From Actinomycetota bacterium (GTDB taxonomy: Bacteria > Actinomycetota > CADDZG01 > WHSQ01), in NCBI GenBank assembly GCA_013817045.1, contig JACDDL010000003.1:1-41365 (forward strand): DNA of 41,365 nt. The letters are read 5' to 3'. The position numbers and the translations under genes were made by a program. Positions within the stretch are counted from its first letter, which is position 1; the number at the start of each line of letters is the position of its first letter. This document shows positions 1 through 41,365 of this stretch, piece by piece. The notes under the pieces were generated by a model. It saw nothing but the letters and a program-made list of their open reading frames with translations, did not search any database and was not told the origin of the DNA.

Positions 1-254
1 CCCTCTCCGACTTCATACTGCACCAGGTCCACCTCGGCCGCTATTTCGCTTGTGGCGCCAACCGTCTTGATCTCTTTGCCCTTCATGCCCTCCACGACTA
101 AAGACACTCCACAGAAGTCGGCTCCTTCTATGCAGGCGACGGCCAGGTGGGTGATCCGGCTGAGCGTGCTGTCGACATCCTCGTCTGAGACAAGGATGCC
201 GGCGAGCTCCTGCAGAGCGGCGTCGAGCTCTGCATGGGGCTCGAACTTAGTCAT
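1..254 (-). CDS. GAF-domain protein, C-terminus beyond the window edge
   Basis: About 84 N-terminal residues are visible, starting MTKFEPHAELDAALQELAG; the rest lies outside the window. The pattern (helical start, then an ITHLAVACIEGADFCGVSLV stretch) is typical of the GAF domain at the start of actinobacterial GAF-ANTAR antiterminators and related signalling proteins. The ATG at 252-254 is preceded by a strong purine-rich ribosome site (GGGAGGAG). It lies 137 nt downstream of the sigma-factor gene on the same strand, so the two may be co-transcribed. Whether an ANTAR RNA-binding domain follows cannot be seen; a plain GAF sensor is the alternative. Confidence 0.75.
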   Translation of the reverse strand, partial: MTKFEPHAELDAALQELAGILVSDEDVDSTLSRITHLAVACIEGADFCGVSLVVEGMKGKEIKTVGATSEIAAEVDLVQYEVGE

Positions 255-391
255 GGCTCTCCTCCCTCCCGGGGGGACAGGTCACAGCCGGCCATAGGAG
301 AATATCGCGCCTGCATCTGGTTTTTCGCCTGTCTCGGGTTCGGAGCCTAATGGAGCGCAGCCCCACAGGCTGGGGCAAGCGAACTACTGTC

Positions 392-1585
392 TCACCGCAA
401 CTCGACTTTATGCTGGGGCACCCGGATGTGCGGGTTCGCCTGCAGCTCGGCGGCACCTTCGGCCCTGGTAATTCCCATTCTGCGGACAAGGTTGGGGCCG
501 GTTGGGACGAGGATCCCCACGAAGCTTATCTGCTGACCCGCGTTCAGACTGAATCCCGATTCGGTCGGTTGTGTGAGCCGGATGAAGACGCGCTCTTGCC
601 TGCGGCCGATCCAGAAGCCCTCGTTCGCAGGAACCGACTGAACCATGACGCCTTGTCCACTAACCCGTTGACCCACAAAGGGCTTGAGGCCCTGAGCAGA
701 CGTGGACTTCCGCGGCCCTCCGGCGATGGTGAGAGGACGGGCGGTCTTGGCCGGTCTCGATGAAGGGGATTCGGGTTCGCCGGAGTTCGTCAGGAGCATC
801 CCTGCTCCGATGGCCGCGACGGTGGTGACTCCTATGGTTGCCGCCTGAGCGCGAGGGCTCCGCAACCATCGTCCCACCTGCTCCTTGAAGTGGTGAAGCG
901 CCGGAATCGGCCACAGCGCGCCAACGGGTCTCCGTCGCTGCAGCACCGGTTCGCTCAAACTTGCACAGTGTTCGCAGTTCAGGATGTGGTTTCCCGCTTC
1001 GAGCGCCTGTTGGCGGCGCCGGTCACCCGCAGAGAGAGCTACGAGCACCTGACGGCAGATGGGGCTGGGAGGATTGCTCTTCTCGAGGGCTAGAAGATAG
1101 TTGACCCGCAGTTTGGCGCGCGCCCTGGCCAGCTGTACGGCGACGCCCCCTGGGGTTGAGCCCATCTCCGCGGCGACCGTCGCCGTGTCCTTGCCACCCA
1201 CGCGCGCCACAATTGCCTCTTTTTCCCGGGGGGACAACCTCGCCAATGCGGCAGACACGGCAGTACCTTCTTCCCTGCGCAGCGTCTCTTCCTCCGGACT
1301 CGGGGGGGTGCGGAGATCTATCAGGCGGTGCAGGTGATCCCGCTTCAGGGTGTCATCACGGGCAAGCGACCGGGCAAGGTTCCGAGCGGTAACCACGGCA
1401 TAGGCGGTGAGCCCATCGTCGGTTATGCGAGGACGCGCCTCGATGAGCCGGGCAAGGGTTTCTTGAGTGAGGTCCTCGACCGTGTGCGGATCGCGGATCC
1501 TTGCACTCAGGACTCGGCGAATTACCGGGGTGAGCTCGAGGACATCTTGATGTTGCTCCGCTCTATCCCCCGCCGGCTCTGACAA
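392..1585 (-). CDS. ECF-type sigma factor fused to a zinc anti-sigma-like domain, TM helix and C-terminal domain
   Basis: A 397-residue protein, about twice the length of a plain ECF sigma factor. Residues 15-80 resemble sigma region 2 (DPHTVEDLTQETLARL) and 110-162 resemble region 4 (LSPREKEAIV, then a helix-turn-helix). Next comes H200-x3-C204-x2-C207, the H-x3-C-x2-C motif of zinc-binding anti-sigma (ZAS) domains, then a single hydrophobic helix at about 246-266 and a 110-residue C-terminal domain predicted outside the membrane. Sigma and anti-sigma functions therefore appear joined in one chain. Fused ECF groups of this general kind are known in Actinobacteria; its signal and target promoters are unknown. 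The TTG start at 1585 has AAGGGAACGGG upstream; no internal ATG precedes region 2. Confidence 0.85.
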   Translation of the reverse strand: MSEPAGDRAEQHQDVLELTPVIRRVLSARIRDPHTVEDLTQETLARLIEARPRITDDGLTAYAVVTARNLARSLARDDTLKRDHLHRLIDLRTPPSPEEETLRREEGTAVSAALARLSPREKEAIVARVGGKDTATVAAEMGSTPGGVAVQLARARAKLRVNYLLALEKSNPPSPICRQVLVALSAGDRRRQQALEAGNHILNCEHCASLSEPVLQRRRPVGALWPIPALHHFKEQVGRWLRSPRAQAATIGVTTVAAIGAGMLLTNSGEPESPSSRPAKTARPLTIAGGPRKSTSAQGLKPFVGQRVSGQGVMVQSVPANEGFWIGRRQERVFIRLTQPTESGFSLNAGQQISFVGILVPTGPNLVRRMGITRAEGAAELQANPHIRVPQHKVELR

Positions 1586-1789
1586 TTCCCGTTCCCTTGG
1601 TTACCCGGCCTCCCATCCATTCATGGTAGCGCCACCGCGGTTGGCTCGAGATGGCGACTCGAGGTCTCAAGTTCGTGCGTAATGTCCGGCCCTCCTACCC
1701 GTACCACCTAATAGAGACCATGTTCTTCGTGGGAGCAGGGCAGCCTGTCTCGGTCAATGAGAGCTGCTCACATCAGGACGGGAGGCAAC

Positions 1790-1972
1790 GTGGAAATACC
1801 GAAGCAGCAGATACTCGAGTTCGTCCCAGGTGGCTCGGACCAGGTGGGGCGCGCCGCCGAGTTGCTGCCGGAATGTGTGGACATCGAACGGGACGCGGGG
1901 TTGCTGTCGGACTTCGGCATCGACGTATCGGCGCTCCTCGGCCAGTTCAACGGGGGGGTTCGCAATGCGTGA
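1790..1972 (+). CDS. small conserved-looking protein of unknown function
   Basis: A 60-residue acidic protein (VEIPKQQILEFVPGGSDQ at the start, then LPECVDIERDAGLLSDFGID). The GTG at 1790 is chosen because GGGAGG lies six bases upstream; an in-frame ATG at 1757 lacks such a site. The layout, a short helix with an IPKxQIL start, an LPxxVD segment and a LLxxFGID segment, resembles small hypothetical proteins I recall from actinobacteria, but I cannot assign a function. It opens the + strand run that continues with the membrane protein at 2075 and the DUF2382 proteins, so a role in the same stress-related unit is a guess from position. Confidence 0.6.
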   Translation: MEIPKQQILEFVPGGSDQVGRAAELLPECVDIERDAGLLSDFGIDVSALLGQFNGGVRNA

Positions 1973-2074
1973 GTGCCTCGGCACGCCCCAGGCCGATACG
2001 AGCCCACAGACGGCAGTCCCTTCCGGCATGACGCACTGCGACGACGCCCACCGGCAACCACACAAGGAGCCGAC

Positions 2075-2761
2075 ATGAACCGAGAACCCGAGTACGGGGC
2101 TCATACCCGTACCGATAAGGCAGATGGAGCCGTAAACGCCTCAGACGAGGTGGATGTCTACAAGGCCAAGCCAGAGGTCACCATCGACGGACGCAGCGAG
2201 CACAGCCGCTCCCTGGACATTCCGGCGACGCTTGGCGGCTTTCTTGCAGCGCTTGGAAGCCTGCTTCTTCTTAGCGGTCTCATCAGCGCAATCATCGGAG
2301 TCGTCGGCTACCAGACCGGGGTCGGCGGCAACCGCAGCGAGCTATCGGTGGCGGGCCTTGCCGGAGGCCTCATCACTTTGTTCATAGCCTTTCTCATTGG
2401 GGGGTGCACGGCTGCGCGCATTGCCCGTCACCATGGAACACGGCATGGGCTGATGACTGTGGTGTGGATGGTCGTTCTGGCTGCTGTGTTTGCAGCACTG
2501 GGGGCGTGGTTCGGAGCAGAGTACGACCTCTTTTCGAGCCTGAATGCACCGCAGTTCTTCACCTCCGACGCGCTCGCAGCAGGAGCGATCATCAGCAGCC
2601 TTGTGGCGCTTGCAGTAATGCTTCTCGGCGGTTATCTGGGAGGGCGTTTGGGTGAGCGCTCGAGCCGGGCCGGCGAGGCCGAATTGGTCGAGACCCGCCG
2701 AGGGGTCACCACCCAAGAGGGAGGCATTCTGCAGCGGCGGCGTGAAGGGGGACGGCTTTGA
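2075..2761 (+). CDS. four-helix integral membrane protein
   Basis: A 228-residue protein: a polar 45-residue N-terminus, then four hydrophobic helices at roughly 49-75, 92-112, 125-147 and 170-195, and a basic, Arg-rich tail. Helix 1 begins PATLGGFLAALGSLLLL and helices 3-4 contain Gly/Ala-rich packing faces. The ATG at 2075 follows AAGGAGCCGAC; the open frame extends upstream without a ribosome site. The stop overlaps the next gene start by 4 bp (TTGA), so it is translationally coupled to the DUF2382 protein. No catalytic motif is visible. It is probably a membrane-stress or envelope protein by association, with low certainty. Confidence 0.8.
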   Translation: MNREPEYGAHTRTDKADGAVNASDEVDVYKAKPEVTIDGRSEHSRSLDIPATLGGFLAALGSLLLLSGLISAIIGVVGYQTGVGGNRSELSVAGLAGGLITLFIAFLIGGCTAARIARHHGTRHGLMTVVWMVVLAAVFAALGAWFGAEYDLFSSLNAPQFFTSDALAAGAIISSLVALAVMLLGGYLGGRLGERSSRAGEAELVETRRGVTTQEGGILQRRREGGRL

Positions 2762-3240
2762 ATCAAACAGAGATTCCCGCCAATGAACCTGGGGACACAT
2801 CTGATGACATCGGGTCCTCCGAAACCTCGGTAGTCCGGCGCGAGGAGGAGCTCGGCGTCGGCACGACCGCAGAGCAAGTCGGTTCCGTGCGTGCTCACAA
2901 GTCGGTCGAGACCTTCCCGATCCGGCAAGTGGTGGACCGCAATGTCGAGCACGCCGACGTCGAACGTCAGACGCCTGCAGCAGAGGACTCCGGAGAGATC
3001 GAGACCTTGCCGGATGGCTCCGTCTCCATCCCGATCTTTGAAGAGGAGCTGGTGGTGACCAAACGGATGGTCGTACGAGAGCGTGTCGTCGTCCGGAAAT
3101 CGACGGTCACCGATGAGCACGTGGTCGAGGCGGAGCTCAAGCGGGAGCGCATCGACATCGAAGCGGATCCGTCTGTCGAGAACGTAGTCCATCACTCGGA
3201 AGGGAACCGGGCGGGAGAAGCACCTCCCGAAGAGATGTAA
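2758..3240 (+). CDS. DUF2382 (YsnF/AvaK-type) stress protein
   Basis: A 160-residue, highly charged soluble protein. The repeated alternation of Val/Ile and Glu/Arg in VVRREEELGVGT, IPIFEEELVVTKRMV and RVVVRKSTVTDEHVVEAEL is the DUF2382 signature found in B. subtilis YsnF and cyanobacterial AvaK, which are linked to general stress. The TTG start at 2758 overlaps the upstream stop (TTGA), with GAAGGGGGACGGC as ribosome site. A second DUF2382 protein lies 1 kb downstream, on the other side of the TM-helix channel-like gene. The molecular activity of the family is not known. Confidence 0.85.
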   Translation: MNQTEIPANEPGDTSDDIGSSETSVVRREEELGVGTTAEQVGSVRAHKSVETFPIRQVVDRNVEHADVERQTPAAEDSGEIETLPDGSVSIPIFEEELVVTKRMVVRERVVVRKSTVTDEHVVEAELKRERIDIEADPSVENVVHHSEGNRAGEAPPEEM

Positions 3241-3314
3241 ACGCGTGGATCAGAGTGTTTCGGGTCTTGATAGAGCAACTGACATGTACATGAACTAGGA
3301 AAAGGAGAAGCAAT

Positions 3315-4106
3315 ATGGAGGAGTTTCAAGACGGTTTGGGGGATGCGTGGGGGTCCATCGCCACCTTTCTGCCCAAGCTTGTGGGCTTCCTGCTTATTTT
3401 GGTTATCGGGTACTTCATCGCCAAGGCGATTGCAAAGATCGTTGACCGCGTACTCGAGCGAGTGGGTTTCGACAAGCTGGTAGAGCGTGGAGGGGTCGGC
3501 AAAGCCCTGGAGAGATCCAAGTACGATGCCTCCGCCATTCTGGGGAAAGTCGTGTTCTATGCACTCTTCCTGTTCGTTCTGCAGCTGGCTTTTGGGGTGT
3601 TCGGCCCCAATCCCATCAGCGATTTGATTCGTGGCGTCATTGCATATCTCCCAAACGTTTTCGTTGCCATCGTCATCATCGTGATAGGCGCTGCTATTGC
3701 TGCTGCGGTCAAAGAGATAATCGAAGCGTCTCTCGGAGGGCTCAGCTACGGGCGCGGACTTGCGTTAGGTGCAAGCGCACTGATTCTAGGTGTTGCGCTG
3801 TTCGCAGCGCTGGACCAGCTCAACATCGCCGAAGACATCGTCAAGGGACTCTTCTACGCAATCCTGGCCATCATGGTCGGCTCTGCGGTCATCGCGATCG
3901 GCGGCGGCGGCATCAAGACCATGAGCGGTTATTGGGAGCGGGCTGCCCAGAAGGCAGAGGAGGAGTCCTCCAACATGAAGGAAGAAGCTCAAGGGAGCAA
4001 GGAGCGCATCCAGGAGCGCGCTCAGGAGCGTTCAGAGCAGGCAAAGGCGTCCGGTGGCGGGGCAGACGAGCAGTCTGGCGCTCGTTCTGCCGGCAACGTC
4101 GGCTAG
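3315..4106 (+). CDS. conserved TM-helix / mechanosensitive-channel-type membrane protein
   Basis: A 263-residue protein with about five hydrophobic helices. The first, FLPKLVGFLLILVIGYFIAK at 18-37, followed by AIAKIVDRVLERVGFDKL, is characteristic of the TM-helix repeat seen in small MscS-related proteins; a second copy of the pattern starts at YLPNVFVAIVIIVIGAAIA. The C-terminal 60 residues form a charged, Glu/Lys/Arg-rich helix likely to be a cytoplasmic coiled coil. The beta domain of true MscS is absent, so pore function is uncertain. The start ATG has AAAAGGAGAAG upstream. It lies between two DUF2382 genes, which suggests a role in osmotic or envelope stress. Confidence 0.8.
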   Translation: MEEFQDGLGDAWGSIATFLPKLVGFLLILVIGYFIAKAIAKIVDRVLERVGFDKLVERGGVGKALERSKYDASAILGKVVFYALFLFVLQLAFGVFGPNPISDLIRGVIAYLPNVFVAIVIIVIGAAIAAAVKEIIEASLGGLSYGRGLALGASALILGVALFAALDQLNIAEDIVKGLFYAILAIMVGSAVIAIGGGGIKTMSGYWERAAQKAEEESSNMKEEAQGSKERIQERAQERSEQAKASGGGADEQSGARSAGNVG

Positions 4107-4237
4107 ATAGTCCGAGCATTTGACCGCAGAGAGAAGGGAGAGATCAGGTGGGCTGGGTCAGAAAGTGGCCCGGGGACGATTCGTAGCGCGGTACGGAACA
4201 GATGGGTTAGCGAAGGAAAGAAGGAGAAGGAGGAGAA

Positions 4238-5014
4238 ATGAGTCAAGAGTTTCTTGAGAGCGTTGGAAGCGACATCATTTCCACTGATGGCAGCAAGATC
4301 GGCACCGTGGAGGAAATCTACCTCGACCAGCAAACCGACCAGCCCGAATGGGTGTTGGTGAAGACCGGCTTGATGGGAGGCTCGAGCTTCGTTCCGCTTG
4401 CCGGCGCATCTATGGAAGAGGGGGCGGTGCGGGTTTCCCATGAGGAGCAGAAGGTGAAGGACTCGCCGGATGTCCTTGCCGACGGCGAACTGTCCCAGGA
4501 AGAGGAGGCCGAACTCTACCGTTATTACGGCATCGAGTATTCGGAGTCGAGCTCGGACACGGGGCTCCCCGAAGGCACGCCAGACACTGGACAGCGTGAG
4601 CCGGTGGGCCGTGACGTAAGCGGACCAACGACCGACGACGCGATGACGCGCTCCGAGGAGGAGCTTCAGGTCGGCAAGACACAGCGGGAAGCAGGGCAGG
4701 CGCGGCTCAAGAAGTACGTGGTTACGGAAAACGTCAGCGAGACGGTTCCGGTGCAGCGTGAGGAACTGCAGATCGAGCGTGAGCCCATAACCGACGCCAA
4801 CGTCGACGAAGCGACTTCCGGACCCGAGATCTCGGAGGAAGAGCACGAGGTCACTCTTACCGAGGAAGAGGTTGTCGCGAACAAGCGGGTCGTCCCCAAG
4901 GAGCGCGTGCGGATGTCAAAGGACACCGTCACAGAGGAGCGAGAGATCTCCGAAGAACTGCGCAAGGAGCGCATCGAAGCGGAGGGCGACGTAAGCGAGA
5001 AGTCCTCCCAATAG
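4238..5014 (+). CDS. PRC-barrel plus DUF2382 fusion protein
   Basis: A 258-residue protein with two parts. Residues 1-80 form a PRC-barrel domain (IISTDGSKIGTVEEIYLD, then EWVLVKTGLMGGSSFVPLAG), a small beta barrel found in ribosome maturation and stress proteins. A Glu-rich linker leads to a DUF2382 domain at about 140-250 (LKKYVVTENVSETVPVQRE and VVANKRVVPKERVRMSKDTV). PRC-DUF2382 fusions are common in actinobacteria and cyanobacteria and often accompany general-stress genes. The ATG follows an AGGAGAAGGAGGAG ribosome site. It is the last gene of the unit, ending 18 bp before a strong terminator. Confidence 0.88.
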   Translation: MSQEFLESVGSDIISTDGSKIGTVEEIYLDQQTDQPEWVLVKTGLMGGSSFVPLAGASMEEGAVRVSHEEQKVKDSPDVLADGELSQEEEAELYRYYGIEYSESSSDTGLPEGTPDTGQREPVGRDVSGPTTDDAMTRSEEELQVGKTQREAGQARLKKYVVTENVSETVPVQREELQIEREPITDANVDEATSGPEISEEEHEVTLTEEEVVANKRVVPKERVRMSKDTVTEEREISEELRKERIEAEGDVSEKSSQ

Positions 5015-5032
5015 GTTCGCAGGTTCATCGTG

Positions 5033-5060
5033 AAAGCCCTCCCCGTGTGGGAGGGCTTTT
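5033..5060 (+). terminator. intrinsic terminator after the stress gene run
   Basis: Perfect 11-bp stem (AAAGCCCTCCC at 5033-5043 with GGGAGGGCTTT at 5049-5059), 5-nt loop, then a T tract. It follows the PRC-DUF2382 stop by 18 bp. The A-rich 5' arm means it could also act on the opposite strand. Confidence 0.9.
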
Positions 5061-5105
5061 GCGCGACCGGAGACATAGGTGCTTAGGTTAATCGTCAGGG
5101 TCCGG

Positions 5106-5651
5106 TCAAGGCATGTCCTGCATGAGCTTCAGCACCTTGGTTATCGTGTTCCAGTTCCGAGCCGTCGCAGAGGTCCCGAGACTTCGCTCGAAGTAATCGG
5201 TGGTCAGCTTGGATCTACCTGACCCGTTGGGGTAACGGAGGTAGATCTCCCGGCCTCTGACTTCGAACTCGTCGGGCGGCGAGCGATCGGGGTCGAGCTT
5301 CGCAAGCGCTTTTCCTTCAGGTGCGTCGGCGAGAAACATGACGTGTAACGATGTGAACTCAGCACCTTTTGTGATGAACGGGTTCCCGACAACGACACCT
5401 TCCAGATCGCGGCGGGTACGCAGGTGAACGGAGACAGTAAGGCCGAAGGTCCCGGCCATGGCGCGCTCGATACCGGCGGCGAGCTTCGCCGGGGCGGATG
5501 CGCGGCTTCCGAACACGATATTGCCGCTCTGCACGCACGAAACGACTTCCTGATGCCCTAGTTCCTCGAACATCGACCGCAGCTCTGGCATTGCGACCTT
5601 GTTCTTCCCTCCGACGTTGATTCCACGGAGGAAGGCAACGTAGGTCGGCAC
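5106..5651 (-). CDS. DUF1697 family protein
   Basis: A 181-residue protein with the full family layout: N-terminal YVAFLRGINVGGKNKVAM, a central CVQSGNIVF segment (the family SGN motif), and a C-terminal TTDYFERSLGTSATARNWNT segment. Length matches the family. The family has a ferredoxin-like fold and no established reaction. The GTG at 5651 is preceded by TAGAAT and six bases, with no ribosome site, so the message is probably leaderless. It stands alone, with its 3' end facing the stress-operon terminator. Confidence 0.9.
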   Translation of the reverse strand: MPTYVAFLRGINVGGKNKVAMPELRSMFEELGHQEVVSCVQSGNIVFGSRASAPAKLAAGIERAMAGTFGLTVSVHLRTRRDLEGVVVGNPFITKGAEFTSLHVMFLADAPEGKALAKLDPDRSPPDEFEVRGREIYLRYPNGSGRSKLTTDYFERSLGTSATARNWNTITKVLKLMQDMP

Positions 5652-5657
5652 GGCTCT

Positions 5658-5663
5658 ATTCTA
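5658..5663 (-). promoter_or_regulatory. -10 box for a leaderless DUF1697 mRNA
   Basis: TAGAAT on the - strand, six bases upstream of the GTG. A weak TTGCAT lies 15 bp further upstream. No Shine-Dalgarno sequence intervenes, so transcription should start at or next to the start codon. Confidence 0.5.
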
Positions 5664-5682
5664 TTAGCAAAGGGAGCGATGC

Positions 5683-5719
5683 AAAAAGAGAGGGCCCGGC
5701 TACAGGGCCCTCTCTCTTT
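5683..5719 (-). terminator. intrinsic terminator of the metallopeptidase gene
   Basis: On the - strand, an AGAGAGGGCCC / GGGCCCTCTCT stem (11 bp, seven-base GC-rich loop region) is followed by a run of five T. It lies 21-58 bp past the stop codon at 5741. Confidence 0.85.
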
Positions 5720-5740
5720 GCGGAAACCGCTGCTGGCGTG

Positions 5741-8002
5741 CTAACCGCCCGGCTGCAGCACTCCTCCGTTCACCTTGAGCCTGTAGGGCGCGTACTGAGC
5801 TGGTGTGATCGCCTCAGTCGGTTCGTCGTACGTAACTATGGCTGCGACCGTCTCGGCCGATCCTCCGATGGCTCCGGTTAGCCCGGCTCCGCTCAGGCTT
5901 CCATCGAAGGAAGGGCCCAGCGGGATCTCGGCAATCCACGCCTCATCACCTGCATCGGTGTAGGAGACAAGCTGCACGGTGAAGCCGCTTACGCGAATGC
6001 GGCGGACTTCGGTCATGGAGCGCCACTTGGCCAACGACTTGCCCTGGGAGACAGATTTCCGTCCGACCTTGACCTTGTCGATCCACCAACCCGGGCCGTC
6101 CACCACCGAATCCGTCACATAGCGGAACGACAGGAGCACCTTTTTGCCGGCGTACTTGGCAAGGTTGAAACGCTCGGTCTTCCACCCCTTCGAGTTGCCT
6201 GTGAACCCCGGCAGGTTTTGCTTGACTGCGGAGATCGTGCCGGGATCCGCCGTCTTCGTGGTGTCTTTGTTGCGAAGGCTCTTGTACGTCTTTCCGTCGT
6301 TGGTCGAGATTTGAACGAAGCCGAAGTCCCAGAGCTCCTCGGTGTTCCACTTGGTTCGGAAGGTGAGCTGAGGCTTCCCGTTGGGCACTCTCACTCGCTG
6401 GATTATGGCGCGATCCAAATTGGGCCCAGAGCCCGAGTACAGGGCGGGGTTGCCCTCGTGATGCGGCGGTTTGCGATCGACCTTCCATTCAACAGGCCGG
6501 GAGGGCAGCTTCGAGGCGCCGTTGAACTTGACCCGCGAGATGGCGTCCGCGGAGAGGTAGTCTCCGGAGTCGTTTCGAAGCCGGACGTAATCCGATCCGT
6601 TGGGCGGCGCGCCGGCCTTGGAGTAGCTGTGTCTGGTGTTGAAGTTAATACTGGCGGCAAGCGTGTCCGTTTGATAATCGGCCGCCTCGCCGCCGTTGAG
6701 AGCAGCACCTTCGCCGAGCACCTCGTCGAGCGCCACCATGGCCGCCCACCTGTGAAGGGTGTCGGCGGCGGTAACCCCGGCGCTGCGGTTCTCGAGGAGC
6801 TTCTCGAGGGATCTGAGCCCGTTTGCGTTGTCGCGATGGAGCATCCGCATGAAGCCGGATCCGTAATGATCGGCCAGGTACTCCATCATCGTGTAGACGG
6901 CCCCGTAGTCACAAAGGGTTTCGTCGGAACCCTGATCCTCCCACGCGGTCAACGAGTTCTCGGGGCCTCCCCCCCGGGGGTTGGGGTTGGCGGCGGTTTC
7001 CCTCCCCAGGTAGCCGAGAAAGCATTGGACATGGGAATCGAAGTCCTGGTCGGTGATGGGCAGGCTCGGGTCGACATAGTCGGTGATGGTTTGGGCCCAG
7101 TCTGACAACCCCTCGTCGACCCAGATGGACTCATCCGGATCCTCGTAGTACTCGAGGAGATGCTGGTATTCGTGCGCAAAGACTCCTTCGTACAGGAAGG
7201 CACGTGCCGGTGCACTTGCACACGGGTCGCCCGGAGCGGGGTCGTTTGGTGGGTTGGCACCGGTGCGATGGAGCCAGTCGAAGCCGTCGATCGTCATGAC
7301 GTTGCGGTCGACCAGCTCATTGAACAGTGAGTAGAAGAAGCCGGCGATATAGGTGAGCTCGTTGGCATTGTCCATGTCATAGAAATTGTCGTCCCGGACG
7401 TTGTCTACGAGAACGACGGTGTTGTCACCCTGTCCTCGGTAGTAGTTCGCCGGGAGATCGACTTCTTCCGGGAGGATGGCGTTTGAGCCGTTGCGATCGG
7501 GGGGGACACTGAAGGCCTGAGACTCCACTGGATACATGTTCGAGTCGAACTCATCGATCAGATAGTCGACCTGTGCGTCTGTGATCCTGGTCCGTTCGCC
7601 GTTGCGGCAGTCGTTGGGCTGAAAGTTGAGATTGGTGGAGATCTCGTCGTTGTCCTGAGCGACCCATACTTCGATCTTGTCACCCACCCCGCGAAGGCGG
7701 TAGTCCTTCAGGTAGATAGCATCCTGAGCGTCATCCAGCGCCAACCAAGTCCGGATGTCACCTTCGACCGGGGGCGCGCCGCTCCTGGCTGCAGTGCGTC
7801 GAACCGCCTGGCGCGCGGTTTTCTGCACATCACCCCGGAATGGCAGGGGCCGCCCCTTGTTGTAGTCGGGGCCCACATGCCGGGTGTCGTCCCGTGACGG
7901 GCCGCGGGCGGCCGCGGCAGCACCGGCGGCGCCCACGGTCGGAATCATCATTGCGAGGAGGCCTAAGCCCAGTGACAGGGTTGCAAGTCGCTTTCCGGGC
8001 AT
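5741..8002 (-). CDS. secreted zinc metallopeptidase (HExxH, M30/M6-like)
   Basis: A 753-residue exported protein. The ATG at 8002 is chosen because it begins a signal peptide (MPGKRLATLSLGLGLLAMM, then an Ala-rich cleavage region). Residues 277-281 are HEYQH and W294-V-D-E297 supplies the likely third zinc ligand, the HEYQH...W(V/L)xE layout of hyicolysin-type (M30) peptidases. Around 570-680 is a beta-rich segment ending in GPGWWIDKVKV, like the MAM-type domain of immune-inhibitor-A (M6) peptidases. It probably degrades extracellular protein. A terminator follows it. The exact peptidase family is uncertain; the zinc site is clear. Confidence 0.82.
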   Translation of the reverse strand: MPGKRLATLSLGLGLLAMMIPTVGAAGAAAAARGPSRDDTRHVGPDYNKGRPLPFRGDVQKTARQAVRRTAARSGAPPVEGDIRTWLALDDAQDAIYLKDYRLRGVGDKIEVWVAQDNDEISTNLNFQPNDCRNGERTRITDAQVDYLIDEFDSNMYPVESQAFSVPPDRNGSNAILPEEVDLPANYYRGQGDNTVVLVDNVRDDNFYDMDNANELTYIAGFFYSLFNELVDRNVMTIDGFDWLHRTGANPPNDPAPGDPCASAPARAFLYEGVFAHEYQHLLEYYEDPDESIWVDEGLSDWAQTITDYVDPSLPITDQDFDSHVQCFLGYLGRETAANPNPRGGGPENSLTAWEDQGSDETLCDYGAVYTMMEYLADHYGSGFMRMLHRDNANGLRSLEKLLENRSAGVTAADTLHRWAAMVALDEVLGEGAALNGGEAADYQTDTLAASINFNTRHSYSKAGAPPNGSDYVRLRNDSGDYLSADAISRVKFNGASKLPSRPVEWKVDRKPPHHEGNPALYSGSGPNLDRAIIQRVRVPNGKPQLTFRTKWNTEELWDFGFVQISTNDGKTYKSLRNKDTTKTADPGTISAVKQNLPGFTGNSKGWKTERFNLAKYAGKKVLLSFRYVTDSVVDGPGWWIDKVKVGRKSVSQGKSLAKWRSMTEVRRIRVSGFTVQLVSYTDAGDEAWIAEIPLGPSFDGSLSGAGLTGAIGGSAETVAAIVTYDEPTEAITPAQYAPYRLKVNGGVLQPGG

Positions 8003-8227
8003 AGAATTTTTCCATTCTCGAGAGCTCCCAGCGGACAGTTGCTTGAACCCGAGGAATATAGCCCGAACTGTGCACATCCTGTTACCACCCCGGCGCGTTG
8101 AGTAAGCTTGTTACCGACTTTCTTCTGGTCGATCGGGATAGGGCGGGGCCCTGCCGGGTCGACTAGGGTGGCGGCAGGCCGGGCTCGAGTGCCGGGTCAT
8201 GGGCTGCATCACAAGAGGGGGTTGTGG

Positions 8228-9253
8228 TTGGACGGCGACCTTATGGCGGCCGAGATGGCGCAGCAGCCCGACGTGCTGACCGGGTTGATCGATCGGCGCG
8301 CCGAAGTGATCGAAGAGCTTCGGGGGGCGATCACCCCGGCCCCCGTCGGCATCGTGCTCGTCGCCCGTGGGTCCTCCGATCATGCGGCGATATACGGTCG
8401 GTACGTGCTCGAAGCTGCCACCGGCCTTCCGGTGGCGCTGGCTGCGCCGAGCCTGCATACGCTGTACGACATCAAGCCGAGGTGCGAAGGCTTTCTTGCC
8501 GTCGGTGTGAGTCAGTCGGGCCGAACACCCGAGATCGTCACGGTGCTCGAGCGCCTGGTGGCCGGCGGCGCCCGGGCGGTCGCTATGACCAACGAACCCG
8601 AGAGCCCCCTCGGTCATGTCGCTGGGGCAGTCATCTCGCTTGGGGCAGGTCAAGAGCGGGCCGTTCCGGCAACCAAGACCTTTACCGCGCAGCTGGTCGC
8701 CTTTGCTTTCCTCGCCGAAGCTCTCGGCCGCGCGGCCTGGGGCTCTGAGCATTGGAGACGCCTTCCCGACGCGGTTGCACAGGTTCTCGATGATCCGGAG
8801 CCCCCCGTAGCGGTGGCACAGGCGATTGGCCACGCCGAGGGACTCCTGACGGTGGGACGAGGCTACATGTACTGCGTTGCCCTCGAAGCAGCGTTGAAGC
8901 TCAAGGAGACCACCTCTTTGTTGTCCGAGGGTTATTCGGCAGCGGATCTGCGGCATGGGCCGTTCGCGGTTGTCGAGCGCGACTTCCCTGTGTTGTCCTT
9001 CTCGGCCGCTGGACCTGCCGCGCGCGACATGCTCGAGCTCACTCAGTGGTTGCGCCAGTCGCGCGGCGCTCACGTATTGCGGGTGTCGGAAGACCCCGGC
9101 GCGGATCTGCCTCTCCCACGCATCGAGGCCGAACCATTGGTTCCGATAGCCGCAGTAGTTCGCGCGCAACAGGTTGCATATCGGCTCGCCCTGTACAGGG
9201 GAATGGACCCCGACGCCCCGGAAGGTCTCACCAAAGTCACGCCAACGAAATAA
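8228..9253 (+). CDS. SIS-domain sugar-phosphate isomerase/deaminase (GlmS-like, NagB-II type)
   Basis: About 341 residues with two SIS domains and no glutamine amidotransferase domain. Motifs include LVARGSSDHAAIYGRYVLE, GVSQSGRTPEIV and LKETTSLLSEGYSAADLRHG, the last matching the isomerase half of GlmS. In nag loci such stand-alone proteins act as glucosamine-6-phosphate deaminases, making Fru-6-P and ammonia; that role fits the neighbouring PTS genes and nagA and the lack of a NagB elsewhere in view. The TTG at 8228 is preferred because AAGAGGGGG precedes it; an ATG at 8243 is the alternative. ptsH follows after 19 bp. Confidence 0.85.
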   Translation: MDGDLMAAEMAQQPDVLTGLIDRRAEVIEELRGAITPAPVGIVLVARGSSDHAAIYGRYVLEAATGLPVALAAPSLHTLYDIKPRCEGFLAVGVSQSGRTPEIVTVLERLVAGGARAVAMTNEPESPLGHVAGAVISLGAGQERAVPATKTFTAQLVAFAFLAEALGRAAWGSEHWRRLPDAVAQVLDDPEPPVAVAQAIGHAEGLLTVGRGYMYCVALEAALKLKETTSLLSEGYSAADLRHGPFAVVERDFPVLSFSAAGPAARDMLELTQWLRQSRGAHVLRVSEDPGADLPLPRIEAEPLVPIAAVVRAQQVAYRLALYRGMDPDAPEGLTKVTPTK

Positions 9254-9272
9254 CTCAAGCCTTGGAGGTGCC

Positions 9273-9527
9273 GTGCCGGACAAAGATGTAACCCTTACCA
9301 ATGACGTCGGGCTGCATGCTCGCCCCGCCGCCGTCTTCAGCAAGATGGCCACCGGCTTTTCCTCCGAGGTCACCGTCTCGAAGGGGGACCGTTCGGCCAA
9401 CGCCAAATCGATCATGTCGGTGCTGAAGCTCGACGTCAAGAAGGGGGACAGCATATCCATAGCCACCGACGGTGAGGACGCCGACGAGGCTCTGGCCGAA
9501 CTTGTGAAGTTCATCGAGTCTCAGTGA
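9273..9527 (+). CDS. ptsH: phosphocarrier protein HPr
   Basis: An 84-residue protein with the active-site motif GLHARP (His15) and KSIMSVLKLDVKKGD containing Ser46, the regulatory position in Gram-positive HPr. It carries phosphate from enzyme I to the IIA protein in the cytoplasm. The GTG start at 9273 follows TTGGAGGTGCC; longer frames upstream overlap the SIS gene and lack family similarity. Its stop overlaps ptsI by 4 bp. Ser46 conservation would allow HPr-kinase control, but no kinase gene is visible in the window. Confidence 0.95.
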   Translation: MPDKDVTLTNDVGLHARPAAVFSKMATGFSSEVTVSKGDRSANAKSIMSVLKLDVKKGDSISIATDGEDADEALAELVKFIESQ

Positions 9528-11203
9528 AAACCCTTTCGGGCGTTGCTGCCTCTTCGGGAGCGTCGGTCGCTCCGGCGTGGCTTCATGCTGTGGCCGATTT
9601 CGACATCCCCGAGGGCGAGGTCGGTGATCGCGACGCAGAGCTCGCCAAGCTGCGGAAGGCAGTCGAAGCAGTGGGCCGGGCATTGGAGGAAAAAGCCGAG
9701 CAGGCGTCGGGGGAGCTTGCAGAAGTGCTCGACGCTCAGGCGATGATGGCACGTGATCCCGAGCTTGCAGACTCCGCCGAACGCGTCATTCAGGATCAAG
9801 GAACATCCGCCGCGAGGGCGATCATCGATGCAGGGGAAGACTATGCCGAAGTACTCGCCGCCAGTGAGAGCGAGTACATGGCGGCGCGCGCCGAAGACAT
9901 ACGCGACGTGTGCAAGCGCATCGCCCGGTCCGCTGTCGGTGCGCCGGAAACAAGCGTTGCCGATTTGTCGGAGCCGTCGGTCATCGTGGCGACAGAGCTG
10001 CCCCCCGCAGACGTCGCTTCGCTTGACCCACAGCTGGTGCAGGGGATAGCGACAGAAGAAGGCAGCCGAACGAGCCACACCGCGATCGTCGCCCGGGCGC
10101 TCGGGATTCCGGCTGTGGTCGCGGTCAAGGGACTTACGGCGGCCGCGTCAAAGGACTCTCCCATCGCCGTCGACGGCGATGGGGGCGAGGTCCACATCGA
10201 GCCCGACGACGACACCAAGTCGCGCCTCGAAGGGAAAGCCGCGGCCAGGGCGAAGCGTCGGGAGGACCTCAAAGCGAGGGTTCCCGACGGCCTTGCCGCT
10301 ACCAAGGACGGCCACCGCGTGGAGGTCGGTGCGAATGTCGGCGCCGTTGCCGAGCTGGAGGCCGCTCTCGACGAGGGGGCTGAGGCAGTCGGGCTGCTGC
10401 GCACCGAGCTTCTCTATATCGGTCACTCAGAGGCGCCGGACGAGGACGAGCAGGTCGGCGTCTACGGGGCCATGGCCGAGCTTCTTGGGGACCGCCGGCT
10501 GGTGGTGCGGACCTTCGATTTCGGGGCGGACAAGCCGGTTCCGTTCCTCGACGTCGACGCCGAGGAGAACCCCGCACTCGGCGTGAGGGGCATCCGGCTG
10601 GCGCGGCTGCATCCCGACCTCATAACCACCCAGCTGCGGGCGATTGTGCGAGCCACCGAAGGCGGGAGGCGCATCGGCGTCATGGCGCCGATGGTGGCCA
10701 CCGCAGAGGAGGCGGATTGGTTCGTTGAGCAGGTGAACGCCGCCGGAGGGCAGGAGGCCGGTCTGGAAGTGGGTGCGATGGTGGAGGTTCCGGCCGCAGT
10801 GCTGGTTGCGGGCGATCTCGCGGAACGGCTCGACTTCCTCTCGATCGGCACCAACGACCTCACCCAATACCTCCATGCGGCGGACCGCCAGCTGGGTGCT
10901 CTCTCCTACCTCCAGGATCCCTTCTCGCCCGCTCTGCTCCGGGCGGTTCAAACGATCTGCCTCGGGGCGCGCGACAAGGCCTGGGTCGGAGTGTGCGGAG
11001 AAGCCGCCGGCGACCCCGCATGGGCGCTGATAGCGGTCGGGCTGGGCGTGACGGAGCTCTCCGTGGGCTCCGATTCCTTGCTCGAGGTGCGGGTCGCCCT
11101 TGCCGAGGCGACGCTCGACGACTGCCGTTCGGCGGCGGCGGAGGCGATCGGTGCGCCGGGCCCCGATGCGGCGCACCGGATTGCGACCGGGTTACTGGCG
11201 TGA
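9524..11203 (+). CDS. ptsI: PTS enzyme I (phosphoenolpyruvate-protein phosphotransferase)
   Basis: A 559-residue enzyme I that transfers phosphate from PEP to HPr. The phosphohistidine domain carries EEGSRTSHTAIVARALGIPA with His185 as the acceptor; the PEP-binding barrel carries LRTELLYI, DFGADKPVPF, GVRGIRLA, SIGTNDLTQY and the catalytic Cys491 in GVCGEAAGD. Length is normal for the family. The GTG at 9524 overlaps the ptsH stop (GTGA), and its own stop overlaps the next gene the same way, so translation is coupled through three genes. Confidence 0.95.
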   Translation: MKTLSGVAASSGASVAPAWLHAVADFDIPEGEVGDRDAELAKLRKAVEAVGRALEEKAEQASGELAEVLDAQAMMARDPELADSAERVIQDQGTSAARAIIDAGEDYAEVLAASESEYMAARAEDIRDVCKRIARSAVGAPETSVADLSEPSVIVATELPPADVASLDPQLVQGIATEEGSRTSHTAIVARALGIPAVVAVKGLTAAASKDSPIAVDGDGGEVHIEPDDDTKSRLEGKAAARAKRREDLKARVPDGLAATKDGHRVEVGANVGAVAELEAALDEGAEAVGLLRTELLYIGHSEAPDEDEQVGVYGAMAELLGDRRLVVRTFDFGADKPVPFLDVDAEENPALGVRGIRLARLHPDLITTQLRAIVRATEGGRRIGVMAPMVATAEEADWFVEQVNAAGGQEAGLEVGAMVEVPAAVLVAGDLAERLDFLSIGTNDLTQYLHAADRQLGALSYLQDPFSPALLRAVQTICLGARDKAWVGVCGEAAGDPAWALIAVGLGVTELSVGSDSLLEVRVALAEATLDDCRSAAAEAIGAPGPDAAHRIATGLLA

Positions 11204-12099
11204 CCAGGCTCCTGAATCGGTCCGGAGACGCGTTGTCGTCGCTGCGCGGCCCAGAGCTGACCGACGCGATCAGGGCATCGGAGGGACGGACCGTGCTGGC
11301 CGAGGTCGTGGCGGGGGCCCCCGCACTGCTGAACGGCACCTCCAACGCCGAGCTCGTCGCCGCCTTCGGAGCCGATCTCATCTGCTTGAACCTGGCCGAG
11401 CCGGGGGCCGGCCGGCCCCTCGTTGAAGGTCTGGAGGAAGTCGATCCGCCTCCCATGGGCTTCTCAGGATTGGCCGGGTTTCTGGGACGTCCGGTTGGTC
11501 TCAACCTCGAGCCCGACATCGATTCGGTGCCCGCCGCCTTCCGGGCGAGCCCGGCGAACGTCGGTGCGGCCGAAGCTGCCGGCGCCGCCTTCGTGATGGT
11601 CACCGCCAACCCTGGACGCGGCGTGACCATCGAGGACCTCGAATCTGCGGTCCGCACGGTAAGAAGGACGGCGGAGGGAACGTTGTGCTGGGCGGGAAAG
11701 ATGCACCACGCCGGCGCCGAGGAGCCGCTGGGCCGCAAGAGCGTGGCCAGGCTGATAGCCGCCGGGGCTCAGGGCGCTCTCGTGCCTGTGCCCGGGACGG
11801 TCCCCGGGATCTCCGAAGGGCTGGCGGCCGACATGGTCGAGGAGGCTCGCTCTGCCGGCGCGCTGGCAATCGGCACCATCGCAACCTCCCAGGAAGGCGC
11901 CGACAGCCACACCCTCAGGCAGCTAGCTCTGTGTGCCAAGCGAATCGGAGTCGACGTGCACCACATCGGCGACGCCGGTTTCTCGGGACTCGCCTCACCC
12001 GAGAGCCTGTATGCCTATTCAGTTGCAGCGAGGGGGATCCGTCACACATGGAATCGCATGGCTCGAGGCACTCGCGCCTCGTGGACCGGAAAGGAGTAG
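11200..12099 (+). CDS. conserved PTS-associated protein of unknown function, probable TIM barrel
   Basis: A 299-residue soluble protein. Its blocks TNAELVAAFGADLICLNL (here SNAELV...), GRPVGLNLEPD, VTANPGRGVT, WAGKMHHAG, PVPGTVPGIS, IATSQEGADSHTLRQLALCA and HHIGDAGFSG recur in a family I recall beside PTS genes in Firmicutes and Mollicutes, possibly the one now called DUF7916. Gly-rich loops and alternating strand/helix segments suggest a TIM barrel; HHIGDAG and KMHHAG look like active-site loops, so it is probably an enzyme acting on a phosphosugar or a PTS product. The GTG overlaps the ptsI stop by 4 bp and IIB follows after 3 bp, so it belongs firmly to the operon. Confidence 0.8.
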   Translation: MTRLLNRSGDALSSLRGPELTDAIRASEGRTVLAEVVAGAPALLNGTSNAELVAAFGADLICLNLAEPGAGRPLVEGLEEVDPPPMGFSGLAGFLGRPVGLNLEPDIDSVPAAFRASPANVGAAEAAGAAFVMVTANPGRGVTIEDLESAVRTVRRTAEGTLCWAGKMHHAGAEEPLGRKSVARLIAAGAQGALVPVPGTVPGISEGLAADMVEEARSAGALAIGTIATSQEGADSHTLRQLALCAKRIGVDVHHIGDAGFSGLASPESLYAYSVAARGIRHTWNRMARGTRASWTGKE

Positions 12100-12102
12100 G
12101 AC

Positions 12103-12351
12103 ATGGGCTTCGAAGAGGTTGCCGGACAGGTCATCGCGGGGCTAGGAGGCAAGGAGAACATCGAGAACATGGAGCCTTGCATCACCCGCATCCGCGTGCA
12201 GGTTGCCGACAAGGCCAAGATCGATGAGCCGGCGCTGAAGGCGGCCGGCGCACACGGGGTGATGAAGATGGGCTCTGCCATTCAGGTGGTCATGGGAACC
12301 CAAAGCGACAACATCGAAGCGGAGATGCGCCGAATCATGGAGGGTGAATGA
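12103..12351 (+). CDS. PTS IIB component, glucose/GlcNAc type
   Basis: An 82-residue stand-alone IIB domain. Cys26 in NMEPCITRIRVQV is the phosphorylated cysteine of the glucose-family IIB (usual form CxTRLR), followed by GVMKMGSAIQVVMG, the conserved GV...G..Q.V.G segment. It passes phosphate from IIA to the sugar bound by IIC. In most bacteria this domain is fused to IIC; here it is separate and sits in the ptsHI operon. The ATG follows GGAAAGGAGTAGGAC, and the stop overlaps the IIA start by 4 bp (ATGA). Confidence 0.92.
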   Translation: MGFEEVAGQVIAGLGGKENIENMEPCITRIRVQVADKAKIDEPALKAAGAHGVMKMGSAIQVVMGTQSDNIEAEMRRIMEGE

Positions 12352-12791
12352 CCATCGCACTGGCCAGTCCTTTTACCGGGAAGGTGGTACCGCTGGAGGA
12401 GGTCGCGGACGACGTCTTCTCCCAGCGCGTCATGGGTGACGGGGTCGCGGTGCTGCCTAGCGAGGGCCGTGTCGTGGCGCCGGTCGCAGGGACGGTGGGG
12501 AAGCTCTTCGAGGGCGGGCACGGGTTTGCAATCGAGACGCCGGACGGGCTGCAGGTTCTCGTTCACGTTGGTCTCGAGACCGTGCACCTCGAGGGCGACG
12601 GTTTCACCGTGAAGACGAATGAGGGCGACGAGGTGGCCGCCGGCGACGAAATGGTGACCGTCGACCTCGACCGCATGCGCGAGCTCGGGATCGACATGGT
12701 GTCGCCGGTGGTGGTGATCTCGGGTCAGGACGTTACCGTCAGCGCGTCGGATGAAGTTAGCGCCGGAGACCCCCTGCTCGAAACTCACTAG
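12348..12791 (+). CDS. PTS IIA component, glucose type (Crr-like)
   Basis: A 147-residue protein of the EIIA-Glc fold. The start is typical (SPFTGKVVPLEEVADDVFSQ), then MGDGVAVLPSEG, and the two active-site histidines are His58 (GHGFAIET) and His73 (VLVHVGLETVHLEG). It takes phosphate from HPr and gives it to the IIB encoded just upstream. It is the last gene of the pts operon; a convergent gene ends 117 bp downstream with no obvious terminator between. In some bacteria IIA also regulates transporters; nothing here shows that. Confidence 0.93.
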   Translation: MTIALASPFTGKVVPLEEVADDVFSQRVMGDGVAVLPSEGRVVAPVAGTVGKLFEGGHGFAIETPDGLQVLVHVGLETVHLEGDGFTVKTNEGDEVAAGDEMVTVDLDRMRELGIDMVSPVVVISGQDVTVSASDEVSAGDPLLETH

Positions 12792-12907
12792 CAACCCTTT
12801 TAGGCAGCACGTGACGCTCCGGAGCACCCCCTCCTTCCAGGCACCCAGGCTTTGAGTGCCGTTCCAGGACGGGGCGCCCTCCGCTCCGAAAGGCGGGTGG
12901 TCCCCGG

Positions 12908-14494
12908 CTATTGCGGTGGGAGTAGCAGCAGGGCGTCGCCTATTGGTCGTTCGCCCTCCTCGTCCGAGGGGCGGTTGACCAGGTTGTCTCCGATCGTCAC
13001 GGTGGTCGATCCGCCGCCGTCGAGGTTGACGGAGGTGACCGCTCCCAGCGAGCGCATCACCCGGGCCTCCTCGACGAAGCTTGCTCCAACGCTCCAGTCT
13101 GGCTGGCGGCCGTCAATTGCGACCAGCAGAAGGTGGTGGTCGGCGGTGATCCCGGCGATCGTCCGCGGATTGCGCCGGAGGCCGAACGCAACGTAGAAGA
13201 AGGGATCGTCGCGGTGTACGAAACCCTCCCTGAACGCGGTTATGTGAGCCCGGCCGTGGTTCAGCAGGCGCGGCCCCCCGTTGATAATGCCGAGCCCATC
13301 CCGGAGGGGGACTCTGCCGGACCCCGCGAGCACGCGCTCGAGCACCCGTATCCTCTGACCGATGGCGGAGTGGTGGCGAAGCCAGCGGGCGCCGGCGCCG
13401 GTTCCCGCAAGCACGCTCCCGTGTTCCGGGATGGAACCGCCGCGCTCATTGCGCAGTGCGGTGACCCGCCCGGTCGCGTCCAGCACCGCCTCAACGCCGG
13501 GCCCGGAATCGGTCCTCGCCCCGAAATCCGGCGTGAAAAGGATGAGCTCTGACCCATCGGTGCAGGTGAAGTCGTGCTTGGGACGCTGCGTGGGGATGTC
13601 TCCACCCACTCCGCCACAGGACCGGATCAGACCCGGCCTGCGGTTGAGTCCGTCCACCAGCCGTCCACCGCCATCGGCCGAGATAGCCCGCAGCCTGGTG
13701 CGCAGGGCTTTGATGGCGGCGACGTCGCCGGGATCTTCGGACAGCAGCAGGCTGGTCCGACCGTCGAGCGCCTCGCTGATCAGCCGCCCATCCTCTACCC
13801 CTATGCCGGCCAGGTCCCCCGGAGTCCCATCGACGGGCTCGATGACGAAGTAGCCCCCGTTGATAGCGGCCAACGGGTCGAACCGCCCGGCGATGTCGGT
13901 GAGCCTCTCGAGACCGGGAACGATGTCGGTCCCTAGTACGGGCTTGAGCGCGCCGTCCCAGCGCCTCAGGTCGATGTCGAAGATGTTGACCACCCACGGC
14001 CCGCTCGTCGGCCCGCCGTCGAGGCTCGTATGAGTCCCGGCCGCATCCGGGTAGCCATCTGCGATCAGACGCTCCGCCACGGCGTCTGCCCGATCCTGTG
14101 AGCTGAACCGTCCCACCTGCACCAGGTATCCGGTCGGCCCCGGCCGGGGATCGTCGGGCGCTCTCCCTTCGATCCGCTCGATTCTCCCGGCGTAGCCCAG
14201 CCGGTGGAGCGCCCGAACCGTCGATTCGGCGGCGGCGCGCCGGGGGAAGAGGGCGATGTCGACGGTGAAGAAATCGTCTGGATCGGGATGACCGCGCCGA
14301 ATGAGCGTGTGGACGACTCCCGGCGCCAACTCCGTGGATCTGCGGGTCTCCTCGAGCCCTGGGGGGCCCAGGGGCAGGCCCTCGGGACTGGACCGGGCTG
14401 GGCCGCCACCGGCGGGAACCATCAGCCCGGCGCTCAGGGCCACCGCGGCGACCACCGCCATTACAAGATGCCGCCGCCGAACCATTCCCATCAT
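12908..14494 (-). CDS. exported SPOR-like plus phosphodiester glycosidase (NAGPA) protein
   Basis: A 528-residue protein with a signal peptide or N-terminal anchor (residues 5-27). Residues 75-155 look like a SPOR-type repeat pair (GYLVQVGRFSSQDRADAVAE), which binds cell-wall glycan in other proteins. Residues 165-525 match the phosphodiester glycosidase domain of the enzyme that uncovers mannose-6-phosphate by removing GlcNAc: AAINGGYF at 209-216, GIINGGPRLL, and the C-terminal NLDGGGSTTV at 490-499. It likely releases sugar from a phosphodiester in wall or capsule polymer. It is the third gene after nagA and the HAD gene, with AGGGGGTTCC before the ATG. Confidence 0.85.
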   Translation of the reverse strand: MMGMVRRRHLVMAVVAAVALSAGLMVPAGGGPARSSPEGLPLGPPGLEETRRSTELAPGVVHTLIRRGHPDPDDFFTVDIALFPRRAAAESTVRALHRLGYAGRIERIEGRAPDDPRPGPTGYLVQVGRFSSQDRADAVAERLIADGYPDAAGTHTSLDGGPTSGPWVVNIFDIDLRRWDGALKPVLGTDIVPGLERLTDIAGRFDPLAAINGGYFVIEPVDGTPGDLAGIGVEDGRLISEALDGRTSLLLSEDPGDVAAIKALRTRLRAISADGGGRLVDGLNRRPGLIRSCGGVGGDIPTQRPKHDFTCTDGSELILFTPDFGARTDSGPGVEAVLDATGRVTALRNERGGSIPEHGSVLAGTGAGARWLRHHSAIGQRIRVLERVLAGSGRVPLRDGLGIINGGPRLLNHGRAHITAFREGFVHRDDPFFYVAFGLRRNPRTIAGITADHHLLLVAIDGRQPDWSVGASFVEEARVMRSLGAVTSVNLDGGGSTTVTIGDNLVNRPSDEEGERPIGDALLLLPPQ

Positions 14495-14525
14495 GGAACC
14501 CCCTGTCGTCGCCCGGCCATGGATC

Positions 14526-15212
14526 CTACTCCGATGGATCTACGCACAACTCCAGGTCGGGGAGCCCATCGCCCCCCGCTCCCTCGTGCACCCGCTCCAA
14601 GCGCACCGCCTCCAACGAGCTCACGAGAGCGTCGACTGGAGCGAGGCTCTCGGCGGGGAAGGTTGTGGTGACGCCTATCGTCTTCATGCCGGCGGCGCGG
14701 GCTGCGGCCAGGCCGGCAGGGGAATCCTCGATGACGATGCACGTGCCCGCCGGCGCCCCCAATCGGCTCGCCGCGGTCAGATAACCTTCCGGGTCCGGCT
14801 TGCCCTTGACGATGTCGTTGGCCGTTATGAGGACTGGAGGTTCGGGGATTCCCACCGCCGCCAGCCGAGGTTGGGCCACCGTGGTGGTTCCCGAGGTCAC
14901 CACCGCCCAGCTGGCCGGGGGCAACGAGCGCACGAGCTCGGCCGCGCCCATGATGCCGACCAGCCCCGAAAGGTCCTCCGCTTCCCTGTGTTCGAGGAGC
15001 TCCACCTCCGACTCGACCGAAAGTTTGGGAGCGAAGTCCCGGATGATCTCGGCCGAGGGCCGGCCGTGCGCAACCTCCATGATGGCGTCTCCGTCGAGCC
15101 CGCGCTCGTCTGCCCAGACCCGCCACACCCTGTCGACCACTGCGGTGGAGTCCGCTAGGACGCCGTCGAGATCGAACAGGATGGCTTTGCAGGTGAATCG
15201 GGTCTGGGTCAC
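14526..15212 (-). CDS. HAD-superfamily phosphatase/phosphoglucomutase-like hydrolase
   Basis: About 228 residues. Motif I is FDLDGVLADS (nucleophile Asp14, acid Asp16), motif II is VVTSGTT, motif III includes KGKPDPEGYL, and motif IV is VIEDSPAGLAAARAAGM. This is the beta-phosphoglucomutase/sugar-phosphatase type with a helical cap. Substrate cannot be read from sequence; in this operon a hexose or hexosamine phosphate is likely. The GTG at 15212 is preferred over longer frames because similarity starts just after it. It lies 43 bp downstream of nagA and 31 bp upstream of the NAGPA gene. Confidence 0.85.
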   Translation of the reverse strand: MTQTRFTCKAILFDLDGVLADSTAVVDRVWRVWADERGLDGDAIMEVAHGRPSAEIIRDFAPKLSVESEVELLEHREAEDLSGLVGIMGAAELVRSLPPASWAVVTSGTTTVAQPRLAAVGIPEPPVLITANDIVKGKPDPEGYLTAASRLGAPAGTCIVIEDSPAGLAAARAAGMKTIGVTTTFPAESLAPVDALVSSLEAVRLERVHEGAGGDGLPDLELCVDPSE

Positions 15213-15255
15213 CTGTGACCTCGGCCGGGTATGGGCACGCCGGCTCTTCCAGGGC

Positions 15256-16356
15256 TCAAGCGGCCCACACTTCCGAGCCGTCCACAAGCGTGCGACGAAC
15301 TGTCAATGAATCGTCCAGGACGACGATGTCGGCCGGCGCGCCGGGCTCGAGAGTGCCCAGGTCGGACCGCCCGACGAGCCGGGCGGGCACCCGGCTCGCT
15401 GCGTCCAGCGCGTCGGCAAGGCCTGCCCCGAGCGCCACCAGATTGCGTACACCCGCATCCATCGTCGCCACGCTGCCGGCGAGCGTACCGTCCTCGAGGC
15501 GCGCCGCTCCCTGCGCAACCGTGACACTCCGGTCGCCCAGACGATAGTCACCGTCCTCCAGGCCCGCCGCCATGATGGCGTCGGTCACGACCGCGAAGCG
15601 CCCACGGGATGCGAGGAAGGCGGCGTAGGCGGACTCCGGCGCAAGGTGTATGTAGTCGACGATCGCCTGCACGGTGACATCCGGGCGCACGAGTGCCACC
15701 CCGGCTACGCCCGGGTCGCGCGCCTGCCAGCGCCGCTGGGCGTTGTAGATATGGGTGACGGCGCGCGCCCCCCGATCGAAGGCGGCGTGAGCCATACGGG
15801 CGTCGGCATCACAGTGGCCACAGGCGACAACGATGCCTCTTTCGGTCAGCCAGCCGATGAGCTCGAGTCCGCCGGGAAGCTCCGGCGCAAGCGTCACGTA
15901 GCTCACTGGACCCGCTGCGCACAGGCGTTCGGCATCCTCGATGCTTGGCTCGACGAGATTGGCGGGGTTGTGGGCCCCCTTCCACCGGGGGTTGAGCCAC
16001 GGTCCTTCGAGGTGGATGCCGAGGATCCGAGGTCCTCCGGGCGCGGGCTCGAGGTCTTTGGCGACCTCGAGGGCGCGTTTGTAGGTGTCCATGGGCGATG
16101 TGATGAAAGTGGGCTGGTAGGCCGTGACCCCTGTGCCGGCCAGCACCCGGCCGGCGCTCCGGTAGTCGTCTGCGTCCGCAGCGAGAAAGTCGACGCCGCC
16201 GAAGCCGTTGACCTGAAGGTCGACGAACCCCGGCGCAGCCAGGTCGCTCTTGCCCGGAGGAGACACTCCCACCTCGGCAACCTTGCCGTCTTCGATCATC
16301 ACGTCGCCCGTGACGATGGCGTCACCGACTTTCGCTGCCTTCACTCCGACCCGCAT
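15256..16356 (-). CDS. nagA: N-acetylglucosamine-6-phosphate deacetylase
   Basis: A 366-residue amidohydrolase converting GlcNAc-6-P to GlcN-6-P and acetate. Seen: PGFVDLQVNGFGGVDF, HLEGPWLNPRWKGAHNP (metal ligand Glu118), GHCDA (His182), THIYNAQ (His203; the usual form is THLFNAM) and the catalytic Asp260 in VVTDAIMAAG. The ATG at 16356 has GAAGGGAGTTGAGG upstream. It heads a - strand unit with the HAD and NAGPA genes and faces the IIC gene across an 86-bp divergent promoter region, linking uptake to the first catabolic step. Confidence 0.95.
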   Translation of the reverse strand: MRVGVKAAKVGDAIVTGDVMIEDGKVAEVGVSPPGKSDLAAPGFVDLQVNGFGGVDFLAADADDYRSAGRVLAGTGVTAYQPTFITSPMDTYKRALEVAKDLEPAPGGPRILGIHLEGPWLNPRWKGAHNPANLVEPSIEDAERLCAAGPVSYVTLAPELPGGLELIGWLTERGIVVACGHCDADARMAHAAFDRGARAVTHIYNAQRRWQARDPGVAGVALVRPDVTVQAIVDYIHLAPESAYAAFLASRGRFAVVTDAIMAAGLEDGDYRLGDRSVTVAQGAARLEDGTLAGSVATMDAGVRNLVALGAGLADALDAASRVPARLVGRSDLGTLEPGAPADIVVLDDSLTVRRTLVDGSEVWAA

Positions 16357-16442
16357 AGACGCCTCAACTCCCTTCGGACACCGTGCACCGTAAAGGAGTA
16401 GTTTGGAGTGCGCCAACACATCGTGCTCCAGGGGGAGAGAAC
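16357..16442. promoter_or_regulatory. divergent promoter region between nagA and IIC
   Basis: The 86 bp must hold both promoters. Possible -10 boxes are TACGGT on the - strand (16387-16392) and TAGTTT on the + strand (16399-16404). I see no DasR/NagR-type palindrome and no regulator gene nearby, so how the locus senses GlcNAc is open. Confidence 0.35.
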
Positions 16443-17633
16443 ATGCTTGCGGTAGCCCAGCGGATCGGCCGTTCATTGATGATGCCCATCGCCGTGCTTC
16501 CGGCTGCGGCGTTGTTGCTGCGCCTCGGTGCCTACTTCCAGGAGGTGTCGTGGCTCGCCTGGGGCAACACGGTGTGGCAGGTCATGGAGGCGGGTGGAAA
16601 CGGCGTGTTCCAGAACCTGCCCTTGATATTCGCCATCGGTGTGGCCATCGGCTTCACGGAGGGTGCCGGCGCCGCAGGGCTCGCCGCCGGAGTGGGCTAT
16701 GTCGTTCTGAAGGCGATCAACGACATTTCCGAGGTAAGTGAAGGCGTGCCGGTCGATATGGGTGTGTTGGGTGGCATTCTCATTGGCCTGGTTGCTGCGG
16801 TCCTCTACACGCGCTACAAGGGCATCCGGCTGCCCGATTACCTGGCCTTCTTCGGCGGCCGGCGCTTCGTTCCGATAGTCACCGCCTTCGCGGCGCTGGG
16901 CATCGGCCTTGTCGCCTATTTCGTGTGGCCGCCCATCGGCCGGACAATCGACGGCTTCGGCGACTGGATCGTCGGGGCCGGAGCCCTGGGGGTGTTCATC
17001 TATGGGATCGCAAACCGCGCGCTGCTCCCGGTCGGTTTGCACCACATCCTGAACACGCTCGTGTGGTTCGAGTTCGGCACCTTCAAACCGCCCGGGGGCG
17101 GAGCGGCCGTGCATGGGGACCTCACGCGTTTCTTTGCCGGTGATCCCGAGGCCGGGATCTTCATGGCGGGGTGGTACTTCGTGATGATGTTCGGTCTTCC
17201 GGCGGCGTGCTTTGCGATGTATCGCGCCGCGGACGCGGACAACAAGCAGTCGACGAAGGCGATCATGGGATCAAGCGGGTTCACATCGTTTCTCACCGGG
17301 ATCACGGAACCGATTGAGTTCAGCTTCCTGTTCCTCGCACCCATGCTGTATGCGGTGCATGCATTGCTTTGCGGAGTCGCGTTGGTGGTGGCCGAGGTTC
17401 TCGGCATCAGGCACGGCTTTGGCTTCTCGGCGGGCTTGATCGACTACCTCGTCGCTTTTGGTGCTGCGACCAATCCCCTGCTGATCATCCCCATCGGACT
17501 GATCTTTGCGGCTGTGTACTTCGCGCTGTTCAGCACAGCCATCCGGGTCTTCGACCTCAGCACGCCCGGACGCGAGGGGCGCGGCGAGAAGGCCCCGCAA
17601 GGGGCGGCGAGTGCCGAGCCGGCACCCGCCTAG
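16443..17633 (+). CDS. PTS IIC component, N-acetylglucosamine type
   Basis: A 396-residue membrane permease with about ten hydrophobic helices. It opens with IGRSLMMPIAVLPAAALLLRLG, contains PVGLHHILNT at 196-205 and the substrate-site motif GITEPIEF at 286-293, all typical of the glucose/GlcNAc IIC family (NagE, PtsG). It has no fused IIB or IIA; those are encoded by separate genes at 12.1-12.8 kb. A short Pro/Ala-rich tail ends the protein. The ATG follows AGGGGGAGAGAAC. GlcNAc rather than glucose is inferred from the divergent nagA. Confidence 0.92.
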   Translation: MLAVAQRIGRSLMMPIAVLPAAALLLRLGAYFQEVSWLAWGNTVWQVMEAGGNGVFQNLPLIFAIGVAIGFTEGAGAAGLAAGVGYVVLKAINDISEVSEGVPVDMGVLGGILIGLVAAVLYTRYKGIRLPDYLAFFGGRRFVPIVTAFAALGIGLVAYFVWPPIGRTIDGFGDWIVGAGALGVFIYGIANRALLPVGLHHILNTLVWFEFGTFKPPGGGAAVHGDLTRFFAGDPEAGIFMAGWYFVMMFGLPAACFAMYRAADADNKQSTKAIMGSSGFTSFLTGITEPIEFSFLFLAPMLYAVHALLCGVALVVAEVLGIRHGFGFSAGLIDYLVAFGAATNPLLIIPIGLIFAAVYFALFSTAIRVFDLSTPGREGRGEKAPQGAASAEPAPA

Positions 17634-17639
17634 ATTCAG

Positions 17640-17840
17640 GTGAACGAGGCGCTCGCCGTCGTCTTCATGGCGGTGGTGTGGTGGGCGCCGACCTTCATTG
17701 GACTGACCGATCTCCAGGGCCGGCGCGCCGTTCCCCGCGTTCTGGTGTGGAAATGGACGGCCATTCTCTGTGTGCCGGTGGCGGGGGCACTGCTCTATCG
17801 CATCAAAGGACGCCGCGAGCTGGACGCACGGGTGAACTGA
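17640..17840 (+). CDS. small two-helix membrane protein
   Basis: A 66-residue protein with two hydrophobic helices (3-21 and about 37-53) separated by a polar, basic loop and ending in a charged tail. The layout resembles the phospholipase D N-terminal (PLDc_N) type of small membrane protein, but similarity is too weak to assign. It starts with GTG six bases after the IIC stop, without a good ribosome site, so it depends on coupling to IIC if translated. Function unknown. Confidence 0.55.
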
Positions 17841-17907
17841 CGGGCGACTTATCCTCGAGGAACCTTACCGATCTGGGCAGGCGGCGCGCCTACAGATAGG
17901 AGAGCTT

Positions 17908-19314
17908 GTGAGCTACGACTACGACCTACTCGTCATCGGATCGGGACCCTCGGGGCAGAAGGCCGCAATTCAAGCCGCAAAGGTGGAACGCACCGTTGCC
18001 TTGGTCGAACGGCGGAACATGGTCGGGGGCGTCTGCGTCAATACCGGCACCATCCCTTCGAAGACGCTGAGGGAATCCATCGTCTACCTCACCGGCATGA
18101 ACCAACGGGCCCTCTACGGACGCAGCTACCGGCCGACGGACGACTTGACGATGGACGATCTGCTCGGCCGGGCCAACCGGGTGGTTGGCGCGGAGATCGA
18201 CGTCATCCGTGATCAACTGCGCCGCAACCGAGTCGAGCTCCTCACCGGCTCCGCCAGCTTCGCCGATTCGCACCACCTGATCGTGCACGATGAACGAGGC
18301 GGAGAACAGAAGATAAGCGGTGACAAGATCGTCATTGCGGTGGGAACGTGTCCGGCGCGCCCCGAGAGTGTCGCGTTCGACGACCGGACTATTCTGGATT
18401 CGGACGGAATTCTCGTACTCGACCAGATTCCCGGTTCGATGGTTGTGGTGGGGGCCGGCGTCGTAGGAATCGAATACGCATCCATGTTCGCTGCGCTCGG
18501 AACGAAGGTGACGGTGGTAGAGCGGCGCGCCAGATTGCTCGACTTTTGTGACATCGAGATTACCGAGGCTCTTCAGTACCACCTTCGCGACCTGGGCGTA
18601 ACGTTCCGCTTCAATGAAACCGTCACCGGGGTAGAGGCGTACAAGGAAGGCGCGCTCACCTTTCTCGAGAGCGGTAAGAAGATCGCATCGCGCGCCGTGA
18701 TGTATTCCGCAGGCAGACAAGGGGCAACCGAGAGCCTGGGTCTGGAGAAGGCCGGGCTCGAGGCAGACGAGCGCGGCCGAATCTCGGTGGAGTCGACCTT
18801 TCAAACCTCAGTCGACAACATCTATGCGGTCGGCGACGTCATCGGGTTTCCCAGCCTGGCGGCCAGCTCGGCCGAGCAGGGGCGCCTCGCAGCGCGCCAC
18901 GCATTCGGCCTTGAAGTCAGCTCCATTGCAAAGCTGTTGCCCGTGGGGATCTACACAATTCCCGAAGTCAGCTTTGTCGGCAAGACCGAAGAAGAGCTCA
19001 CCGAGCAGGCCATCCCCTACGAGGTGGGTATCTCTCGATACAGGGAACTGGCGCGCGGGCAGATCGTCGGTGACTCCTACGGGATGCTGAAGCTGCTCGT
19101 TTCGCCCGACGACCACAAGCTTCTCGGTGTTCATGTGTTTGGGACGAGCGCCACCGAGGTCGTTCATATCGGGCAGGCTGTCATGGGAACAGGCGGCACT
19201 ATCGACTTCTTGATGGAGTCCGTGTTCAACTACCCGACCCTGGCGGAGTCCTACAAGGTTGCAGCTCTCGATGCGATGAACAAGATCCAGGCCATCGACC
19301 AACTGGTGGGTTGA
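17908..19314 (+). CDS. sthA: soluble pyridine nucleotide transhydrogenase
   Basis: A 468-residue FAD flavoprotein of the dihydrolipoamide dehydrogenase fold. The FAD site is [16 protein letters not shown]; the second dinucleotide site is [20 protein letters not shown]; the dimer domain carries [16 protein letters not shown] and [17 protein letters not shown]. Where disulfide oxidoreductases have CxxxxC, this protein has C43-VNTG-T48, so one redox cysteine is missing, as in SthA, which swaps hydride between NADH and NADPH. The GTG at 17908 follows GATAGGAGAGCTT. It appears to be its own unit. Confidence 0.93.
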
Positions 19315-19365
19315 GCGCGCCCTAAGCCCGGCTCGAATGCGTCGGTAATTGGCGCGACGAGGCAC

Positions 19366-19371
19366 TATGGT
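19366..19371 (+). promoter_or_regulatory. -10 box upstream of the MOSC gene
   Basis: TATGGT six bases before the ATG at 19378, with no ribosome site between; consistent with a leaderless message. Confidence 0.35.
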
Positions 19372-19377
19372 CCTGTG

Positions 19378-19842
19378 ATGCAAGCGGGAGAAGTCGTCGA
19401 GATTTTCATCGGTCCGGAGTTCACTCGCCCGATGGCGCCTGTCGATTCGGTGAAGGCGGTTGCGGGCAGGGGGCTCGAGGGCGACCGGTACTACCGCCCG
19501 GACGAGGCCCCCGACAGTCATCCAGACGAAGAGATCACGCTCATCGAGTCAGAGGCGATAGCGGCGGCGCAGGCCGAGACCGACGTTGTCTTCGGGCCCG
19601 AGGACACCCGCCGCAACATCGTCACGCGTGGCGTGCGGCTCGACGATCTCGTGGGACGGAGCCTGTCTGTGGGCGAGGTGGTCGTCGAGGCGATCGAGCT
19701 CAACCCGGCGTGCGCCTACCTCGTGAAGATCACAGGAAAGCCTTTTCTGAAGCAGCTCGTGCACAGGGGCGGAGTTCGAGGCCGGATCGTATCCACCGGG
19801 GTGATCCGGCGGGGCGACATCATCCGTACCAACTTGCAATAA
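19378..19842 (+). CDS. MOSC-domain protein
   Basis: A 154-residue single-domain protein. Motifs match the MOSC fold: AVAGRGLEGDRYY, an acidic EEITLIESEAI segment, RRNIVTRGVRLDDLVGR, and ELNPACAYLVKITGK with the conserved cysteine that binds sulfur or the molybdenum cofactor. Small MOSC proteins handle sulfurated Moco or detoxify N-hydroxylated bases; which applies here is unknown. An adjacent GTG at 19375 is an equally possible start. The amidase gene follows after 10 bp, so they may form an operon. Confidence 0.88.
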   Translation: MQAGEVVEIFIGPEFTRPMAPVDSVKAVAGRGLEGDRYYRPDEAPDSHPDEEITLIESEAIAAAQAETDVVFGPEDTRRNIVTRGVRLDDLVGRSLSVGEVVVEAIELNPACAYLVKITGKPFLKQLVHRGGVRGRIVSTGVIRRGDIIRTNLQ

Positions 19843-19852
19843 GCCCAATCGC

Positions 19853-21190
19853 TTGAACGATCAGGCGCCATCCTCGTTGCGCGAGGCACAGCGCGCCCTG
19901 AAGAATCGCAAACTGTCGGCTCGAGAGCTCGCCGAAGCCTGCCTGGAACGCGTTGCGGCGGTCGACCCCGTCCTCCACGCCTTTGCTTTCGTTGACGAAT
20001 CCATCGCCTCCTCGACCGCCCCTTCGGCCGGCGAGGACGGCCCCCTGTCCGGCATCCCCATAGGGATCAAGGATCTCGTCGATGTGCGCGGGCTCCCGAC
20101 CTCGGCGGGCTCACGGGTGCTTGCGGGAAATAAGGCGCCGACGGACGCGCCGGTCGCCGGCCGATTGCGTGGAGCGGGAGCGGTCGTCCTTGGCAAGACC
20201 ACCACCCAGGAGTTCGCCTACGGCGTGGTCACGCCCGGAACTGCAAATCCCTGGAACATCGAACACATCCCCGGTGGTTCCAGCGGCGGCTCGGCGGTGG
20301 CCGTGGCGACCGGGATGTGCTTCGGCGCCGTCGGGACCGACACCGCAGGTTCGATCCGGATTCCCGCCGCACTGTGCGGCGTGAGCGGGCTCAAGCCGAG
20401 GCCCGGTACGGTGCCGATGGACGGCATCATTCCGTTGTCATGGACGCTCGACTGCTGCGGGCCCATTGCGCGCACGGTCGACGACCTGGCGCCATTGTGG
20501 GCGGCGATGACCGGCGCGCCGGTCCGGCTTCCCGACCCCGGCGATCTGAAGGTGGGGCTCCCGGAGGGTTCGAGCCTGCCCTTCGAGGTCGCGTCCGAAG
20601 TGGGCGCCGCAGTGGAGGAGGCAGCAGCGGTGCTTGCCGTCGCAGGCTTCGCCATGCGGCGAGTGACCTTGCCCTCGTTCGAGTTATGGGACGGTCCGCG
20701 GATGGCAATAGTGCCGGCCGAGGCGCTGGCGGCCCATCGGGAGGCGGGCTGGTATCCACAGCGGGCCGAGCTGTATGGAACGGACTTGCTGGACGCCTTC
20801 AGGCGCGCGGAGAGCACCGATGCGGCGAGCTATGTTTCTGCGCGCCGGAGGCTCGAGGTGCTGCGGGGGCAGTTCATGCGGGCGTTCGACGATGCGGATG
20901 TTGTGCTGCTCCCGGCATCTCCGTTCCCCGCCCCGCGCCGGGACGTGTTCGATGAACCCCCGCTCCCGGGGGAGCGTCCATCGCTGGTCCGGGAGTTGAC
21001 GCGCGCCAACGGCGCCATCAACTGCTGCGGCCTGGCGGCGGTTGCGGCGCCGTGCGGCTTCAGTGAAGGCCTGCCGTTGGGCCTCCAGCTGGTCGCCCGG
21101 GACGAGTCAACCGCACTCGCAGCCGGCCTGGCTTACCAGACGTTGACCGATTGGCACATGCGCCGCCCCCCGACCCCGTCGACTCGGTAG
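19853..21190 (+). CDS. amidase-signature hydrolase
   Basis: A 445-residue amidase (Ser-cisSer-Lys). The catalytic set is visible: Lys73 in PIGIKDLVDV, the Gly/Ser-rich motif GGSSGGSAVAVATG (Ser143/144) and the nucleophile Ser167 in GTDTAGSIRIPAAL. Length and layout match GatA, AtzE and related hydrolases, but no gatB or gatC lies nearby, so a catabolic amidase is more likely than glutamyl-tRNA amidotransferase. The TTG at 19853 lacks a clear ribosome site and may depend on the MOSC gene 10 bp upstream. Substrate unknown. Confidence 0.88.
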   Translation: MNDQAPSSLREAQRALKNRKLSARELAEACLERVAAVDPVLHAFAFVDESIASSTAPSAGEDGPLSGIPIGIKDLVDVRGLPTSAGSRVLAGNKAPTDAPVAGRLRGAGAVVLGKTTTQEFAYGVVTPGTANPWNIEHIPGGSSGGSAVAVATGMCFGAVGTDTAGSIRIPAALCGVSGLKPRPGTVPMDGIIPLSWTLDCCGPIARTVDDLAPLWAAMTGAPVRLPDPGDLKVGLPEGSSLPFEVASEVGAAVEEAAAVLAVAGFAMRRVTLPSFELWDGPRMAIVPAEALAAHREAGWYPQRAELYGTDLLDAFRRAESTDAASYVSARRRLEVLRGQFMRAFDDADVVLLPASPFPAPRRDVFDEPPLPGERPSLVRELTRANGAINCCGLAAVAAPCGFSEGLPLGLQLVARDESTALAAGLAYQTLTDWHMRRPPTPSTR

Positions 21191-21239
21191 TGAGTCGTGC
21201 ATAAGGCACATCACTCCGCGCCACTCGGCGCGCCGGAGC

Positions 21240-22616
21240 TCAGTTCGTGCGAAGCTTTGCCTTCACCGGAGCTTCGGTGATGTCGGTCTCCTCCCAGATC
21301 TTTACGTCTTTGGTCTCCTTGATGAAGAACATCCCGATCCCGAAGCTGATCACCGCGACGCCAATGGGATAGAAAAGCCCCGAAATCGGGTTGCCCGTCC
21401 TTTCCACGATGAACGTGGCGATGAACGGCACTCCACCCCCGAACCAACCGTTGCCGATGTGATACGGCAGAGACAGCGACGTGTAGCGAACGTTGGTCGG
21501 GAACAGCTCCACCAAGAACGCAGCGATGGGGCCGTACACCATGGTCACGTAGAGGACCTGGATGAAGACAAGCAGGGTCAACATGAAGTTGTTGTCGGCG
21601 AAGCTCTGCATGGCGTTGTAGATCGGTATGTAAGTGATCGCCGCGAGCAGCATTCCCCCCATGATGATGGGCTTTCGGCCGATCTTGTCCGACAGCCTTC
21701 CGAAGATCAAAAAGAACGGGGTTGCGAGAATCAAGGCGGTGCCCACGATGATGCTGGCGGGCAGGAGCTCGATCCCCATCACGCTCTGCAGGAAAGTCAG
21801 CGCGTAGAACTGCCCCGTGTACCACACGACCGCCTGCCCGGCAGTGGCGCCGAAGAGCGCAAGAGCCATCAGCTTCCACGCCCCACCCGAGAAGCTGTCG
21901 GAGATGGGCTTCGTCGATCCCTTGCCCTCGTCCTTCATCTTCGTGAACAGCGGCGTCTCCTGCAGGCTCCAGCGAACGTACAAAGAGATTCCGACGAGAA
22001 CGGCGGACAGCAGGAAGGGGATGCGCCATCCCCAGGAAGCGAACGCCTCCTCTCCCACGATGAGCTGGTCCCCGACGATGACTATCAACGCAAGCAGCAG
22101 ACCGATGGTGGCGGTGGTCTGTATGTAGCTGGTGTAGTAGCCGCGCAGCTTGTCCGGGGAGTGCTCGGCGACATATATTGCGGCTCCGCCGTACTCGCCT
22201 CCCAGGGCCAGGCCCTGGGCGATCCGCAGGATCACGAGGAGAATGGGTGCCAGGATGCCTATCGTGTCTGCCCCCGGGAGCAACCCGATCAGGAAGGTCG
22301 AGACTCCCATGATCGAGATCGTCACCATGAAGGTGAACTTCCGCCCGGTGATGTCACCGATGCGACCGAACACGGCCGCGCCGAAGGGGCGAACCACGAA
22401 TCCCGTCCAGAAGGTCGCAAGCGTCAGCAGCAGAGACAACACTTCGTTACCCTCGGCATTGGGAAAGAAGATGTCCGGCAGAACCGAGGCTGCGAGCACG
22501 CCGAAGATGTAGAAGTCGTACCACTCGATCAGGGTTCCCGCCGAAGAGGCGAAGATGATCTTGGTGAGAGCAAACCCCTGCGCCTGGGGCTCCCGACCTG
22601 CTACCGCCTGACTCAT
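21240..22616 (-). CDS. MFS transporter, metabolite:H+ symporter (MHS) type
   Basis: A 458-residue protein with twelve predicted helices. It begins SSAGTLIEWYDFYIFGVLA, the MHS-family signature, then RPFGAAVFGRIGDITGRK and, between the halves, FGRLSDKIGRKPIIMGG. RIAQGLALGGEYGGAA is also typical (ShiA, ProP, KgtP relatives). Such proteins import organic acids or zwitterions with protons. It is transcribed divergently from an acyl-CoA synthetase, which suggests uptake of a carboxylic acid that is then activated with CoA. The ATG follows AGGGGGATCTG. Confidence 0.92.
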   Translation of the reverse strand: MSQAVAGREPQAQGFALTKIIFASSAGTLIEWYDFYIFGVLAASVLPDIFFPNAEGNEVLSLLLTLATFWTGFVVRPFGAAVFGRIGDITGRKFTFMVTISIMGVSTFLIGLLPGADTIGILAPILLVILRIAQGLALGGEYGGAAIYVAEHSPDKLRGYYTSYIQTTATIGLLLALIVIVGDQLIVGEEAFASWGWRIPFLLSAVLVGISLYVRWSLQETPLFTKMKDEGKGSTKPISDSFSGGAWKLMALALFGATAGQAVVWYTGQFYALTFLQSVMGIELLPASIIVGTALILATPFFLIFGRLSDKIGRKPIIMGGMLLAAITYIPIYNAMQSFADNNFMLTLLVFIQVLYVTMVYGPIAAFLVELFPTNVRYTSLSLPYHIGNGWFGGGVPFIATFIVERTGNPISGLFYPIGVAVISFGIGMFFIKETKDVKIWEETDITEAPVKAKLRTN

Positions 22617-22682
22617 CAGATCCCCCTATCCTTCGAGACGAATCCCGGCCGCCCCGAGTCTCCCTGACCCGATTAGCCCAAC

Positions 22683-22727
22683 CAACGAGCTCAACCCAAG
22701 AACTCAACCGAAAAGGCACAAGAACTC
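22683..22727. repeat. direct repeats in the transporter/synthetase divergent promoter
   Basis: CAAGAACTC occurs at 22697-22705 and 22719-22727, exactly 22 bp apart (about two helical turns), with a related CAACGAGCTC at 22683-22692. The spacing is what a dimeric regulator binding one face of DNA would need. No regulator gene is adjacent. Confidence 0.5.
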
Positions 22728-22806
22728 TACACGACCACGCCTGTGCTTGCACGTGAAGTAATCGATATGGTGGCTTGCAGAATCGCGGTCGAGCGGGGGG
22801 GTTGGC

Positions 22807-24477
22807 ATGTCTGATTTCAGACGCTACGAGACTGGTGCATACGACGACATGATGGCAACGTTCAAATGGGAGATCCCTGCGCGCTACAACATCGCAGTCG
22901 ACACCGTGGACAAGCACGACCCTGGCCGGCTGGCGATGTTGTGGGAGGATTGGCAGGGGGCCGAACGCCGGCTCACATTCGGTGACTTCCAATCGATGTC
23001 CAACCGCATCGCAAACGTCCTCCGAGGCTTGGGGGTGGAACGAGGGGACCGTGTCGCGGTGCTCCTTCCGTCCCTTCCGGAGACGGCGGCCGCCTTCATC
23101 GCCGTCTACAAGGTGGGTGGCATTCTGCTCTCCTTGTCGCAGCTCTACGGGGACGACAGCATCGCCCACCGTCTGTCGGATTCGGGGGCCCGGCTCTTGA
23201 TCACCGACGGGGCCAACCGCCCGCGCCTCGAAGGGATGCGCGACCGCGTCGCTTCGCTCGAGCGAGTTGCGGTTCTTCAGGCTGGCCAAGCTCTAGCAGG
23301 AGACGACGTCGACCTCGACGCAGCCATGCAGAAGGCATCAGACACGGGCGCCGTGGAAGACACGGCACCCGACGATCCGGCGCAGCTCTATTACTCCAGT
23401 GGAACGACAGGCGAAGCCAAAGGCATCCTGCACGCTCATCGGTACCTTTTGGGCCACAACGAGTACGAGCTGTGCCATGACGTCCGCGGCGACGAGTTGT
23501 TTCACTCGACCGGTGAATGGGCGTGGATCGCGGGCATCGTGCCGGGTTTGCTGGGGCCGTGGCGCTACGGGGTCCCGGTCGCGGTATTCCAACGTCAGGG
23601 CGGGTACGACCCCGAGCAGACGCTGTACCTCCTCGAGAAGTACAACGTCGGCAATATGTTCTCGACCCCGACCGCCCTGCGCGCCATGACACAGGTCAAA
23701 GACGCGGGTTCGAAGTACAGCGTCAAGCTCCGTATTGCCTGTTCGGCGGGCGAACCGCTGAACCCCGAGGTGATTCGATGGAGCCAGGAGCAGTTGGGTA
23801 TCCCGATCCTCGATTACTATGGTTTGACCGAGAGCTATCCGCTGTGCGGAAATTTTCCCACGGTCGAAGTGCGACCCGGGTCGATGGGACTGCCGCTGCC
23901 CGGCTGGGAGGTGGCGATTCTCGACCCTCGGACCGAGGAGGAGCTGCCGGCCGGCGAGCGAGGCGAGATCTGCCTGCGGGCGCGCACCAATCCCCACTAT
24001 CCGATCGGATACTGGAACCGGCCCGGGGACACCGAACAGGACTTCGGCGGGGACTGGTTCCATACCAAGGACGCCGCTCGAAAGGACGAGGATGGTTACG
24101 TCTGGTACGAGGGCCGGGCGGACGACGTCATCATCTCGGCCGGGTACCGGATAGGCCCCTTCGAAGTCGAATCGGCGATTGTGGAGCTGGCCGAGGTGGT
24201 TGAAGCAGCGGCGGTGGCTTCACCGGACGCATCGCGCGGCAACATCGTCAAGGCATTCGTGAGGGTGACACCCGACAGCCAGCCAAACGAAGAGCTCGTG
24301 AAGAAGATCCAGAACCACGTGCGCGAAAGCTACGCGTCGTACGCCTATCCGCGCGAGGTGGAGTTCGTCGAAGAGCTACCCAAGACGTTGACGGGAAAGA
24401 TCCGCCGCATAGAGCTGCGCGAGGCCGAGCAGGAAAGAAAGGGGTCGTCGGTTCAAGAGCTCCCCGGTCGCGACTAA
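22807..24477 (+). CDS. AMP-forming acyl-CoA synthetase
   Basis: A 556-residue adenylate-forming enzyme that joins a carboxylic acid to CoA through an acyl-AMP. Motifs: the P-loop YYSSGTTGEAKG at 195-206, YYGLTESY, GEICLRAR, the hinge region WYEGRADDVIISAGYRIGP and the catalytic Lys531 in TLTGKIRR. The overall layout is closest to medium-chain or short-chain acyl-CoA (Acs-like) ligases. Substrate is unknown; the divergent MHS transporter suggests an imported organic acid. The ATG is preceded by a GGGGGGG tract. Confidence 0.92.
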   Translation: MSDFRRYETGAYDDMMATFKWEIPARYNIAVDTVDKHDPGRLAMLWEDWQGAERRLTFGDFQSMSNRIANVLRGLGVERGDRVAVLLPSLPETAAAFIAVYKVGGILLSLSQLYGDDSIAHRLSDSGARLLITDGANRPRLEGMRDRVASLERVAVLQAGQALAGDDVDLDAAMQKASDTGAVEDTAPDDPAQLYYSSGTTGEAKGILHAHRYLLGHNEYELCHDVRGDELFHSTGEWAWIAGIVPGLLGPWRYGVPVAVFQRQGGYDPEQTLYLLEKYNVGNMFSTPTALRAMTQVKDAGSKYSVKLRIACSAGEPLNPEVIRWSQEQLGIPILDYYGLTESYPLCGNFPTVEVRPGSMGLPLPGWEVAILDPRTEEELPAGERGEICLRARTNPHYPIGYWNRPGDTEQDFGGDWFHTKDAARKDEDGYVWYEGRADDVIISAGYRIGPFEVESAIVELAEVVEAAAVASPDASRGNIVKAFVRVTPDSQPNEELVKKIQNHVRESYASYAYPREVEFVEELPKTLTGKIRRIELREAEQERKGSSVQELPGRD

Positions 24478-24528
24478 CCGTTGGTGCGGGTGACGCCTCA
24501 ATCGCACCACGAGCGGGCGGAACAGGGG

Positions 24529-24939
24529 TTAGGACCGGCGAAAGTAGGTCAGAAGGTTCCCGTCGAGGTCAAGCGCTGCAAACTCGCGCGTCCCAAAGTC
24601 AGTGTCGTCGACTCCGTCTTTCGATACGGGGTGGAGCACGTCATTCTGCCGGAGCTCTACATAGAGCTCATCAACACCCTCGACTCGAATGCGGCAGCTC
24701 GCAGTGCCCGCGATGAACGATTCGGCTCCCGAGCGAACGGGCCATTCGGACGATTCTCGCCCCCGCCAACTCTCGTCGCTTGCCTCCCAGAGGTGCACAA
24801 CCGCCTCGTCTCGGCGCACCACTGCGAAACCGTCATCATGGTGCAGCACATCGAAGCCGAGACGGTCGCGGTAGAAAGCGACGGCGGCGGCCGCGACCTT
24901 CACCGGCATAGCCGGAATCGTCTGATCAAGATGGATCAC
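24529..24939 (-). CDS. VOC-superfamily protein (bleomycin-resistance-like)
   Basis: A 136-residue protein with paired beta-alpha-beta-beta-beta modules. AFYRDRLGFDVLHHDDGFAV, VVHLWEASDESW, AGTASCRIRVEGVDELY and DFGTREFAALDLDGNLLTF-like (here LLTYFRRS) match actinobacterial VOC proteins named for bleomycin resistance; most probably bind or modify small molecules rather than give resistance. The GTG at 24939 has no ribosome site but TAGCAT seven bases upstream, pointing to a leaderless message. It is divergent from bpa. Confidence 0.88.
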   Translation of the reverse strand: MIHLDQTIPAMPVKVAAAAVAFYRDRLGFDVLHHDDGFAVVRRDEAVVHLWEASDESWRGRESSEWPVRSGAESFIAGTASCRIRVEGVDELYVELRQNDVLHPVSKDGVDDTDFGTREFAALDLDGNLLTYFRRS

Positions 24940-24946
24940 GACCCGA

Positions 24947-24952
24947 ATGCTA
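24947..24952 (-). promoter_or_regulatory. -10 box for a leaderless VOC mRNA
   Basis: TAGCAT on the - strand, seven bases before the GTG. No Shine-Dalgarno sequence lies between. Confidence 0.5.
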
Positions 24953-25092
24953 CCAGCGTCCCTCGAGGCAGGATGTGCGTCGGCCGGCAACTGCCCACGC
25001 CGGAGGGCCGCCCCGGCAACGGCACTATCCGCCGAACCTGGAACCTGGGTTACCTTGAGCTTCCATTCGACGACGCCACCGAGCGAGGTCCC

Positions 25093-25581
25093 ATGCAGCC
25101 TGAGCGCAGCGAACCAGAGGTATCCGAAGTAGTGGTGGAGGAAGGCGCGCCCCAACAGACGCAGGGTGAGGGGGGCTCGGAAGGTATCCACCATCCGGCC
25201 AAGGTCATGCGGATAGCGGCCATGGCGAGGCAGCTACTCGAAGAGGTCCGAGGAGCTCCTCTGGATGAAGCCAGCCGGGCCCGGCTGGCCGACATCTACG
25301 AGACCTCGATCAAGGAGCTGAGCGAGGTCCTTTCCCCCGAGCTCAAGGAAGAGCTGAGCCGTCTCAGTCTGCCGTTCCAAGCAGAGGCGCCGTCGGAGGC
25401 GGAGCTACGCGTGGCGCACTCACAGCTGGTCGGTTGGCTCGAGGGGTTGTTCCACGGCATTCAGGCGATGATGTTCGCGCAGCAGATGGAAGCGCGTTCG
25501 CGTCTGGAAGAGATGCGCCGGCAAAGCCTTCCGCCCGGCAGCTCCCCATTGCCCGAAGCGACCCCAGGGCAATACCTGTAG
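25093..25581 (+). CDS. bpa: bacterial proteasome activator Bpa
   Basis: A 162-residue helical protein. The central part (VMRIAAMARQLLEEVRGAPLDE, LADIYETSIKELSEVLSPEL and WLEGLFHGIQAMMFAQQMEA) matches the four-helix Bpa/Rv3780 family, which forms a dodecameric ring that opens the 20S proteasome without ATP. The last four residues are GQYL, the tail that docks into the proteasome alpha ring. The acidic, disordered N-terminus is also typical. Start at ATG 25093 by similarity. This implies the organism has a 20S proteasome; its genes are not in the window. Confidence 0.93.
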   Translation: MQPERSEPEVSEVVVEEGAPQQTQGEGGSEGIHHPAKVMRIAAMARQLLEEVRGAPLDEASRARLADIYETSIKELSEVLSPELKEELSRLSLPFQAEAPSEAELRVAHSQLVGWLEGLFHGIQAMMFAQQMEARSRLEEMRRQSLPPGSSPLPEATPGQYL

Positions 25582-25591
25582 CCTTCGGCGG

Positions 25592-26647
25592 TCAATCCGG
25601 GACTATCCGGTACATCCCGGTCGCGGTCATGAAGTAGAGCCATCCACCCGGGCCTTTGGACACATCGACGATGCCTTCACCCCTGTGGATGATTCTGTCG
25701 CGACGCACCTTGGTTCCCTTGTCGTTCATCACGAGGCGATGAAGCGCGCCGTCCGAAAAGCCACCTGCGTAGATGTCGCCGTTCAACCGCTTCATGCGGC
25801 CCTTGTACCACCAGGGATCTGTCACGGCGATAACGGCGCCCCACCGATGGAGCGGGCGCTTCGGGCGGGGGCCGACTCCTGCGTCACCGCAGCTGTACCC
25901 ATTGCCCCAGCCGTAGTTCCGGCCTCGTTTGATGCGGTTCAGCTCATCGTCACATTCGGGCCCGTTCTCTGTCTGGTAGAGCTTCTGAGTACCCGGCTTG
26001 TGTGTCAATCCGAAGCCGTTGCGGTGTCCATAGCTCCATACGGGGCTTCGATTCCCTGGTTTCGAAAAGGGATTACCGCGCGGGATCGAACCGTCGGGGT
26101 TGTAGCGCAGCACTTTGCCGAGGCGGCTGCCTTTGTCTTGTGCATTGCCCGGGTCGTGGCCCTCACCTACGGAGACGAAGAGCTTGCCACCGGCAAACTC
26201 GAGCTGACCGCCGATGTGGTATCCGCTGGGTGCAGGCACGTTCGCGACGATGTCCTTCCTGCTTCTGCACCGGTTTCCCTTGACCTTGAAGCGCGCGACG
26301 CGACTCTCCAGCGGACTTGCATTGACGTAGAAGACGTAGAGGAAGTGGTTCTTCCTGTAGTTCGGATGGAGAGCGAGGCCCAGCAACCCCCTTTCGCCGT
26401 CGCTGGCGACATCGAGCCTGGCACAAGGCCTCTTTATGAGCTTTCGACCTTGCATCACCCGAATCCTTCCGGTCTTTTCGGTGAAAAAGGCCCTCTTTGT
26501 TCCGGGAACCCAGCCCATGTCGACGGGGAAGTTCAGACCACCCTTGTATCGGACCACCTTGCCCCCTTTTGGGGCGGCGAAGCTCGCCGGCGGCAATGCG
26601 CCCAGGACGAACAAGGTGATGAGGGTGGCCGTCATGGCTTTTCTCAT
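25592..26647 (-). CDS. secreted PQQ-type sugar dehydrogenase (GSDH family)
   Basis: A 351-residue exported protein: signal peptide MRKAMTATLITLFVLGALPP with cleavage near SFAAP, then a six-bladed beta propeller of the glucose/sorbosone dehydrogenase family (Yli/HHIP-like). Seen: FTEKTGRIRV, GERGLLGLALHPNY, FLYVFYV, GYHIGGQLEF, VWSYGHRNGFGL and ENGPECDDELNRI. These proteins bind PQQ and calcium and oxidise aldoses outside the cytoplasm, though many have unknown substrates. The ATG follows AAAAGGAGCACTCG. Its 3' end converges on bpa with 10 bp between stops. Confidence 0.88.
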   Translation of the reverse strand: MRKAMTATLITLFVLGALPPASFAAPKGGKVVRYKGGLNFPVDMGWVPGTKRAFFTEKTGRIRVMQGRKLIKRPCARLDVASDGERGLLGLALHPNYRKNHFLYVFYVNASPLESRVARFKVKGNRCRSRKDIVANVPAPSGYHIGGQLEFAGGKLFVSVGEGHDPGNAQDKGSRLGKVLRYNPDGSIPRGNPFSKPGNRSPVWSYGHRNGFGLTHKPGTQKLYQTENGPECDDELNRIKRGRNYGWGNGYSCGDAGVGPRPKRPLHRWGAVIAVTDPWWYKGRMKRLNGDIYAGGFSDGALHRLVMNDKGTKVRRDRIIHRGEGIVDVSKGPGGWLYFMTATGMYRIVPD

Positions 26648-26717
26648 CGAGTGCTCCTTTTGGATTCCGCCGGGAAGAGAGGATCTCGGTTGCGCGACCT
26701 CATGACTGCGAGGTCGA

Positions 26718-26723
26718 TATCAT
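26718..26723 (+). promoter_or_regulatory. -10 box immediately upstream of tRNA-Ser(GCT)
   Basis: TATCAT followed by seven bases and then base 1 of the mature tRNA, so transcription may start at the mature 5' end. No convincing -35 is seen. Confidence 0.45.
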
Positions 26724-26730
26724 GCCACGT

Positions 26731-26820
26731 GGAGGCGTGCCCGAGCGGCCGAAGGGAGCGCACTGCTAATGCGTTAAGGGACGTCAAGTCCCTTCCAGGG
26801 TTCAAATCCCTGCGCCTCCG
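26731..26820 (+). tRNA. tRNA-Ser(GCT)
   Basis: A 90-base class II tRNA. The acceptor GGAGGCG pairs with CGCCTCC, and G73 follows. The anticodon stem GCGCA/TGCGT encloses CTGCTAA with anticodon GCT at 26765-26767, reading AGC/AGU. The long variable arm and the TTCAAAT T-loop are present. The next three bases are CCA, so the 3' end may be encoded, unlike the other tRNAs here. Confidence 0.97.
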
Positions 26821-26933
26821 CCATCCGGAGAGCCCTCCTCACGTCTCGTCGGAGCTGGAAGGTCGCGTCCCGGCCCGAGGGGGAGGTGCCCGGCTGGTCG
26901 GGGGTCGTGATGTTCGAGCGTCCTCCGAGGCAC

Positions 26934-26939
26934 TAAGGT
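26934..26939 (+). promoter_or_regulatory. -10 box immediately upstream of tRNA-Arg(ACG)
   Basis: TAAGGT followed by eight bases and then base 1 of the mature tRNA; same arrangement as the neighbouring serine tRNA. Confidence 0.45.
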
Positions 26940-26947
26940 TGAGGCAT

Positions 26948-27021
26948 GCGCCCGTAGCTCAGTGGATTAGAGCATCCGGCTACGGACCGGAAGGTCGGGG
27001 GTTCGAATCCCTCCGGGCGTA
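26948..27021 (+). tRNA. tRNA-Arg(ACG)
   Basis: A 74-base tRNA. The acceptor GCGCCCG pairs with CGGGCGT (one G-T pair), with A73. The D arm TAGCTCAGTGGATTAGAGCA is normal; the anticodon stem TCCGG/CCGGA encloses CTACGGA with ACG at 26982-26984. A34 must be deaminated to inosine to read CGU, CGC and CGA; the enzyme, TadA, is encoded 0.7 kb downstream. CCA is not encoded. Confidence 0.97.
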
Positions 27022-27066
27022 CTGTCAAACGGAAGGTTGCCCGAGCGCCCGGAGGGCTGTGACGTC

Positions 27067-27750
27067 GTGAGCCTGATGTCTCGACTTGCGGAGCGCCGAG
27101 AGGCTCACATCCTGACGCACTGCGAGCCCCACCTCGAGCCGGGGGCCAGGGTCACCCACTGGATTCGAGCGCGGCGACCAGGAGGCGGCCGGGAGGGGTT
27201 TGCCTACCTCACCCCGTCCCGCCTGGTGGTGTACTGGCTGGGAGGGCAGGGCACCTTTGTGACGAACCTCGCCGACATCCGCTCCTGGGACCTGAGCTCG
27301 GACGCCCGGGGCGGGCCGATTCTCAGGGCCGAGACGCCCAACGGGGACCTGCGGGCCCAGTTCCCGACGGGCTCCGAGGCGGTGACCACGCAGGTCAAGA
27401 GGTTCCTCCAGGCCTTCGCTCGATCCCGCCCACTGCCGCCCCGTTCTCCGAGCGCCACCGGGGACGAGATGCCCCTACGGGAGATCGACGGCGTCACCGC
27501 CGAGAAGAAATCGTGGGGCCGCCGGAGCCGCCGGATCGTGGTGACTCTCTTGGGTGTTGTCCTCACGATTGTCGGCGTGGTACTGGCGGTGCCGCTCGTC
27601 CCGGGACCCGGGCTGTTGGTTCTAATCGGAGGCGTCGCTCTCCTCGCCAGCGAATACGACTGGGCCAAGGACGCCCTGAACTGGGCTCAGGACAAGAGCA
27701 GAGGGAGCAGGCAGAGATTCAGGGAGCGTCGCAGACGTCCGGCAGATTAG
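27067..27750 (+). CDS. PGPGW-family membrane protein
   Basis: A 227-residue protein. The N-terminal 120 residues form a soluble, beta-rich domain (RVTHWIRARRPGGG, FAYLTPSRLVVYWLGG, LADIRSWDLS) resembling a PH-like fold. Two close hydrophobic helices follow, with VPLVPGPGLLVLIGGVALLASEYDWAKDAL, the core of the PGPGW family, and a basic tail. Function is unknown. The GTG at 27067 follows CGGAGGG at a rather long distance; ATG 27076 is an alternative. Its stop shares one base with the tadA start, so the two are co-translated. Confidence 0.82.
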   Translation: MSLMSRLAERREAHILTHCEPHLEPGARVTHWIRARRPGGGREGFAYLTPSRLVVYWLGGQGTFVTNLADIRSWDLSSDARGGPILRAETPNGDLRAQFPTGSEAVTTQVKRFLQAFARSRPLPPRSPSATGDEMPLREIDGVTAEKKSWGRRSRRIVVTLLGVVLTIVGVVLAVPLVPGPGLLVLIGGVALLASEYDWAKDALNWAQDKSRGSRQRFRERRRRPAD

Positions 27751-28202
27751 TGCCGAGCGACGAGTCGTTCATGCGGATCGCCCTCGACCAGGCGAGGATT
27801 GCCTTCGAGCACGGGGACGTCCCGGTGGGGGCGGTGCTGGTGCGGGGGGACGAGGTGCTGGCCAAGGCGTGCAACGAGCGTGAGCTTCGGGGCGATCCCA
27901 CCGCTCACGCAGAGATCCTTGCGCTGCAGGCGGGCTCCCTGGTGCTGGGGACCTGGCGTCTGGACGACACCACGCTCTACGTCACGCTCGAGCCGTGCCC
28001 CATGTGCGCTGGAGCCCTGGTGTGGGGCCGCGTGGGCCGCCTCGTGTACGGGCCTCAGGATCCCAAGGCGGGCGCAGCGCTCTCTCTCTACAACATCCCT
28101 CAGGACCCCCGCCTCAATCACCATGTCTCGATCACGACCGATGTGCTCGCCGCCGAATGCTCGACGGCACTGACCGAGTTCTTCGCCCTCCGGCGCCTGT
28201 AG
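27750..28202 (+). CDS. tadA: tRNA-specific adenosine deaminase
   Basis: A 150-residue zinc deaminase converting A34 to inosine in tRNA-Arg(ACG). The active site is complete: His53 and the proton shuttle Glu55 in PTAHAEILAL, and Cys83/Cys86 in EPCPMCAGALVWGRV. The family loop YGPQDPKAGAALSLYNI follows. The GTG at 27750 overlaps the upstream stop by one base; ATG 27771 would remove part of the first helix. It stands within 0.8 kb of its substrate tRNA and among serine tRNAs. Confidence 0.95.
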   Translation: MPSDESFMRIALDQARIAFEHGDVPVGAVLVRGDEVLAKACNERELRGDPTAHAEILALQAGSLVLGTWRLDDTTLYVTLEPCPMCAGALVWGRVGRLVYGPQDPKAGAALSLYNIPQDPRLNHHVSITTDVLAAECSTALTEFFALRRL

Positions 28203-28212
28203 GACGCTTCCG

Positions 28213-28218
28213 TATAAT
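28213..28218 (+). promoter_or_regulatory. consensus -10 box, probably for tRNA-Ser(CGA)
   Basis: Perfect TATAAT 11 bp after the tadA stop and 70 bp before the tRNA. No clear -35. Unlike the other tRNAs here, this one would carry a 5' leader of about 60 bases. Confidence 0.5.
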
Positions 28219-28288
28219 CGGGTGCGCAAGCGCCCAGGTCGGCGCACCGGGCCGGTCCACGCCTCTGTGGCACGCGGTCGCAGCACTG

Positions 28289-28376
28289 GTGGGGTAGCGA
28301 AGTGGCCATAACGCGATCGCCTCGAAAGCGATTGGGGGTTCACGCCCCCCGCGGGTTCGAATCCCGCCCCCACCGC
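28289..28376 (+). tRNA. tRNA-Ser(CGA)
   Basis: An 88-base class II tRNA. The acceptor GGTGGGG pairs with CCCCACC, with G73. The anticodon stem ATCGC/GCGAT encloses CTCGAAA with CGA at 28344... more exactly bases 28324-28326, reading UCG. A long variable arm and GTTCGAATC T-loop are present; CCA is not encoded. Confidence 0.97.
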
Positions 28377-28478
28377 CGATTCGCTCGAGATCGATAGCCA
28401 CCGGAGGCGCCTGCAACCTTTGGGTCACATGGAAGCCTGAGAGGAGCCGACGGCGCACGCTCACCGGCGACGGCGACG

Positions 28479-29489
28479 TCAGTTGAGGTGCAGCCCGCTG
28501 CCCTCGCATCTATAGACCGCGGCGCCGGGCCGGCACCCGTCTCGTCCGTCGCCTCCGAACAGCCCGTTGCTGCCTCCGCCGCCGTCCAGTAGATCGCCCC
28601 CATCCTCACCGTAGGCGGTGTCGTCACCACGCTGGGCGAACAGCCTGTCGCCGCCCATTCCTCCTGCCATTACGTCATCGTCCGCGCCGCCGTAGAGCTC
28701 GTCGGCCCCACCCCCTCCGTGAAGGGTGTCGGCTCCGGACCCCCCCGTTACGAAGTCGCCGCCGGCCTTTCCGTCCGCGAAATCGGCACCCGGCGCGGCA
28801 TTGATCCAATCGGCTCCGAATCCGCCGTCGAGTCGATCCCCACCGCCCGAACCGTAGAGCTCGTCGCTTCCACGTCCGCCGGCCAGCCGGTCGTTGCCGT
28901 CGTTTCCAAGGAGGGCATCCCGGCCGGCCCCACCTACCAGAAGATTGGCTCCGTCGCTCCCGACGAGGAAGTCCGGGCCCCGTCCTCCGACGAGGTTCTC
29001 GACGTCCGTCCCGATGGTGTCGCCTTCGCCCGCCGCTCCGTCATTGCGTCCACCCCCCTGGAGATCTGCGGCAACCGGTTCGTGCTGTCTGAAGTAGGAG
29101 ACTGTGTCCCGGCCACCCATACCGCCGCTCAGCCGGTCGGCTCCGGGGCCGCCCACCAGCAGATCGGCCTCCGAGGCTCCTCTCAGGCCGTCGGCGCCAC
29201 GGCCCCCGTCGAGGCTGTCCCGCCCTCCTTTGCCCTGGATCCGGTCACGTCCCGAACCTCCACACAACAGATCCCGCCTCGACCCGCCGACCAGGACGTC
29301 GTTGCCTCCCCTGCCCACCACCACGTCCCGCCCCGCCGTGCCGTGAAGGGTGTTGTCGCCGCCGTCACCCAGGAGCGTGGGGCGCTCGCCGAAGCAGGCT
29401 GGGCCCGCCGCAGCGGGCCTTGCGCCAAAGGCGAGCAGAGCGCCCGAAGCGCTGAGAGCGACAACGATCACCACCGTCCTTCGGATCAA
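28479..29489 (-). CDS. secreted RTX-repeat (haemolysin-type calcium-binding) protein
   Basis: A 336-residue protein. A signal peptide (LIRRTVVIVVALSASGALLA, cleavage near AAAGP) precedes about thirty calcium-binding nonapeptides of the form GGxGxDxLx, for example GRGGNDVLVGG, GKGGRDSLDGG and GNDGNDRLAGG, running almost to the end. There is no catalytic domain, and a short C-terminus with two Cys (GCRPGAAVYRCEG) ends the chain. The repeats should fold as a parallel beta roll outside the cell in calcium. The TTG at 29489 has GAAAGGAAGCAC upstream; the longer frame runs into a tRNA. It is probably an exported surface or matrix protein. Confidence 0.88.
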   Translation of the reverse strand: MIRRTVVIVVALSASGALLAFGARPAAAGPACFGERPTLLGDGGDNTLHGTAGRDVVVGRGGNDVLVGGSRRDLLCGGSGRDRIQGKGGRDSLDGGRGADGLRGASEADLLVGGPGADRLSGGMGGRDTVSYFRQHEPVAADLQGGGRNDGAAGEGDTIGTDVENLVGGRGPDFLVGSDGANLLVGGAGRDALLGNDGNDRLAGGRGSDELYGSGGGDRLDGGFGADWINAAPGADFADGKAGGDFVTGGSGADTLHGGGGADELYGGADDDVMAGGMGGDRLFAQRGDDTAYGEDGGDLLDGGGGSNGLFGGDGRDGCRPGAAVYRCEGSGLHLN

Positions 29490-29550
29490 GTGCTTCCTTT
29501 CAACCAACCCACCTTGTCCTGTTGAAGACTTGCCCAAAATACTTGAGAGA

Positions 29551-29556
29551 TAGACT
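29551..29556 (+). promoter_or_regulatory. -10 box immediately upstream of tRNA-Ser(GGA)
   Basis: TAGACT followed by seven bases and then base 1 of the mature tRNA. A possible -35, TTGCCC, lies 15 bp upstream. Confidence 0.5.
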
Positions 29557-29563
29557 CCTGCGC

Positions 29564-29650
29564 GGAGACGTGCGAGAGCGGCCGAATCGGCGCGACTGGA
29601 AATCGCGTGGCCCCGCAAGGGGTCCAAGGGTTCAAATCCCTTCGTCTCCG
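29564..29650 (+). tRNA. tRNA-Ser(GGA)
   Basis: An 87-base class II tRNA. The acceptor GGAGACG pairs with CGTCTCC, with G73. The anticodon stem CGCGA/TCGCG encloses CTGGAAA with GGA at 29598-29600, reading UCC/UCU. The long variable arm (GGCCCCGCAAGGGGTC) and TTCAAAT T-loop are present; CCA is not encoded. The next 218 bases hold only the SRP RNA promoter region. Confidence 0.97.
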
Positions 29651-29858
29651 CCCTCCTCCCGGTCCCAGCCATCGGACTGCTATGGATTTGCGTAAGGCAC
29701 GGCGCGTGAATGGCGGGCCAGCGCACTGGCGGCCGCTCCTGGGTCCTTCAAATCAGCGGACCGGGGAGGGCCGCTCGCCCGAGCCCTCAGACCGGCCGCC
29801 GTTCAACGTTCTGACTCCCCGTGGCGAGTCATCGGCGGGTGGAGGTGCGCCGGGGCGA

Positions 29859-29864
29859 TACTCT
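29859..29864 (+). promoter_or_regulatory. -10 box of the SRP RNA gene
   Basis: TACTCT about seven bases before the predicted 5' end of the SRP RNA, the same spacing as for three tRNAs in this block. No good -35. Confidence 0.45.
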
Positions 29865-29868
29865 GTGA

Positions 29869-30145
29869 GGGGTCGTGCTAGATGGGGGGCTCGGGGTCCC
29901 CTGAACCGGAAACCCCCGATACGCCGGGTTGATCACTCGCCTGCGGCCCTTGGAATGACCGGGAAGCCCCGGGCAAGCAGCGTCGATGGTCGGGTCCTGC
30001 GCGACTCGGAACCGTGAACCCGGTCAGGCCCGGAAGGGAGCAGCCGTAAGCGGCGAACCGAGAGTGCCGCAGGGGGTCCTGGCCGGAGCCGGCTACCCGA
30101 ACAGCACCGGCTGTTCCGGGGTCCAGGGCGAGCCGCACGGCCCTC
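29869..30145 (+). ncRNA. ffs: large (Alu-domain) signal recognition particle RNA
   Basis: About 277 bases. The S-domain apex is certain: GGTCAGGCCCGGAAGGGAGC at 30022-30041, flanked by stems CCTGCG/CGCAGG and CTCGG/CCGAG. Upstream is an Alu domain like that of Bacillus scRNA: GTGCTAGATGGGG at 29876-29888, a GGGG/TCCCC hairpin and a CGGGG...AAACCCCCG helix. The outer ends pair, GGGGTCGTGC (29869-29878) with GCACGGCCCT (30135-30144), ten pairs including wobbles, closing the molecule. It binds Ffh and docks translating ribosomes at the membrane. It lies directly upstream of dnaX. The extent of the ends is approximate. Confidence 0.85.
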
Positions 30146-30248
30146 TTTCGTCCGCCGGCGCCGTCATGAGGACCTCAACGAGGGGCTCCATCCATCCTTC
30201 TGGGGGACCCCCCGGGCCCGGGGACGCAGCCGTGTCGCCCCCCTCCAA

Positions 30249-30254
30249 TAGGAT
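30249..30254 (+). promoter_or_regulatory. -10 box for a leaderless dnaX mRNA
   Basis: TAGGAT seven bases before the ATG at 30262; no ribosome site between. This supports 30262 over the ATG at 30253, which lies within the box. Confidence 0.45.
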
Positions 30255-30261
30255 GACGACC

Positions 30262-32034
30262 ATGGCCTACCTCTCCCTCTACCGAAAGTACCGGCCCCAG
30301 ACATTCGAGGACATTCTGGGCCAGGACCATGTGACCCGGACGCTGGCGAACGCCGTGGCCGAGGACAGGGTCGCCCACGCCTACCTGTTCACCGGACCGC
30401 GCGGCACGGGCAAGACCAGCACGGCGCGCATCCTTGCCAAGGCGCTCAACTGCGAACGGGGGCCAACCCCAACGCCGTGCGGGGTGTGTGCCTCGTGCCG
30501 GGCGATCACCGAGGGCAGCTCACTCGACGTCATCGAGATGGATGCCGCGTCCCATTCGAAGGTCGACGAGACGAGAGATGTCATGGCGGGAGTGTCCCTG
30601 GCCACCGTCGGCGGGGGCAGGAGAATCTACGTCATCGACGAGGTTCACATGCTGTCGACGCCCTCGTTCAATGCGCTCCTGAAGACGCTCGAAGAACCGC
30701 CCGAGCACGTCGTGTTCATCCTCGCGACAACCGAGGCACACAAGGTTCTCGGCACAATCGTGTCCCGCACCCAGCGCTTCGACTTCCGCCGGATCCCCGC
30801 CGAGGCGCTCGCGTCACACCTTGGACGGGTCGCCGAGGCAGAGGGCATCGCGGTCGATCCGGCTGCCCTGGCCGAAGTCGCCCGGCGCGCCGAGGGCAGC
30901 GCCAGGGATGCGCTGTCAGAGCTCGATCAACTGGCGAGCTTCGGCGACTCGGTATCGGCCGTGGACGCCGACGGTCTCATGGGAGAGCGGCACGAGGACG
31001 CCGTCGCGGAGCTCTTCGATGCCATCGCGGCGTCCGACCTCGGGACGATCTTCCTGCAGATGCAGACCCTGATCGCGCAGGGTGCGGACGCCCGTCAGAT
31101 CGCGCTCGGCGGCATGGGCCGGGCCCGCTCTTTGCTGCTGGTCAAGACCGCACCCGAGGCGGTTTCGCTGTTGGACGTCTCGCCCGAGGACGGCTCGATC
31201 TTGCAGGTTCAGGCCGACAGGTTCACGGTCGGCGACCTCCTCCGCACCCTGGATCTCCTCGGCACCTCCGTCACCGAGATGCGCAACGCCCCCCATCACC
31301 GGCTGCTGCTCGAGGTTGCGCTCGTGCGCGCCGCGTCGCCCGACACCGATCCTTCGACGTCCGCCCTCCTGGGCCGGATCGAGCGACTGGAACGCCGCCT
31401 CGGCATTGAATCGAGTGCGGCCGACGACTTCCCAGCGGTTGCGGGACCGGCCGCCGTCTCCCTGCCGGCGGCCGACCCAGGCGTGACCTCCTCGAAGGAC
31501 GACGCTCGGAGGCGCAGCAGGCCGGCGCCGGGCGCGCCCGAGCCCGCCCCGAAGGCGCCGGCGGCATCTGGACGGGAGGCGGCGCCACCACCCGAGTCCC
31601 CAGGGGAGCCGGCGGCGGAGGGCGGCGGGACGCCCCCCCAGGTCGGGCTTGCCGAGATGAAGGAGACGTGGCACGCAACCCTGCAAGAGGTCAAGAGGCG
31701 CAGCAAGAGAGTGTGGGGCATGCTCAACCCCTCCCGCCCGATCTCATTCGACGATGACAGGCTCGTTGTCGAGGTTCAGTCGCCCTTCCATGAGTCCTCC
31801 ATGAACGACGAGCGCAACCGCGACCTGGTGGCCGAGGGTCTGTACGCCGCTCTGGGGGTGCGCCCCAGTCTCGTCTTCCAGGCTCTTCGTAAGGAACCCG
31901 TTATCTCCCTCGAAACCCCCCAGACTGCGGACTACGGTGACCTCGGGCCGGCTTCGGGCGCCGGCGAGGACCCTATCGAGCTCGTCAAGAAGGGGTTGCA
32001 CGCCGAGGTTGTTGAGGAGATAGGAGAACGGTGA
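30262..32034 (+). CDS. dnaX: DNA polymerase III subunit gamma/tau
   Basis: A 590-residue clamp-loader ATPase. It begins MAYLSLYRKYRPQTFEDILG, the standard start. Walker A is GPRGTGKT at 45-52; the zinc module has Cys64, Cys73, Cys76 and Cys79; Walker B is VIDEVHML; the SRC-type motif appears as VSRTQRFDFRRI. Residues after about 390 are a Pro/Ala-rich linker, then a C-terminal domain (KETWHATLQEVKRRSKRVWG) like the tau tail. No slippery sequence for a programmed frameshift is seen. The open frame reaches back into the SRP gene, but similarity starts at 30262. ybaB overlaps by 4 bp. Confidence 0.95.
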   Translation: MAYLSLYRKYRPQTFEDILGQDHVTRTLANAVAEDRVAHAYLFTGPRGTGKTSTARILAKALNCERGPTPTPCGVCASCRAITEGSSLDVIEMDAASHSKVDETRDVMAGVSLATVGGGRRIYVIDEVHMLSTPSFNALLKTLEEPPEHVVFILATTEAHKVLGTIVSRTQRFDFRRIPAEALASHLGRVAEAEGIAVDPAALAEVARRAEGSARDALSELDQLASFGDSVSAVDADGLMGERHEDAVAELFDAIAASDLGTIFLQMQTLIAQGADARQIALGGMGRARSLLLVKTAPEAVSLLDVSPEDGSILQVQADRFTVGDLLRTLDLLGTSVTEMRNAPHHRLLLEVALVRAASPDTDPSTSALLGRIERLERRLGIESSAADDFPAVAGPAAVSLPAADPGVTSSKDDARRRSRPAPGAPEPAPKAPAASGREAAPPPESPGEPAAEGGGTPPQVGLAEMKETWHATLQEVKRRSKRVWGMLNPSRPISFDDDRLVVEVQSPFHESSMNDERNRDLVAEGLYAALGVRPSLVFQALRKEPVISLETPQTADYGDLGPASGAGEDPIELVKKGLHAEVVEEIGER

Positions 32035-32363
32035 AAGACGTCCAGAAGATGATGAAGCAGGCCCAGAAGATGGCCGCCGAGATGCAGAAGGCCCAGGGGG
32101 AGCTCGCCGAGGTCGAGGTCGAGGGCTCGGCCGGGGGAGGTGCGGTGCGCGCCACGGTGACGGGCGACGGACAGATCCTCGGCGTGGTGATCGACCCCAA
32201 CTTCTTCGAGGGCGCACCGGACGCGGACGATATCGAGATGCTCGGGGACTCGGTCACGGCTGCGGTGAACGACGCTCTCACCAAGGCGCGCGAGCTTCAG
32301 GAAAAGACTCTCGGCCCGCTTGCGGGGGGCATGGGAGGCTTCGGCGGCCTCACCGGCATGTGA
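32031..32363 (+). CDS. ybaB: YbaB/EbfC nucleoid-associated protein
   Basis: A 110-residue DNA-binding protein. The N-terminal helix KDVQKMMKQAQKMAAEMQ, the core VEGSAGGGAVRATVTGDGQI and the VIDP segment are diagnostic. The Gly/Met-rich tail is usual. Dimers bind DNA; the gene almost always sits between dnaX and recR, as here. The GTG at 32031 overlaps the dnaX stop (GTGA) and has TAGGAGAA upstream. Confidence 0.95.
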   Translation: MKDVQKMMKQAQKMAAEMQKAQGELAEVEVEGSAGGGAVRATVTGDGQILGVVIDPNFFEGAPDADDIEMLGDSVTAAVNDALTKARELQEKTLGPLAGGMGGFGGLTGM

Positions 32364-32375
32364 TGAGTCGATAGC

Positions 32376-32987
32376 TTGTTTGCCGGGCCCCTTCAGGAGC
32401 TGATCGACGAGCTGGCGCGGCTACCCGGGATCGGCCCGAAGAGTGCGCAGAGGGTGGCGTTCTACCTGCTCAAGGTGCCTCCGGCGGACGCCAAGCGGCT
32501 TGCCCACTCGATCGTCGAGGTCAAGGACAAGGTCCGGTTGTGCCGGCTGTGCTTCAACGTCTCGGATCAGGAGCTGTGTGAGTATTGCCGGGATTCCCGT
32601 CGGGACGCATCGCTCATCTGCGTGGTGCAGGAGCCTCCCGACATCGTCGCCCTCGAGCGAACACGGGAGTACCGCGGCCTCTATCACGTTCTGCAGGGAG
32701 CTATCTCGCCGATCGAGGGCATCGGCCCGGAAGAGCTCCGGACCGCCGAGCTGCTGGAAAGGCTCAAACCGGCTCCCCACGCGCCGCCCGTAATCGAGGT
32801 CATCCTGGCGACGAACCCGAATATCGAGGGTGAAGCAACGGCTATGTATCTGTCGCGTCTGCTCTCCCCTCTCGGGATCATCGTCACCCGCCTCGCGAGC
32901 GGTCTCCCGGTGGGAGGCGACCTCGAGTACGCCGATGAGGTCACCCTCGGACGCGCCCTGGAGGGCCGGCGGCGGGTCACCGGCTAG
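32376..32987 (+). CDS. recR: recombination mediator protein RecR
   Basis: A 203-residue protein: helix-hairpin-helix ([18 protein letters not shown]), a four-Cys zinc site at 56, 59, 68 and 71 ([16 protein letters not shown]), and a Toprim domain ([14 protein letters not shown], then [19 protein letters not shown]). With RecF and RecO it loads RecA at gaps. The TTG at 32376 gives the standard start [18 protein letters not shown]-like sequence but has no ribosome site; it lies 12 bp after ybaB. Confidence 0.95.
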
Positions 32988-33064
32988 GGGAGGGCGACCC
33001 ATCGGGGACAATGGTGCTTTGGTGCGAGAGTCCGGAAGAGTTCGCTTAGGGGAGGAAATCCAAA

Positions 33065-34093
33065 ATGGAGTCACAGCAACTTCGTTCGACGGCCCAGGAG
33101 CTCGTCGCCGAGGGCAAGGGGATCCTCGCCGCCGATGAGAGCACCGGAAGCATCAAGAAGCGCTTCGACGGCATCGATGTCACATCCACGGAGGAAACCC
33201 GCCGCTCCTATCGCGAGATGCTCTTCGCCACGCCTGGAATCGGGGACTTCATCAGCGGTGCGATCTTGTACGACGAGACCATCCGCCAGCAGGCCGAGGA
33301 TGGAACGCCCCTCGTCGAGCTTCTCCAGAAGCAGGGGGTCATCCCGGGCATCAAGGTGGATACGGGAGCCAAAACCCTCGCAGGCGCGCCGGACGAGAAG
33401 GTGACCGAGGGCCTCGACGGGCTGCGGGAGCGTCTCGCCGAGTACGTCGAGCTCGGCGCCAGGTTCACCAAGTGGCGCGCCGTGATCACCATCGGCGAGG
33501 ATATTCCCAGCCCCTACTGCATCCAGGTGAACGCCCACGCGCTCGGCCGCTATGCGGCTCTGTCGCAGGAGGCGGGACTGGTCCCGATCATCGAGCCCGA
33601 GACGATGATGGACGGTGGCCACAGCATCCAGCAGCATCACCACGTGACCGAGCGAACCCTGCAGGCCGTTTTCCAGGAGCTGTATGACCAGCGGGTCGAG
33701 CTCGAGGGTGCCCTGCTCAAGATAAATATGGTGCTGTCGGGCACCGAGAATTCCCAGCAAGCCGGCATCGAGGAGGTCGCCGACAGGACCCTTCGCTGCC
33801 TTCTACGCACCGTTCCGCCAGCCGTGCCGGGCGTGGTGTTCCTTTCCGGAGGTCAGAGCGACGAGCAGGCTACCGCCCACCTGAACGAGATGAATCGAAG
33901 AAGCCCCCTTCCGTGGGAGCTGAGCTTCTCCTACGGGCGCGCTCTGCAGGCTCCTGCGCTCAAGGCCTGGAAGGGCGAACGGTCCAACTTCGAAGCCGGG
34001 CAGCGGGCGCTTCACCACCGGGCAAAGCTCAACGGCGCCGCTCGCTCGGGCAGCTACTCCTCGGACATGGAGAACGCCGCCCCAGCCGCCTGA
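33065..34093 (+). CDS. class I fructose-bisphosphate aldolase
   Basis: A 342-residue Schiff-base aldolase of the animal/plant type. Catalytic positions are present: Asp24 (LAADESTGSIKKR), Lys97 (VIPGIKVDTG), Lys136 (FTKWRAV), Glu177 (PIIEPE) and the Schiff-base Lys219 (LLKINMVLSG; Ile replaces the usual Pro), then VVFLSGGQSDEQA. It interconverts Fru-1,6-bisphosphate with DHAP and G3P, so it connects with the Fru-6-P made by the GlcNAc genes. The ATG has a strong AGGGGAGGAA site. The C-terminus lacks the terminal Tyr of the animal enzymes. Confidence 0.93.
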   Translation: MESQQLRSTAQELVAEGKGILAADESTGSIKKRFDGIDVTSTEETRRSYREMLFATPGIGDFISGAILYDETIRQQAEDGTPLVELLQKQGVIPGIKVDTGAKTLAGAPDEKVTEGLDGLRERLAEYVELGARFTKWRAVITIGEDIPSPYCIQVNAHALGRYAALSQEAGLVPIIEPETMMDGGHSIQQHHHVTERTLQAVFQELYDQRVELEGALLKINMVLSGTENSQQAGIEEVADRTLRCLLRTVPPAVPGVVFLSGGQSDEQATAHLNEMNRRSPLPWELSFSYGRALQAPALKAWKGERSNFEAGQRALHHRAKLNGAARSGSYSSDMENAAPAA

Positions 34094-34122
34094 GTGGGCC
34101 GAGGCTCGCCCTCACAGGCGGA

Positions 34123-34169
34123 CCGAGTGGGTCGTAAGTGCGTAAATCCACATCTCTCACCCCACTCGG
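34123..34169 (+). repeat. 9-bp inverted repeat between the aldolase gene and lysC
   Basis: CCGAGTGGG (34123-34131) and CCCACTCGG (34161-34169) are perfect complements enclosing a 29-base loop. No T tract follows, so it is not a normal terminator. GTCGTAAGT at 34131-34139 recurs at 34189-34197, the second copy holding the lysC -10 box. It may be an operator or transcript structure controlling lysC. Confidence 0.5.
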
Positions 34170-34192
34170 CGCGGTGCGACGAGGCGCTGTCG

Positions 34193-34198
34193 TAAGTT
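34193..34198 (+). promoter_or_regulatory. -10 box for a leaderless lysC mRNA
   Basis: TAAGTT seven bases before the lysC ATG, without a ribosome site between. Confidence 0.5.
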
Positions 34199-34205
34199 TG
34201 GTGGC

Positions 34206-35510
34206 ATGGCTCTAATCGTTCAGAAGTACGGCGGCACCTCGGTCGGCGATGCCGAGCGCATAAAGCGGGTGGCGGAGCGAGTGGTGGAGGCCGCCGACTC
34301 CGGGCAGCGCATATGCATCGTCGTCTCCGCAATGGGACACACCACCGACGAGCTCATGGAGCTCGCTTCACAGATCACCCCGGAGCCATTCGGTCGCGAG
34401 CTCGACATGCTGCTGACGGCGGGCGAGCGCATCTCGATGGCGCTTCTCACCATGGCAATCAACGAGCTGGGACGAAGGGCGATCTCGTTCACCGGGTCGC
34501 AAGCAGGCATCGTCACAGACACGACCCACGGCCGTGCGCGTATCGTCGAGGTGAAGGCGCGCCGGGTTCTCGAGGCGCTCGACGCCGACAACATCGTGAT
34601 CGTTGCCGGCTTTCAGGGGGTGTCGACCGACTTTGACATCACAACCCTGGGCCGGGGTGGCTCGGACACGACTGCGGTAGCCCTTGCAGCCGCCCTCCAT
34701 GCCGACGCATGTGAGATCTTCACCGACGTCGAAGGTGTTTTCACGGCCGACCCTCGCCTCGTCCCGGAAGCGCGCAAGCTGCACGCCGTCTCCTATGAAG
34801 AGATGCTCGAACTCTCCGCCAGTGGCGCCAAGGTTCTCATGCTTCGGAGCGTCGAGTACGCGCGCAACTACAAGGTCCTAACCCACGTCCGCTCGTCTTT
34901 TTCCGACGCCGAGGGCACCTGGGTAAGAGAGGAGGATGAACGTATGGAGCGCGCCATCATCTCGGCGGTTGCACACGATACCTCTGAAGCAAAAGTTTCG
35001 ATTCTTGGGGTGCCCGATAAGCCGGGCATCGCTTCGCACGTCTTCCGCCCTCTAGCCGACGAGGGAGTCAATGTCGACATGATCGTCCAGAACGTCGCGG
35101 CCGATGGACGCACCGACATTTCGTTCACCCTTCCAAAAGAAGACTTGCGGCGCGCCGAACCCATCCTGAATCAAGTTCGCGACAGAGTTGACGCCAGGGG
35201 CGTCGAGACCGATCCAGACATCGCCAAGGTCTCTCTCGTGGGTGCAGGTATGAAGAGCCACCCGGGCGTTGCCGCCGATATGTTCGACGCTCTTGCAGAC
35301 GCCGGCATCAACATCGACATCATTTCGACGTCTTCGATACGCGTGTCATGCGTAGTCCGGGCTACCGAAGTCACGGGGGCCGTCCGGGCGATTCACGATA
35401 AGTTCCACCTTGCCGAGGAGGCGGTAATGCGCGAGGCGCACCCATCGACGGTTACCGGCCAACTGCGTGCTCTCGATCCTGAGGGCCCGGCCCCCGGCGA
35501 TGGACTATGA
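34206..35510 (+). CDS. lysC: aspartate kinase, with internal beta-subunit start
   Basis: A 434-residue aspartokinase, first step of the lysine, threonine and methionine pathway. The kinase domain has [38 protein letters not shown] and [15 protein letters not shown]; two ACT domains follow from about 255 ([18 protein letters not shown] and [19 protein letters not shown]), where lysine and threonine usually bind. The length fits the actinobacterial alpha subunit. Met247 is preceded by a strong internal ribosome site, so a beta subunit of 188 residues is probably made as well. asd overlaps by 4 bp. Confidence 0.95.
34928..34946 (+). promoter_or_regulatory. internal ribosome-binding site and start codon for the LysC beta subunit
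   Basis: AGAGGAGG at 34928-34935, eight bases before an in-frame ATG at 34944 (Met247). The product, beginning [17 protein letters not shown], would be the ACT-domain regulatory chain. The same arrangement is known in Corynebacterium and Bacillus aspartokinase, where beta starts near residue 250. Confidence 0.75.
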
Positions 35511-36532
35511 GACTCGTCCTGGTTGGCGCCACCGGCGCCGTCGGAAGCCGCATTATCTCGATCCTCGAAGAGCGACGATTCCCGGTCGACGAGTTGGTGC
35601 CGGTCGCCTCGGCGAGGTCCAAGGGCCGACTGATCCCCTTCGGTGACGGAGAAATTGAGGTGCGCACCCTGTCCGAAGACGTTTTCGAGGGCGCCGACAT
35701 CGCGTTATTCGACGTTCCCGACGAGCTGTCGCTCGAATGGGCGCCGGTTGCAGCCGGCCGAGGAGCGGTCGTTGTGGACAATTCCGCCGCATTTCGGATG
35801 GACGATGAGGTCCCGCTGATCGTCCCCGAGGTGAATCCGTCCCAGATGACAGACCTTCCCAAAGGCATCATTGCAAGCCCGAATTGCACGACGCTTGCAA
35901 TGGTCGTACCGATGGCGGCCCTGCATGGCGCTGCTGAGTTGAAGCGTCTCATTCTGTCGTCGTTCCAAGCGGCCTCCGGGTCGGGCCAGCCTGGGATCGA
36001 CGAGCTGTGGGATCAAACTCAGCGGGCGGCCAAGGACCCCGAGGCTATTCGCGAGGGTCTCGGCCGGCAGGTTCTCGAGCCGGGTGGCACCTTCTCTCAT
36101 CCGCTGGCGATGAACGTCATCCCTCAATGTGGCTCGTTCAAAGAGGGGGGTTACACCAGCGAGGAGCTCAAGCTATGTGACGAGACGCGCAAGATACTCG
36201 GTCTCCCCGATCTCCCGGTTACGGCGACCTGCGTGAGGGTGCCGGTTGTTGTGGGCCACGGCGTGGCTGCGCATGCCGAGTTCGAAAATCCGATCGACGT
36301 TGGGGAGGCGCGCCGGCTACTGGCTGCATCTCCGGGCGTGGAGTTGAGCGACGATCCCGAACACTCCGTCTACCCCACACCGCTGGAGGCAGCGGGACGC
36401 GATGCGTGCTACGTCGGCCGCATCAGGCAGGATCGCTTCGACACCAAGGCGCTCGAGCTTTTCTGCGTGGCCGACAACCTCCGCAAGGGCGCCGCACTCA
36501 ACACGGTCCAAATCGCCGAGCTGCTTCTTTAG
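35507..36532 (+). CDS. asd: aspartate-semialdehyde dehydrogenase
   Basis: A 341-residue enzyme reducing aspartyl phosphate to the semialdehyde. NADP site [17 protein letters not shown]; catalytic Cys127 in [13 protein letters not shown]; substrate-binding [14 protein letters not shown]; and [16 protein letters not shown] with the catalytic His. The ATG overlaps the lysC stop (ATGA), the conserved actinobacterial lysC-asd pair. The following 94 bases are AT-rich and contain a triple repeat. Confidence 0.95.
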
Positions 36533-36574
36533 CGCCAAACTACCTATCCAGCCTTCGTTTCGAGAATTCTGCCC

Positions 36575-36601
36575 TTACCTTCTTTACCTCCCTTACCTCT
36601 T
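36575..36601 (+). repeat. three 9-bp tandem repeats upstream of the LarA-like gene
   Basis: TTACCT recurs at 36575, 36584 and 36593 with a strict 9-bp period and pyrimidine-rich spacers. The third copy extends to TTACCTCT, which also occurs on the - strand just upstream of comA (39602-39609). The region is clearly more AT-rich than its surroundings. Confidence 0.55.
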
Positions 36602-36626
36602 GAACTCCTATAGAGTCAGAGCCACT

Positions 36627-38006
36627 TTGTCTGCCCTGGAGGAATTGCGGACCGCTGCTTGGTACGGTGACCGCACCCTTGACTTGTCCTTTCCTCCCGA
36701 ATGGAATGTCTCAACCCTGAACCCCGAGACTCCTCCCCCGTTGTCCGATTCTCAGATCGTCCGGGCTCTGGCTCGTCCTGTCGGACAGCCGCCCTTGAGG
36801 ATCCTGGCTGCCGAGAAGGTACGGCCTCTGATTATCGTCGACGACCTCACGCGCCCGACTCCGTGCGCCAGGGTCATGCCCTTCTTGCTCGAAGAGTTCT
36901 TGCAGGCCGGCATCGGTGCCTCGGACGTTACGGTCTTGATGGCGACCGGTACTCATGGAGCTCCTCGAGCGGACGCCATGGCGAAGAAGATCGGCCCGGA
37001 AGCAGCGGCTCAGTGCCGCCTGATTGTGCACGACGACACTCGCGATGCGGTCAGGGTCGGTCGTACGAGCTTCGGGACGGCTGTGTATGTGAATCGCGAG
37101 GTGCCGGCAAGCGATCTCATCGTTGGCATAGGGGGCATATACCCCCAGCACTCAACCGGCTTTGGAGGCGGCTCCAAGCTTGCGCTCGGTGTCCTGGGGC
37201 GGCGCTCCATTACGAGGCTGCACTTCGGCCACAGCAGCTCGAAGGGTTCTTATGACGTAGACAACGACTTCAGAAGAGAGTTGGACGAGATCGCACGGAT
37301 TATTGGCCTGCGGTCCCTGGTTTCACTGCATGTTGACGCCGGTCGACGTCCCGTTCGTATCGCGAGTGGCGACTGGGAGCGCTACTACCGCGGTGAAGTG
37401 GCCTTCGCCAAGCAAGCGTACAGAGCACCTTTGCCGGATGGCGCAGATGTCGTGATCTCCAACGCGTATCCGATCGACGTGTCCCTGACCTTCATGCGGA
37501 GCAAAGGTGTAATACCGCTGGTTCACGCTCCGCCTCACGCTTCGAAGATCTTGATCTCCGCCTGCAGCGAGGGTGTTGGCCACCATGGCCTCTTCCCGTT
37601 CATAAGCACGTCGAAGTTCGATCGCCCAAGGCGTCTGGCGCGCTATGCCTTGGCTCGACCCAGGAGAATTCCCCAGATGGTTGCCGGCCGCCTCAAACGC
37701 AAGCTGGTGAGCTATTCCGGGAAGGGAACCCAGCCGGCCGGGCAGGCGGCTACCTTCCATGAGCAGCGGAAATCATCTTCTCCTATCTGGCTGTACCTTC
37801 CGGAGCAAGTGTCTTTGCCTGAGCGGATTCCCGGGATGCAGCAGGTGCATTCATGGCGGGGAATTCTCGATCGGGTGGGCGAGCAACATGCCGGGCGAGG
37901 CACCCTCGAGGTCGTGGTTTATCCGTGCTCTCCCCTGCAAGTACTCGACACCCACACGATGGAGAATGCTTCCCTGTCGTCGCCTGAGCTTCAGGGTGCC
38001 GACTAG
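36627..38006 (+). CDS. LarA-type nickel hydroxyacid racemase superfamily protein
   Basis: About 459 residues. The family landmarks appear in order: DDLTRPTP at 72-79, MATGTHGAP with His110, PQHSTGFGGGSK with His175 and Lys184, then HFGH at 199-202. In lactate racemase Lys184 carries the nickel-pincer cofactor and two histidines shuttle protons, so the catalytic set looks intact. The superfamily racemises or epimerises various 2-hydroxyacids. The gene converges on comB (45 bp between stops), making sulfolactate a plausible substrate. The start is unsure: TTG 36627 or TTG 36645, since no ATG precedes the domain. No larB, larC or larE is in view. Confidence 0.85.
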   Translation: MSALEELRTAAWYGDRTLDLSFPPEWNVSTLNPETPPPLSDSQIVRALARPVGQPPLRILAAEKVRPLIIVDDLTRPTPCARVMPFLLEEFLQAGIGASDVTVLMATGTHGAPRADAMAKKIGPEAAAQCRLIVHDDTRDAVRVGRTSFGTAVYVNREVPASDLIVGIGGIYPQHSTGFGGGSKLALGVLGRRSITRLHFGHSSSKGSYDVDNDFRRELDEIARIIGLRSLVSLHVDAGRRPVRIASGDWERYYRGEVAFAKQAYRAPLPDGADVVISNAYPIDVSLTFMRSKGVIPLVHAPPHASKILISACSEGVGHHGLFPFISTSKFDRPRRLARYALARPRRIPQMVAGRLKRKLVSYSGKGTQPAGQAATFHEQRKSSSPIWLYLPEQVSLPERIPGMQQVHSWRGILDRVGEQHAGRGTLEVVVYPCSPLQVLDTHTMENASLSSPELQGAD

Positions 38007-38051
38007 CTATAAACGATATATGCGGGAGTTGCAACTAAACAGGGACTGCCC

Positions 38052-38765
38052 TCACGGATCGGATGTCGCCTTGACTTCAGCGTCGTCGAAGACGAAGGTC
38101 GTCCTGAGATCGTCGCAATGCTCGAGTATGAAGTCCAGATCATCCGTTTGATCCGTGATCTGCAGATAACGCGAGCTCTTGCCACCCAGGAGCGCGTCTA
38201 CGGGCAGCCCTGACCAGCGTTTGATGACATCGCTGGTCGTACCAAGAGGCAGGTAACCTTCAGCCACAAGAAGCTCCGCCATCCACGCACAACACATCTG
38301 ATCCTCTTCCCGGAATTCCCCCCTGGTACTGGCCCCCATCAACACTACGGTCGGGTGATGGTTGCAGATCTGTCGCACCTGAGCCGAGAAGTTTCGCAGG
38401 CAGGCCACATACACTTTGTCAGCCGACCTGGCTTCGTGAAGCAGCCTCGTGCCCGAAGTCGACAGCAAGATCACCGGGCGAGAGGTGTCGGGAAACGCTG
38501 CGAGTCGCACAGGGCTGTTATTCATGTCGAACCCGAACGGCATATAACCGCCAAGCTCTCCCACCAGCAAAGGACGATCTAGCCTGGCGGCAAGTGGAAC
38601 CGCCGCTTCGAGAGAAGGCACCGGAAAGCACCGCCGACCCGTCGTGACCGCCGTGACCGCCGTCGTAGTGGAGCGAATAACGTCCACAGCGACAATGGTG
38701 TGGCCACAGGCGTACTCGGCGTCTAGCTTTTCGTGAAAACAGTCGATGACAACAGTCTTCTTCAC
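38052..38765 (-). CDS. comB: 2-phosphosulfolactate phosphatase homologue
   Basis: A 237-residue protein of the ComB family, which removes phosphate from 2-phospho-3-sulfolactate. Landmarks: AVDVIRSTTTAVTAV (28-35 core), LLVGELGGYMPFGFDMNNSP with the GE and GFDxxNSP motifs at 69-85, LSTSGTRLLHEA, ACLRNFSA and EFREEDQMCCAWMAELL. The GTG at 38765 lies 4 bp after the comA stop, so the two form an operon. Base composition is lower in GC than the 8-35 kb region, suggesting acquisition. The family is best known from coenzyme M synthesis in archaea and from spore sulfolactate in Bacillus. Confidence 0.88.
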   Translation of the reverse strand: MKKTVVIDCFHEKLDAEYACGHTIVAVDVIRSTTTAVTAVTTGRRCFPVPSLEAAVPLAARLDRPLLVGELGGYMPFGFDMNNSPVRLAAFPDTSRPVILLSTSGTRLLHEARSADKVYVACLRNFSAQVRQICNHHPTVVLMGASTRGEFREEDQMCCAWMAELLVAEGYLPLGTTSDVIKRWSGLPVDALLGGKSSRYLQITDQTDDLDFILEHCDDLRTTFVFDDAEVKATSDP

Positions 38766-38769
38766 CTGT

Positions 38770-39582
38770 CTACCGTGCAGATTGGATCGTTTGAGGAGTA
38801 CCTTTCGGCAGGGGCCGCAGGTTGGCTTTGCCGAAAGCATCGGAATGAAGGCCACGCCTGTAGATCTCAACCCGAAGAAGCTCCTCGAGGCGCACGTTTG
38901 ACAAGCGCACCATAGGGCCAAAGTGATCCATGAAGGCGAACTGGCTGGCCTTATTGGGGGCTTCGAAGGTCACCTTCTCCAAGCCGAACGCTTCGACGAA
39001 CCGATCCGCCAAGGCAGGATTCATGTGCCCCTCGACATCAAACAGACCGACCCGCTCTGCGTCCTCTCGTGCTTCGACGACGATTTGAAGAGCACCTGCA
39101 TCGAGCCATCGGTGTCCCTCGCCGATTAGCTCATCGACGATGTGATCGCTGAACGCCCCCCCATGCTTCTTGCCTAGCTCATATTGAACCTCTAACCCCC
39201 GTGCGACAGCCATTGCGACGATTTCGCTTGCGTCGATTTCCAAGTCGGTGAACCCCTCTCCGCACTCGATTCGACTGATGCCGAGTTCTGCGCATAGATC
39301 GAGGTATGCGGGGAGATGTCCTTGCGCGGCTGCAATCTCAAAAGGCCCTCCTCCCGTCAGGGTTGGTACGTTGTGCCGCGCAGCAGCTGCTAGCTTCTCG
39401 CGCGTTGCGGACTCGTTGGCTATCAACCAGCATGCCATGGACAGCTTCAGGTCGGTCATTAGGTGTCCGCTTTGTTCGAGGTGACTTCCCACGGTGAGCG
39501 GGTCGTAGCCTGGGTCAAAAGGACTGGTCAATCGACCGATGCTCTGTACGCCTATTCGATCGAGAAAATCGCCTGTACGCAT
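38770..39582 (-). CDS. comA: phosphosulfolactate synthase homologue
   Basis: A 270-residue TIM-barrel protein. ComA adds sulfite to phosphoenolpyruvate giving (R)-phosphosulfolactate. Matching blocks: TDLKLSM (44-50), LTGGGPFEIA (75-84), RIECGEGFTDL, QYELGKKHGG (133-142, the conserved lysines), VVEAREDAERVG, FEAPNKASQFAF (206-217), VRLSNVRLEELLRVE and RRGLHSDAFGK. The ATG at 39582 has GAAGGG upstream; the frame extends into the insertion sequence but similarity does not. It heads the comA-comB operon, with an ISL3-type element 69 bp upstream of its start. Confidence 0.87.
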   Translation of the reverse strand: MRTGDFLDRIGVQSIGRLTSPFDPGYDPLTVGSHLEQSGHLMTDLKLSMACWLIANESATREKLAAAARHNVPTLTGGGPFEIAAAQGHLPAYLDLCAELGISRIECGEGFTDLEIDASEIVAMAVARGLEVQYELGKKHGGAFSDHIVDELIGEGHRWLDAGALQIVVEAREDAERVGLFDVEGHMNPALADRFVEAFGLEKVTFEAPNKASQFAFMDHFGPMVRLSNVRLEELLRVEIYRRGLHSDAFGKANLRPLPKGTPQTIQSAR

Positions 39583-39650
39583 TTTGCCCTTCAGGGAGTC
39601 CAGAGGTAAGTGGTAGTACCATACCGAGCATACTGCTTGTGAGGCTTTTC

Positions 39651-39677
39651 GAGACCTCGCGAAAACGTGGGATGGCC
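39651..39677 (+). repeat. left inverted repeat of the insertion sequence
   Basis: Imperfect terminal repeat; 18 of 27 bases match the right end, with CGCGA and CGTGGGATG conserved. Confidence 0.75.
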
Positions 39678-39768
39678 GTCTGATCTGACGGGGTGAAATC
39701 CGTCTGAGATGAACGGAGCCCCTCCACACTTGGCTGTGACGAAACAGACCGAGGAAAGGAGAGGCTCC

Positions 39769-40976
39769 GTGCCTGACTCTATGTCGGTGCGCCTGCACCT
39801 GTACCGCATTCGCGTCATCGAAGTCATGATCGATCTACCCGAGCGGCTTGAGGTCGTGGTGCGCGATCTGCGCTCAGTGGTGCGCTGCCCGTGGTGCAGC
39901 TTCAAGACCTCCAAGGTGCACGAGACTCGGCGCGTCAAGGTCAAGGACCTCGCGCGTGGCACCCAGAAGGTGACGCTCATCTGGCTGCGCCGCCGCTTTG
40001 AGTGCACCAACTGCGGCGAGCGCCACACCGAGACACACCCGGCGTTCGACAAGAGGATGACAGCGCGCCTGACGCGCGCCATCGTCAGAGACGCTCGGCA
40101 CCTCTCAATCACCGAGATCGGACGTCGCTACGTATTGAGCTGGCACACGGTCATGGCCGTGGTCAAGCAGTGGTCGGCTCTACTGGCCGAGCGGCGCGCC
40201 AAGCGGCCCTGCCGGGTGTTGCTGGTCGACGAGACCTCGCTCAGGCGCCGGCACCGCTACGTCACCGTGATCTCCAATGGCGAGACCGGCGAGGTCATCG
40301 GGATCGTTCGTCACCGCGATTTCCGTGCCCTGTCTGGCTTTCTCACGGCCCAGGGACGGCGCTGGTGCGCCAAGGTCGAGGTCGTGGTCACCGACGGATC
40401 GCCGAGCTACCGGGGCGCCATCGAGCGCCATCTCGGTCACGCTTCCCACGTTGTTGACCGCTTTCATGTCGCGCGCTGGTTCGCCTCCGGGCTCATCGAG
40501 GTCAGAAGGCGCGTGCAGCGCACGGGAGAGCCCGGCGAGTCACCGGTGTTCTCGCCAACGATCTTTAGAACGCGCTACCTTCAGCTCGCCCGCGCAGACG
40601 AGCTCGACTCCGATCGCTTCGCCCGTCTCGCCCACGCGCTCATGCAGGACCCCGAGCTGTGGCACGCGTGGCGGCTGCTGCAACAGCTCTACGAGATCTA
40701 CGATGCACCGGACGAAGCCGAGGCCGCCCAACGGGTCGAGGCGTTCGTGTACGCGTGGGAGGCGGCGCCGATCCCGGAGTTCCGCTCGGTGCTCAAGGCG
40801 CTTGCGGATGGCTGCCCGAGATCCTCGCCTTCCACCGCTGCGGGCGCATCACCAACGGGCGCCTGGAGGGGACGAACAACAAGCTGGGCGCGCTCAAGCG
40901 CATCGCTTACGGCTTCGTCAACGCCGACAATTTCGCCGCAAGAGCGTTGCTGTGGTGCCCGCCAGTGGCATCATGA
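39769..40976 (+). pseudogene. ISL3-family transposase, frameshifted
   Basis: The N-terminal zinc finger (RCPWCSFKTSKV, then CTNCGERHTE) and the DDE core (VLLVDETSLRRRHRYVTVI, VVVTDGSPSYRGAIERH, HVVDRFHVARWF) read in one frame to about 40808. The conserved C-terminus (WLPEILAFHRCGRITNGRLE, then GTNNKLGALKRIAYGF) reads in another frame to the TGA at 40974. One base appears lost near 40808-40811, between GCGGA and TGG. Start GTG 39769 follows GGAAAGGAGAGG. Either the element is dead or this is a sequencing error; apart from this the gene is full length. Confidence 0.85.
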
Positions 40977-40994
40977 GAGAGCCGAGTTGGTGGG

Positions 40995-41022
40995 GGTTCA
41001 TCCCACGAAATCGCGGGGAACC
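40995..41022 (-). repeat. right inverted repeat of the insertion sequence
   Basis: Complementary to the left end (see the element entry). Adjacent bases GGCTTTTT form the right copy of the target duplication. Confidence 0.75.
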
Positions 41023-41115
41023 GGCTTTTTCGCGCGTAGACGGCCCTCGGCTGAGTGCTAAATCCACGATGCCCTATCGTGGATGCCAATGGAGAACAAG
41101 GGAAGCGAGGGACAG

Positions 41116-41365
41116 ATGAACTCTAACGGGGTTCCCGCCCTTGTGCTGAGTCTCGGGCGCAGCCCGATCCAACACGGACCCTTGAGCGTAGTTCGGAGTC
41201 TCGGGCGAATCGGAGTTCCGATGTATACGATATGCGATAGCGATTCTCCGGTTATGAAGTCCCGGTTTCTCGAGAAGGCTTTTACCTGGAGCGCCGACGA
41301 GGGTTCCATGGAGGACACGCTTGAGTTTCTATTGGATGTCGGGCGTCAGATCGGGCGTCGCGCCC
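41116..41365 (+). CDS. ATP-grasp-type ligase, N-terminus only
   Basis: The first 83 residues are visible, running off the window. VPALVLSLGRSPIQHGPLSV, then VRSLGRIGVPMYTICDSDSP and KSRFLEKAF, match the pre-ATP-grasp domain of carboxylate-amine ligases and carbamoyl-phosphate-synthase-like proteins, often found in surface-polymer or small-molecule islands. The ATG at 41116 is chosen for GCGAGGGACAG upstream; in-frame ATGs at 41089 and 41083 are alternatives. It lies 85 bp beyond the insertion sequence target duplication. Confidence 0.7.
   Translation, partial: MNSNGVPALVLSLGRSPIQHGPLSVVRSLGRIGVPMYTICDSDSPVMKSRFLEKAFTWSADEGSMEDTLEFLLDVGRQIGRRA

Follow-up and report, generated by a model that had tools for sequence, protein, structure and literature searches.

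A divergent ComA/ComB gene pair accompanied by an ATP-grasp ligase: a candidate bacterial module for sulfolactate-type conjugates

The comA*-comB* gene pair of an uncultured Actinomycetota bacterium belongs to a small module whose third recurrent member encodes an ATP-grasp ligase. The window is the whole stretch of DNA that was analysed (41,365 nucleotides), and ComA* refers to a separate clade of the PF02679 family, with ComB* as its partner. Judged from the sequences, the most likely function of ComA*, ComB* and the ligase is to form sulfolactate, or a 2-hydroxy acid closely akin to it and derived from PEP, and to attach this acid to an amine at the expense of ATP. The narrower proposal, in which sulfolactate is made with sulfite as the nucleophile and is then ligated to an amine, is advanced tentatively, at a little less than even confidence. 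The acceptor is probably an envelope glycan or a short peptide-like molecule, which would locate the product at the cell surface. The enzymes represent known superfamilies, and the ComA* clade and the module appear to be undescribed in the searchable literature, in which no paper was found with both sulfolactate and ATP-grasp, and no described route for the biosynthesis of sulfolactate conjugates. The features of the locus are collected in Table 1; the LarA gene, the ISL3 element and the start of the ligase gene had not figured in the original prediction made for this DNA.

Table 1. Features of the comA*-comB* locus (positions within the window).
Feature	Position	Strand	Remarks
LarA-family nickel-pincer-nucleotide enzyme	36615..38006	+	convergent with comB*; start codon approximate; PF09861 139.7 bits
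comB*, 2-phosphosulfolactate-phosphatase-family enzyme	38052..38765	-	237 aa; GTG at 38765, stop ends 38052; PF04029
comA*, divergent phosphosulfolactate-synthase-family enzyme	38770..39582	-	270 aa; ATG at 39582, stop ends 38770; PF02679
ISL3-family insertion	39655..41018 (ends approximate)	.	between comA* and ligase gene; inverted repeats, transposase
ATP-grasp ligase gene, 5′ part	41083..41365	+	cut by contig end; same-genus full-length relative

The homologues of comA and comB are real and adjacent, as had been predicted, with comB* located downstream of comA* across a gap of 4 bp. ComA* matches PF02679 with 149 bits (E 1.9e-43; Pfam cut-off 25.2) and ComB* matches PF04029 with 114.5 bits (E 5.5e-33). 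The profile search that had been proposed as a check was thus successful for the Pfam families, but the NCBIfam equivalog cut-offs were missed. ComA* reaches 140.9 of the 280 bits required by arch_ComA TIGR03849, an archaeal model, so that the shortfall lowers the ComA assignment without excluding it, and ComB* stays far under every ComB equivalog cut-off (best 80.5 vs 235 bits). These low scores count against the sulfolactate proposal. The nearest solved relatives of ComA* are the phosphosulfolactate (PSL) synthases of M. jannaschii and B. subtilis, and those of ComB* are three ComB-family structures (2yyv, 1vr0, 2z0j); the conserved ComB motifs D, R, GE, NSP and GT are present. An orthologous pair is found in a same-genus genome (G007, locus L010), and the dN/dS values against it, 0.10 for comA* and 0.15 for comB*, indicate that both genes are under purifying selection; the value of the neighbouring asd gene is similar (0.14).

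The predicted fold of ComA* is best matched by 1qwg (TM 0.83/0.89) and 1u83. In the M. jannaschii numbering, the charged positions D20, K43, K60, E79, E103, E133, K137, E168, R170, E171, E205, K209, E237 and R240 are kept, and likewise Q212 and N227. K137 of the M. jannaschii enzyme is the catalytic lysine, and the roles of individual ComA residues are read here from their conservation. The claim that the core motifs of the family had been retained is mostly right, R244 being the one canonical charged position to be changed (R244H). Elsewhere, GWGT at 45-48 is replaced by SMAC, and the further substitutions are T76G, S105G, M/D138H and G173A. They are common to all or nearly all 16 members, position 76 being S instead of G in one of them. 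In the predicted model, the substituted positions lie at or just past the C-terminal ends of strands 2 to 6 and 8, which in such a barrel would place them on the active-site face. In the compared proteins of the PSL-synthase clade, among them three from bacterial coenzyme M clusters (Nocardioides, Mycolicibacterium, Xanthobacter), T76, S105, R244 and [GA][WF]G at 45-47 are kept. ComA* may accordingly combine conserved PEP chemistry with an altered nucleophile site. Since it forms a distinct clade with altered residues on the probable active-site face, the name phosphosulfolactate synthase applies to ComA* only conditionally.

The same residues lead to the strongest alternative, which keeps the logic of the module and assumes that the nucleophile joined to PEP by ComA* is not sulfite, after which a different 3-substituted lactate would be processed by ComB*, LarA and the ligase. 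Because T76, S105, G173, R244 and the 45-48 loop are near-invariant in the sampled PSL synthases and changed in ComA*, sulfite is perhaps not the nucleophile. The concerted, class-specific nature of the substitutions at the modelled strand ends argues for this alternative, as do the replacements by smaller side chains, of which there are several. Nevertheless, the charged residues on the PEP side are the same as in the PSL synthases, sulfolactate is indicated by the ComB partner and by a gene resembling sulfolactate dehydrogenase at one related locus (L024), and no recurrent candidate gene for making a nucleophile is present beside the module; on balance, the alternative is considered rather unlikely. 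Its furthest extension, in which ComA* would be a new PEP-conjugating synthase using a non-sulfite nucleophile, the product would be a 3-substituted 2-hydroxy acid of an unknown class, coupled by the ligase to an acceptor in the envelope, and the three-gene core would have spread between phyla, is judged unlikely.

Members of the ComA* clade are recognised by the motifs K-[LI]-S-M-A-C and GLHSD. When GTDB genomes were scanned with three aligned relatives as the query, 16 ComA* loci were returned, and with the window included there are 17 distinct loci, i.e., 16 further genomes. The hosts belong to Actinomycetota, Acidobacteriota, Ignavibacteriota, Chloroflexota (Ktedonobacter) and the gammaproteobacteria (Spongiibacteraceae), together with one unidentified bacterium. 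The distribution is rare and patchy, with ComA* in four of the 397 sampled genomes of the window's phylum. Any PF02679 gene is carried by 37 of these 397 genomes, so the presence of a ComA-family gene is not in itself unusual for a bacterium. Two trees were built from ComA*, 23 or 22 other bacterial ComA-family genes, M. jannaschii ComA and B. subtilis YitD, the second also including four plasmid-borne proteins. The 16 aligned ComA* members form one group in both (support 97/95 and 99/97), apart from the clade containing the enzymes of methanogens, Bacillus and alkene oxidisers; the branches are long and the deep order is unsure. Horizontal transfer is suggested by the mixing of phyla within the group, where, e.g., Ignavibacteria are joined with Nocardioides (97/95 in the first tree). 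A viral origin was rejected, as viral contigs contain no relative. Carriage of ComA* on plasmids was rejected too, since identity does not exceed 32% in the best plasmid matches listed, and four that were examined represent other ComA classes.

A third class of PF02679 genes, with the motif KFAGG, was also observed, at the loci L013, L012, L107, L109, L110, L112 and L129. The first of these (L013, G007:C3:979-1722) is the second PF02679 gene of the same-genus genome. The class is devoid of K137, D20, R170 and Q212 of the PSL synthases, and, as far as the residues can tell, a PSL synthase role for the G007 gene is unlikely. The Salinibacter gene of this class is annotated as phosphosulfolactate synthase and adjoins MmgE/PrpD, and the same arrangement was seen by eye in genome G001. 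In another genome, a ComA-like gene split into two ORFs is duplicated in inverted orientation; the copies (G012:C133:13438-14162 and 34053-34777) have the same scores and are separated by about 20 kb.

The linkage of the ligase to the pair was established by clustering the ORFs around all ComA* loci. This inspection of related neighbourhoods, which had been suggested earlier, places comB* near comA* in 17 of 17 loci and the ATP-grasp ligase in all 16 loci at which comB* is not cut by the contig end. Two of these loci need comment. At L029 the contig holds just the first 47 codons of the ligase gene, and the apparent remainder ends another contig of that genome; at L024 the orthologous ligase domain is located about 5 kb downstream, in one ORF (L024:16955-19675) with a FemAB-like acetyltransferase domain. 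The fragment in the window is 86% identical over 91 residues to the same-genus copy (L010:9494-10789), and the family members are 39-50% identical to that copy. At the control loci with other ComA-family genes, several of them on short contigs, comB* and the ligase were each found in 0 of 23. A chance neighbourhood is ruled out by the occurrence of the ligase in 16/16 ComA* loci vs 0/23 control loci. The pairwise identities of ComA*, ComB* and the ligase are correlated (r 0.62-0.79, permutation p 0.0002-0.004).

The ATP-grasp fold and the metal-binding motif are present in the full-length relatives, the window copy being truncated. A structure search returned generic ATP-grasp folds only, and among solved structures none has clear full-length sequence similarity to the ligase (best 27.7 bits). 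In the phylum sample, ligases above 600 bits, represented by two full-length copies, occur only in ComA* genomes. Relatives below 400 bits are found without ComA* in other Actinomycetota, some of them in polysaccharide clusters, and the ligase family is thus broader than the module. A gammaproteobacterial ligase contig (L124:7084-11556) carries a CapA/PGA_cap gene and two more ATP-grasp genes, a set that suggests a peptide-like capsule product.

The lower-scoring ligase relatives without ComA* also favour a second alternative, in which the pathway would stop at free sulfolactate, serving as an osmolyte or spore-type solute, and the neighbouring ligase would have an unrelated part in polysaccharide synthesis. 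There is a precedent in Bacillus, whose ComA/ComB homologues make sulfolactate for spores. This reading is distinctly improbable, because the ligase accompanies every informative comA*-comB* locus across five phyla, its divergence tracks that of ComA* and ComB*, and its highest-scoring forms are confined to ComA* genomes of the phylum sample. The ligase makes a conjugate more likely than a free solute. Of the three products offered by the original prediction, the conjugate and the precursor of a new compound fit the presence of the ligase in every informative related locus, and the solute has lost ground.

Several other genes recur around the pair. A SAM methyltransferase is present in nine ComA* loci and a particular sulfotransferase in three (L010, L011, L034). 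At L034, a single ORF of 1023 aa (L034:9274-12357) unites ligase, methyltransferase and sulfotransferase, and this fusion is a strong sign that the three work together. Polysaccharide or capsule genes occur near about two thirds of the loci, as tested on representatives and extended to the remainder by clustering. They include sugar-phosphate transferases, Wzx-type flippases, glycosyltransferases, polysaccharide deacetylases and CapA. Enzymes of 2-hydroxy acids form another recurrent set, which would fit sulfolactate or a close analogue. A LarA-family gene is found at the window, L010, L020 and L030, in three lineages; L024 carries an Ldh_2 dehydrogenase for which NCBIfam gives L-sulfolactate dehydrogenase as the best match (252 bits, cut-off 500), and L026 an FMN-dependent dehydrogenase together with a D-2-hydroxyacid dehydrogenase.

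The LarA protein of the window has the Lar_N domain but scores 177 bits against the NCBIfam cut-off of 500, and its nearest solved relative is the malate racemase Mar2. Compared with the L. plantarum enzyme, for which residue roles are given in PMC11770544 and PMC12611868, it retains the counterparts of R75, K184, H200 and H108. Opposite His174 there is Gln in the window and L010, and Asn at L020 and L030; three of these four proteins have a His at the next position. Since Gln or Asn aligns with the second catalytic His, this LarA clade may not racemise; LarA enzymes with a single His exist, their activity still awaiting assignment (PMC12611868). The nickel-pincer cofactor can probably be made by the organism, as its own genome has LarC and LarE matches by search and, by reading, a LarB-like ORF adjoining LarC.

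The preferred sulfolactate-conjugate reading can be arranged as a short pathway. ComA* would join PEP and sulfite to phosphosulfolactate, and ComB* would dephosphorylate it to 3-sulfolactate. In some lineages, that of the window included, a LarA-type enzyme would then act on the 2-hydroxy-acid carbon. The ATP-grasp ligase would activate the carboxylate and join it in an amide bond to an amine, probably of an envelope glycan or short peptide-like acceptor, with methylation and sulfation following in some lineages. Against this reading stand the use of ATP-grasp folds by carboxylases as well, the generic nature of the nearest solved folds, and the state of the window locus itself, which has no polysaccharide genes nearby, is devoid of the sulfotransferase of its same-genus sister genome and bears an insertion close to comA*.

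This insertion is an ISL3-family element with inverted repeats at 39655-39674 and 40999-41018. Its flanks, GGCTTTTCG and GGCTTTTTCG, are near-identical over 9-10 bp, which suggests a fairly recent event. The transposase matches NF033550 with 210 bits, and the match within its ORF (window 39709-41061) stops at residue 366 of 450 aa; the gene is probably frameshifted near the C-terminus, as the typical C-terminus seems, by eye, to run on in another frame. On one flank, the locus is bordered by dnaX, recR-like, aldolase, ask and asd genes. Elsewhere in the window, an ORF at 28482-29726 encodes an RTX-type calcium-binding repeat protein, with partial matches only. A separate question is whether the copy in the window is now in decay, having been silenced by the insertion. 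The element lies 72 bp upstream of comA*, at the place where G007 has its sulfotransferase gene, and both the insertion and the missing gene would agree with decay. The ORFs are intact, synteny with the same-genus genome is kept, and dN/dS is 0.10-0.18 for comA*, comB*, larA and the ligase part, a value that mostly reflects the time before the insertion; decay with silencing is seen as an unlikely state for this copy.

The weakest explanation, a coenzyme M or sulfoacetaldehyde pathway with sulfolactate as the intermediate, could appeal to the ComC-family enzyme at L024 and to an unlinked ComD/ComE-like pair in the L023 genome (123 and 127 bits, below the cut-offs), but it is highly improbable and for the organism itself largely ruled out, since a search for Ldh_2/ComC and ComD in its own genome (about 94% complete) found no ComC family gene and ComD only below threshold, ComD exceeds the cut-off in 0 of the 16 others, and in the known bacterial clusters ComA is followed by lyase-family genes (PMC11507031). 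The absence of a coenzyme M pathway beside the pair, asserted earlier, is thus upheld, and neither spore nor alkene-oxidation genes appear among the NCBIfam matches of the larger window ORFs tested, again as predicted. The split decarboxylase pair of the L023 genome (L125:6839-8121) adjoins a cyclase-family gene, and both subunits have sulfopyruvate decarboxylase as the best match, yet below the cut-offs.

Sulfolactate is one of the organosulfonates degraded by environmental microbes, and few organisms are known to make it. If a conserved comA*-comB*-ligase core acts as proposed in five phyla, it would represent a new source of sulfolactate and a route to a sulfolactate-type conjugate. If ComA* used another nucleophile, it would define a new class of PEP-based enzymes forming carbon-heteroatom bonds. 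The module is compact and recognisable by its sequences, and a direct test would need no more than three purified proteins.

The module can be compared with several known systems. The methanogen ComA-ComB system (M. jannaschii ComA, 1qwg) employs the same two enzyme families, and the 16 residues listed above, D20 to R240, are kept in ComA*. The two ComA proteins share about 30% identity, and GWGT, T76, S105, G173 and R244 of the methanogen enzyme are replaced; in addition, the window genome has no ComC family gene and no ComD above the cut-off, and its ComA* and ComB* are partnered with an ATP-grasp ligase. B. subtilis YitD (ComA homologue, 1u83) and YitC (ComB homologue) are likewise bacterial, but YitD groups with methanogen ComA in the canonical clade, not with ComA*. 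The coenzyme M clusters of Xanthobacter Py2, Nocardioides JS614 and Mycolicibacterium NBB4 also contain a bacterial PF02679 enzyme; it belongs to the canonical clade and lies beside genes of the fumarate/adenylosuccinate-lyase family, in clusters with no comB* or ligase match. Compared with the LarA superfamily of lactate, malate and other 2-hydroxy acid racemases, the window protein retains the R, K and H that bind the cofactor as well as the first catalytic His, whereas Gln or Asn aligns with the second in the LarA proteins near ComA*. Finally, the ligase shares the ATP-grasp fold and the conserved D-x-N-P-R with ATP-grasp carboxylate-amine ligases, i.e., the L-amino acid ligases 3vot and 4wd3, PylC and PRK12767-type proteins.
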